A stretch of 39,952 bases of DNA from a virus: the IMG/VR virus record IMGVR_UViG_3300031772_000100, positions 1-39,952 of that record; one strand, given 5' to 3'. The translations under genes and the position numbers were made by a program. The notes under the pieces were generated by a model, which worked only from the letters and a program-made list of their open reading frames with translations, searched no databases and was not told where the DNA came from. Positions 1-39,952 of the stretch are shown here, piece after piece. Every line of letters begins with the position of its first letter. Within the stretch, counting starts at the first letter, position 1.

Positions 1-1008
1 AGCGCCGCCGCAGGCAAGGGATCGCAGACTGGCGCGCGCCTCGTCACGCTCGTTCATCATCCGGCCGGCCCAGTTGTGGCCGTCATCGCGCTCAGCTATT
101 GCCTGATGATAGTTGCGCGCAAGGTACTCCCAGTCGAGACCTTTGATGTCCAGTATCGCGCCAAGTTCCTTGCGTGCCACATCGCGTTCTGCACGCGCTT
201 CGTCACGGTCTCTATTCGACCATTCCAGTGCCCTCCGTAGATCACGGCGGCGCTCATTTGAGTCTGCCAATTCACAGCGCGCCTCGTCCCGCTCCGCCAA
301 CAGCCACCGGGCCACGGCGCGCGCTTCGTCACGCTCATTCAGTAGGATGCAGTCTTTCAAGATCAATGCCTCCAATTCCACATTCTTTCGCGCCAAATTC
401 ATGCAACCTGCTTGCCATTCATCACGCTCGTCTGACAATCCCGTGCAGGTTGCCAGCACTTCGTCACGCTCGGCAATCGCCACCGCCCGGTCGCCCTCGG
501 CGGTGAACTGGTCTAACAGACGCGCAAACGCCTTGCCGCTCAGTTTGCCCACCAGCGTTTGTGCCTTATCGCGCTCGTGCTCGCAGCGACGCAAGGTCTG
601 GGTGCATCGTTCCCACTGGCCGATCACATTTCTCCGAGCCTTATCTGCCTCACACAATTCCGTACAGGTCGCCAGTGCCTCATCCAATAACTGACAATCC
701 TGATATTGTTTCATCGCCATCGTGAACCAACGGTTTTCCTGCTCACTAAGTTCCGTGTATTCCGCCAGCGCCTCATCCCGTGCATCCCGCCAGTTGCGGC
801 ACTGCATGGCCATTGGGCATTCCCATGCGGATGTCGGCTTCGCATCGTTGCCAGGCCCCTCGTATGGCACCACCGGCGTCCGCCATTTGCCCGGCGCGGC
901 TGTACCATCCTCTGGGCGCGGCGCCGGCGCATCCCCTGTACTTGGACTGTTCGCTCGCAACCAGTCCGAGGTAGCAGCAGTGTTGGTATTCTGCGTGTCG
1001 TGTGGCAT
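1..1008 (-). CDS. Large coiled-coil protein with ERDEAR repeats (5' part, crosses the junction)
   Basis: The ORF starts with ATG at 1006-1008, five bases after a perfect AGGAGG (1014-1019), and stays open to position 1. The first ~75 residues are proline- and glycine-rich. The rest is almost entirely charged helix, with six or more copies of the short motif ERDEAR or close variants (for example near 41-51, 201-216, 283-296, 323-336 and 451-466), giving a repetitive long coiled coil of more than 330 residues. Through the terminal repeat it continues to a stop at 39799. It is the last gene of the leftward early operon. No enzymatic motif is visible and I recognise no family. A filamentous, scaffolding or host-takeover role is possible, but nothing in the sequence decides it. 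Confidence 0.85.
   Translation of the reverse strand, partial: MPHDTQNTNTAATSDWLRANSPSTGDAPAPRPEDGTAAPGKWRTPVVPYEGPGNDAKPTSAWECPMAMQCRNWRDARDEALAEYTELSEQENRWFTMAMKQYQDCQLLDEALATCTELCEADKARRNVIGQWERCTQTLRRCEHERDKAQTLVGKLSGKAFARLLDQFTAEGDRAVAIAERDEVLATCTGLSDERDEWQAGCMNLARKNVELEALILKDCILLNERDEARAVARWLLAERDEARCELADSNERRRDLRRALEWSNRDRDEARAERDVARKELGAILDIKGLDWEYLARNYHQAIAERDDGHNWAGRMMNERDEARASLRSLACGGA
5..130. repeat. Terminal direct repeat, left copy
   Basis: These 126 bases are identical to 39827-39952. The four bases before them (1-4) differ from those before the right copy (39823-39826). The repeat lies inside the coding sequence of the large coiled-coil gene, which reads through the right copy to a stop. 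A repeat of this size at both ends is typical of a circular genome assembled with long k-mers, or of a short terminal redundancy. Confidence 0.95.
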
Positions 1009-1017
1009 AGTTGCCTC

Positions 1018-1209
1018 CTATTCAGGCGTCACTAATACTTTCGGGTTATCGGCTTTTACGGCCCGCTGTACCAAGTACCCGTCCTTCGCATACACCGTGA
1101 ACGTCTCACCGCAGTTCACACAGCGCACGCGGATGCGCTGCACCCACTCGGCCGACATGCGCAGCACGCGCCGGCACTTGCGGTTCGGACAGACAACGCG
1201 GATTGTCAC
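1018..1209 (-). CDS. Small zinc-ribbon protein
   Basis: 63 residues from a GTG start at 1207-1209 that overlaps the methyltransferase stop (GTGA), with a GGGGGTGA ribosome-binding site. The motif CPNRKC followed about 25 residues later by CVNCG forms a four-cysteine zinc ribbon. A longer start at 1296 is possible but would overlap the methyltransferase by 90 bases and has no ribosome-binding site. The stop TAG lies inside the ribosome-binding region of the next gene. Its function is unknown; such ribbons often bind nucleic acid or protein partners. Confidence 0.75.
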   Translation of the reverse strand: MTIRVVCPNRKCRRVLRMSAEWVQRIRVRCVNCGETFTVYAKDGYLVQRAVKADNPKVLVTPE

Positions 1210-2004
1210 TTCGTCACCCCCTGAATAGTCAGCGCCTCCAACAGCCGCCGACCGAGCCATTCTGTGATCTGTGGTACGACGGCATTTCCGAGACATCGCA
1301 GTCTGTCCACCCTGCCGGGAACCCCATTAGCCACTCGACCCACGTCGGGTTCAACTGACCAGAAATGACGTTCTTGCCGTGCGATTGGAGGCCATCCCAA
1401 CGGTTGGCAGTCGGAGTCGGATAATGGCCCGCCTCTGCTAGTTTCACTGCGTAGGGCAGAGACGGACTGCCGCTGGCAAAATACTTCGGTGCCTTGTTGC
1501 CGTCTGTCGCGTTGGGCGTGGGCCACAATGAACACGCGGTCTCGCCTATGTGGTGCACCAAACGCGGACGCCGGTAACACCTGCCATTCTGCATCATACC
1601 CGCCGCGGGCCAGGTCTCGGAGTATTCCTCCAAAGAGCCGTCCATTCTCTGCTGACAATAGCCCTCTGACGTTTTCTGCCACGATCCATCGGGGCTTAAG
1701 CTCGCAAACGATCCGGTAGAATTCCGACCACAACCATCGCTCATCATTTCCCCCCTGCCGTTTGCCAGCACTGCTGATTGGCTGGCACGGAAAACCACCA
1801 CATATCAGGTCAACCCACTCAAGGTTACTCCCTCCGCAATCTCGCACGTCGCGGTATCGGGGCACATCGGGCCATCGTCTTCCAAGCAACCGTCTCGCCG
1901 CGTCGTCAATTTCCACCTGCCATTTGCACTGCATACCGGCCCGCTGGAAGCCGAGGTCGAAAACCACCGATACCCGCAAACAGCGAACCAAAGGTCAAAG
2001 GCAT
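1206..2004 (-). CDS. DNA (cytosine-5) methyltransferase, disrupted by one base near the N-terminus
   Basis: C5 methyltransferases transfer a methyl group from S-adenosylmethionine to cytosine. The true start is ATG at 2002-2004 after GGGAGGTGA, giving MPLTFGSLFAGIGGF, the canonical motif I. At the run AAAA (1960-1963; TTTT on the coding strand) one extra base moves the frame by +1. The rest is intact: GGFPCQP with catalytic Cys about residue 73, ENV at about 110, HRRDRVF at about 153-158, and RCLGNAVVPQ near 236. Start to stop is 799 bases, 265 codons plus stop plus one base, a normal length for a compact phage enzyme. The downstream frame alone lacks motif I and would be inactive. The break may be an assembly error, a real mutation or programmed +1 slippage (UUU before CGA). 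Confidence 0.85.
1229..1801 (-). CDS. Overlapping +1-frame ORF inside the C5 methyltransferase
   Basis: A 190-codon ORF lies wholly inside the methyltransferase gene, same strand, shifted +1. Its product is not random-looking: it holds SLEEYSETWPAAGMM, LWPTPNATDG and LNPTWVEWLMGFPAGWTD, in the order seen in a group of phage proteins often listed as methyltransferase-related. WLMGFPAGWTD is read from the same bases as ANGVPGRVDRL of the methyltransferase, and SEMPSY from those of LGNAVVP. Either this is a truly dual-coding region, or database proteins of this type are wrong-frame readings of the same conserved DNA. The first ATG has no good ribosome-binding site. Treat as a candidate only. Confidence 0.3.
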   Translation of the reverse strand: MVVFRASQSAVLANGRGEMMSDGCGRNSTGSFASLSPDGSWQKTSEGYCQQRMDGSLEEYSETWPAAGMMQNGRCYRRPRLVHHIGETACSLWPTPNATDGNKAPKYFASGSPSLPYAVKLAEAGHYPTPTANRWDGLQSHGKNVISGQLNPTWVEWLMGFPAGWTDCDVSEMPSYHRSQNGSVGGCWRR

Positions 2005-2052
2005 CGTATTCACCTCCCGTTCTGTTGCCCGCGAATAGACTACCGAACCTGG

Positions 2053-2364
2053 TCATCTCAGCGCCCTCTCGATCACGCCCATCGCCTCGCCGGACTCGAC
2101 CATCGCGGTCGTGAAGTGCAGGACGCGCCAACCCTGGATCGCTGCCTCGTTGTACTTGACGCAGTCCTTGGAATAACCCTCGCCTCGCGTATGCCTGCCC
2201 TGCGTCCACACTGCACCCGAGACCTCAATCGCCAGTTTGTGACTGGGATAGGCTGCATCAAAACGCCAGCGTCGCGTCTTGTGAAAGCGAAACTCAAGGT
2301 TCGGCTCCGGTAGCCCGAGCGCCTTGATCTGGAATAGCAGCAGGTCGTGGGCGGGGCTGGTCAC
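2053..2364 (-). CDS. PD-(D/E)XK-like phage endonuclease domain protein
   Basis: 103 residues from a GTG at 2362-2364 that overlaps the previous stop (GTGA). The core pattern is RRWRFDAAYP, then AIEVSG about ten residues on, then a Gly/Arg-rich loop and GWRVLHFT. This matches small phage nucleases of the DUF559/VRR-NUC style fold, where the Asp and the Glu would bind metal; the expected Lys after the Glu is a Ser here, so the active site is unusual or displaced. These proteins are often encoded beside recombination or DNA-modification genes. It sits between a cysteine-rich small gene and the methyltransferase. Family assignment is by eye. Confidence 0.65.
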   Translation of the reverse strand: MTSPAHDLLLFQIKALGLPEPNLEFRFHKTRRWRFDAAYPSHKLAIEVSGAVWTQGRHTRGEGYSKDCVKYNEAAIQGWRVLHFTTAMVESGEAMGVIERALR

Positions 2365-2576
2365 TGCAGCGCCATCTTCACGCACTTGGCGCAGAAGGGG
2401 TCAGACCATCGGTGCGGCGGCCAGGAATCGGTACGGCAGCATCTATAACCGCAGAAGGCCGGGCCATCTATTCGGAGCCGCACATGCACATTCCAGCATC
2501 CTACTGGTCGCGCAACAATCAACTCTGTGCGTTGTTTCAATGCTGTTACCTGCTCACGTGTCAATCGTATTGCCAT
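2361..2576 (-). CDS. Small cysteine-rich protein
   Basis: 71 residues, ATG at 2574-2576 after a strong GGGAGGTGG. It contains a short N-terminal helix and CW, CGYRCC and CAKC clusters near the C-terminus, consistent with a zinc-binding site. It is coupled to the downstream nuclease by a GTGA overlap and follows the membrane peptide at 2578-2682 with one base between. No family recognised. Confidence 0.6.
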   Translation of the reverse strand: MAIRLTREQVTALKQRTELIVARPVGCWNVHVRLRIDGPAFCGYRCCRTDSWPPHRWSDPFCAKCVKMALQ

Positions 2577-2577
2577 C

Positions 2578-2682
2578 TCACCACCTCCCCCCCAGTGCCG
2601 CGGCCAGCGCAGCCGCCGCCAGGTACAGTACGAACCCCGCCACTGCCGACAGAAAGGCCGCTCTACATCCGTCGCTACTCAT
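2578..2682 (-). CDS. Single-pass membrane peptide (34 aa)
   Basis: Found by reading the gap between two genes. ATG at 2680-2682 overlaps the stop of the HTH gene upstream (TAG at 2675-2677), and the stop TGA at 2578-2580 abuts the start of the next gene. After MSSDGCRAA comes about 20 hydrophobic residues rich in Ala, Leu, Val, then GGRW. One transmembrane helix is expected. The exact fit between neighbours and the membrane profile support it as real. Function unknown. Confidence 0.55.
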   Translation of the reverse strand: MSSDGCRAAFLSAVAGFVLYLAAAALAAALGGRW

Positions 2683-2890
2683 CAGTACGCTCCACGTCCA
2701 CGCACCACCAGGTAGTACGGCTGACAATCTGCGAGACATTTGACTGGGCAATGCCAAACTTGCGGGCCAGCACCAGCTGTTTCCACCCGGCCTCGTACAG
2801 CCGCCGGATCTCCCGCACCTGTGAGGCGGTCAGTTTGGCGTGACCGCAACCTTCCCCGGCCAGGGGATGTGCGCCATCATGGTCAGGCAT
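2675..2890 (-). CDS. Orphan HTH protein resembling the DNA-binding end of HNH endonucleases
   Basis: 71 residues from ATG at 2888-2890, overlapping the previous gene by eight bases. The pattern GHAKLTASQVREIRRLY, LARKFGIAQSNVSQI and RTTW is the helix-turn-helix tail seen at the C-terminus of many phage HNH homing endonucleases; the HNH gene at 12917-13528 ends with a related block (RLTEEVVRAIR, LGREYGTSGTTI, KRKTW). The nuclease part is absent. It could be a stand-alone regulator or a remnant of a decayed endonuclease. Confidence 0.6.
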   Translation of the reverse strand: MPDHDGAHPLAGEGCGHAKLTASQVREIRRLYEAGWKQLVLARKFGIAQSNVSQIVSRTTWWCVDVERTDE

Positions 2891-3143
2891 CGGTATCACC
2901 CAGTTCGGCGCGGGCAGCATTTATCCACCTATCAATAACCCTAGATGAGAGACTTTCGTCAACATATGCGAATCGATGGGCATTGAAGAATGGGAATGCC
3001 TTCCGCACCAGCGCCTCCAGCCGGCCGATGCGTTCGGCTAGGTGGGTATTGTCGGATTGTAGTTGTTCATTCTTGCGGGTCAATGCTCGGTTCTGGTACC
3101 ACACTGATTCGGATTCGGCCCTGATTTTAGCTGTATAACCCAT
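2883..3143 (-). CDS. Small coiled-coil protein with C-terminal AARAELG motif
   Basis: 86 residues, ATG at 3141-3143 after GGGAGGAGGGGGATAAG. Residues ~10-50 form a heptad-rich coiled coil (NRALTRKNEQLQ, LAERIGRLEALVRK), then a domain ending DRWINAARAELG. The protein at 37804-38178 has the same plan, coiled coil then WYGWLDAARAALGE, so the two may be distant paralogues. Unknown function. Confidence 0.6.
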   Translation of the reverse strand: MGYTAKIRAESESVWYQNRALTRKNEQLQSDNTHLAERIGRLEALVRKAFPFFNAHRFAYVDESLSSRVIDRWINAARAELGDTDA

Positions 3144-3144
3144 C

Positions 3145-3255
3145 TTATCCCCCTCCTCCCGCGTGGCACGCGGCGTAGTCCACAACCTCGATCACGGCGA
3201 TGAGGGCCAGCAGCATAGCGAACACGGTACCGGCGAAGATGGTGCGGGCGGTCAT
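3145..3255 (-). CDS. Single-pass membrane peptide (36 aa)
   Basis: Not part of any longer ORF. ATG at 3253-3255 overlaps the previous stop (ATGA), and TAA at 3145-3147 is one base before the next ATG. The sequence starts MTARTIFAGTVFAML and is hydrophobic for about 20 residues (through VIEVV), then YAACHAGGGG. The GC-rich end doubles as the ribosome-binding site of the next gene. It is the second tiny membrane peptide in this operon. Function unknown. Confidence 0.55.
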   Translation of the reverse strand: MTARTIFAGTVFAMLLALIAVIEVVDYAACHAGGGG

Positions 3256-3449
3256 TGGGCTCGCTCCTTCACAGTCGGGATCAGGTGGGTCGTTGACAGA
3301 CACCAGATCTTGCCGTCCGTATAATCCACACGGGTCAAAGCGACAAAGTTCCCCTCGATTTTCAGATTCAATGTATCCTCTATGAATGCTTCGTCCTGAA
3401 TGCCTTCGGGTACGATCCTGAATCCACGTCGCGTCTGCTCGAATTTCAT
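3252..3449 (-). CDS. Hypothetical protein (65 aa)
   Basis: ATG at 3447-3449 sits behind GAGGAGGCAGAGG, a strong ribosome-binding site. The product (starts MKFEQTRRGFRIVPEG) alternates hydrophobic and polar residues in a way that suggests a small beta-rich fold and lacks cysteines or membrane segments apart from one Cys. The stop overlaps the start of the membrane peptide downstream. A 130-base gap with a hairpin lies upstream, so this gene may begin a transcription subunit. No family recognised. Confidence 0.6.
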   Translation of the reverse strand: MKFEQTRRGFRIVPEGIQDEAFIEDTLNLKIEGNFVALTRVDYTDGKIWCLSTTHLIPTVKERAQ

Positions 3450-3469
3450 CCTCTGCCTCCTCAGTGTTA

Positions 3470-3492
3470 CCGGGCGCTCCGGCTGCGCCCGG
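3470..3492 (-). other. Intergenic hairpin between 3449 and 3581
   Basis: CCGGGCG (3470-3476) and CGCCCGG (3486-3492) form a perfect 7-bp stem with a 9-base loop. No U-run follows on the minus strand, so it is not a typical terminator; it lies about 20 bases before the ribosome-binding site of the gene at 3252-3449. The gap also holds the direct repeat GTTATCG twice at about 3513-3526. A processing site or RNA stabiliser is possible. Confidence 0.4.
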
Positions 3493-3580
3493 CCGTACAA
3501 TTGTTTCGTGTGGGTTATCGGTTATCGGATTTGCCGCTCTCCCTCATTCAATGGTAGCACGGTACTGCCCCCACTGGCCG

Positions 3581-3817
3581 TTAGAACTCCTGCATCAGCG
3601 TGTTCGCCAGGGCGTCATTGACACGGTCCTCAATATCTCGTCCGCCCTTCTCCATATCGCTCACCAACACCCGCAGCCGGTCTATCTCGTCCAGCAGGTC
3701 GGCTCCATAGGGCACGTAGGATACCGCCGTCCTCGTTACTTCTCGTATACGGGTTTCAACAGTGATGTCCAGCCAGCCTTGCGCATTGAGCCGTTTTGGG
3801 TCGCCTATGGGTGGCAT
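3581..3817 (-). CDS. Hypothetical protein (78 aa), partly helical
   Basis: ATG at 3815-3817 overlaps the upstream stop (TGATG), which favours this start over the longer ORF. The product begins MPPIGDPKRLNAQGWLD and has a charged helical C-terminal half (LLDEIDRLRVLVSDMEK). It is coupled to the coiled-coil protein upstream and to the RDF-like gene beyond. No family recognised. Confidence 0.55.
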   Translation of the reverse strand: MPPIGDPKRLNAQGWLDITVETRIREVTRTAVSYVPYGADLLDEIDRLRVLVSDMEKGGRDIEDRVNDALANTLMQEF

Positions 3818-4203
3818 CACTGCACCTTCCTGATACTCACCGACGGCTCGCCGGTAGTGCGAAATTGTGCAATCTCGGGGTGGGCTGCGGCGTAACCGTC
3901 CAAGGCTTTCGTGTCCCAGGACACGCGTCCCTTTGTCCATACCGCTTGCAGGTGCATACCACGCACCTTGTCGCCGTGGGCCAGCACTTGCGCCTTGACC
4001 GCCGCGTCCAACTCTGTGATGTTGGCCTGTAGGCCCTCGCCCTTCATCGCGAACTCGGCCTCGTCGGCCAGCGCCTTGACCACTTCCGCCGGCGATATGG
4101 CGTCTTCGATCATGCGCTGCTTGTCGCTTGCCAGCAGGTCGCGCTCAGCCTGCATTTCTGCCAACGCATCGAGCATGGTCACAATCTTGGTTGTGTTGTC
4201 CAT
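3817..4203 (-). CDS. Phage recombination-type coiled-coil protein (Gam/Gp157-like in style)
   Basis: 128 residues, ATG overlapping the upstream stop (TGATG at 4201-4205). The N-terminal half is a helical coiled coil (LAEMQAERDLL). The C-terminal part reads GRVSWDTKALDGYAAAHPEI and GEPSVSIR, a block I associate with phage proteins encoded beside recombination genes and sometimes called host-nuclease inhibitors. The assignment is from memory of the pattern, not from a search. Its neighbour is the Gp3-like protein, consistent with a recombination cluster. Confidence 0.5.
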   Translation of the reverse strand: MDNTTKIVTMLDALAEMQAERDLLASDKQRMIEDAISPAEVVKALADEAEFAMKGEGLQANITELDAAVKAQVLAHGDKVRGMHLQAVWTKGRVSWDTKALDGYAAAHPEIAQFRTTGEPSVSIRKVQ

Positions 4204-5390
4204 CACTGCACCGCCTCTGACGGCTTGTTGCTGACGGCATCGAGGGTCACCTGTGCCTTGCGTGCCTGGTCAAGACGGCGCTTCATCCGCTGGCCCTCCG
4301 CGATCAACTGCTCCTCAGTGGCATCCGTGAGCCAGGCGGCGTCCAGTATCACGTTCTGGCCGATCGCCTTCAGGTCGCGCTCGATTTCGCCCAATCGGCT
4401 CACCAGCTTATCGCGGCGCGTCGGTTCGGCTGGCGTCGGCTCGGGTTGTTCGGCCGCTGCCACCTCAGCAATCACGCCGTCCCCATCCACGTAGCCGTTG
4501 TCGTCCTCTGGCTCCGGCTGAGTGTCGGCGTCCTCTGGCACAAAGGCGGCGTCCGCAGTCTCGCCCTCTACCACATCAGGGGCTTCGATCTGCGGCAGTC
4601 GGGGCATGGCAGCCAGGCGCATGGCCTCGACCTGCGCCACTACCCAGTCCTTCGCCGGCTCGATTGACAGCAACCACTTCTCGCGGCGCACCCGCTTGCC
4701 CGTCTGCTTCTTGTCCGACCCGATCTCAGGCGTGCTCACCTTCACCCGGCGTCGGCTCAGTACAAACTGGATACCGCGCAGGTCGCCGCGAATTGCCTCA
4801 TATGCCGCCAGTTGTTCGGTGATGCGCATGAGGTCGTGCTTGCTGCTAGTGAGCGCCGTCACGAGTGCCATCCGCATGAGGTCTGGGATGATAACCTTCA
4901 AGCGCCCGACCGGTGTACATCCGCCGGGGCACGGGACAGGATCGATACTGTAGCCCGTATCGCCCGGCTTGCGCCACACGCTGCACGTCACACCGTCGCA
5001 ACGATGCACCATCCCGCCAGCCACCCACTGCTCCTTGGCGGTCATAAAGTTGTCCTCTGCGTAGCGGTACGGCAGGTAGACACTGACCTCGGTGGGAGCC
5101 TCACCATAGACTGCCTCAAAATCCGCCACGGTCTCGGCCTGATCGGATGTGAAGCGGAAGTACGGCCCCAAATCCTTGCCTGGCTCCTTGTCGCTGATCT
5201 TCTTGGCGCCCTTCCGCAGCTCGCCGATGCGCGGGAATTCTGCCATCCGGTCGGTCAATCCCCGGATGCCCCGCATCGTCCGCGTGACCTGCACCGGCAG
5301 CCGCGCCTGTTCCGAGAGTGGCGCCGGCATCGGATCACAGCGCCGTGCCGCCCCCTCTGGCGTCTTGTAGAACATTCTTGATTCTGTCAC
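4203..5390 (-). CDS. Gp3-like recombination directionality factor family protein
   Basis: 395 residues from GTG at 5388-5390 behind GAGGAGG; an ATG six codons on is an alternative. Residues ~50-260 match the phiC31 Gp3 pattern: EFPRIGELRKG, YFRFTSDQ, AVYGEAPTEV, a four-Cys cluster RCDGVTC and CPGGC (residues ~130-158), VGRLKVIIPDLM, then a SSKHD/LRGIQF segment and a basic strand region. In phiC31, Gp3 turns the serine integrase to excision. Residues ~280-345 are an acidic Pro/Glu linker, followed by a helical tail. Here the integrase is a tyrosine recombinase, so the protein may have another role in DNA recombination. Confidence 0.7.
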   Translation of the reverse strand: MTESRMFYKTPEGAARRCDPMPAPLSEQARLPVQVTRTMRGIRGLTDRMAEFPRIGELRKGAKKISDKEPGKDLGPYFRFTSDQAETVADFEAVYGEAPTEVSVYLPYRYAEDNFMTAKEQWVAGGMVHRCDGVTCSVWRKPGDTGYSIDPVPCPGGCTPVGRLKVIIPDLMRMALVTALTSSKHDLMRITEQLAAYEAIRGDLRGIQFVLSRRRVKVSTPEIGSDKKQTGKRVRREKWLLSIEPAKDWVVAQVEAMRLAAMPRLPQIEAPDVVEGETADAAFVPEDADTQPEPEDDNGYVDGDGVIAEVAAAEQPEPTPAEPTRRDKLVSRLGEIERDLKAIGQNVILDAAWLTDATEEQLIAEGQRMKRRLDQARKAQVTLDAVSNKPSEAVQ

Positions 5391-5420
5391 GTTCCTCCTC
5401 GACTTTCTGCGGCTATGCCG

Positions 5421-5876
5421 CTATCTGTCCATACTCCTGCCGGTTCTACTGGGCGGGTCAGGGTGAAAGAACTCACCCAATTCGTCAGCCGTCCACCCGT
5501 CAAACGAGCGATCCAGAATGCTGCGCTCGGGCGGGCGCACATAGCCGTCCTCCGTGGCGTATGCCTCATGCTCCAGGTCGCCGGTGAAGAACGGGATGGG
5601 CCACACGGGCAACTGAGGGCGGCCATTGTACCAGCCCCAGATCACGCCCTCCACGCTCGGGCCGAAGTCGAAATTAGGCCAGGTGCCGCATAACTCGGCT
5701 ACCCTCAGCGTCTCGCGGTCGGCCACGATGTAGGCGGCTATGCGCGCTGCATCCGGCGCCAGTAATCCGTAGCGACTGAGCAATATCCCCGCCGCTTCAT
5801 CAGCAAACCATCGGTGATAACTCAAGTCCCTGCTCACGCAGTCATCCACGAATGCCTGTACCTTTGCCTTGTTCAT
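5421..5876 (-). CDS. Hypothetical protein (about 151 aa)
   Basis: Starts considered: GTG at 5927 overlapping the upstream stop, or ATG-ATG at 5874-5879 behind GGGAGCGG; the latter is preferred because the extra N-terminus is low in complexity. The product (MNKAKVQAFVDDC…) has Trp-rich stretches (GTWPNFDFGP, VIWGWYNG, LPVWPIPF) and a C-terminal acidic part with DGWTADELGEFF. No cysteine cluster, membrane helix or catalytic motif is clear. It lies between the excisionase-like gene and the Gp3-like gene. Confidence 0.6.
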   Translation of the reverse strand: MNKAKVQAFVDDCVSRDLSYHRWFADEAAGILLSRYGLLAPDAARIAAYIVADRETLRVAELCGTWPNFDFGPSVEGVIWGWYNGRPQLPVWPIPFFTGDLEHEAYATEDGYVRPPERSILDRSFDGWTADELGEFFHPDPPSRTGRSMDR

Positions 5877-5923
5877 CATCCGCTCCCATTCGTCTGCGCA
5901 TCGGCGGCGTCGGGTGGCATAGG

Positions 5924-6163
5924 TCACCGTCCGTTCCTGTCCCAGTCATTGACGAGCAGGTCAAACATCTGCTCCCAGGTCTGCGGTCTCTCCGCCTGTG
6001 CGTGCGTCGCCTCGTACTGCGCGACTGCGTCGGCGCTGAAGCGCACCACGCCCTGACTGAGCCGCACGCTGGCCAGGGCTCCACAGCGCGCCAGGCGATA
6101 GACGGTCGCCTTGCCGCATTGCCAGCGCCGGGCTACGTCAGTCGCCGTCAGTAGAGCGTCCAT
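5924..6163 (-). CDS. Excisionase-like HTH_17 protein
   Basis: 79 residues from ATG at 6161-6163 behind GGGGAAGG. LLTATDVARRWQCGKATVYRLARCGAL is a winged HTH of the MerR/HTH_17 excisionase type, followed by the wing (VRLSQGVVRFSADAVAQY). Such proteins bend attachment-site DNA to direct a tyrosine integrase to excision. The gene is in the early leftward operon, expressed when the repressor is off, which fits that job. A plain regulator is the alternative. Confidence 0.7.
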   Translation of the reverse strand: MDALLTATDVARRWQCGKATVYRLARCGALASVRLSQGVVRFSADAVAQYEATHAQAERPQTWEQMFDLLVNDWDRNGR

Positions 6164-6359
6164 CGACCTTCCCCAATTCGTGCAGCGCGTTCTGGATCGT
6201 GGCCAGGTCGAGAGCAATGCGGAGCAAGTGACCCGACGCGGCGCCGGAGTTCTCCATGCGGCCGAGCGCCTCGACGTGCTTGCGCGCGTCCTGTTCGGCT
6301 TGCTCGGCCTCATTGACTGTCTGGTTCCAGAAGTAACCACCCGGCTGCCGGCGACCCAT
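6138..6359 (-). CDS. Small helical hypothetical protein (73 aa)
   Basis: ATG at 6357-6359 after GGGGAAAAGCGG; a GTG five codons earlier is possible. The protein (MGRRQPGGYFWNQTVNE…) is mostly an amphipathic helix rich in Ala, Glu and Gln with LLRIALDLATIQNALHELG. It overlaps the excisionase-like gene by 26 bases. No family recognised. Confidence 0.5.
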   Translation of the reverse strand: MGRRQPGGYFWNQTVNEAEQAEQDARKHVEALGRMENSGAASGHLLRIALDLATIQNALHELGKVDGRSTDGD

Positions 6360-6374
6360 TCCGCTTTTCCCCAC

Positions 6375-6571
6375 TTTTCCAGCACCTATTCTCCGCAGTT
6401 GCTACCACATCGCAGTGGTCGTGTGTTATGCTGAGACTGCGGCAGACCTTCCTCAGTGGGGAGGCGGCGCGCTGCCGCACGCACCGCCTCCCGTTCAAGG
6501 AGGGCCTGCCACTGCGTCGTCAAACGCCCGGGGGTGGTTACCTGACACGCGCGCGGTAGCAGGCGGCTCCG
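6375..6571. other. Gap of about 200 bases with a GC-rich hairpin
   Basis: No convincing gene. GGAGGCGG (6458-6465) and CCGCCTCC (6482-6489) form an 8-bp stem with an internal GCGGC/GCCGC pairing. A minus-strand frame of 44 codons or fewer follows directly after the stop of the gene at 6572, but has no good start. An RNA element in the early transcript is possible. Confidence 0.35.
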
Positions 6572-6778
6572 TCAGTCCCTGGGATCGATGGCGTAGGGCA
6601 GGCGCGTGTCCACGAGCTGGCCGCGGCCGTCGGTGTCGGGGTGGCGCTCATCGTAATCGTTGATGATGCACCTCAGCGCCATCGACTCGTTGCCCTCGAA
6701 GCGGCGGGCCACGGCCTTGACCACGGAGTCCTGCGTGGGGTAGATGACGTATGTCTTGCTGAATGATTGTTCGCTCAT
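6572..6778 (-). CDS. Ribbon-helix-helix-like small protein, first gene of the early operon
   Basis: 68 residues, ATG at 6776-6778 behind GAGGTAACG. A short strand (KTYVIYP) is followed by two helices (QDSVVKAVARRFEG, ESMALRCIINDYDE), the layout of an Arc/MetJ-type ribbon-helix-helix DNA-binding protein. It lies about 30 bases downstream of the predicted start point of the leftward promoter, the position where Cro-like or anti-repressor genes sit in temperate phages. Fold assignment is by eye. Confidence 0.6.
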   Translation of the reverse strand: MSEQSFSKTYVIYPTQDSVVKAVARRFEGNESMALRCIINDYDERHPDTDGRGQLVDTRLPYAIDPRD

Positions 6779-6812
6779 CGTTACCTCGCGTTGGCTAATG
6801 GTTCCTACAGGA

Positions 6813-6841
6813 TACATTGTACCACAGAGTACATTGAATGT
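6813..6841. promoter_or_regulatory. Paired operator-like dyads over the early promoter
   Basis: TACATTGTA (6813-6821) covers the -10 element and ACATTGAATGT (6831-6841) covers the -35 element; each is a perfect odd-centred palindrome and the centres are 19 bases apart, close to two helical turns. They share the half-site ACATT. The likely ligand is the repressor encoded beside them. Confidence 0.6.
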
Positions 6842-6844
6842 CAA
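6816..6844 (-). promoter_or_regulatory. Leftward early promoter, sigma-70 type
   Basis: On the minus strand TTGACA (6844-6839) and TACAAT (6821-6816) are separated by exactly 17 bases. Transcription would start near 6809 and enter the early operon at 6778. It lies between the divergently placed repressor and the early genes, and two dyads overlap it. Confidence 0.8.
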
Positions 6845-6903
6845 TAGGTGGCAACGTGAATTTCCCAATGGAAACGAAACTTGTGGTATCGTTGTGTCGC
6901 CCT

Positions 6904-7302
6904 ATGACAACATTCAGCGACTGGTTGCAGAACGAGATGAAGATGCGTGGCTTGTCGCAGTCGGACTTGGCGCACAGGGCAGGCGTGACGCGAGCTGCCA
7001 TCAATCGGGTATTGACGGAGACGCGCGGAGCGGGTCCTGATTTATGCGTGGGTGTTGCTCGGGCGCTTGGCTATCAGCCCGACGATGTGTTCAGAATTGC
7101 GGGGTTATTGCCGAAGGGGGAAAACGCCCGTACCGCGTTAGCTGACCAGATGCTGGCTATCTTCGATGGTCTGCCGCCAGATGTTCAAGAACAGCTTGTC
7201 TACATCGCGCTGGGGCTTGGGCATCGAGAGCAAAGCAAATCCGAAGAATCATCTTCAGAACATGGCACCGCAAAACGCGGCAGAATGCGCGCGGAGACGT
7301 GA
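6904..7302 (+). CDS. XRE-family phage repressor
   Basis: 132 residues from ATG at 6904; upstream in-frame ATGs at 6838 and 6868 are possible but the first overlaps the operators, and no start has a good ribosome-binding site. Residues ~16-40 form the helix-turn-helix (LSQSDLAHRAGVTRAAINRVL), followed by ALGYQPDDVFRIAGLLP typical of XRE repressors. There is no S24 peptidase part, so the protein would not self-cleave in the SOS response. It is transcribed away from the early operon. The C-terminal ~25 residues are Ser/Glu/Arg-rich. Confidence 0.85.
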   Translation: MTTFSDWLQNEMKMRGLSQSDLAHRAGVTRAAINRVLTETRGAGPDLCVGVARALGYQPDDVFRIAGLLPKGENARTALADQMLAIFDGLPPDVQEQLVYIALGLGHREQSKSEESSSEHGTAKRGRMRAET

Positions 7303-7431
7303 GTTCCTGTGATTGACACTCTGATACCTGTCGGCAACGAAAACCCCGCTCCGATTGAATCAAAACGTTTTGGTTGATCTTCTGGTGTGGCAGTGTGGGT
7401 GCGGCGGCGGGCGTCTGTCTCGGGTGTGACA

Positions 7432-7475
7432 TTGGACCCTCCGGTGATGGTGAGAACAATAGAACGCACGTTCTA
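7432..7475 (+). promoter_or_regulatory. Promoter with LexA/DinR-type box before the membrane protein-integrase operon
   Basis: TTGGAC (7432-7437), 17 bases, AACAAT (7455-7460) form a moderate promoter. It is joined at 7460-7475 by TAGAACGCACGTTCTA, a perfect 6-4-6 palindrome holding GAAC-N4-GTTC, the LexA box of Gram-positive and some other phyla. In this position a bound LexA would block transcription, so the operon may be SOS-inducible. A 12-bp palindrome, CAAAACGTTTTG, also lies at 7361-7372. Confidence 0.6.
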
Positions 7476-7516
7476 ATCATATCACGCCCGACGTTGTATG
7501 TCAAGGGGGTGGCAGC

Positions 7517-7846
7517 ATGCAGGAACCAGTCTATGCCGGCTTGGCGCTCGTGGCCATCGTCGTGGTGTTGGTAGGCATGGTTGTCGTAGTCACCAACAGA
7601 GACAGACGGCTGGCAGCCGACCCATGCGTGGAGCAGGACACACCCCGCAGCAAGCGCCGGTGGTACAATCAGCCGGTTGGGTGTGCCGGACTGCTGTTCC
7701 TGCTGATGATCGTGGCGGCGGGTGTGTCTAGCCATTGGCGTCTGACGATAGACTCTGTGTTCGGCGCGTTTCTGACATGTGCTGTGTGGTGTGGCATCCT
7801 CGGGATCTTCTACCACTTCAAGGACAAGCGACGTAAGGCACCATGA
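7517..7846 (+). CDS. Membrane protein, about three transmembrane helices
   Basis: 109 residues after GGGGGTGGCAGC. Helices at roughly 7-26 (GLALVAIVVVLVGMVVVV), 55-70 (AGLLFLLMIVAAG) and 80-100 (VFGAFLTCAVWCGILGIF); basic ends. Its stop overlaps the integrase start (ATGA), so the two are translationally coupled. I do not recognise a family; superinfection exclusion or a membrane role tied to lysogeny are guesses from location only. Confidence 0.7.
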   Translation: MQEPVYAGLALVAIVVVLVGMVVVVTNRDRRLAADPCVEQDTPRSKRRWYNQPVGCAGLLFLLMIVAAGVSSHWRLTIDSVFGAFLTCAVWCGILGIFYHFKDKRRKAP

Positions 7847-8967
7847 AGCGTCGCGCCAACGGGGAGGGCAGCCTGTACCTGCGCAAGGACGGCCGCTGGT
7901 GCGCCTACGTCACGGTCGGCGGCCATCGTCTCTACCACTATGCCCGTACCCAGCGCGCGTGTGTGACCTGGCTGACCGAGGCCAGGCACGCCGGCGACGG
8001 GATCTCCCTGGACGCCAACCGCGTCACGCTGGCGCAGTACCTGCGACAGTGGCTGGACATCGCGCGGCGCGGGCTGGCTACAGCCACCGGGGCGCAGTAC
8101 GAAAGCACCATCCGCCTGCACATCGTCCCGCTGCTGGGCATGGTGCGCCTGGGCAAGCTGCGCAGCGGCGATATCCAGTCCCTGTATGCCGTGCTGCATG
8201 ACCGCTTTAGCGGACATAGCGGTGCGGGCGCCGACACGATCCACGTCGTACACGCGATCCTGTCGCGCAGTCTCAGGCAGGCAGTCGCCTGGGGTTTCCT
8301 GGCCCGCTCGCCGGCGGTCGGGGTGACGCTGCCGAGACGGCGCCGGCGCGAGGTGACGACGCTCTCAGTAGAGCAGGTGCGCACGCTGCTGCAGGCAGCC
8401 CACGGCCATCGCTTCGAGGCGCTGTTCGTGCTGGCCATCAACACAGGCATGCGACACGGGGAACTGCTCGGTTTGCGCTGGCCGGATGTCGATTGGCACG
8501 GCGGGACCCTGCGCGTCCAGCGACAGTGGACACAGGGCGGATACGTGGCGCCGAAGACGGCAGGATCCGAGCGCCTGCTGCCGCTGGGTCCCGATACGTT
8601 GGCCGCTCTGCGTGCGCACCGGGAGCGGCAACGCTTCGCCCTAGCCGCTAAAGCGGTTATGGACACGGAGGTCGTATTCTGCAATGCCCAGGGCCAGGCG
8701 CTCGACCGTAGCACCACGCTGGAGGCGTTCCATCGGCTACTGGCGGTCGCCGGTCTGCCGCGCCTGCGCTTCCACGACCTGCGCCACACGGCCGCGACGC
8801 TGATGCTGGAGCAGGGCGTGCACCCGAAGGTGGTGCAGGAACGGCTGGGCCACGCCAGTATCAGCATGACATTGGACACGTACAGCCACGTGACACCCGG
8901 GCTGCAGCAGGCGGCCGCCGATGCGCTGGATGCGCGCATTGCTGTCAAACCCCTCGCAGTGATGTAA
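7843..8967 (+). CDS. int: Tyrosine-type phage integrase
   Basis: 374 residues; inserts and excises the prophage at attachment sites. N-terminal arm-binding domain (GEGSLYLRKDGRWCAYV, residues ~7-23), a SAM-like core-binding domain (~60-160), and a catalytic domain with all expected residues: Arg204 (TGMRHGE), Lys238 (APKTAGSER), His311 and Arg314 (HDLRHTAATL), His337 (LGHASI) and nucleophile Tyr347 (DTYSHV). Length is normal. Coupled to the upstream membrane protein by ATGA. Confidence 0.95.
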   Translation: MKRRANGEGSLYLRKDGRWCAYVTVGGHRLYHYARTQRACVTWLTEARHAGDGISLDANRVTLAQYLRQWLDIARRGLATATGAQYESTIRLHIVPLLGMVRLGKLRSGDIQSLYAVLHDRFSGHSGAGADTIHVVHAILSRSLRQAVAWGFLARSPAVGVTLPRRRRREVTTLSVEQVRTLLQAAHGHRFEALFVLAINTGMRHGELLGLRWPDVDWHGGTLRVQRQWTQGGYVAPKTAGSERLLPLGPDTLAALRAHRERQRFALAAKAVMDTEVVFCNAQGQALDRSTTLEAFHRLLAVAGLPRLRFHDLRHTAATLMLEQGVHPKVVQERLGHASISMTLDTYSHVTPGLQQAAADALDARIAVKPLAVM

Positions 8968-9013
8968 TCCCCCACCAGTTTCCAAACTCGTGCCAAATTG
9001 CCCCGTTTGCCTA

Positions 9014-9042
9014 TTGACATTATACACAATATAGTGTATAAT
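9014..9042 (+). promoter_or_regulatory. Consensus promoter with embedded inverted repeat
   Basis: TTGACA (9014-9019), 17 bases, TATAAT (9037-9042): a full sigma-70 consensus. ATTATACAC (9019-9027) and GTGTATAAT (9034-9042) are perfect 9-bp inverted repeats spaced by six bases, covering spacer and -10. A dimeric repressor bound here would shut the promoter. The dyad differs from those at 6813-6841, so another regulator may be involved. It drives the two small genes downstream. Confidence 0.85.
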
Positions 9043-9079
9043 ATAGTCAAGAGTAAGGAACACACACAAGGAGCCGGAA

Positions 9080-9337
9080 ATGAAAACGACAAAAGCGACG
9101 GTAAACGGATACAAGATGACACTGGTGGTAATAGAGGCGGGCGAGAAGGTGAAGGATATCCGCAATCAGCTCGGTGCTGAAATCAATGATTTCAACGCGG
9201 CGCGACGTGGAATTGATTGGACTGAGGAAGCCGATTACGCGGCGCAGTATCCGAAAACCTACGCGGCCATCAAGGCCGCCGGGATCGACATCAGCAACGC
9301 GGTTGCCATCGCTGAGTGGTTCCCTGGCGCATTGTGA
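9080..9337 (+). CDS. Hypothetical protein (85 aa)
   Basis: ATG after AAGGAGCCGGAA. The product begins MKTTKATVNGYKMTLVVIE, with a short beta region and then helices (VKDIRNQLGAEINDFNAARRG; an aromatic/Ala-rich C-terminal helix). No Cys and no membrane segment. It sits under a very strong, apparently regulated promoter in the lysogeny region, so it may be expressed from the prophage. No family recognised. Confidence 0.65.
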   Translation: MKTTKATVNGYKMTLVVIEAGEKVKDIRNQLGAEINDFNAARRGIDWTEEADYAAQYPKTYAAIKAAGIDISNAVAIAEWFPGAL

Positions 9338-9354
9338 GATCAAGGAGAGAAGAA

Positions 9355-9681
9355 ATGGCACGCACACCCGCAAGCTACTATGTGAAGTTTGATACCTACT
9401 GGCAGCACAGCCCGGATCGGTTCGCCGGGCCGTTCGCTAGCCGTGACGATGCTCAGGCCGCGATTGACGCGGCGCTGAATGACCCGCAGTCGAAGGCTGT
9501 GATGTACGGCCAGCACGCCACTGACATTAAGCACGGCGTCCGCATCTATGGCATTCTGTCGCGGTCTGAGGCCCGGCGCGACGGCCTGCGGCTGGACTGG
9601 GACGCGGAGCAGAACTGTATCGGCAAGCGCATTCCAGTCAGCACGGATGATCTATTTGAGCTGGAGCAGGTATTACCGTAG
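9355..9681 (+). CDS. Hypothetical protein (108 aa)
   Basis: ATG at 9355 behind AAGGAGAGAAGAA is preferred over the earlier GTG/ATG frame opening at 9316, which overlaps the gene before. Sequence features: aromatic N-terminus (YYVKFDTYWQHSP), DDAQAAIDAAL helix, and a C-terminal acidic segment. The stop TAG falls within the first copy of the dyad repeat described at 9679-9698. Function unknown. Confidence 0.65.
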   Translation: MARTPASYYVKFDTYWQHSPDRFAGPFASRDDAQAAIDAALNDPQSKAVMYGQHATDIKHGVRIYGILSRSEARRDGLRLDWDAEQNCIGKRIPVSTDDLFELEQVLP

Positions 9682-9698
9682 CTGTCAGATAGCTGTCA
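9679..9698. repeat. AGCTGTC dyad, copy 1
   Basis: TAGCTGTCAGATAGCTGTCA differs at one base from the copy at 9851-9870. It overlaps the stop codon of the gene ending at 9681. The internal dyad is imperfect in this copy. Confidence 0.7.
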
Positions 9699-9707
9699 AA
9701 CAGGGCG

Positions 9708-9732
9708 ACTCAGGCGGGTTTTGCGCCTGAGT
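9708..9732 (+). terminator. Hairpin terminator after the plus-strand small genes
   Basis: ACTCAGGCG (9708-9716) and CGCCTGAGT (9724-9732) form a perfect 9-bp stem with a 7-base loop, followed by TTGAGG on the plus strand. The U-run is short. On the minus strand the hairpin is followed by CGCC, so it would work mainly for the plus-strand operon. Confidence 0.6.
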
Positions 9733-9850
9733 TTGAGGCTGTCACATCTGAGGGCCTTAAGGCTCGGCAGCCGCGAGCCGTCTGAACCCCTTCGGAATCT
9801 GCGTAGTTGAGCGTATCATCTGTTCTCGGCGTGCCATCTGAACGAGGCGT

Positions 9851-9870
9851 TAGCTGTCAGACAGCTGTCA
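9851..9870. repeat. AGCTGTC dyad, copy 2
   Basis: TAGCTGTCAGACAGCTGTCA contains a perfect odd-centred palindrome, AGCTGTC-A-GACAGCT. The start-to-start distance to copy 1 is 172 bases. A protein-binding site (integrase arm or regulator) or a recombination site is likely. Confidence 0.7.
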
Positions 9871-10065
9871 TAACCGCGTAGCGGATATAGCGTAGATGTT
9901 TGCGCGAACACTCAACGGTTCAGCGGCGGAAGCCTCACATGATGGCGGTTCTCCCCGGCCCCCCCCACCGCCAGTCCTTCTGTCAGCCGGGTTGTATTCG
10001 CGGTGTATCTGACCAGGGTACCTCGCGAGTCTTCTGACCGGATCATCCGCAGTTTGGTCACTCAT
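9868..10065 (-). CDS. Possible small protein (65 aa)
   Basis: ATG at 10063-10065 follows AAGGGGGAGC, a strong ribosome-binding site, and the frame (MSDQTADDPVRRLARYPG…) runs to TAA at 9868-9870. It contains a poly-Gly stretch, no domain that I recognise, and it overlaps the dyad-rich region. It would be the last gene of the late leftward operon. Weakly supported. Confidence 0.3.
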   Translation of the reverse strand: MSDQTADDPVRRLARYPGQIHREYNPADRRTGGGGGRGEPPSCEASAAEPLSVRANIYAISATRL

Positions 10066-10171
10066 GCTCCCCCTTCGCAACAATGCAGGCAATTGCCAGC
10101 ACGTTGTTCCTCGGGGACGCAACCTCAGCATACCACATGTCGCGCGCGCCGTCGCAAGTCTGTCGCAACCA

Positions 10172-11083
10172 TCACGCCAATGCCTCGCTCCGGCTCATGA
10201 TGCTCAGTGCGCCGTTCTGCAGAACGCCGAACGATTGCCGCATGACCGGCGTTGACGATCGATCCATCAACTGCGAGTAGGCCAGTTTCGCAGGATCGGC
10301 CAGCATGCCGATGTTGGCAATCACGTGGAGCCCACTGTCATCCCAACCGCGGGCGTCATGATGTTCGTGGAAGGTCAAAATGTGCTGCCCGTGCTTGCGC
10401 GCCAGGTTATTTGCGACGCTCAGTTGATTGCGCCCGAAGGAATTGGGATGCGTCACGCGCCATTCGCCCGTTGGTGTGTCAACGATGCAGTAGCCATAAA
10501 TGCTGACCTGCACATTATCCGGCCCCCCCAGTCGCGACAGGAATATAGCCGCCAGCGTCTCTTCACTCTCGCGCCCGCTCAGTGCCTTCAGTAACCGCGC
10601 GTCGTGGTTGCCCATCAGAATTCGAATATCCGTGAACCAGTCCGCCCACAATGCCATCATGTACAGCGCCGCGGTCTTGTCCGCTTCCGGCGGCGGTGGC
10701 GTCACCAGGGCCTCATAGTGCCCATACGCCTGCATGTCAAACACATCACCGCCGATCAATAGGTTCTTTATACCCCGCGCCCTTGCGGTCACGGCCACCT
10801 CGCCGCATAACTCCCAGTCCGCCAGCGGCAGGTGCAGATCGCCGGCTATCACCCAGTCACCCGCCAGCCGCCAGAAATCCCGATACTTGCGCACCCACGG
10901 CGGTTTGTTCCCTTGCTGGTGAGCGTCGCTCGTAATGTTGCACTGTCGGGCCTTCGCGCGCAGGCTCGCCCAGGTGAACGGTACTCCGAATGCCTCCGTG
11001 AGTATGTCTGCTGCCGCCGCCCAACTGTGGCCGGCTGCCATCAATTGTCGTAGCGCCTCCACCTGTTCCGGTGTCCAGCGCAT
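10172..11083 (-). CDS. Calcineurin-like metallophosphoesterase
   Basis: 303 residues. The N-terminal ~50 residues look like a small HTH/SANT-type helical module (WTPEQVEALRQLMAAGHSW). The catalytic part has GDLH (81-84), GGDVFD (111-116), GNHD (158-161), an H at the start of THPNSFG, and HEHHD (239-243), which would bind two metal ions and hydrolyse phosphoesters. Phages carry such enzymes as nucleases or phosphatases; the substrate is unknown. It is at the distal end of the tail operon. The next gene starts ten bases upstream. Confidence 0.8.
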   Translation of the reverse strand: MRWTPEQVEALRQLMAAGHSWAAAADILTEAFGVPFTWASLRAKARQCNITSDAHQQGNKPPWVRKYRDFWRLAGDWVIAGDLHLPLADWELCGEVAVTARARGIKNLLIGGDVFDMQAYGHYEALVTPPPPEADKTAALYMMALWADWFTDIRILMGNHDARLLKALSGRESEETLAAIFLSRLGGPDNVQVSIYGYCIVDTPTGEWRVTHPNSFGRNQLSVANNLARKHGQHILTFHEHHDARGWDDSGLHVIANIGMLADPAKLAYSQLMDRSSTPVMRQSFGVLQNGALSIMSRSEALA

Positions 11084-11093
11084 TAGCCCCGCC

Positions 11094-11732
11094 CTATGTA
11101 GTATCGCCGATTATCGTTTCGATAGTGATAACCATGTCGGTCATCATGTCTCGTGCATTCGTTAGTACCGGCACAATTCCCGCCAGTATCTCCCGCAACT
11201 GCTGTTCCGTCGGCGTCGCCGGTATTGGCATCGGCTCAGGTAATGGTTCCGGCGTCGGGTCTGGCGTCGGCGCCGGCGCGGCTTCACCTTCCTGGAAGAC
11301 CACGTAAAACGAGTGGTGGCCGCGCGTATTGCCCGGCGCCTCGTCCGGGTGATCCGTCCGTAGGTTGTAGACACGATCCGATGGGCCGTCACCGAGCACC
11401 CATACCGTGGCGATCTGGCCGAGACCCAGGCCGATATTGCTGCCCGGCTCCCCGGCCCGCTTGTCTACCGCCACTGGCCGAGCCGGTTCCGCTGGTGTGC
11501 GTCCTACCCAGTCCCATCCTATTGGGATGCCATAAACGCGCTTGCCCTGGGCGTCTAACACATCGAGATAGACATGATGGTTCCCGCCGTTTTCGTCCGG
11601 CGTTAGGTGATGCACGCCGATGCAGCGATAACGGGCGCCGCCAACCTTCTGGATCTTGACGCCATAAGACGCTGCATCATTCTGCCCCTGTTGTCTGAGG
11701 AATGCCCGGTTATAGGCCAGAAAGTCAAACAT
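11094..11732 (-). CDS. Tail-region protein with N-terminal beta-rich domain and Pro-rich linker
   Basis: 212 residues; start overlaps the upstream stop (TGATG). Residues 1-150 hold YRCIGVHHLTPDENGG, YGIPIGWDWVG and GNTRGHHSFYVVFQ, a beta-rich domain I have seen in phage or secreted proteins but cannot name. Residues ~150-172 are a Pro/Thr-rich linker of PTPDPTPEPLPEP type. The C-terminus is helical (LREILAGIVPVLTN). The linker suggests a surface or cell-wall-facing protein; a carbohydrate-binding or wall-binding role is possible. Confidence 0.6.
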   Translation of the reverse strand: MFDFLAYNRAFLRQQGQNDAASYGVKIQKVGGARYRCIGVHHLTPDENGGNHHVYLDVLDAQGKRVYGIPIGWDWVGRTPAEPARPVAVDKRAGEPGSNIGLGLGQIATVWVLGDGPSDRVYNLRTDHPDEAPGNTRGHHSFYVVFQEGEAAPAPTPDPTPEPLPEPMPIPATPTEQQLREILAGIVPVLTNARDMMTDMVITIETIIGDTT

Positions 11733-12841
11733 CAGCTCACCGTCCTTGTCACATCCGCACTCACGTTGAATGTGCCTTCACCCATCGTCTGCACCAGAAC
11801 GCCGGTCGAGCGTATCACCTGCACGTCGTAGTAGAGGCCCGCCACCTCGTCCAGTTTCGCCAATTCCGCAGCCGCGACGGTAATCGTCAGCGCACCGGTT
11901 GTGGCATTGACCATAGTGAGAAGCGCATTCGTCTTGGTCGTCGCCGCCTCGCCGTTGATGTATAGCAGGCCATCGGTTGTGCCGCTTGCGGGATTGGAGA
12001 GAAGTACCTGAAGAATGGCCGCCGTGTCCGCATCGCCCTTGTTGGTTTTCGCAGTCCAATAGACCTTGACCCAGGTAGATGCGAAATCGCCCAGCCCCGT
12101 CAGCGCCGCCACCAGCGTGTCACCGCGATGCGCCGTGATATCATCAGCTGCAACCGTCGCCGCCAGTGAGGCCGCACTTTGCGTGAGCGTGCGCGTCGCA
12201 TAGGTCCATATGTCCGCCGGCTCCGCTCCATCCAACTGGTCGCTCAGTGTCTCCAATGTGTCGCCGTCGGCGCCGACGCGGGCGATCTGCGTTGCGCCGG
12301 TATCCGTCGCCTTGACCGGGAAGGCCGTAGATTCATCGAATTTCGCACTGGTGATGGCGTCGTCAGCGAGTCCGGCGCTCGTGACCGTCGGCACCGTGAT
12401 ATTGGTCAGCGTCGTCGCGCCAGTGGCCGCCTTGATATTGGCGAAGTCGAGGCCCGCCTCGCCGGTACTGCTTACATCCAGCGCATTCGCTGGCGTCGTG
12501 CTGCGCACCAGGTCATCAAGAGCTACGGTGGTCACGTCAAACTGGAGGATGTCCACGCCCGTCACGCCGCCGACGACGCCGGTGATGCGGATGCAATACG
12601 ACTTCCCCGCCTCGAAGCCGTTGGCGGTCGTGATTGCCAGTTGCGCCGAGTAGAAGCCAGTACAGTTGGCTCCATCATGCGCGGCGAAACTGCCGGTGAG
12701 CAATGGGGCAGTTGTGAGGTCTTCGTAGACTCTAAATCCGGGGACCGCGTCGGCCGCAACTGCAGCCCCGGTACTTGGAGTGTGTGTATTGCAGTACACT
12801 GTCAGGTTACTGGAAAGCTTTATCATTCCAACATAGGCCAT
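11732..12841 (-). CDS. Tail fibre/baseplate-like structural protein
   Basis: 369 residues, Thr/Ala/Ser/Gly-rich, with few charged residues. After a beta domain (1-110) there are quasi-repeats of ANALDVSSTGEAGLDFANI, TTLTNITVPTVTSAG and DTGATQIARVGADGDTLE type, as in baseplate upper proteins and fibres. The C-terminal third is again beta-rich (YWTAKTNKGDADTAAI, FNVSADVTRTVS). Coupled to the downstream gene by TGATG. Likely virion surface. Confidence 0.65.
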   Translation of the reverse strand: MAYVGMIKLSSNLTVYCNTHTPSTGAAVAADAVPGFRVYEDLTTAPLLTGSFAAHDGANCTGFYSAQLAITTANGFEAGKSYCIRITGVVGGVTGVDILQFDVTTVALDDLVRSTTPANALDVSSTGEAGLDFANIKAATGATTLTNITVPTVTSAGLADDAITSAKFDESTAFPVKATDTGATQIARVGADGDTLETLSDQLDGAEPADIWTYATRTLTQSAASLAATVAADDITAHRGDTLVAALTGLGDFASTWVKVYWTAKTNKGDADTAAILQVLLSNPASGTTDGLLYINGEAATTKTNALLTMVNATTGALTITVAAAELAKLDEVAGLYYDVQVIRSTGVLVQTMGEGTFNVSADVTRTVS

Positions 12842-12855
12842 ACGTCACCTCACAT

Positions 12856-12883
12856 TTGCATCTACAACTAATCGTGATATAAT
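12856..12883 (+). promoter_or_regulatory. Promoter of the HNH gene
   Basis: TTGCAT (12856-12861), 16 bases, TATAAT (12878-12883) on the plus strand, followed by GGAGGT before the ATG at 12917. The inserted endonuclease therefore carries its own promoter, as expected for a gene facing against its surroundings. Confidence 0.6.
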
Positions 12884-12916
12884 CTTGGCAGTATCCTGAT
12901 ATGGAGGTACATTCTG

Positions 12917-13528
12917 ATGTTGTGCGCCTGTGGTTGTGGTAAAGAAACTCGTTTGGCTCGACAGACATCCACAAAGGTCGGATGGGTGAAAGGTCAGCCG
13001 TTGCGGTACATTTGCGGACATAGCGGCCACAAGAAGACCCTGCCAATGCCAGATAGGTTTTGGGCGAAGGTTGATAAGTCTGGCGGTTCCGATGCGTGCT
13101 GGCCTTGGATGGGTGCTACGATGCCTAAAGGGTACGGCGAAATCGAGATCAATGGGCGACCACAGTTGACGCATCGTATTGCGTATCAACTGAGCATCGG
13201 GCCTATTCCTGATGGCTTGTTCGTCTGTCATCATTGTGACAATCGGCGGTGCTGCAATCCGGCGCATCTGTTTGTCGGCACCAACACGGATAATATGCGC
13301 GATTGCGCCCAGAAGGGAAGAAATGGCGCCAAGAACCACCCGGAGAATATGGCACGCGGAACGCACAATGGTAACTCGCGATTGACCGAAGAAGTTGTCC
13401 GTGCCATTCGCGCCGACTATGCCAGAATGCCACGGCCCAATCAAAGACAACTTGGGCGCGAATATGGCACAAGCGGAACCACTATCGCTGCTGTTGTGAA
13501 GCGAAAAACCTGGGCGCATGTTGTCTAA
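12917..13528 (+). CDS. HNH homing-type endonuclease
   Basis: 203 residues after TATGGAGGTACATTCTG. N-terminal zinc-finger-like CACGCGKET; HNH core with THRIAYQ, VCHHCDNRRCCNPAHLFVG and TDNMRD; C-terminal HTH (RLTEEVVRAIRADY, LGREYGTSGTTIAAV). It is the only plus-strand gene in the structural region and sits between two tail genes, the usual pattern of a free-standing homing endonuclease that spreads by cutting phages without it. Confidence 0.9.
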   Translation: MLCACGCGKETRLARQTSTKVGWVKGQPLRYICGHSGHKKTLPMPDRFWAKVDKSGGSDACWPWMGATMPKGYGEIEINGRPQLTHRIAYQLSIGPIPDGLFVCHHCDNRRCCNPAHLFVGTNTDNMRDCAQKGRNGAKNHPENMARGTHNGNSRLTEEVVRAIRADYARMPRPNQRQLGREYGTSGTTIAAVVKRKTWAHVV

Positions 13529-13539
13529 TCTCACCTCAC

Positions 13540-14856
13540 TCAATGCACAATGCCGCTGTAAATGATGCCGCTCACGAAGATGCCGCTCTGGAAGATGCCG
13601 CCGCCGCCGAGGGTGTAGTCCACCCTCAACTCTGGCCTTTTGGCGGGGGTGGGATCGTCGGAGGAACTAGCCAACCAACGCCCCGCGGCAATCCACGCAT
13701 CTAAGGTACAAACTGCCACTCCCCTATTATTTGCAGGTGTACTAATCCAGATTTGCGTCATAACTGGTATTGACCATGAATTATCTGTCGCATAGTTGAT
13801 CGTGTGTAGGTTTTCCGGCGTCGCCAATCTGTCGGTTGTCGTATCATTACAACCCGCCGTCGCCCAGTTGTTTACGCCGTCATAGGTATTCCACGTCGCT
13901 CCGTTACCTGTTGCCGAACCATTCCCCGTTCCCTCAATCCAAGCTTGTAATATGCGATATGCGCCGTAGTTGTAGGATTGTGTTGAGTCGGGCGTCTTTA
14001 GTGATAGGAACAGAGTTGCTGCCGCAACCATCGCGGTAGATGGTATGCTCGTGAGTACAAATTGCAACAGTTGTTTGTAGCTGGTACTGGCATTGAACCA
14101 ACCTATAGCGCTATAAACGGAAACGCCGTTATTGAAGGTCGGATTGCCACTATCAATTATCGTATCCTTCCCCGCGCTGGCGTCCGGCTGCAACTCCAAT
14201 GTCGGCTCGATCTCCGGGTCCTGCATCCCATCCGTCTTAATCCCGCTCAGCACCAGCGCCAGTCCCTTGCCGACCGTCACCCACTCGTACTTGACGGGGC
14301 GCACGTCCATCAGGTTTGCCAGATCATGCACGTATGGCGCCCGCAGGCTGCACACCGGTTCGCCCCGGCTCAGGAACGTGTCGCCTTTCAACTCCAACCC
14401 GGCCATCGTCACGGGAAACAGTAACGTACCGCCGGGCACCTTCCAGCCCGCCCGCGGCCGCATGAGCCACGAGGCGAAATGACCGCCGTGTATCCACTCC
14501 ATCGTGAAGTTGGGGTTGTCCCATGCCACCGCCTGCACCTTGGAAAGTGACGGCGCACTCACGGCCACCGGCGAAAACTGCGTGCCCGCTTTCATCTGTG
14601 GCGCGCCGAAGCCGACCCATACGTTATCGTCGCGTGTCGGGTGGAAGTGAGCACTGCCGTCAGTCGCCATCTTCGCCGTGAGCGGTGCGCGGTCGAGTAC
14701 CAGCGGCCGCGCCAGATCGCCCTTGCTCTCATAGGCCAGGACGTTGCGCTTGAGCGTGCCACGGTGGTTGTGGGCCACCGGCTTGATGTGATGCACGCTC
14801 TCGAACCGCCCGCCGCCGAGTTCCGTTTGTTCGCAGCAGGTGTTGGCGAAGGTCAT
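13540..14856 (-). CDS. Tail protein with DNRLRE-like domain
   Basis: 438 residues, ATG overlapping the upstream stop (ATGA). N-terminal ~220 residues are beta-rich without clear motif. Residues ~230-410 show the DNRLRE pattern: KDTIIDSGNPTFNNG, LLQFVLTSIPSTAMV, ATLFLSLKT, AWIEGTGNG, WATAGCND, ELRVDYT. DNRLRE domains are beta-sandwich surface modules. The very end has quasi-repeats of SGIF/SGII type (FQSGIFVSGIIYSGIVH), likely a trimerising or chaperone-bound tip. Receptor-binding or fibre role inferred from position. Confidence 0.7.
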   Translation of the reverse strand: MTFANTCCEQTELGGGRFESVHHIKPVAHNHRGTLKRNVLAYESKGDLARPLVLDRAPLTAKMATDGSAHFHPTRDDNVWVGFGAPQMKAGTQFSPVAVSAPSLSKVQAVAWDNPNFTMEWIHGGHFASWLMRPRAGWKVPGGTLLFPVTMAGLELKGDTFLSRGEPVCSLRAPYVHDLANLMDVRPVKYEWVTVGKGLALVLSGIKTDGMQDPEIEPTLELQPDASAGKDTIIDSGNPTFNNGVSVYSAIGWFNASTSYKQLLQFVLTSIPSTAMVAAATLFLSLKTPDSTQSYNYGAYRILQAWIEGTGNGSATGNGATWNTYDGVNNWATAGCNDTTTDRLATPENLHTINYATDNSWSIPVMTQIWISTPANNRGVAVCTLDAWIAAGRWLASSSDDPTPAKRPELRVDYTLGGGGIFQSGIFVSGIIYSGIVH

Positions 14857-15077
14857 GCCGCCACCGTGCTCTTCGTGACCCAGTTGCCGGCCTCTCGCCG
14901 CTGGATCACCAGGTCATTGCCGCTGCGCGTGATACGCCACGAGCCATCGGTGCCTGAGTTGCCCAGATAATAGGCTCCCGTCGCGCTCGTATCAATAGCC
15001 TGTAGTCGCTCCAATGCCGTGACGCGCTGTCGGATTGCCTTTACCTCATCCACCAGCCGGTCCACGAAGTCGCTCAT
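14853..15077 (-). CDS. Small tail protein with N-terminal coiled coil
   Basis: 74 residues: a coiled-coil start (FVDRLVDEVKAIRQRVTALERLQ) followed by a small beta region (TGAYYLGNSGTDGSW, GNDLVIQRREAGNW). It overlaps both neighbours by ATGA. Short trimeric linker or fibre proteins have this plan. Function inferred from context. Confidence 0.6.
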   Translation of the reverse strand: MSDFVDRLVDEVKAIRQRVTALERLQAIDTSATGAYYLGNSGTDGSWRITRSGNDLVIQRREAGNWVTKSTVAA

Positions 15078-16159
15078 ACGCTCTCGGTCTCTATGTTAAT
15101 CGCCTCGCCGCCTTCTTTCGTTGCCGCCACCGTGACGCCGGTCACTTTCACTACGTCCGTGATGTCGGCGTAATAGGCCGTTGCCAAGTCGCCCAGATAG
15201 TAGTGGATGCCATAGGCGCAAGTCGCCGTCTGCATAGCCTTGAAGGTGAATGCCTGTTTGGCGCGCATATCGTCCAGCCGGGCGTCACCGCGTGCGTCGA
15301 GGGCGGCCGTGGTCGTGCAATCGCGTGCATCCACGAAGACTTCGTAATCCGATGTACCACTCACGTAATCCGCGCCCGTGCGTATCTCGTACACCCGGTC
15401 TGTGTCCTGGCCCTGACCCCCGACAATGGCGACCGTCGCCTCGTTGATGTGGTCCCAGGTATACTCCGACTCCGCCATGTTGCCGCGGTCAAGGCCGAAC
15501 CATAGGCTGGCCCGCCGGTCGGTGCCCAGTTGTCCGAGATACCAGCGGAAATTCCATGCCGCCGCGCCGGTGTTCACGAGGTCGAAGTCGCCGCCGGCCA
15601 CGAGCGCGAGGGATTGCAATGTCTGAAGTAAGTTGTCATTCGAGCAGGCCCAATCCAAATGCGTGCCTGCGGCGCCGTCTGTCTGGATCGTGATACCCGC
15701 AATCGTCGCCAACCGCTTGCGCCCATCCGCTGTCGTGCCCGAGGCCGTCGCGTTGTACTTCACCAGTTCCTTCATCACCGTCTCGGGTGCGGTATGCGTG
15801 AATACGCTCCGGCCGGTCGTGTTAGCCGCATAGTCCACAGTGCGCCACGAGAGGAGCGACATTTGCCCCGGCGCATAGACTTCCAGCATGTCCTGGTCGC
15901 TGTAATACCGCCTCACTTTGCGCACGATCCCCCAGAAGTCACACGCCCGCGCCAGACCCCAGTCGGCATTCTCCCGCCAGACCTCCACGAGTGCCTTGTC
16001 CACGAAGTAAGGCACAATCGCGTCGTCTGCCCGGAAAGTAATGTGCGCCAACCCCGGCTCATTGACGTGCTTGGTATAGGTCAACGTGTCGAAACTGACC
16101 GATTGCGCCACCTCGACACCGGCGGTTGTCTGCACCTTGAGCGTGTAGGTCGTGGTCAT
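15074..16159 (-). CDS. Tail hub protein, Gp37-like (ReqiPepy6 type)
   Basis: 361 residues. The series YTKHVNEPGLAHITFRADD, VEVWREN, DFWGIVRKVRRYYSD, YAPGQMSLLSWRTVDYAA, later DRVYEIRTGADY, and a C-terminal part VTGVTVAATKEGGEAINIETE is typical of the Gp37-like hub family of siphovirus baseplates, which forms the ring at the tail tip below Dit. Its place after the Dit and lectin-like genes fits. Family call by eye. Confidence 0.7.
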   Translation of the reverse strand: MTTTYTLKVQTTAGVEVAQSVSFDTLTYTKHVNEPGLAHITFRADDAIVPYFVDKALVEVWRENADWGLARACDFWGIVRKVRRYYSDQDMLEVYAPGQMSLLSWRTVDYAANTTGRSVFTHTAPETVMKELVKYNATASGTTADGRKRLATIAGITIQTDGAAGTHLDWACSNDNLLQTLQSLALVAGGDFDLVNTGAAAWNFRWYLGQLGTDRRASLWFGLDRGNMAESEYTWDHINEATVAIVGGQGQDTDRVYEIRTGADYVSGTSDYEVFVDARDCTTTAALDARGDARLDDMRAKQAFTFKAMQTATCAYGIHYYLGDLATAYYADITDVVKVTGVTVAATKEGGEAINIETESV

Positions 16160-17029
16160 CTATTCCGGCCCTATGGCCCACCAAGAGAAGTAAAGTACAT
16201 TGGCAGGAGGATTTGCGGTGCCTTTCCAATATGCGGTCAATCCCGCCGCTGTCGTTATGCCGGACAACACTATCTTCGATGATGGGTTGTCGGCATAGAT
16301 GATTATGGCTATTGGTGTATCGGAGAAAGCGACAGGGAAGGTGATCGCCACAGTACCACTTGTGGCAGCCGCGACGCCTCCGTATTGACCGCATTGCATC
16401 CGGCACATCGTCACGTCATAATTGGTGATGCCCGCCGTCGCCCAGGCGGTGGCACTGCCCCCTTGGCGTTTCGCACATACCAGAACCCGATTGCCAACCT
16501 TCGTATCGTCTACACTATCAGCGTCGTAATTCTCAGTTGCCAGCATCGTCGGCATGTAGAGGTACGCGCGTGCATCCGTGACGGTGATCACGCCGCCGGT
16601 GGTGATGGTCAAGGTTGCGAGCGAGATCTCCCACTTCACGCCGTCCGTCTGCGTCACGGATGGGATCGTCGCCGTTCCGTCGGCGCTCGAAATAAGCGCA
16701 ATCCGTACCGTCTGTGTGACGCCATAGATGGCCTGGAGAACTACGCGGTGTCCGGTTGTGCCGGTCGTGGGCGTCGCTACTGTGACCGATACCACTGCAT
16801 CATTGGCATAGAATAGGCCATTGACCATCGCCGCGCCGGTGGCGACGGAGAGCGGCGAAGATGTGCTTGTGACTGCCAATTCATTCAGGTAACCGTACAG
16901 GACGCCGCGCGTAGTGTAGTCGTCGCTGGTGAACACGGCGCGCAGCATCTCGGCAAAGTCGGCTTGTTCGTAAGCCTCCAGGCCATCGCCGTAAAGCCCG
17001 GTCGCCCACATCAAAGAGCGTTCGGTCAT
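16160..17029 (-). CDS. Tail protein with lectin-like C-terminus, copy 1
   Basis: 289 residues. Paralogue of the next gene upstream: both have FTSDxY..GVLxGYLNxLAVT, SPLSVxTGAAMVxGxFY, TTGHRxVL, DADSVDDTxxGNRV, RQGGSAT and a C-terminal block xVxFPVAFSxxPIxxxxY followed by a Trp and a final GPE. The C-terminus resembles an H-type lectin domain. Such proteins are baseplate-attached receptor-binding candidates. The gene ends directly before the hub ATG. Confidence 0.65.
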   Translation of the reverse strand: MTERSLMWATGLYGDGLEAYEQADFAEMLRAVFTSDDYTTRGVLYGYLNELAVTSTSSPLSVATGAAMVNGLFYANDAVVSVTVATPTTGTTGHRVVLQAIYGVTQTVRIALISSADGTATIPSVTQTDGVKWEISLATLTITTGGVITVTDARAYLYMPTMLATENYDADSVDDTKVGNRVLVCAKRQGGSATAWATAGITNYDVTMCRMQCGQYGGVAAATSGTVAITFPVAFSDTPIAIIIYADNPSSKIVLSGITTAAGLTAYWKGTANPPANVLYFSWWAIGPE

Positions 17030-17032
17030 GAT

Positions 17033-17911
17033 CTACTCCGGCCCCATAGCAACCCAAAAGAACACGGGATTTGTTGGCGTACTGGCATCTGTGGTTTTCC
17101 AGTAGATGGTCGTTTGAGTTGCATCCACGTCTAACGCACTAACAGCCATAGGGTATGACCTTATATCCCCTTGATACATCGCCAATGGTATTGGCTTGTA
17201 GGAGAACGCCACCGGGAATGTCACCACCACGGTGCCATTGTCCACACCGCTCGAAGTATCGGTAATTACTCCGCACTGGATCCGCGTCGTCGTCGGTGTG
17301 TAGGTGGTCGTACCGTAATCCTCCCATGAGGTCGCGCTGCCGCCCTGTCGCCGGTCAAGGCGCGCCACACGGTTGCCGGCAACCGTATCGTCCACGGAGT
17401 CGGCATCCATATTGGCGGTAGCGGCCATCGTCGCAAAGTGGCAATAATTCCGCACGTCCGTGAGCGTGATCGCACCCAGCGTCGTGACCGTGAACGTTGC
17501 GAGGCTGATGTCATAGGTTGTTCCGGCCGTCTGCGTGACAGCCGGGATGTCGGCTGTGCCATCTGCGCTGGCGATATCATAGATGCGGACCGTCTGGGTC
17601 GTGCTCCAGGAGGCGCGCAGCACGAGGCGATGGCCGGTCGTGCCATTGGTGGGCGTCGTGATCGTTACCGACTTGGCGGCGCTGTTGGTGTAGAAGAAGC
17701 CGTATACCATAGCGGCCCCGGTGTTCACACTGAGCGGCGAGGTGACGCCGGTTACGGCCAGGTCATTGAGATAGCCCTTGAGCACGCCCTGGGTCGCGTA
17801 GTTATCCGAGGTGAACAACGCCCGGAACACCTCCGCGATCTCCGCCATCGTGTAAGCCGTTGCCCCGTCGCCATAATCGCCTGTGGTCCAGAAGCGTGAG
17901 AGTTCTGCCAA
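17033..17911 (-). CDS. Tail protein with lectin-like C-terminus, copy 2
   Basis: 292 residues, tandem paralogue of the gene at 16160-17029. The N-terminal ~100 residues are closest between the two; the C-terminal lectin-like regions (VVVTFPVAFSYKPIPLAMY here) have diverged more, as expected if the N-terminus docks to the baseplate and the C-terminus recognises ligands. The tandem arrangement points to duplication. Confidence 0.65.
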   Translation of the reverse strand: MAELSRFWTTGDYGDGATAYTMAEIAEVFRALFTSDNYATQGVLKGYLNDLAVTGVTSPLSVNTGAAMVYGFFYTNSAAKSVTITTPTNGTTGHRLVLRASWSTTQTVRIYDIASADGTADIPAVTQTAGTTYDISLATFTVTTLGAITLTDVRNYCHFATMAATANMDADSVDDTVAGNRVARLDRRQGGSATSWEDYGTTTYTPTTTRIQCGVITDTSSGVDNGTVVVTFPVAFSYKPIPLAMYQGDIRSYPMAVSALDVDATQTTIYWKTTDASTPTNPVFFWVAMGPE

Positions 17912-17920
17912 TGCGTCCTC

Positions 17921-18805
17921 CTATATGCCGATGTACCGCGTGTAGTATTGCATCGTCAGCAGGGTCGCCGTGCTAGGCGAGGTGCCGGTGATCTGGATGG
18001 TGTTGATGCCATTCGACACATCGCGCTTCGAGGCGATGGCGAACGTGCTCAGGTGCGATGGCTCAACCAGTTTGCCGCCCTGGTAGTCGCCGTTCTTGTC
18101 CTTGACCGACTTCACGCCATAGGCGCAATCGATCTCGTAATAGTCCCCGGCGGCGATGGTCGTGCCAGTGAAGTCCAGCCTCTTGTCGGTGTTGATGTTG
18201 CGGATGACCGGCGAGGTGATCGGCCCGGCGATCTTCAGATAGGGGAGCGCCTTCCATGTGCCGGCATAGTTGGCGTTGATGGTGCCGGTATTGGCCGTCG
18301 CGCCGACGGCAATGGGCACGACCAGGGGGATGCTCATGCCCGCGGCAAAGGTAGCCGTCTTCGTGACGATGGTTGGATCATAGAACGTCGGGTCGTGGGC
18401 TATGAACTCCGCTATTTCCCGGTAGGTGAAACCGGCGCGGTCGCTGGTGTTGAAGTCCAGTCGGCCTGAATAGACGCAATCGAGTTGTCGCACCGCTCCG
18501 CTGTCCAGGGTCCACCGCATGATACCCGCCGTGCCGCTGTCGGCCGGCGCGAATATCTCTTCGAGCGTCTGCCTCAGCGTATAGAGCGCCGTCTGTGACG
18601 CACCGGCCATGCCGAGTAACAACATGAATACGCGTGGATCAAGGCGCATTCCCCGGTAGGTCACGCCGTCCTGTTGTGGGCCGCGCTCCGTGATGTGATG
18701 TAGTGGCGCTATCCCCAGGCCCGTGTCACCCTCACGCCAGACCAGGGTGCCGTCACCCAGGTTATAGGCCGTATTGTTGACGATCCATTCGACGGTGATG
18801 GTCAT
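17921..18805 (-). CDS. Distal tail protein (Dit)-like
   Basis: 294 residues, ATG overlapping the tape-measure stop (ATGA). The N-terminal half (YNLGDGTLVWREGDTGLG, RGPQQDGVTYRGMRLDPR, ALYTLRQTLEEIFAP) matches Dit/siphovirus tail-component proteins: a beta-sandwich ring protein at the tail end. The C-terminal half is a second beta domain with IDCAYGVKSV. Position right after the tape measure is the classical Dit place. Confidence 0.75.
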   Translation of the reverse strand: MTITVEWIVNNTAYNLGDGTLVWREGDTGLGIAPLHHITERGPQQDGVTYRGMRLDPRVFMLLLGMAGASQTALYTLRQTLEEIFAPADSGTAGIMRWTLDSGAVRQLDCVYSGRLDFNTSDRAGFTYREIAEFIAHDPTFYDPTIVTKTATFAAGMSIPLVVPIAVGATANTGTINANYAGTWKALPYLKIAGPITSPVIRNINTDKRLDFTGTTIAAGDYYEIDCAYGVKSVKDKNGDYQGGKLVEPSHLSTFAIASKRDVSNGINTIQITGTSPSTATLLTMQYYTRYIGI

Positions 18806-20796
18806 ACCGTTGCCCCGAGCTGTTGAAAGAGTCGGATGTCATCGCGCAGGCTGGACTCGCTCTGGTAGTTGCGGTAGTTGGCCTGGATATTCCAGTTGTG
18901 CATGACCGGCGTGATGCGCTCGCCGCCGTGTACGGTCGCGGTCTGTGGCATGCCGATAGGGCCGGGTACGATGCCGCCGTATTGGTAACTGGAAGCTGCA
19001 TTCATCTGGCTCAATTTGTGCTTCCAGTATTCCGCCTCATTCCAAGCGGTTATTGCGCCGCCTGAGTCAGTGAACCGCAGATTATTGTATCGATTCATCC
19101 ACAGTCTATATTGCTCTTGTGCCGCGCCAACGGGGTCATATGTAGTTCCTCCCCCGCCCCCACTGGATGAAGGTTGATTCGCGGCCGCTGTTGCCGCGGC
19201 TCCCCATACCGCAGCCTGTCCCGCAAAACCAGCACTGGCAGCACCCGTCAAAGGTATAGCCGCACTGAGCGCAGCCAGGATTTGATTGGTAATTTGTTTC
19301 AAGCGGGCTTGAAATACTGCTCCATTGACATACTCACTGAGCTTCTGTCCAAGCCAATCGAATAGATCGGTGATATATCCAATGCCGTCAATCTTTGCCT
19401 GTTTCACCCAATCCCAGAACTTCTTTGACCAGGGGGCAAGTGTGCGCTCTATTTCGGGCCAATGGGCTTGGAGTTCGCTAGTTATCGCGTTGACGAAATC
19501 ATAAATCAGACCAGCTATGCTTGGGATCGCACCGCCCGGCCCTACTAGGAAGCTAAGCATCGCACTGATTGCACCGCCCCAGTCCCCGCGGACAAGTGCG
19601 TTCTTGATGGTTGTTGCCGTGCCCAGAAATTGGCGGGTGAGACGTCCGAATATCGGATCAACTGTTGATTTGATGCCATCCACGAATCCCGTCCAGGCAT
19701 TGGTTAATTCTGGGCTGGTAAAGGCGTCAACCGTAGTATTGAGGAAATCATTGATGGCGGGTAAGAGTATGCCGCCCGCGTCCTCTCCCAATTCACCCCA
19801 TCCGACGCGCAGGCGCTCTACTGCGCCCAGCGCCGTCGTGCCGACCATCTCTGCCGTACCGCCAAATTTCTGGTCTAACCTATCAAGGATGATTTGCTGC
19901 CCTTGCATCACCTTCCCGGCTTTATCGGTTTCGTCACCGGCGGCTAACTGAGCATCGTTGTAGTCCTTTATCGCACCCTCGGCCCCGCCGATTTCGTCCA
20001 CCAATTTCTTGATTGTGAAATTCTGCGCGGCTAGGGATGCATTGCTGGTACTGCCCGATTTCTCCATCTCGTCAAGGCGCATCTTTGCAATATTCAATTG
20101 CGTGTGCAGGTCGGGCAATGCGGCGGCAGCGTCACTCGCCGCTTTTTGCTGGTCGACCAATCCCGCATTCGCGCCGAATAACGTGGCGATCATTTCCTTT
20201 TCGGAATCGGTGAATACGACACCGGCCCTCTGGAGACCTGTAAGAATGGACGTATCGCCGTCCATCGCTTTACCTACCAATTGGGCCACATTCACCAATG
20301 ATTCTTGACTTGGAATGACACCGTTCGCCGTTGCGGTTGCCATGTCGAGTACGGCTTTGGTCGCGGCCGGAAACACATCCTTGCCGATGCTGGTATACTT
20401 CAACAGAACATTCTCAGCACTGAGAATGGCCTCATCCTCAAATGTCGTTTGGTTAGCAAAAGCCTTGGCAAGATTCACCAGCGCGTCTTTGGTCATGCCC
20501 GCTGCGCCGGCTGTGCTTTTGAGTACGGCATCCGTCTGGGTACTCACGATCTGCGCTTTGGCAGCATCTGCAACCCAACCGACGACCGCATCTCCCATGC
20601 CTTTGAATACGTCAACAAATGCCTGCCCGACTGCCTTGATACCACCCAGGAAGGCATTGAAAGCCTCGGTCATGAGATTGCCGGCGAATACTCCCTTGGC
20701 TATGTCGCCAAAGGACATCACGTCCGCTTTGGCCTCTGCCAGCGGCGCCTTCGCCTCGTTCTTGCCGGTTATCCTGATTTCGACTTCGTTAGCCAT
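18802..20796 (-). CDS. Tape measure protein
   Basis: 664 residues from ATG at 20794-20796 (GTG two codons earlier is possible). It sets tail length; a protein of this size predicts a short tail near 100 nm. Mostly helical, with hydrophobic segments (IAKGVFAGNLMTEAFNAFLGG, AMLSFLVGPGGAIPSIAGLIYDFV), a coiled coil near 230-290, a Ser/Gly linker near 550, and a C-terminal VHGGERITPVMH motif typical of tape measures. It follows the G/GT genes and precedes Dit. Confidence 0.9.
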   Translation of the reverse strand: MANEVEIRITGKNEAKAPLAEAKADVMSFGDIAKGVFAGNLMTEAFNAFLGGIKAVGQAFVDVFKGMGDAVVGWVADAAKAQIVSTQTDAVLKSTAGAAGMTKDALVNLAKAFANQTTFEDEAILSAENVLLKYTSIGKDVFPAATKAVLDMATATANGVIPSQESLVNVAQLVGKAMDGDTSILTGLQRAGVVFTDSEKEMIATLFGANAGLVDQQKAASDAAAALPDLHTQLNIAKMRLDEMEKSGSTSNASLAAQNFTIKKLVDEIGGAEGAIKDYNDAQLAAGDETDKAGKVMQGQQIILDRLDQKFGGTAEMVGTTALGAVERLRVGWGELGEDAGGILLPAINDFLNTTVDAFTSPELTNAWTGFVDGIKSTVDPIFGRLTRQFLGTATTIKNALVRGDWGGAISAMLSFLVGPGGAIPSIAGLIYDFVNAITSELQAHWPEIERTLAPWSKKFWDWVKQAKIDGIGYITDLFDWLGQKLSEYVNGAVFQARLKQITNQILAALSAAIPLTGAASAGFAGQAAVWGAAATAAANQPSSSGGGGGTTYDPVGAAQEQYRLWMNRYNNLRFTDSGGAITAWNEAEYWKHKLSQMNAASSYQYGGIVPGPIGMPQTATVHGGERITPVMHNWNIQANYRNYQSESSLRDDIRLFQQLGATV

Positions 20797-20965
20797 GCTC
20801 ACCCGCTTTGGCGATAGCCGAACGGTAGACCATCAACCTATGCCACCACACCTCAGTGCACTCCGCCTCGAAGGCCCACGGCGCAACCCCGCATTCCTGC
20901 GCCACTGCGACAATCAGCGCCCACTCTGGCGGCGCAATTCCCGGTGTGCCTTTCGCCCAGTGCAT
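20789..20965 (-). CDS. Tail assembly chaperone, T part
   Basis: 58 codons from ATG at 20963-20965 (TAATG overlap) to TAA at 20789-20791: MHWAKGTPG…, with ALIVAVAQECG and WWHRLMVYRSA. Its main product is expected to be a fusion: the frame is -1 relative to the G gene and stays open back to the slippery site at 21013-21019. The fusion would be about 159 residues. It overlaps the tape-measure start by eight bases. Confidence 0.7.
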   Translation of the reverse strand: MHWAKGTPGIAPPEWALIVAVAQECGVAPWAFEAECTEVWWHRLMVYRSAIAKAGEHG

Positions 20966-21267
20966 TATTCGCCATCCGGCATCGTCTTCGACAAAGGGGC
21001 AGTCATCAGGCCACCCCCCATGACCGCCGACAACAGTCCCTTGATCTGCCGCTCCGTTGCGTCCAGGAGCGCTTCACGCGCCTCTTCGCGGTTGTGTGGC
21101 GCGACCACATAGGGCAATAGGAAATCCGCGATCTTGTCAATCGCACCCGGAGCCGACTTCAGGCCGGCGAATAACTGCATCGCCTGCTTGTTGCGCCGCA
21201 GATAGCCCGGGCTGTCCGGCGTCGGTTGCTCCAGTACCAACTCAACCTTGGTCGTCTTCGTCGCCAT
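20965..21267 (-). CDS. Tail assembly chaperone, G part
   Basis: 100 residues (MATKTTKVELVLEQPTPDSPG…); mostly helical. In siphophages the G and GT proteins bind the tape measure during tail assembly and GT is made by a -1 ribosomal frameshift near the end of G. Here the heptamer G GGG GGT lies at 21019-21013, in the correct phase (codons GGG, GGT), and the -1 frame continues WPDDCPFVEDDAGWRIMHWAKG without a stop into the T part. Confidence 0.8.
   Translation of the reverse strand: MATKTTKVELVLEQPTPDSPGYLRRNKQAMQLFAGLKSAPGAIDKIADFLLPYVVAPHNREEAREALLDATERQIKGLLSAVMGGGLMTAPLSKTMPDGE
21013..21019 (-). other. -1 ribosomal frameshift site G GGG GGT
   Basis: On the coding strand the heptamer GGGGGGT fits X-XXY-YYZ with X and Y both G. 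The zero-frame codons are ATG-GGG-GGT. After the slip the T is read again as TGG and the frame is open to 20789. Confidence 0.7.
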
Positions 21268-21282
21268 CGGTCGTACCTTTCT

Positions 21283-22287
21283 CTAGGTCAGGTTCGCCAG
21301 CTCATTGACCACCGTGATCGTTGACATGGTAGAGGCGGTCTCGCTGTAGGACACTCGCAGTTTGCCTACCACAATGTCATTACCCGCCTTTTCACCGATC
21401 TTGTCGAAACTCTCCCACTTGCCGTAGCAGTCAATGATGAGCTTCTTCGTCGTGTGCGTGGTGCCGGTCGTGGTGAGCGCCGAGCCAACTGTCAATAGCC
21501 GGATCGCCCGCTCCGTCTCCGCCCGCCAGGCCGCCTTCTCTGCGACGCTGGTCGTGTCGTGCTCGAAGGTCATCGTGAGGGTGGCGGCCGCCGGGATCGT
21601 CTTGGTGAAGGCGAAATACAACGCATTGGAATCGCCGGTGAAGACGGGTACGATGCCTGTGTCGCTCACGTTCAACTCGTAGGCCAGCAGGGTATTGCTC
21701 TTCGTGGTCGTGCCGATGCTGCCTGCCGTGTTGATGTAGAGCGTGGACTTGCCGAACAGGATTTCCTCTACTGTCGGCGCCGTGATACCGGTCGTGAAGG
21801 AACAAAGTGCCACTTGCCGCCCTATCCAGTCCGCTGTCACCATCCAGGGCTTGCCCGCCTCGCCCGACAATTTGAACGACTTGACGAAGGCGTATTCTAT
21901 CTCTTCGGCCTGCTGGTCGTCGCCGCCCTCGATGGTGTAGGTCGTGATGGTGTTGGCGGCTGTGGTGGGGAAGGTATAGGCGTACACCTTGCCCGAGCCG
22001 CTATCGGCAGTCGCTGCTGTCCAGACCTGCTTGACACCTGCCTCCAGAATATGTGGCAACGCCTCAAACGTGGCCTCGATTTCGTCAAAGGTCAGTTTTG
22101 CGCCCAACTTCGGCACGAACGAACGATTGGTGCGTTGGAGGATACCGATGTCCTCGTTGGCAAACCCTACCTCGATGTCATCCTCGATCGTACCGCGGCC
22201 GCGCCACTGCCGGACTGCTGCCGTGGCCGTTCCTGCTGTCGTTTCCTTTCCGTATAGAATCTTGCGGAGTGCTTTTACACCGGGCAT
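21283..22287 (-). CDS. Major tail tube protein
   Basis: 334 residues, Thr/Ala-rich beta protein: KILYGKETTAGTATAAVRQWRG at the start, LGAKLTFDEIEATFEALPHILEAG, FVKSFKLSGEAGKPWMVTADWIG, and a second domain (TLTMTFEHDTTS, KKLIIDCYGKWE). The combination and the place upstream of G/GT identify the tube protein of a long-tailed phage. The C-terminal part may be a surface decoration domain. Confidence 0.8.
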   Translation of the reverse strand: MPGVKALRKILYGKETTAGTATAAVRQWRGRGTIEDDIEVGFANEDIGILQRTNRSFVPKLGAKLTFDEIEATFEALPHILEAGVKQVWTAATADSGSGKVYAYTFPTTAANTITTYTIEGGDDQQAEEIEYAFVKSFKLSGEAGKPWMVTADWIGRQVALCSFTTGITAPTVEEILFGKSTLYINTAGSIGTTTKSNTLLAYELNVSDTGIVPVFTGDSNALYFAFTKTIPAAATLTMTFEHDTTSVAEKAAWRAETERAIRLLTVGSALTTTGTTHTTKKLIIDCYGKWESFDKIGEKAGNDIVVGKLRVSYSETASTMSTITVVNELANLT

Positions 22288-22296
22288 GGTTTCCTC

Positions 22297-23562
22297 CTAT
22301 GCCTCTACCTGCATTTCCAATATCGGCACTGTCGGCGCCGCATCGGGGTGTTCTGCCGAATATCGCTCAAATGTGTTTTGGTTGACCTGGCTCACCGTCA
22401 GGTGTGGCGTCTGCAAACTGAAATCGACATGATGCGGGATGCCTGCCGTTTCGCAGGCTAAGCCGAAATAGATATCCTCTGTCGGCTGTATCTGGCCGGC
22501 CGGCGCATAGACATAGCGAAACCACGGCCACGGGATCCCCTTCTCCATCAGGGTCCTCAGCACGCCCGCCTGTATCGCAATCGCCGCCGTGCCAACAATG
22601 GTACAGGGCACGAGACCCGCGTCAGCATCCCACTCGGCCGGCGTGTTGAGTGCGCCGTCCTTGTCGCGTATGAATACCATCGGGTCGTATGGTTCGGTGC
22701 GCCGGAAGTAGAGCGCCCCCACGACGCCCACATTGTGCGCCGTCAGGCGCTCTACCACATCCGGCGGGTGGTCGTGGTCGCCATCGAGCATCACGAGTGT
22801 ATCCGTGTCGTTCTGCGCGCCTTTCAGCAGCGCCAGGCACGCGGTATTCCGGGCGTCATCGGTTCTCGTATACGGAAGCGCGATCATTGCGTAACCCGCC
22901 CGCGCGCACCTGCTGGCGATGCGCATGGCCGCGATGGCGGCCAGATAGTTGACGTTGCGCTCCATCAGCATGACCCAAAAGATGCGCTTGGTGGGCGCGT
23001 CCGGGTTAACCCCGGCAGTGAAATGCCCGATGGAGCCGCGCCGTGTTTGGAGCGTCAACGCCTTCTTATTCACCAGCCGGTCAATCGCACGTCCTACACC
23101 CGGCCAGCCATCGTCGTAATCGTGAAACAAGATCGGACTATCCGGCTGGCACTTCGGCAACCATGCACAGGCATCTGCATACACTGCATCTCTGCTGTGT
23201 GCACCGTCCAGATAGAGCATATGCACGGGCCGGGGGAATGTCGTCGCCGCTTCTACACTGTCGGCAACCAACAGCGTCACTATATCCTGGAGGCCAAACG
23301 CCGCGATGTTCGCCTGGAAGTCCTCTACCGTCGGTACTGTCTCGTGCTCAGGACTGCCCAGGAAGTTGTCAACACTGTAGATGTGGCCGCCGCTCTCCTT
23401 GCAGCCGAATGCGAGCGGGATGGTACTGCGCCCCCGCCACGCGCCGATCTCGACAACGGTAGAGCCGGGTGGCAATGCGCGCGCTTGGTGGTAGAGGTAA
23501 ATCGCCTCTGCCTCAGTACACCAGCCCGGAATGTGACGCCATTCGTCAATGCCAGGAAACAT
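22297..23562 (-). CDS. SAM-dependent methyltransferase fused to glycosyltransferase
   Basis: 421 residues. N-terminal ~185: class I methyltransferase (VVEIGAWRGRST at 37-47, YSVDNF, MLYLDGAHSRDAVYAD, HDYDDGWPGV), like the Methyltransf_24 group that modifies sugars. C-terminal ~195-410: GT-A-type glycosyltransferase with MLDGDHDHPPD (DxD at 260-262), VVGALYFRR, VGTAAIAI and TEDIYFG. This half is a paralogue of the enzyme at 24876-25535. Placed between tail terminator and tail tube genes, it likely modifies a virion protein with sugar. Confidence 0.75.
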   Translation of the reverse strand: MFPGIDEWRHIPGWCTEAEAIYLYHQARALPPGSTVVEIGAWRGRSTIPLAFGCKESGGHIYSVDNFLGSPEHETVPTVEDFQANIAAFGLQDIVTLLVADSVEAATTFPRPVHMLYLDGAHSRDAVYADACAWLPKCQPDSPILFHDYDDGWPGVGRAIDRLVNKKALTLQTRRGSIGHFTAGVNPDAPTKRIFWVMLMERNVNYLAAIAAMRIASRCARAGYAMIALPYTRTDDARNTACLALLKGAQNDTDTLVMLDGDHDHPPDVVERLTAHNVGVVGALYFRRTEPYDPMVFIRDKDGALNTPAEWDADAGLVPCTIVGTAAIAIQAGVLRTLMEKGIPWPWFRYVYAPAGQIQPTEDIYFGLACETAGIPHHVDFSLQTPHLTVSQVNQNTFERYSAEHPDAAPTVPILEMQVEA

Positions 23563-23568
23563 CGTTGC

Positions 23569-23991
23569 CTACCATTTCTCCGTGATCTTCATTCGGAACT
23601 CACAGCCCCGGTATGCTTGCCCGGCAAACATCAGTTGCCCATCCAAGCCGGTGTCGGTGAACGTCGCGTCAATGTGCGCCACTGCACTGCCCAGCGTCGG
23701 ATCGTCTTGGTAGGCCGTACCTATCGCCTGGATGATCGGCAGGGCAGCGTCAAACCCTTCGTCTACCGTGCCCTGGCCCGTCGGCTGCACGAACAGACGC
23801 ACCACGTATTCGCGCACCTGGCAATGAAGCCCCACCGCCTCGCTCTCCCAGGATGCCGTGCCCGGCAACGTCATCACGAGCGGCAGGTCGGCAGCCCCGA
23901 AGCTGGCCGGTATCTTCGTCGGCGCGGTTCTGACGCCGGTTACGGTGGCGTGCAATGCCTGGAGCGCGGCGATGGTCGCGGCGATGGTCAC
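23569..23991 (-). CDS. Tail terminator/completion protein
   Basis: 140 residues, start overlapping the connector gene stop (ATGA). Pattern TIAATIAALQALHATVTGV, DLPLVMTLPGTASWESE, VRLFVQPTGQG, LMFAGQAYRGCEFRMKITEKW is typical of small neck proteins that cap the tail tube and join it to the head. Call based on plan and position between connector and tail tube. Confidence 0.6.
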   Translation of the reverse strand: MTIAATIAALQALHATVTGVRTAPTKIPASFGAADLPLVMTLPGTASWESEAVGLHCQVREYVVRLFVQPTGQGTVDEGFDAALPIIQAIGTAYQDDPTLGSAVAHIDATFTDTGLDGQLMFAGQAYRGCEFRMKITEKW

Positions 23992-24560
23992 ATTCGCCTC
24001 CGATAGAATGCCAACTCCGCCAGTACGTCGCGTGGGAGCGCCTGCGGTACGGTGATGATCCCCAACTCCGGGCTGGCCGTAGTCTCAAAGATGTTCGTGT
24101 CACGTTGGGAATACAGATAGGCCGCGAGCCGTAATGTCGCCTGCACAATGACCGCCGGGGCTGTCGTGCTGTAGGCCCATTTGGCGCTCACACTGATGGC
24201 GTTCTCGGGGTCCGTGCTGTAGGTCCAGTACAGCCCCTTAGAGGCCAGCAGGGTGATGGCGTAGTACGGCGCGGCGTTGCGCGGCGAGGTGACGTAATTG
24301 GCGGCAGCGATCACGGCGGTATCCCCGTTGGTCACTGTGTCAATGGACGCGCAATCCACGTCGAAGCGCAGCGTGCGCCTGTGCACATCCCGGATGGCAT
24401 CGAAGGTGCGCGTGGTATTGGTGCTGGCCTCGAAGGTACGCCCAGTATAGGCATCGATGATAGCCTGTGCACGTGCAGCGCACGAGTCGAGCAGGATGTC
24501 ATCACCTGTGCCCGTGATGCCCCGATAATTCTTGACCAGCGCGCCGGTGGTGTAGGCCAT
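23988..24560 (-). CDS. Head-tail connector, Gp6-like
   Basis: 190 residues, TAATG overlap with the gene upstream. DDILLDSCAARAQAIIDAYTGRTFEA followed by a beta section and the C-terminal helix (VIVQATLRLAAYLYSQRD) is the usual layout of Gp6/Gp15-like adaptor proteins that bind below the portal. Mid-region beta domain (TFDAIRDVHRRTLRF) is larger than in the smallest members. Confidence 0.65.
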   Translation of the reverse strand: MAYTTGALVKNYRGITGTGDDILLDSCAARAQAIIDAYTGRTFEASTNTTRTFDAIRDVHRRTLRFDVDCASIDTVTNGDTAVIAAANYVTSPRNAAPYYAITLLASKGLYWTYSTDPENAISVSAKWAYSTTAPAVIVQATLRLAAYLYSQRDTNIFETTASPELGIITVPQALPRDVLAELAFYRRRM

Positions 24561-24895
24561 TAGCGTTTCGCCTTACCGCGCCCCCTCAGTTCCGGTTTCC
24601 AGTTCTTGGTGACCTCTTGCGGCTCTGGGGGCAACGGTCTTGGAGTTGGATTGGCTCCCCATGTTACGACCGGCAAAATGTCAACGCCCTTCTCTTCTCG
24701 CGGCGTGTAATCCACTTTCAGTGCCGGACGAATATCCGGATCGGAGTCAACCCACGCCTCGACCTCCACCGCCACGCCCAGCCGATGCACCAGTGCGTGG
24801 CCGGCGTGCTCGTTCACCTCGGCCACGTCACCGGCAAGGTACTTGACGCCGCCGGTATGCAGACCCGCATAGTCCTCAACAAATTGCACGTTCAT
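24560..24895 (-). CDS. Small head-region protein with DUF-style N-terminus
   Basis: 111 residues. N-terminal VQFVEDYAGLHTGGVKYLAGDVAEV, HALVHRLGVAVEVE is a short beta module common in head gene clusters, where it may support capsid or connector assembly. The C-terminal part is Pro- and Lys/Arg-rich (PTPRPLPPEPQE, RGRGKAKR). It overlaps the glycosyltransferase upstream by 20 bases. Confidence 0.5.
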   Translation of the reverse strand: MNVQFVEDYAGLHTGGVKYLAGDVAEVNEHAGHALVHRLGVAVEVEAWVDSDPDIRPALKVDYTPREEKGVDILPVVTWGANPTPRPLPPEPQEVTKNWKPELRGRGKAKR

Positions 24896-25535
24896 TGCTC
24901 AGAATCCTTTCCACGTTGTAGTTGCGGTACACCTCATCCGTCACCCACGCTTCCGTCAAATGGGGCGTGATCAGGCTCGTGTCCACGAAGACAGGCACCT
25001 TTGCCTTGCGACAGTTCTCACAGAAGCCGATGTCCTCGCTCGGGAGCGTCCGACTGATGTCCTTCAGCGCGTCGGGCATGATACTCTTCTTCGGCGGCGG
25101 GTAATACCACCACGGCCAGCGCAGCCGTTTTAGGATCGCGACCTCGATACAGATGGCGCACGAGCCGACCCAGGTGATGCGCTCCAGCCGCCCATCCCAT
25201 CGCGCCAGTACTTCTACATGTCCATCGTTACGCCGGTAAGCCATCGGGTTGTAGGTCGGCATCCGATTGAACGCCAGCGCCGCGACGACCGGGACTTGAT
25301 GCGCCACGAGCCGCCCTATGATATCCGGCGGATGCGCATGATCCGTATCCAGCATCACGATCCGGTCGTATCGCTCTTGGAGCGCATACTGGCACAGCCA
25401 GTTACGGTTCAACTCCGTGCGTGCTACGTGCGCCTTCACGTCGTAACCGCGCACGGCCGCCAGGATGTGCTCAAACGTGCTGGCAGGCACCCCGCCCGAT
25501 CCGAGTGGGATGCCCACCAGGATTTTGTCGCTCAC
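24876..25535 (-). CDS. GT-A-type glycosyltransferase
   Basis: 219 residues, GTG start overlapping the upstream stop (GTGA). ILVGIPLGSGGVPASTFEHIL, RNWLCQYALQE, IVMLDTDHAHPPDIIGRL with DxD at 63-65, VVAALAFNRM, WVGSCAICIE and SEDIGFC mark a nucleotide-sugar-dependent transferase. Paralogous to the C-terminal half of 22297-23562 (shared HPPD, AHxVxVVxAL, PWPW, SLxTPHLT). Located in the head gene cluster; a virion protein or host surface sugar is the likely acceptor. Confidence 0.75.
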   Translation of the reverse strand: MSDKILVGIPLGSGGVPASTFEHILAAVRGYDVKAHVARTELNRNWLCQYALQERYDRIVMLDTDHAHPPDIIGRLVAHQVPVVAALAFNRMPTYNPMAYRRNDGHVEVLARWDGRLERITWVGSCAICIEVAILKRLRWPWWYYPPPKKSIMPDALKDISRTLPSEDIGFCENCRKAKVPVFVDTSLITPHLTEAWVTDEVYRNYNVERILSNERAIC

Positions 25536-25906
25536 GGTTTCACCGGCGCATAGATGCCGTTGACCCGCGTGTTGATTCCAGCCGGCGGTTCACCCGGCAG
25601 CGGCGTCGGGTCAACGGGTAGTGATATTGGCGTTACCGTGTAGTCTGCGGCCAGGTCTTTCATACCCATCTGATTGAGCGCCCGTGGGCACTTGATCTGA
25701 TAGGTATTATCGGCATTGAGAACTATGCGGTATTGGCCGCTGTCCCTCCGCCCAATCAGGGCGAAATTATGGGCCTCCGCGTCGTACATCAAATCAATCC
25801 AGCCAGGCAGTTGCATCATCTGATGGGTCGCCTCATTCCAGGTGATGCAATTGACCGTGTTGACCGTCAGAGACGGGCCACCCTGCAATGCCAATGCCCA
25901 GGCCAT
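25532..25906 (-). CDS. Hypothetical head-region protein (124 aa)
   Basis: ATG at 25904-25906 behind GAAGGATGG; a longer ORF would run into the hairpin and is rejected. Beta-rich N-terminus (LALQGGPSLTVNTVNCITWNE, WIDLMYDAEAHNFALIG) and a Pro-rich C-terminal half (LPVDPTPLPGEPPAG). Resembles small capsid-associated proteins in general plan; no family recognised. Confidence 0.6.
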   Translation of the reverse strand: MAWALALQGGPSLTVNTVNCITWNEATHQMMQLPGWIDLMYDAEAHNFALIGRRDSGQYRIVLNADNTYQIKCPRALNQMGMKDLAADYTVTPISLPVDPTPLPGEPPAGINTRVNGIYAPVKP

Positions 25907-25921
25907 GGACCACCATCCTTC

Positions 25922-25959
25922 GGTCTGGGTGGCCCTATTTCGATGGGGCCACCCAGACC
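25922..25959. other. 14-bp perfect hairpin between head genes
   Basis: GGTCTGGGTGGCCC (25922-25935) and GGGCCACCCAGACC (25946-25959) are exact inverted repeats with a 10-base loop. On the minus strand it lies between the beta-helix gene stop (25968) and the ribosome-binding site of the gene at 25906. No U-run follows, so it is more likely an mRNA processing or stability element, or a partial terminator. Confidence 0.7.
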
Positions 25960-25967
25960 AATTCAAC

Positions 25968-26903
25968 TCACGCCGGATACTGTAAAGCGCCGCTCTCCAG
26001 GTTGTAACCCCAGTTGTTGCTCCCGGCGTCCACATAGTACTCGGTCGTCTTCGCGCCCTTGGTATTGTCGGCGCGGTTGCCGTCCACATGGATGCCCGAC
26101 GTGCCGGCTCCCAACGTGATTGCCTTGCCTACTGAGTCCGAGACCATGTTGAACCTGTTGTCGTAGATGCCACTCATGCAGGCGGAACCGGTTACGTTGA
26201 TGCTGATACCTGGCACGCGATCAAAGATGTTGCCGTGCCCGGGAAGGCCGATGTGCCCGCGCGTCGCGTTGCCGGCGACCAGAACGCCGTCGATCAACAG
26301 GGCATACCCGAACAGGCAATCGTACACCGTCAGGTATGGTGCATCGGTGCCGCTCGTGACCTTGACGCCGTAGGAACCGGCGCCGTCGGCCACACCGAAC
26401 CAGCAATCATAGACCGTGCAGCCCCAGATGCCACCGCCTACACTGTCAAGCAGGATGCCTGCATTGTTACCCGCCGCCGTCCCGCCGATCTCCAGGTTGG
26501 CGAACTCAGTGCGATGACCCGTCACAAGGAACGCCGCCTTGTTGGAGCCGGTCGCCGTGACGGTCGCCCATTTGCTGCCCATCGTGGCCCGGTCGCCGAT
26601 GAAGTGAACCATGTCCAGGTTGGCGACAATGGGCCAGGTCTCGGCGGCGCGTCCGTTGCTGCCGTAGTTCAGGATGCGGATGTAGTCATTGTGTCCGCTC
26701 ACGCAGAGGGCCAGGGCGGCGGTGACCGTCTGCTTCGGATTGTCTTTGTCGGCGCCGCTCAGATTGTTATTGCTCGGACCATCCGAGCCGCCGTTGACAT
26801 AGAAGATGTTGCCAACGCCCAGGTCATTGACCATGACGCCGGTACCTTCGCGCAAATCCGCGAGGCTAGATACTCGTTTCCGCAGAATGTATGGACTTCC
26901 CAT
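25968..26903 (-). CDS. Parallel beta-helix virion protein
   Basis: 311 residues, ATG after GGGAGAT. The N-terminus (YILRKRVSSLADLREGTG) is followed by FYVNGGSDGPSNNN, a segment like those starting pectate-lyase folds, then many short turns with Gly/Asn and small hydrophobics (FANLEIGGTAAGNNAGIL, GGGIWGCTVYDCWFG, IYDNRFNMVSDS, IHVDGNRADNTKG), a right-handed beta-helix pattern. It follows the capsid gene, so a head decoration or head-fibre role is likely, though enzymatic activity is not excluded. Confidence 0.65.
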   Translation of the reverse strand: MGSPYILRKRVSSLADLREGTGVMVNDLGVGNIFYVNGGSDGPSNNNLSGADKDNPKQTVTAALALCVSGHNDYIRILNYGSNGRAAETWPIVANLDMVHFIGDRATMGSKWATVTATGSNKAAFLVTGHRTEFANLEIGGTAAGNNAGILLDSVGGGIWGCTVYDCWFGVADGAGSYGVKVTSGTDAPYLTVYDCLFGYALLIDGVLVAGNATRGHIGLPGHGNIFDRVPGISINVTGSACMSGIYDNRFNMVSDSVGKAITLGAGTSGIHVDGNRADNTKGAKTTEYYVDAGSNNWGYNLESGALQYPA

Positions 26904-26916
26904 TTCGATCTCCCTT

Positions 26917-26967
26917 ACCCCGTTCTAACGGGGTTGCCTCCGGGGGGCAGTCTCCCAACTGCCCCCC
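26917..26967. other. Two hairpins after the capsid gene
   Basis: GGGGGGCAGT/ACTGCCCCCC (26942-26951, 26958-26967, loop CTCCCA) and ACCCCGTT/AACGGGGT (26917-26934) lie between the capsid stop (26993) and the next gene. On the minus strand neither is followed by a U-run. They may protect the abundant capsid message from 3' decay, or partly stop transcription. Confidence 0.7.
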
Positions 26968-26992
26968 ATCCAGCCGATAGGTGTTGCTTGTC

Positions 26993-29485
26993 TTAGGCTA
27001 CGACGACTCCGTAAGAAACCGCCGATGCCTCGGTATCCCGGTAGACCATGCCCCAACGGCAGAGCGCCACGATCTCGGTCGTGTCCGCGCGCGCGATACG
27101 CGTGGTCTCGATGGTCATGCGCCGTTTCCAACCCATGAGCCATTGATCCCAACGCACCGCCAGGATGGAGCCATAGATGTTGTTACCCTCCACGTCCTGG
27201 TCAACCTTGCCTGCGCTGTTGCTGAGTAACTGGTAGGCGGCGGTTGTCACCGTCCCCAGTTGCACACCTGCGTAGCACATGAAGTAACTGGTGAAAACGT
27301 CATGGCCCCAGATGTTGGTGATATTGCCGTTCTCGATGGTCGGCTGCCCGGACACATCGCGCGTCTCGATCTCCGCCAGTTGGAGTGTCTTGTAGAGTGT
27401 CCACGGATCGATGATAAACCCGGTACTGGCGAAGTTGGCAGCGTTCCGGCCCGCCGTGCCCATCAGTTTGAGCGTTTCCAGGTAGTCCTCGACTGCCAGT
27501 GTGCCGCAGGCGCGGGCGTTGGCGCTGTTGACACGCGCCGCCAATCCCCGGAAGCCCACGCACATCATGAACAGGTCGGTACTACCCGGCGTACCCGCAA
27601 TGTCGTTGACGTTGGTACTGGCCGTGGTGGCCGTATCGCCGTCAATGACCGCGTACTCCATCTGCTCCGCGCCCGACTTCGTCAACTGATTGCGCAGGTT
27701 GCTCACCCACGGGATCAGGCTGTCCTCTTCCATCTCGCCTGTCCACAGGCAGCGCGCACCCATTTTGGCGACGGTCAACGATGTGTTGGCAGTCGTCACT
27801 TTGCTGGAGGTGATGGTGGCATTGGGCCAGCCGGTAGCCTCAGTGGTCGGCAGGTCATTGTTCTGCGCCACCTTGTACCAGGTCGGGTCGGTGCTTTCAA
27901 GCGGGATGGTAATGCTCTCCATCCCCTGCGGCACTTCGACGGTCGGGATCTTCGCGACGATCACGGACGCCGCCCGTATCTTCTCCCATAGGCGAGTGGC
28001 GTAGGCAACGCCCACCCATTGGTCGCCATAGGAACTCAGCGTGCTGTCCATGATCTCGTCGGTCTTGATGCCCGCCGGCATGGCCTTGATGGCCTCGTGC
28101 GCGGCGCTGTCCTTGCCGCCGTCGGCGATGATCTTCGCCAGCAGCGCCTTCGTGCTCTCTTCGCGGGCGTTCATGCTAGACCAGCCGCGCTTCGCTCCCT
28201 GCGGCGTGTTGTCCAGGATGCAGTTGAGCAGGTCGTGGTCGGCCGGGTCCAGCGTGTCGTACTTGCGCGGGATGCGTAGCATTGCCGGCGCCCCGGCGGT
28301 TGGCGGGCGCCCGGCTTTGACCGCCTCCTGCTCCCGTGCCTTGAGTCCTGCCTCTATCCCGGCCTTGATTGCCGCATCGATCTTCGTTTGTTCCGCCACT
28401 CTGGCCTCGGCTTCGGCCTTGATCCGCGCGTCGCGGTCGGCCATCGCCTTTGCCACAGCAGCCTCAATCTCTTCGTTCATTGCCTTTGCTCCTTGTGCTT
28501 TGGTTGATTTATCCTTGCTCCTCTCCGCGGTTGCCGCGCCCATCACCTGGGTGCCTTTGGCGTCCGCCTGTGGGTGAACCGTAATATCTGCCTCAGGGGG
28601 CAGGACAAGCCCCGCCGCCTGGTAGATTGCTTTCATTGCCGGGAGTGCTACGGCGTAGGCATTAGCTGGCCGCCGCCCTTCCGTTGCCTCGAAGATGGAC
28701 AACTCCGCAACCGGCCAATGCCGGATGTGGCCGTCGCTGTCAGTGCGCACCAGATGCGAGACAGCACCCGACGATGCACGGGCGACGCCATTCATCGCTG
28801 CTTCCCAAACGCGCTTGGCAAAGGCATTCGTCTTATCCAGAATGACCCGATACCAGATGCCATCAGTGCGCGCTTCCCGACTGGTTGTCTTGCCGATGAA
28901 AACGGGGTCACCGCTGGGTTTGCCGTCGGGTGCGAAACCGTGGTAGTACACGGCAGGTGGCAGGCCGAACTTGTCTTCGTGAAACTTGGTGGCCGCGTCG
29001 AAGTATTCGCCCTGCGAGTCCTTGCCACCTTCCGGGCCGCCATAAGGGCAGCCGAGTACATCCAATTCCCAGTCGCCGACCGCCTTGACGGCGTAATAGC
29101 TTTCCTGCTTCTCTACCTTTTGCGGGTCAGTCCAGACATAGGAACCATCCTGGGCGATGCGATATTCGTAGCGAAACAGAACACCCTCTCGCTCCACAAT
29201 CACGAAATCATTGAAGGTGCGAGAAATCCAGGATTTTCGTTCCTTGCCGGCTTCCAGAGATTGTGGCTCAAATGCCTGAAACCATGCCGTTTCCACTTCG
29301 CGGATGATCTCATTCAGCTCAAACGACTTTGCCGTATTCTCGCTGGCCCAGATTGCCGCAATTTGGGCATCTGCTTTTTCCTGCGTCAGATGGCAACCCA
29401 ACGTCTTTCCTTCTGGCTCGCCATCAGCGCCTTTCTTGTAGACGCAGATCTGTTCCTTCTCATTCTTCTTGGTCATGTATGGCAT
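26993..29485 (-). CDS. Fused prohead protease - scaffold - major capsid protein (HK97 fold)
   Basis: 830 residues after GGGAGATAACAA. Residues 1-50 hold LGCHLTQEKADAQIAAIWASE, a short module seen in phage head proteins. ~55-300 is a prohead protease: candidate His182 (YYHGFAPDG) and Ser238/239 (ARASSGA). ~336-400 is a charged coiled coil typical of scaffold (delta) domains. ~400-830 is HK97-type capsid protein (GYGDQW-like SSYGDQWVG, VEVPQGMESITIPLES, FIIDPWTLYKTL, GSILAVRWDQW). An internal ATG with its own AAGGAG gives scaffold-capsid alone. Confidence 0.85.
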   Translation of the reverse strand: MPYMTKKNEKEQICVYKKGADGEPEGKTLGCHLTQEKADAQIAAIWASENTAKSFELNEIIREVETAWFQAFEPQSLEAGKERKSWISRTFNDFVIVEREGVLFRYEYRIAQDGSYVWTDPQKVEKQESYYAVKAVGDWELDVLGCPYGGPEGGKDSQGEYFDAATKFHEDKFGLPPAVYYHGFAPDGKPSGDPVFIGKTTSREARTDGIWYRVILDKTNAFAKRVWEAAMNGVARASSGAVSHLVRTDSDGHIRHWPVAELSIFEATEGRRPANAYAVALPAMKAIYQAAGLVLPPEADITVHPQADAKGTQVMGAATAERSKDKSTKAQGAKAMNEEIEAAVAKAMADRDARIKAEAEARVAEQTKIDAAIKAGIEAGLKAREQEAVKAGRPPTAGAPAMLRIPRKYDTLDPADHDLLNCILDNTPQGAKRGWSSMNAREESTKALLAKIIADGGKDSAAHEAIKAMPAGIKTDEIMDSTLSSYGDQWVGVAYATRLWEKIRAASVIVAKIPTVEVPQGMESITIPLESTDPTWYKVAQNNDLPTTEATGWPNATITSSKVTTANTSLTVAKMGARCLWTGEMEEDSLIPWVSNLRNQLTKSGAEQMEYAVIDGDTATTASTNVNDIAGTPGSTDLFMMCVGFRGLAARVNSANARACGTLAVEDYLETLKLMGTAGRNAANFASTGFIIDPWTLYKTLQLAEIETRDVSGQPTIENGNITNIWGHDVFTSYFMCYAGVQLGTVTTAAYQLLSNSAGKVDQDVEGNNIYGSILAVRWDQWLMGWKRRMTIETTRIARADTTEIVALCRWGMVYRDTEASAVSYGVVVA
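28478..28494 (-). promoter_or_regulatory. Internal ribosome-binding site and start in the capsid fusion
   Basis: AAGGAG (28494-28489), 8 bases, in-frame ATG (28480-28478). Translation from here would give a 495-residue scaffold-capsid protein without protease, beginning MNEEIEAAV. The site is exactly at the domain border, as in the lambda C/Nu3 arrangement. Confidence 0.65.
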
Positions 29486-29507
29486 TTGTTATCTCCCGGC
29501 GGCAACG

Positions 29508-29559
29508 AAAAAGCCGCCTCTCAACGGCCTTCCTTCCGGTAGACCGTGAAAAGCGGCTT
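29508..29559 (-). terminator. Terminator-like hairpin before the capsid gene
   Basis: On the minus strand AAGCCGC (29559-29553) pairs with GCGGCTT (29517-29511), followed by a run of five Us; an inner ACGG/CCGT stem lies inside. It ends about 22 bases before the capsid ATG, so it would stop or attenuate transcription entering the capsid gene. Confidence 0.65.
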
Positions 29560-29595
29560 GCATTCGCCAGCCGGTATTCGATTAGTGCGGCAGTC

Positions 29596-29790
29596 CTATG
29601 CCACAGATATCAGTCTAGCTGCTCTGCCTTGCGGTGACTCTTCATTCCGTGCTTCCAATATACCACGTTTGTACCAGTCCCGCAATACCGCCGTGCGCGG
29701 CTTCATTGCCAGCAGCCGCTCAATCGCGTCCACCTGCCGCAATAGCGCATCACGCTGGGCGAGCCAGAAGTCGCGGTCGGGGTCGGTCAC
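29596..29790 (-). CDS. Small helical protein (64 aa)
   Basis: GTG start at 29788-29790 behind GGGATAAG, which also holds the stop of the upstream gene. FWLAQRDALLRQVDAIERLLA forms an amphipathic helix, followed by RTAVLRDWYKRG. No family recognised; it lies in the head gene cluster just before the terminator-like hairpin and capsid gene. Confidence 0.55.
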   Translation of the reverse strand: MTDPDRDFWLAQRDALLRQVDAIERLLAMKPRTAVLRDWYKRGILEARNEESPQGRAARLISVA

Positions 29791-29791
29791 C

Positions 29792-29989
29792 TTATCCCGC
29801 CACCATATAAGTCGCCCGGCAGTTCGGGCATGTCACTTGTTTGGCCCGCAATGCCACGGGCGGGAACAGATATGGGTTGGTTCCGGCATTCAGGTTCTGC
29901 AGCGATACCCACTGTTGCCACCCACACTGACACCTCACGAATTGCCGTATCACCGCCGCATCACGCAATTTCTCCGCGTCGTAAACCAT
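29792..29989 (-). CDS. Small zinc-ribbon protein
   Basis: 65 residues; ATG overlaps the previous stop (TGATG). RCQCGWQQW and CPNCRATY form a four-cysteine ribbon separated by a ~27-residue loop. Role unknown; one of several small zinc ribbons in the genome. Confidence 0.65.
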   Translation of the reverse strand: MVYDAEKLRDAAVIRQFVRCQCGWQQWVSLQNLNAGTNPYLFPPVALRAKQVTCPNCRATYMVAG

Positions 29990-30471
29990 CACCCTACCCC
30001 CGCATTCAGCGGCTTGCTCAGCGCATCATTGATGACCTTCGGGATGTCCCCGCCCTGCTGCGCCTGCTCGATTGCCTGCTTGTCCGTCACCCAGCCAGTG
30101 GCGCGATGCTGCGCCGATTGCCAGGCCTCGCCTTGTACCCACTTGGCATAGGTCACACCCTTCGTACCCACAATGGCATCTGTTTCTCCTAGGGATTCGA
30201 CTGTCCAGGACTGCTCCAACTTCTGACTCATTGGGTCGTTGCCGCGTGAGTATTGCAAGGGTAGACCACCCTGACGGCGCATTATCGCGTACCAAATCTT
30301 CTGTTTACGGCTGGCCCAGATCACCGGCGAATGCGACGACCCCGGTGGCTTGGCAATCTTCGATCGCACAATCTCACCGATGGCGAACGTCGCGGCACGC
30401 AGGGCAGGCGTCAGGTCAACGCCCAGCCGCTTCGCCAGTTCCTCTACGCCGGTGATTTCAAGGGTGATCAT
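29989..30471 (-). CDS. HK97 gp10-like neck protein
   Basis: 160 residues, ATG overlapping the portal stop (TGATG), chosen over a longer ORF. VEELAKRLGVDLTPALRAATFAIGEIV, KPPGSSHSPVIWASRKQKIWYAIM, LEQSWTVESLGETDAIVGTKGVTYAKWVQG match the HK97 gp10 group: a connector/neck component between portal and tail. Position next to the portal is slightly unusual but seen. Confidence 0.75.
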   Translation of the reverse strand: MITLEITGVEELAKRLGVDLTPALRAATFAIGEIVRSKIAKPPGSSHSPVIWASRKQKIWYAIMRRQGGLPLQYSRGNDPMSQKLEQSWTVESLGETDAIVGTKGVTYAKWVQGEAWQSAQHRATGWVTDKQAIEQAQQGGDIPKVINDALSKPLNAGVG

Positions 30472-32639
30472 CACTTGCCCTTCTGGTATTCGAGCGTGAG
30501 CCAGCACCGGCAGAATACATGAAGCGGGGGGCCGCCGTAGTCGCCCCATACTGATTCTGGCCTGCCATTCAAAGGGCCGCACAGATCACACACTTTTTCA
30601 TCCCCGCTGGCATTAAAAACCCGCTCCATCTCTATGCCCGCCTCTTTGAGCATGCCCTGGTAAACCTCTGTGCCCTGGGCATAGGCGCGTGTCACCTCAG
30701 TGACGGCGATTTGTGCCGCCCGCACATCCGTGATAGACGGCGATGCAATCAACTCCGTCAACTGCCCGACCGTCATGCCCGGCGTCTCCATAAACTGCCG
30801 GGTGGCGTTGCTGATGAGGCGGCGCGTTGTCCGATCAATGCCCTTGACCAACTCGAAAGTGTACTTGTGCGCCCATTCCATCGCCGCCGAATTGACGACG
30901 GCGATGTCAAAGTCAATCTTGCCAATGACCGCTTGCGCCATCGCCTCGTCTACCGCCGCCCTGGTGAGCACGGTTGCAATCTCGGCGCGCAGTTCGTCCA
31001 TTGCGGCCTCTGTCTCGGGCGCGCGCTTGTCCGCGATTGCCGTCACCCACTGCTTGCCGTTGGCGCTGAAGATGGCGGCGATCTTCTTGCGCAGCCGCTC
31101 CTCCAGCACCCTGTCCGGCTCCCGGCCTGCTTTCAGCGCATCATAACGCGGCAACCAGTCGAAGCCGACGACATGCACGGCTGCCTTGACCGCCGGCGGG
31201 ATATTGTCACTGTCGAAGACTGCCAACCGCCCGCGTTTCTTGCTCTTCGTCTGCCAGCGCAACAGGTCGGCCTTCATCGCCTCGGCGTCGGCCTCTTCCA
31301 GCGGCTCGGGCGTCTCGGTCTGGCCCGGCTCTTCTGCAGATTCATCAGCCGCTTGATTGTTCTGCCCAGCGAATGGCACCAATGCTTCTGGCACAGGCTT
31401 CGGTTCGGGTATCTTGCCGTCCTCCAGTTTCAACAGCGTCTCAGTGCCAATCTCGGCCGGCAGGAACAGCCCCCGGTCGTCACTCAGCGGCGCCTCGGCG
31501 TAGTACTGCGCTCGGATTTCGTCAATCGTGTGCGTGAGCGCATACTGTTGTTGCTCTTGCAAATCCACCAACCGGTCTGTCTTGCGTGGGTCGTCAAACT
31601 CACCGCGCAGGTTCTCGCCATACAGCGCGAGCAGGTTGTTGGTGATTACTTCGGCCAGGGAGCACAGCAGCGGCCAGAGCGTGTATTCAGCGAATACCGC
31701 CTTGGCTGCCTGGGCGTTGGCTTCTGTGGTGTTTTTGTCTACCAGGCCGGGAGGCACGCCGAAGACCTGGAATATCTCCTCTTTGCTCGCCTGCCGGCCG
31801 GCCAAAAATTCCATGTCTTTCTGTGACAGCGCCATCGGGATCCAATTCACGCCGCCCTGCCCGGTGCCACGCATCAGCATCGGGCCGCTGCGGTTCGTGC
31901 CGCCCCACTTGGTTTTGATATCCTCTCTAATGACTTCCCAGTCGGTGGCGTTCACCATGTCGCTGTAGGCCAGCGCACCGGGTATCTTCGCGTTGTTCTC
32001 GCCAAAGAACGCGGCATTCCATTTTTGCATATTCATGTCAGCCTGCGCCGTGGTCGCCAGTGCCTCGATGGGCGACAGTCCCACGAATGAATTGCCCGGA
32101 TGCCAGCGCCGGAAGTGGACGATCTGCCACGTCGGGATGGGGATGGTGCTGCCGCTGCCGGGGTCGTAGTCATAGCCCGCGATGTAGGAGTGCGCATCGG
32201 GTACCGGTACGATGCTGTGTGGCGGCAGCAGCCACAACTCTGCCGGCGGGTTGCCCTCTCCGCGCGGAGCATTCAGGAACCAGTAGGCATTGCCGGTCAG
32301 CGCGCGGAAGCCGACGGTGCCGGTGATGAACTCGAAGCGGCTCATCAATGGGTTGGGTTTGCCCAACAGTTGCTCGAAGGGGTGATTAAGCACGTCGGTA
32401 GACTTCTCGCCGCTCAATTCCTTGACGTTGAACTTCGTGACCGCCGTAGCCTCGGAGATCATCTGCACTGCAATAGCGACCCAGGAGAGGCGCTGGTAGA
32501 GTTCCGCCTGCGCCTGCGGCAATTGCCGCGATGGGATCGACCAACGGGCTGCCTCCGCCGTGGCGAGTAGCATTTGCGGGTATGACGGCTGCGCCTTGTG
32601 ATAACCCAAATGCGCGGCGATTGTGTCTACAAATCCCAT
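30471..32639 (-). CDS. Portal protein fused to Mu gpF-like head morphogenesis protein
   Basis: 722 residues from ATG at 32637-32639 behind GAGGGCAAGG. Residues ~1-400: HK97-type portal (WVAIAVQMISEAT, NPLMSRFEFITG, LTGNAYWFLN, WQIVHFRRWHPGNSFVGLSPIEAL, PPGLVDKNTTEANAQAAKAVFAEYTLWPLL). ~415-455: Pro/Glu linker. ~520-722: MuF domain (TDVRAAQIAVTEVTRAYAQG, VFNASGDEKVCDLCGPLNG, PLHVFCRCWL) with the Cys/His zinc-like pattern. The dodecameric portal is the DNA entry gate; MuF proteins are packaged in small number in the head. Confidence 0.9.
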   Translation of the reverse strand: MGFVDTIAAHLGYHKAQPSYPQMLLATAEAARWSIPSRQLPQAQAELYQRLSWVAIAVQMISEATAVTKFNVKELSGEKSTDVLNHPFEQLLGKPNPLMSRFEFITGTVGFRALTGNAYWFLNAPRGEGNPPAELWLLPPHSIVPVPDAHSYIAGYDYDPGSGSTIPIPTWQIVHFRRWHPGNSFVGLSPIEALATTAQADMNMQKWNAAFFGENNAKIPGALAYSDMVNATDWEVIREDIKTKWGGTNRSGPMLMRGTGQGGVNWIPMALSQKDMEFLAGRQASKEEIFQVFGVPPGLVDKNTTEANAQAAKAVFAEYTLWPLLCSLAEVITNNLLALYGENLRGEFDDPRKTDRLVDLQEQQQYALTHTIDEIRAQYYAEAPLSDDRGLFLPAEIGTETLLKLEDGKIPEPKPVPEALVPFAGQNNQAADESAEEPGQTETPEPLEEADAEAMKADLLRWQTKSKKRGRLAVFDSDNIPPAVKAAVHVVGFDWLPRYDALKAGREPDRVLEERLRKKIAAIFSANGKQWVTAIADKRAPETEAAMDELRAEIATVLTRAAVDEAMAQAVIGKIDFDIAVVNSAAMEWAHKYTFELVKGIDRTTRRLISNATRQFMETPGMTVGQLTELIASPSITDVRAAQIAVTEVTRAYAQGTEVYQGMLKEAGIEMERVFNASGDEKVCDLCGPLNGRPESVWGDYGGPPLHVFCRCWLTLEYQKGK

Positions 32640-32647
32640 CCTTGCCC

Positions 32648-33904
32648 TCACACGAATGTCACCAGATCAGTCACAGATGGACCACCCAGCCCTTGCACTC
32701 CATAGCGCAACGCGTCCAGGTGGTGGTAACTTTCCTTGTCGCGTATCTTCTCTGTCGCCTCGCCGTTGTCGTTTGTCACTCGGCTGTAGCTGCCCAGCTC
32801 GTCGCGCAGGCCGGCGCAACTGTCGAAGACGAACAGCCGCCGCGTCTTGAACAGAGCAATCACCCGGTCAATGCCCGCCTCCACGTCAACGATGATCGGC
32901 TCCCGCGCCGAGATGCCGGCCGCCCGCCAATCAAGGCGCTGCTGCACCTCGGACTTCGCGCCCAGATGCCACGATTGCATATTCAATCCCGCCGCCTGCG
33001 CTAGTGCCTCAGCCGCGTGTTGGTTGGTCGTCTTGCCACCGCTCAGTGTGCTATGATAGGCGTAGTACACATTGGCTCCCGGGTCGTGCGCCAGCCAGAT
33101 CGTCGCCGTGTTGACTGCGCCGGGGTCTATGCCCACAAAGCGTAGCCATTCCGGCGGCAAGTCGAAAGGATGCACGAGGTGTCCGCCATCCTCCCGGTAG
33201 GTGTCGCCATAGTCCGCATAGATCAATCCCGGCGGCAGGTCGAATTGCCCCAGATAGAACATGCGAAACTTCCACTGCGCCAGTTTCGCCTTCTGCCGCT
33301 CGAATTCGGCGTGTGGGAAGAGCGGATTGAGAATACTTGGAAATTGGATCACCCGCGTATCCGTTGCGCCCGCCCGCCACGGTTCGTACACCTGCTGCTT
33401 GAGCCAGCCCAGATTGTAAAGCGTTGTGCCGGCCAGCACCCGCCCCTCGTACAGAGATAAGCGCCGCTGCACCGCTTCCCACGCAGCCAGCCGAAATTGA
33501 TCTTGTCCACATTCGTCCAGGATGGCCGCCTTCGCCGTGGCCGACTCCAGCGACTCGGGGTGCGTTGCCGAACCGAACACCACGCGCGTCTTGCTGCGCC
33601 GATACTCGAAGACGCGCGCCGATGCCTTGTACTCGCCCAGGTGTAGCGTGTGCTGAAAGATGTCCAGAAACGCAGGCAACAGCTTGAGTTGCAATAGCGG
33701 GAAGGTAGCAGTCACGGCCAGATAGTCGCCCGGCCCGCACGTCTGTATCTCGCGCCACAGCCAGAGCGGCAGGAATGAGGTTTTGCCCCCCTGTGTCCCG
33801 GCGAGCATCCAGGTAAAGCGCCGTTCCGACTGCCAGGCTTTCCACTGGCCGGGATGGGGATAAATGTCCAGGGTACTGCCGTTCTGCTGCCATAGGACGC
33901 TCAC
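32648..33904 (-). CDS. terL: Terminase large subunit
   Basis: 418 residues, GTG overlapping the small-subunit stop (GTGA). ATPase: Walker A AGTQGGKT (35-42) and Walker B AAILDE (126-131). Nuclease: Asp260 (VGIDPGA), Asp340 region (IIVDVEAG), Asp397 (HHLDALRY). It cuts concatemers and pumps DNA into the prohead. Length is normal. Confidence 0.92.
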   Translation of the reverse strand: MSVLWQQNGSTLDIYPHPGQWKAWQSERRFTWMLAGTQGGKTSFLPLWLWREIQTCGPGDYLAVTATFPLLQLKLLPAFLDIFQHTLHLGEYKASARVFEYRRSKTRVVFGSATHPESLESATAKAAILDECGQDQFRLAAWEAVQRRLSLYEGRVLAGTTLYNLGWLKQQVYEPWRAGATDTRVIQFPSILNPLFPHAEFERQKAKLAQWKFRMFYLGQFDLPPGLIYADYGDTYREDGGHLVHPFDLPPEWLRFVGIDPGAVNTATIWLAHDPGANVYYAYHSTLSGGKTTNQHAAEALAQAAGLNMQSWHLGAKSEVQQRLDWRAAGISAREPIIVDVEAGIDRVIALFKTRRLFVFDSCAGLRDELGSYSRVTNDNGEATEKIRDKESYHHLDALRYGVQGLGGPSVTDLVTFV

Positions 33905-34302
33905 TCACCAGCACTCTCCGGCGGCGCGTGTACTACAGCGGAATTGATAGGGATAAGCGGCTCGCCCTCTGCGCCCGTAAGTTCCGTCCGGTCGGCATAC
34001 CCCCGGTCGCGGCACTTGCGCGCCAGATACCAGCGTGCATCCGACGCATCCTGCTGCGTCTGGAATTCCCTCTGGTGGGTCGCTGCCAGTTTGATGTTCA
34101 TAACAACCACGCTCTCGGCTACGTCGCCCAGGCTCTGCACCTCAGCGTCGTATGCCTCACGCACTGACGGCCAGCGCTTGAGATAGCGGTCAACGCTCAG
34201 GCGATTGACGCCCAACTTCTGCGCGATGTGCGCTTTTATACCACCACTGCCTTTGATGGTGGCTATCATCTGGTCGGCTGTCACTTTCGTATCTTGTCCC
34301 AT
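33901..34302 (-). CDS. Terminase small subunit-like DNA-binding protein
   Basis: 133 residues directly upstream of terL. GGIKAHIAQKLGVNRLSVDRYLKRWPSVREAYDAE is an HTH followed by helices (GDVAESVVVMNIKLAATH, DASDARWYLARKCRDRGYAD) as in phage small terminases that recognise the packaging site. The ribosome-binding site is weak. Confidence 0.75.
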   Translation of the reverse strand: MGQDTKVTADQMIATIKGSGGIKAHIAQKLGVNRLSVDRYLKRWPSVREAYDAEVQSLGDVAESVVVMNIKLAATHQREFQTQQDASDARWYLARKCRDRGYADRTELTGAEGEPLIPINSAVVHAPPESAGE

Positions 34303-34318
34303 TCCATTGTCACAAGTG

Positions 34319-35602
34319 TTACGTCAACCGCTCAATCGCGATGCCCGGAAAGGCGGTGGCCATGCGCTCCAAAGCCACGGCGACATAGCCGGCGCTTATC
34401 TCACACGCCCGACAGCGCCGCCCAAGGTTCTGGCAGGCGACCATCGTGGTGCCCGTTCCGCAGTATGGTTCATGAACGATACCGCCAGAGAGTGAATGAT
34501 TCGCCACACTGAACATTGCCGGCAACGGGGGCATACCCGCACCATGATCCTTCAAGCCGACAGCAAGTCCTTCGCCGTGGGACGAATCAATCCATCCGTT
34601 TTGCGATGGGTACTTGCCGGTCGTCTGCTTCGTGAACATCTGGGGGCCAGCAATTCTCCACGTCCACAGATGTTCCCAATTCGTCGCGGCCCGATTAGAC
34701 GAAATGCACTGCATTGATCCTGTGCCAGCTCCGGGCTTGCACCATATTCGGCGCGACCATAGCACCCAACCGGCGGCGCGAAATATCGGCCAGTATTCCA
34801 ATGCCATCGGGTACTCCGACGGGCCGTCAGTCCCCACAATCTTTGATGCAGAAACGATGTCACCAAAGTTGACAACAGCAAAACCACCATCGCGCACCAC
34901 GCAATCACGCCACAACTCGGCAACCTTAGGCAGCATCACACGCAAGTTCTCGATTGTGTCCTGATATTCGCCGTAATCCACGCCGACTGCATACGGTGGG
35001 CTGGTGAATACACAATCAGCCCTCTCCCCGCCCATCACGCGCTCTACCACGACGCGGTCCGTGCAATCGCCGCAGACCAAGCGATGTTCCCCGATGCGCC
35101 ACAGATCACCCAACGCCACGCCCCACTTGACGCGCAGTTCCTCCGCCTTGTCCACCTGCGCTTCGGCATCCACCGGCTCCGGCTGTAGTCCGGCGTTGCG
35201 CAGCAGTTCCTCCAGTTCGTCCGGCTTGAACATCCCATCCAAGTCCATGCCCGCGCCTATGTCCTCCAGTAGTTTTGTCACGTCCCAGTCAAGGTCGAGT
35301 TCTCCCACGCGATTGTCGGCCCAGGCCAGTTGGCGCGCGTTCGCGTCCGTCTCCAGGTCGAGGTCAGTGCGCTGCACAGCGACCAACCTCGAACCGTCAC
35401 TGGGCACAAGGATCATATCCTCTAGCCCGATGTCGACGGCGGCTTGCAGGGTTTTGTTGCCGGCAATGACCCGCCCGTGTTTGTCTACCAGGATGGACCG
35501 TCCGGCCCCCAACTCGCGCAGTGACTTATCCAGCAGGGCAAGGCCGCGCTGTGTGCCCTTGTTGGCATTGCGGACATCGGGTATCAGATCGGTCGCCTTC
35601 AC
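34319..35602 (-). CDS. ParB-like nuclease domain fused to DNA methyltransferase (N4-C/N6-A type)
   Basis: 427 residues from a GTG at 35600-35602 overlapping the previous stop. N-terminal ~150: ParB/Srx-like domain (RSILVDKHGRVIAGNKTLQAAVDIGL). Then GVALGDLWRIGEHRLVCGDC, catalytic TSPPY (~200-204), GGFAVVNFGD and the SAM-binding EPYCGTGTT (~378-386). The motif order TSPPY before FxGxG is beta-class; SPPY permits N4-cytosine or N6-adenine. Sits immediately before the terminase genes. Confidence 0.85.
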   Translation of the reverse strand: MKATDLIPDVRNANKGTQRGLALLDKSLRELGAGRSILVDKHGRVIAGNKTLQAAVDIGLEDMILVPSDGSRLVAVQRTDLDLETDANARQLAWADNRVGELDLDWDVTKLLEDIGAGMDLDGMFKPDELEELLRNAGLQPEPVDAEAQVDKAEELRVKWGVALGDLWRIGEHRLVCGDCTDRVVVERVMGGERADCVFTSPPYAVGVDYGEYQDTIENLRVMLPKVAELWRDCVVRDGGFAVVNFGDIVSASKIVGTDGPSEYPMALEYWPIFRAAGWVLWSRRIWCKPGAGTGSMQCISSNRAATNWEHLWTWRIAGPQMFTKQTTGKYPSQNGWIDSSHGEGLAVGLKDHGAGMPPLPAMFSVANHSLSGGIVHEPYCGTGTTMVACQNLGRRCRACEISAGYVAVALERMATAFPGIAIERLT

Positions 35603-35925
35603 TCCCACACCGCCACCCTTCCGCCACCTATGCGCCGGTAGGTCTGCGCGTCCACTTCCAGAATCAACGAGTGCGTCTTGCGTTCTATCGCGTCGCTCGG
35701 CGCTGCGCAGTCCACCACATAGCACCAGGTCGCGCCGCGGCCGTGTAGCACCAGCACGTATTCGCCGATCCGGTCATCATTGAGCGCCGCGAGACAAAGC
35801 CCCGGCGCCGGCTGCGTGATCTGTCCCCAGCTCACCCGCCGCTCAGCCACACGCTCGGCAACGCCAGGCGCATAGGGCGTCACAAGGCCGAAGTGGAGGG
35901 CGAGGAGCAGGGCCAGGAAGGTCAT
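35599..35925 (-). CDS. Exported RlpA/double-psi-barrel-like protein, candidate lysis enzyme
   Basis: 108 residues. Hydrophobic N-terminus (MTFLALLLALHFGLV) acts as signal peptide or anchor. The rest, YAPGVAERVAERR, PGLCLAALNDDRIGEYVLV, CYVVDCAAPSD (Asp72, Cys73), SLILEVDAQTYRRIG, fits the RlpA-like double-psi barrel group, in which an Asp serves lytic transglycosylases. It follows holin and XhlA-like genes in a lysis-cassette order; no other endolysin is seen. Enzymatic activity is inferred. Confidence 0.55.
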   Translation of the reverse strand: MTFLALLLALHFGLVTPYAPGVAERVAERRVSWGQITQPAPGLCLAALNDDRIGEYVLVLHGRGATWCYVVDCAAPSDAIERKTHSLILEVDAQTYRRIGGGRVAVWE

Positions 35926-35926
35926 A

Positions 35927-36205
35927 TCAGCTCTTGAACCACACGCCGATGGCCGATGCTACCGTAGTCCCCAGCGCTATAGCGCCGGCTGCAATGCCCC
36001 GCTCGGTTTTGTGGGTCTCGACGTGGCCTTCCCACTTCTCAGCAGATTTGGTACACCAGTCCTCAGCCGCACGTAAGCGCCTTTCGTGCTCATCCTGCCG
36101 GGTGATTACCCGCTGACTCAAGGCCTCAACCTGTTCGCTCAGGTTGACGATACTTTGCTGCACGAGAGCCAATGTCACCCGCCCGTTTGCCTCTGGGCCG
36201 GTCAT
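35927..36205 (-). CDS. XhlA-like coiled-coil membrane protein
   Basis: 92 residues, ATG overlapping the holin stop (ATGA). Coiled coil at ~12-60 (LVQQSIVNLSEQVEALSQRV, RRLRAAEDW) and a C-terminal hydrophobic helix ~70-90 (IAAGAIALGTTVASAIGVWF): the plan of XhlA-type proteins that work with holins to lyse the cell. A tail-tip or spanin-like role is less likely. Confidence 0.65.
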   Translation of the reverse strand: MTGPEANGRVTLALVQQSIVNLSEQVEALSQRVITRQDEHERRLRAAEDWCTKSAEKWEGHVETHKTERGIAAGAIALGTTVASAIGVWFKS

Positions 36206-36585
36206 GCCGTCGGCTCCGTCTTGATCGTTTGCCAATCGAGGTTAAAATTCTCATACACGCTAGCCTCAATCAACGCACTCAGTTTCTCCAGGTCAAGGGT
36301 GATGTTGCGGGCCTTCAAGAATTGCTCAGCCAGGTCAAGCGCCAATTCCTTTTTGGCGAGACCCGATGCCCGCGCCTTATCGGCCAGGCCCGATTGCTCG
36401 GCCGCCAGCACCGCGAAGCGCACGGCGTCCTCAATCGCCGTCCACCGCTGCGCGCCCAGCCGGCCCTGCAGCCAACGGATGCCCTGCGCCAGTAGCGCCA
36501 CCAGGAACACGATCACGATGGGCGCCAGAACGCGCACGGCCTCATTCAGCAAGAGTTGTAGCCAGGCATTGGTCTCGTTTGACAT
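36202..36585 (-). CDS. Phage holin, LL-H type
   Basis: 127 residues after AGGAGC. One transmembrane helix at ~17-36 (VRVLAPIVIVFLVALLAQGI), then RFAVLAAEQSG, KKELALDLAEQFLKARNITLD and LSALIEASV, the pattern of LL-H-type holins. First gene after the late promoter and terminator-like hairpin. Confidence 0.75.
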   Translation of the reverse strand: MSNETNAWLQLLLNEAVRVLAPIVIVFLVALLAQGIRWLQGRLGAQRWTAIEDAVRFAVLAAEQSGLADKARASGLAKKELALDLAEQFLKARNITLDLEKLSALIEASVYENFNLDWQTIKTEPTA

Positions 36586-36609
36586 TGATTGCTCCTGTTT
36601 TGTGTAAAC

Positions 36610-36680
36610 AAAAATCCCGGTCGCAATGATGGCTCGCCATGACCGTATCGGTCAGGCGAACCAGATCATCGCGCCGGGAT
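36610..36680 (-). terminator. Long terminator-like hairpin before the holin gene
   Basis: On the minus strand ATCCCGG…CCGGGAT closes a stem of about 30 base pairs built from four stacked segments (including GGTTCGCC/GGCGAGCC and TGACCG-ATA-CGGTCA), with only small bulges, followed by five Us. It ends about 24 bases before the holin ATG and lies downstream of its own promoter (36720-36748). Confidence 0.75.
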
Positions 36681-36697
36681 GTGGCACCTCGTCACGC

Positions 36698-36907
36698 TCA
36701 GTTCTGGTTGTCTGTGTTCACCATACCACAAGATGTTGTGGTTGTCAAGCCCTGTCGCTTCAAGCTGCACTGGAAGACGACGCGCTGGATGGCACCTTCC
36801 TCCACATGCAATGTGACCTGGCCGTAGCCCACAGCCAACACGGCGGTCAGGGCGCGCTCCAACTCGGACAACATCGGCGTCAGGATGGTCAGCACAGAGT
36901 CAGGCAT
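36698..36907 (-). CDS. DUF2292 (YezD)-like small protein
   Basis: 69 residues from ATG at 36905-36907 behind GGGAGCC. LERALTAVLAVGYGQVTLHVEEGAIQRVV fits the small DUF2292 pattern (helix, then GYG-x-VT-x-x-V-x-x-G). Function unknown. The promoter for the lysis genes lies in its 3' end. Confidence 0.6.
   Translation of the reverse strand: MPDSVLTILTPMLSELERALTAVLAVGYGQVTLHVEEGAIQRVVFQCSLKRQGLTTTTSCGMVNTDNQN
36720..36748 (-). promoter_or_regulatory. Late-module promoter with inverted repeat
   Basis: TTGACA (36748-36743), 17 bases, TATGGT (36725-36720) with a TG extended -10. The spacer is itself ACCACAA-CATC-TTGTGGT-like: a 7-bp inverted repeat (36725-36731 and 36736-36742), a candidate operator. 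It is inside the DUF2292 gene end and ~40 bases upstream of the long hairpin. Confidence 0.65.
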
Positions 36908-36935
36908 GATGGCTCCCATGTTCGCGCGCAAACAT

Positions 36936-37037
36936 TCACCGCTCCCACTCCATCCGTGATACCCACCATAGCACGGCCAGCACGACAGCCGCACCGAACG
37001 CGACGCCGGAGAGCCAGAGTAGCAGGCGCTCGATCAT
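36936..37037 (-). CDS. Single-pass membrane peptide (33 aa)
   Basis: ATG at 37035-37037 overlaps the upstream stop (ATGA); an ATG at 37052 behind GGAAG is an alternative giving 38 residues. MIERLLLWLSGVAFGAAVVLAVLWW is one transmembrane helix with a charged end (SRMEWER). Third tiny membrane peptide in the genome. Function unknown. Confidence 0.5.
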   Translation of the reverse strand: MIERLLLWLSGVAFGAAVVLAVLWWVSRMEWER

Positions 37038-37216
37038 TGCCAGCGTCGCCATGAATCTTCCAGATCGCGCATCTTGATATTTACAGGCTTCCAGTAAATG
37101 CGCTGACAACCACCACACCTGTACGCCTCATGCACAACATCACCGTCCGCCGGCTCATCTTCAGTCGGCGAGCGCGCTACCACGCCACCGCAGTTAATAC
37201 ATCGGCAGTTTCTCAT
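37034..37216 (-). CDS. Small zinc-ribbon protein
   Basis: 60 residues; ATGA overlap with the previous gene. NCRCINCGGVV and YRCGGCQRIYW give a four-cysteine ribbon. Part of a run of very short coupled genes after the helicase loader. Function unknown. Confidence 0.65.
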   Translation of the reverse strand: MRNCRCINCGGVVARSPTEDEPADGDVVHEAYRCGGCQRIYWKPVNIKMRDLEDSWRRWQ

Positions 37217-37344
37217 CCCACCCTCCGCACATACTTGCGGCCTTTCTGGCCTTGCCGCGTTATCGCCCCGGTGTACAGCTCGAGGCCGGGCACCAATCCG
37301 CGCAGGATTGCACCCAGGAACATTTCGCTTGGTTGTTGCTTCAC
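37213..37344 (-). CDS. Small basic protein (43 aa)
   Basis: GTG at 37342-37344 overlaps the previous stop, with GGAGGTGAC at the right distance. The product has a hydrophobic middle (MFLGAILRGLVPGLELY) and a basic end (GQKGRKYVRRVG). Could associate with membrane or nucleic acid; no family recognised. Confidence 0.5.
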   Translation of the reverse strand: MKQQPSEMFLGAILRGLVPGLELYTGAITRQGQKGRKYVRRVG

Positions 37345-37562
37345 AACGTCACCTCCTGGCCGCCGCACATAGCGACAAACAACGTCTCGCAGCACGCCGC
37401 CCCGCCCTTGCGTTGGTTCTCTCGGCACTCGGCAAGCAACGGGCAGCCAGGGAAGCGTCGGGCGGTCCGCCGGCTAGACTCGCAGTGCTTGAATTGGCCG
37501 TGAATGGCGGGCGGCTGCTCACCGATGATGTCCAGGTCGGGGAAGAATTGGGGTAAAGTCAC
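37341..37562 (-). CDS. Cysteine-rich small protein (73 aa)
   Basis: GTG at 37560-37562 overlaps the previous stop (GTGA). Six Cys, arranged KHCESS…FPGCPLLAECRENQ…ACCETLF…MCGG. The GCPLLAEC block recalls WhiB-type iron-sulfur proteins, but the CxxC pair expected there is missing, so only a metal-binding protein can be claimed. Confidence 0.5.
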   Translation of the reverse strand: MTLPQFFPDLDIIGEQPPAIHGQFKHCESSRRTARRFPGCPLLAECRENQRKGGAACCETLFVAMCGGQEVTL

Positions 37563-37807
37563 GGCATTGGTTCCGTTGTCGCAGTGCCGTAGGTACTGAT
37601 ACCGCCCTCTCGTTGGTACAGCTTCCCAACCCCAACTTGTGCCAGTGACCCGCAATACGGGCACATCAGGAATGCGGGCAGGTCCTCAGGCATCGGCACG
37701 GCCGCCGGATGGATCATCACCAGCGCGCGCTGGCACCTATCGCAGAATGACATACTGGACACGATAGCCTCGTACAGATCGATGCAACTGCGGTGTGTCT
37801 TTCTCAT
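37559..37807 (-). CDS. Small zinc-ribbon protein (82 aa)
   Basis: ATG at 37805-37807 overlaps the previous stop (ATGA). SFCDRCQRALV and FLMCPYCGSLAQ form a CxxC…CxxC ribbon around a ~26-residue loop. Coupled to genes on both sides. Function unknown. Confidence 0.65.
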   Translation of the reverse strand: MRKTHRSCIDLYEAIVSSMSFCDRCQRALVMIHPAAVPMPEDLPAFLMCPYCGSLAQVGVGKLYQREGGISTYGTATTEPMP

Positions 37808-38178
37808 GGCGTCGGCTCCCCGAGTGCGGCGCGAGCGGCGTCGAGCCAACCATACCAATTCCTTCGTGTCTTGCCAGTCGTAACAAAGGTCATGGTCTGG
37901 TCAATCGCTGGCATCGGCTCCCGCACTAACTCCCGCAGTTCATTCCGCTCCCCCTCCAGCGCGTGGTAGTTCGCCTCCCACTGCGCCCGGAAATCCTCGG
38001 CTGCCCGGCAGTGGTCAATCAGTCGGTCGCGTTCGGCTTGCATCTCAGTCAACCGCTCACGGTATTGATTGGCCTGCAGACGCAATACCTGAATATCCGT
38101 GTGATCTGTGTCAGTCATGCATTCCTCCCCATTCCACACCTTGCGCAAACTGTCGCCCTCACGAACCATCATTTTCAT
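37804..38178 (-). CDS. Coiled-coil protein (124 aa)
   Basis: ATG at 38176-38178 is right behind GGAGGTGACGA at the loader stop; a second start at 38118 with GGGGAGGA is possible and would give 104 residues. Long helix (VLRLQANQYRERLTEMQAERDRL, HALEGERNELRELV), then WYGWLDAARAALGE, like the end of the protein at 2883-3143. Function unknown. Confidence 0.6.
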   Translation of the reverse strand: MKMMVREGDSLRKVWNGEECMTDTDHTDIQVLRLQANQYRERLTEMQAERDRLIDHCRAAEDFRAQWEANYHALEGERNELRELVREPMPAIDQTMTFVTTGKTRRNWYGWLDAARAALGEPTP

Positions 38179-38181
38179 TCG

Positions 38182-38886
38182 TCACCTCCACCCGCGCACG
38201 CGGTAGTCCGATACATCGAAGAGGTCAACATAGCCATCCTCTCGGGTGCCCATCATGCCCATCAGCCGGGAGGTGGCGCGCTCACCCAGGCGGTGGCGTA
38301 GTTGGCGCAGACTCAGATTGGTGGTTATGACTGTCTTGAGTCCCATCTGTGCCCGGCGGTCAAGGAGTCGCCAATAGATGCCCTCAATCCAGCTCAGGCT
38401 CTCTGGCCGCACATGTGCCGTGCCTACGTCGTCCAGAATCAGGGCGTGGGCCATCTTGTATTTGATCAGTATCTTGTCCTCGGTTTCGCCCTCGCCGCTG
38501 TAGCCAGACTGTATTTTGGCAACCAGGTCGGGTTCGGCAACGAGATCGGCAGACAACTGCGCTCGTATCACGCCGGCCAGGTGCGACTTGCCCGTGCCAG
38601 GTGGCCCGGATAGCACCAGGGCGGCCGGGTTGTTCTGGGTCACGAACTCAATCGCCTTCTGTTGTGCTGCTTGCAGCGCCGGGCAGTAAGCGTCGAACCC
38701 GCGCCAGTGGGACTCCGGTATCTTTTTCTGTTCCGCCAAGTAGTCGGTCCAGGTCATCGAGTTCGTCGTCGGCCTGTCGACCAGTCCCAAACGAGCGAGC
38801 CCGTCCTGGTGCGCCTGCTGTAGTGCCTCCAAACGCGCCCTGTTCCGTTCCGTTATCTCGTCCACGTAGCGTTTGATTGGTTCCAT
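38182..38886 (-). CDS. DnaC/IstB-like helicase loader ATPase
   Basis: 234 residues from ATG at 38884-38886 behind GAAGGG. AAA+ domain: Walker A GPPGTGKS (94-101), Walker B LILDDVG (149-155), sensor ITTN (187-190) and an arginine-finger-like R in GERATSRLMG. Loads the replicative helicase on the phage origin. Its first ~79 codons overlap the 3' end of the initiator ORF in another frame. Confidence 0.85.
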   Translation of the reverse strand: MEPIKRYVDEITERNRARLEALQQAHQDGLARLGLVDRPTTNSMTWTDYLAEQKKIPESHWRGFDAYCPALQAAQQKAIEFVTQNNPAALVLSGPPGTGKSHLAGVIRAQLSADLVAEPDLVAKIQSGYSGEGETEDKILIKYKMAHALILDDVGTAHVRPESLSWIEGIYWRLLDRRAQMGLKTVITTNLSLRQLRHRLGERATSRLMGMMGTREDGYVDLFDVSDYRVRGWR

Positions 38887-39589
38887 GCTGCCCTTCTCTA
38901 TGTCCCCATTTTGGCAACGCACTCTTGATAGAGCCCACCGCCTGGCCCAACGCTAGGCCACGTTCTGCCGCCCAGGTGGTGGCTTCCCAGAACTGCGCCG
39001 GGTACGCTTCCAGCAGGTGCGCTACCGTCGCGGCCTGCGTCGGGTTGGCGAATCGCTTGGCGTTGAACGTCGTCAAAAAGCGCCGCTGTTGTTCAGTATA
39101 CGGCTCCGGTTTTGGTTTTGGCGCTGGCGTCGCGGCGCAAGCCGCCGAATCTGAATCTGTATTTGCATTTGCATCTGCATCTGCATCTACATGTGAGGAT
39201 GAGTTAGTCGGGAGTAGGTCTGGAGCAGGTCTAGAGTTAGTCTGGAGTGAAGGGTCGGGGTAGTCTGACTCTGCTTCTTTGCTGGTCTCGCCCTGGTAAT
39301 GAGCGAAGGTTGGCACCCAGAAATAGCGCCGGCCGGCCACCTGATACCGCTCGATCATGCCCCGTTTGGCGTACCATGCCATCGCCTGGGCAATGCGTTC
39401 CTGCGTCACATCTTCCCGGAGAGGCATGAGTTTCGCCTTGATCCATGCGAGGTTGTCTTGCCCGCGCCCCTCCCGATCCAGTCCGAGCGGCAACAACACC
39501 CACAGCAGCCGCGAGAAGTCGTCGGGCATTTCGTTGATATCCAGTGACTCAGTTGCCTTCACCCAGAGTTTCCGGTATTTCGGCATCAT
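38648..39589 (-). CDS. Phage replication initiator (winged-helix, DnaD-like style)
   Basis: 313 residues after GCGGAGGTA. Residues ~1-100: winged helix (RKLWVKATESLDINEMPDDFSRLLWVL, QERIAQAMAWYAKRGMIE, RRYFWVPTFAHYQG). ~100-160: low-complexity linker with HVDADADANAN encoded by hexamer repeats. ~165-230: helical DnaB_2-like part (QQRRFLTTFNAKRF, LALGQAVGSIKSALPKWG). The last ~79 residues share DNA with the loader gene in another frame and are low in structure, so they may be only a stop-free extension. Confidence 0.75.
   Translation of the reverse strand: MMPKYRKLWVKATESLDINEMPDDFSRLLWVLLPLGLDREGRGQDNLAWIKAKLMPLREDVTQERIAQAMAWYAKRGMIERYQVAGRRYFWVPTFAHYQGETSKEAESDYPDPSLQTNSRPAPDLLPTNSSSHVDADADANANTDSDSAACAATPAPKPKPEPYTEQQRRFLTTFNAKRFANPTQAATVAHLLEAYPAQFWEATTWAAERGLALGQAVGSIKSALPKWGHREGQHGTNQTLRGRDNGTEQGAFGGTTAGAPGRARSFGTGRQADDELDDLDRLLGGTEKDTGVPLARVRRLLPGAASSTTEGD
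39148..39192. repeat. Hexanucleotide repeat in the initiator gene
   Basis: Imperfect tandem copies of ATCTGC/ATTTGC run through 39148-39192 and code for an alternating Asp-Ala / Asn-Ala tract. Slippage here would change linker length in steps of two residues without breaking the frame. AT-rich direct repeats inside an initiator gene can also mark the replication origin. Confidence 0.6.
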
Positions 39590-39600
39590 TACCTCCGCGA

Positions 39601-39688
39601 ATCAAAAACGCCCTGCACTTCCTTTGCCAGCAGCTGTCGAGGCCTTCGGCGGGGCGTTTCCGTCCAGGAAATGCAGGGCGCTTTTGAT
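39601..39688 (-). terminator. 23-bp stem-loop in the replication leader
   Basis: Arms 39601-39623 and 39666-39688 pair over 23 bases with two G-U wobbles; the loop is 42 bases. On the minus strand the second arm holds GGGCGTTTTTG, and the stem ends four bases before the GGAGGT of the initiator gene. It can act as a terminator or as a translation block. Confidence 0.7.
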
Positions 39689-39710
39689 ACAAACGCGCTG
39701 CGGGTATTCG

Positions 39711-39741
39711 GTTTGTCGATCGCTTCTGACAAACAGAAGCG
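39711..39741 (-). promoter_or_regulatory. Mutually exclusive hairpins in the leader
   Basis: CGCTTCTG (39721-39728) and CAGAAGCG (39734-39741) make an 8-bp hairpin; GTTTGTC (39711-39717) and GACAAAC (39728-39734) make a competing 7-bp one. Both cannot form at once, the arrangement of an attenuator or switch. No ligand or protein can be named. Confidence 0.45.
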
Positions 39742-39766
39742 CCCCACGAAGGTCCTCGACGCCCAC

Positions 39767-39795
39767 AGTATACACCCCTTCGCCCCGCGTGTCAA
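39767..39795 (-). promoter_or_regulatory. Promoter of the replication operon
   Basis: TTGACA (39795-39790), 17 bases, TATACT (39772-39767) on the minus strand, just after the stop of the coiled-coil gene. The predicted start near 39760 gives a leader of about 170 bases before the initiator ATG. A stop-free frame of ~65 codons crosses promoter and leader but is not called as a gene. Confidence 0.8.
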
Positions 39796-39798
39796 GCA

Positions 39799-39952
39799 TC
39801 ACAGCGCCCTCCATCCTTGCCCACTACCGCCGCAGGCAAGGGATCGCAGACTGGCGCGCGCCTCGTCACGCTCGTTCATCATCCGGCCGGCCCAGTTGTG
39901 GCCGTCATCGCGCTCAGCTATTGCCTGATGATAGTTGCGCGCAAGGTACTCC
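39799..39952 (-). CDS. Large coiled-coil protein, 3' end
   Basis: This is the same reading frame as the gene at 1-1008, entered through the right copy of the terminal repeat. After the repeat the protein adds a short glycine-rich tail (GGSGQGWRAL) and ends at TGA 39799-39801. The stop lies only a few bases upstream of the -35 element of the promoter that serves the replication genes, so this stop marks the end of the early operon. Confidence 0.8.
   Translation of the reverse strand, partial: EYLARNYHQAIAERDDGHNWAGRMMNERDEARASLRSLACGGSGQGWRAL
39827..39952. repeat. Terminal direct repeat, right copy
   Basis: Identical to positions 5-130. Only this copy is followed on the minus strand by the natural 3' end of the coiled-coil gene (stop at 39799-39801), so closing the circle through the repeat restores one intact gene. 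Confidence 0.95.

Follow-up and report, generated by a model that had tools for sequence, protein, structure and literature searches.

Can the bases of a phage C5 methyltransferase gene also encode a second selected protein? In a viral DNA sequence of 39,952 bases (here, the window), the bases of such a gene give two recognizable protein readings. A preliminary description of the window offered two explanations: real overprinting or a wrong-frame artifact of methyltransferase genes. We refer to the methyltransferase frame as alpha and to the nested +1 frame as beta (Table 1). The identification of the main frame as a C5 methyltransferase was borne out by a profile match of alpha 1206-1991 to PF00145 (E = 9.5e-45), and the same segment matched phrog_363 (E = 9.8e-73). 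This open reading frame, 1206..1991(-), encodes 261 aa and holds both VANGVPGRVDRL and LGNAVVPQ. The match between M.HhaI and the main frame reached motif VIII and went no further. All three +1 peptides quoted earlier (SLEEYSETWPAAGMM, LWPTPNATDG, and LNPTWVEWLMGFPAGWTD) are present in the open reading frame 1229..1801(-), at an offset of +1 relative to the methyltransferase frame.

Table 1. Positions of the alpha and beta frames and of their sequence features in the window
Feature	Position	Strand	Remark
Alpha, C5-cytosine methyltransferase frame	1206..2004	(-)	Open part 1206-1991; start ATG 2004 out of frame
GGTTTTCGACC, one extra T; alpha frameshift immediately past motif I (FAGIGGF)	1955..1965	(-)	
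Alpha motif IV, GGFPCQPIS, catalytic Cys	1773..1799	(-)	
Alpha motif VIII, GAPHRRDRVFIV	1524..1559	(-)	M.HhaI homology ends here
Alpha-frame shadow of motif IX, VEPDVGRVANGVPGRVDRL	1299..1355	(-)	Alpha dN/dS 0.7-2.0 here
Alpha motif X, LGNAVVPQ	1269..1292	(-)	
Beta, nested open reading frame, 190 aa from GTG 1801	1229..1801	(-)	+1 to alpha; phrog_1008, E = 6.6e-32
AGGGGGG-AA-ATGATG, Shine-Dalgarno-like run and tandem starts, proposed for beta	1742..1756	(-)	
Beta SLEEYSETWPAAGMMQNG, overprinted on alpha motifs VI-VIII	1583..1636	(-)	
Beta first PTP unit, LWPTPNATDG, variable (putative target recognition) region	1499..1528	(-)	
Beta second PTP unit, YPTPTANRWDG	1391..1423	(-)	
Beta motif IX, LNPTWVEWLMGFPAGWTD	1301..1354	(-)	hhalign to single-chain McProf, E = 2.3e-11; dN/dS 0.09-0.18

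The main-frame methyltransferase is broken in the window. A single extra T at 1955-1965 puts the ATG at 2004, with MPLTFGSLFAGIGGF, and motif I out of register with the remainder of the methyltransferase frame. The window copy may therefore be inactive or dead, or it may be misassembled; the extra T could mark a dead gene, a site of +1 ribosomal shifting, or an error of assembly. Beta is intact although alpha is frameshifted. The 190-aa open frame at 1229-1801 is as previously described, but judging from the sequence, translation more likely begins at ATG 1747 or 1744 than at GTG 1801. The AGGGGGG run ahead of these two codons gave duplex energies of -8.8 and -10.2 kcal/mol. Directly upstream of the methyltransferase lies a small gene, 2053-2385(-), matching phrog_503 (E = 7e-34), a family of unknown function; its sequence is reminiscent of Vsr-like or DUF559-like nucleases.

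To gauge the +1 frame against codon bias, we shuffled synonymous codons within each gene, which alters neither the encoded methyltransferase nor its codon usage. In the window gene, the longest +1 run was 190 codons compared to 88 expected (P = 0.004), with 1 stop in this frame compared to 6.6 expected. The first set of homologous loci was found via the +1 product and is hence biased; two further sets were found via the main-frame protein only. Across the 150 methyltransferases chosen by main frame, the +1 frame was open two to three times longer than in the permutations, and 92 to 97% of loci were significant at P < 0.05. Retrieval with a methyltransferase alignment gave 76 loci with a mean longest +1 run of 228 codons (103 expected; 92% at P < 0.05). 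Retrieval with the Acinetobacter phage ABMM1 methyltransferase gave 74 loci with a mean of 291 codons (124 expected; 97% at P < 0.05) and a total of 89 stops in the +1 frame compared to 454 expected. There was no effect in the +2 frame of the same loci (3 to 4% at P < 0.05), and neighboring genes reached this threshold in 9% of cases (n = 177). Stops in the +1 frame of homologues, proposed earlier as evidence against overprinting, were almost absent.

In the ABMM1-like group, the +1 frame was open across the entire gene of approximately 300 codons. Genes in this group start with ATG AAT GAG, and the +1 ATG therefore sits 4 nt behind the methyltransferase ATG. Genes with an MNE start used AAT and GAG in 69 out of 69 cases, whereas elsewhere in the genes the ratio of AAT to AAC was 292:417 and that of GAG to GAA was 349:745 (P = 2e-25 for the AAT preference). 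We also scanned IMG/VR with a 23-nt start pattern in an AAC and an AAT version. The AAT version had at least 120 matches, compared to a single contig (L252), not a methyltransferase, for the AAC version. A conserved beta ATG 4 nt after the alpha ATG, with beta spanning the whole gene, was seen in the L172-L251 group.

Next to open frames, we looked at selection in close pairs of relatives (85 to 99.5% DNA identity). Substitution rates were divided into site classes in which the first letter gives the effect on the methyltransferase and the second that on the +1 product (dNN, 0.044; dNS, 0.153; dSN, 0.117; dSS, 0.416). The reduced synonymous variation in the main frame that the preliminary description had proposed to look for was thus present (dSN versus dSS). 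Pooled pairs share sequences, and the resulting dN/dS values, 0.28 to 0.29 for the +1 product and 0.37 to 0.38 for the methyltransferase, are therefore not independent. Overall, beta dN/dS ranged from 0.28 to 0.41 in close relatives, indicating purifying selection on the +1 product. We then redistributed the observed changes over equivalent sites within each gene. Methyltransferase-silent changes that create a +1 stop were observed 0 times compared to 28 expected, and methyltransferase-changing substitutions were skewed toward +1-silent ones (z = -12; z of approximately 0 in the +2 control). Ahead of the +1 open reading frame, over the first 40 codons of alpha, loci of the window's group showed no constraint. 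The share of loci with a +1 stop fell from 55% to 0 to 1% across the beta boundary and held for approximately 360 nt, so that the onset of constraint coincides with that of the beta open reading frame. A generic cause is made unlikely by the controls for codon usage, the +2 frame, and the pre-beta stretch. Chance and codon bias were rejected as explanations by the codon permutation, the +2 and neighboring-gene controls, and the substitution permutation. The existence of two readings from the same bases is confirmed, with chance and a wrong-frame artifact excluded, and the overprinting alternative is the one supported by both the permutations and beta dN/dS.

The two frames are not constrained in the same regions. 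In the ABMM1-like group, alpha/beta dN/dS was 0.14/0.40 over motifs I to VIII, 0.99/0.31 in the variable region, and 2.04/0.09 in the motif IX segment; the corresponding values in the window's group were 0.12/0.53, 0.88/0.31, and 0.69/0.18. Alpha is therefore near neutral in just those regions where beta is conserved; past motif VIII, beta takes over the constraint from alpha. Two main-frame motifs had been reported as conserved. LGNAVVPQ is indeed motif X, but VANGVPxRVDRL (VANGVPGRVDRL in the window) is mostly a shadow of beta motif IX, as alpha dN/dS there is 0.7 to 2.0.

What, then, is beta? Its best-conserved stretch, LNPxWVEWLMGFPxGWTD, is motif IX, which is absent from the main frame. 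Mycobacterium phage McProf gp6 and Gordonia phage Phinally gp5 are single-chain enzymes in which motif VIII is followed by PTP units, LNPRFAEWMMGWP and LNAAFAEWMMMLP, respectively, and then motif X. Beta profiles aligned to the McProf C terminus with hhalign E values of 2.3e-11 and 4.5e-11. The window beta matched phrog_1008 ("DNA methyltransferase"; 329 positions), and this family matched the single-chain C termini of McProf (E = 1e-49) and Phinally (E = 5e-60) as well as ArV1 067b (E = 2e-74) and Diva gp50 (E = 1e-73). In Arthrobacter phage ArV1 (067a/067b) and Mycobacterium phage Catdawg (gp6/gp5), the main frame ends just past motif VIII, and a second gene in +1 carries PTP units and motif IX and continues into motif X; ArV1 067b was matched by 572 phage records. 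From the matches to these single-chain C termini and split forms, the C-terminal half of beta is the variable region plus motif IX. Its N-terminal half, over the motifs up to VIII, has no single-chain counterpart and is the truly overprinted part, with some +1 similarity over motifs VI to VIII also present in single-chain enzymes. The +1 product had been described as a pattern from separate phage proteins; these are probably the same product annotated elsewhere (phrog_1008, Diva gp50, Catdawg gp5, and ArV1 067b). Overlooked in that description was that the +1 product looks like the methyltransferase's own variable region and motif IX, and the locus therefore resembles a single enzyme divided between two frames, not a pair of unrelated proteins. 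Other searches were less informative. An hhalign comparison of beta with Escherichia coli Dcm landed on motif IX of Dcm without being significant (probability, 0.3%; E = 0.2). Beta alone had no match in Pfam or NCBIfam, and PDB sequence searches with it returned nothing of note. AlphaFold models of beta alone had low confidence (pLDDT of 54 and 62) and matched no fold, and Foldseek with the window beta model returned nothing useful; as low pLDDT might be expected of an obligate subunit, structure adds nothing here. In two loci, PTP units lie partly in +1 though motif IX is in the main frame (L381 843-2399 in Gordonia phage Phinally and L382 531-2090 in Streptomyces phage Raleigh), as if repeat units had moved between the frames.

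The system is spread over phages and many bacterial phyla. A search with the +1 product, suggested earlier as a check of overlap with methyltransferase genes, placed nearly all matches under such genes. An alpha match was present in 80 out of 80 beta-selected IMG/VR loci, and beta was in +1 to alpha in 80 out of 80 beta-selected bacterial and (a few) archaeal loci, many of which are probably prophages; beta without alpha occurred in neither set. At Lachnospiraceae loci and some others, the segments are not superposed, and WEPDIPRVxxGVxxRVxRLKALGNAVVPQQ follows 95 to 140 nt after motif IX. We infer that the overlap was resolved there or never formed. In L426, L447, and L448, alpha stops after motif VIII, and the beta frame has motif IX and then a nonoverlapping motif X segment; these loci are natural "unfolded" versions of the nested gene.

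At this locus, overlapping frames very likely encode the two polypeptides of a single C5-cytosine DNA methyltransferase; the two would be translated separately and assemble into the active enzyme. Alpha (frame 0) would supply the catalytic core, motifs I to VIII, together with motif X. Beta (+1, nested in alpha) would supply the overprinted N-terminal part, the PTP-rich variable region, where the target recognition domain is expected to belong, and motif IX. Both would be translated from one mRNA: in the window type, beta would have its own internal start, and in the Acinetobacter/Pseudomonas phage type, it would start at the ATG 4 nt behind the alpha ATG (ATGAATGAG). The two products may then assemble and methylate DNA in the manner of M.EcoHK31I.

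The gene for the large subunit of M.EcoHK31I contains that of the 176-aa small subunit in another frame. There are established cases of naturally split C5 methyltransferases; the large polypeptide of M.EcoHK31I has motifs I to VIII and X and the predicted recognition domain, and the small one has motif IX only, whereas the two subunits of M.AquI have complementary motif sets, with motifs IX and X on the small one (PMC3404938). As in M.EcoHK31I (YGGCCR), the large polypeptide of the window's relatives has motifs I to VIII and X (motif I of the window being split off by the frameshift), and motif IX is only on the small polypeptide (E = 2.3e-11 to McProf; alpha unconstrained). In contrast to M.EcoHK31I, for which the recognition domain is published in the large polypeptide, the variable region is here constrained in beta (0.31) and not in alpha (0.88 to 0.99). 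Further differences are that one group here overlaps over the whole gene of approximately 300 codons with starts 4 nt apart and that the system is found in phages and many bacterial phyla. The window system thus appears to work like M.EcoHK31I, but we do not file it as a member, since the comparison was made with the published description and selection here does not agree with where the recognition domain is placed in the literature. The M.AquI-type split, with motifs IX and X on the second gene, is seen in ArV1, Catdawg, L426, L447, and L448. It differs from the window and from most loci, where alpha itself carries motif X and beta lies inside alpha instead of following it.

Alternatively, programmed ribosomal frameshifting from frame 0 of alpha into +1 could make beta the C-terminal extension of one chain rather than a separate polypeptide. 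The existence of single-chain relatives, the +1 overlap of the split forms, and a shifty GGTTTTCG in the window alpha would fit, but we consider frameshifting improbable. A conserved ATG 4 nt after that of alpha and a whole-gene span of beta, as in L172-L251, are unneeded for a fusion, and in the window, a strong Shine-Dalgarno sequence precedes the internal start of beta. Moreover, among 257 deduplicated loci with motif IX located in +1 and motif X found downstream, motif X was kept in alpha's own frame in 252 and was in the beta frame in 5. Still less probable is an overprinted beta that serves some unrelated function (e.g., antidefense or regulation) and is tied to the gene by origin alone. 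The N-terminal half of beta, which lacks a single-chain counterpart yet is selected (dN/dS of 0.40 over motifs I to VIII), would suit such a protein; the homology of its C-terminal half to the single-chain variable region and motif IX, the lack of a constrained motif IX in alpha, and the constant company of alpha in the beta-selected sets speak against it. Hardly any credence is left for a +1 frame that is open and similar across phages merely through methyltransferase amino acids and codon bias: the location of nearly all +1 matches under methyltransferase genes and the partial +1 similarity of single-chain enzymes over motifs VI to VIII would agree with it, but the open reading frame is lost when codons are permuted with protein and codon usage held constant, the effect is missing from the +2 frame, neighboring genes, and the first 40 alpha codons, beta has the dN/dS of a selected protein, ATG-AAT-GAG is invariant, and single-chain homologues carry beta's motif IX in frame.

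Both readings are kept by selection in hundreds of phages and bacteria, and usually one of them is annotated. A methyltransferase made of alpha and beta would probably represent an overlooked and very large dual-coded class in phages, bacteria, and possibly archaea, with the recognition half read in +1 from the bases of the catalytic half and, in one group, an overlap of the whole gene with starts only 4 nt apart. Target specificity would then evolve in beta, with alpha drifting neutrally over the same bases. If so, many "DNA cytosine methyltransferase" genes are half-annotated, a recoded alpha gene would yield an inactive enzyme on expression, and predictions of methylation specificity use the wrong frame. 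The hundreds of loci also make up a natural, replicated data set on overprinting of unusual size, in which the selective burden of each frame can be read along the gene and single-chain, split, and nested forms still coexist. The question of the preliminary description is answered for the small phage family phrog_1008: it is real and no artifact, and its name conceals that the family comprises no more than the motif IX half, which a methyltransferase gene encodes in a second frame.

Our literature search found no description of nested phage methyltransferase subunits and no account of Diva gp50. In the phage records inspected, usually alpha alone was annotated (e.g., L002-L004 and L007-L011). 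In Vibrio phage 1.236 (L377 1501-2199), the beta-frame gene is listed alone, with no annotation for the methyltransferase frame that shares its bases. Both genes are annotated in Paenibacillus phages Diva and Jacopo; Diva gp50, nested in +1 inside a DNA-cytosine methyltransferase, carries the note "g49 internal gene" and is recorded as a hypothetical protein. In Mycobacterium phage Ochi17 (L006 2133-2892), a frameshift splits alpha into two annotated "DNA methyltransferase" genes, and the same paired annotation was seen in several related phages.
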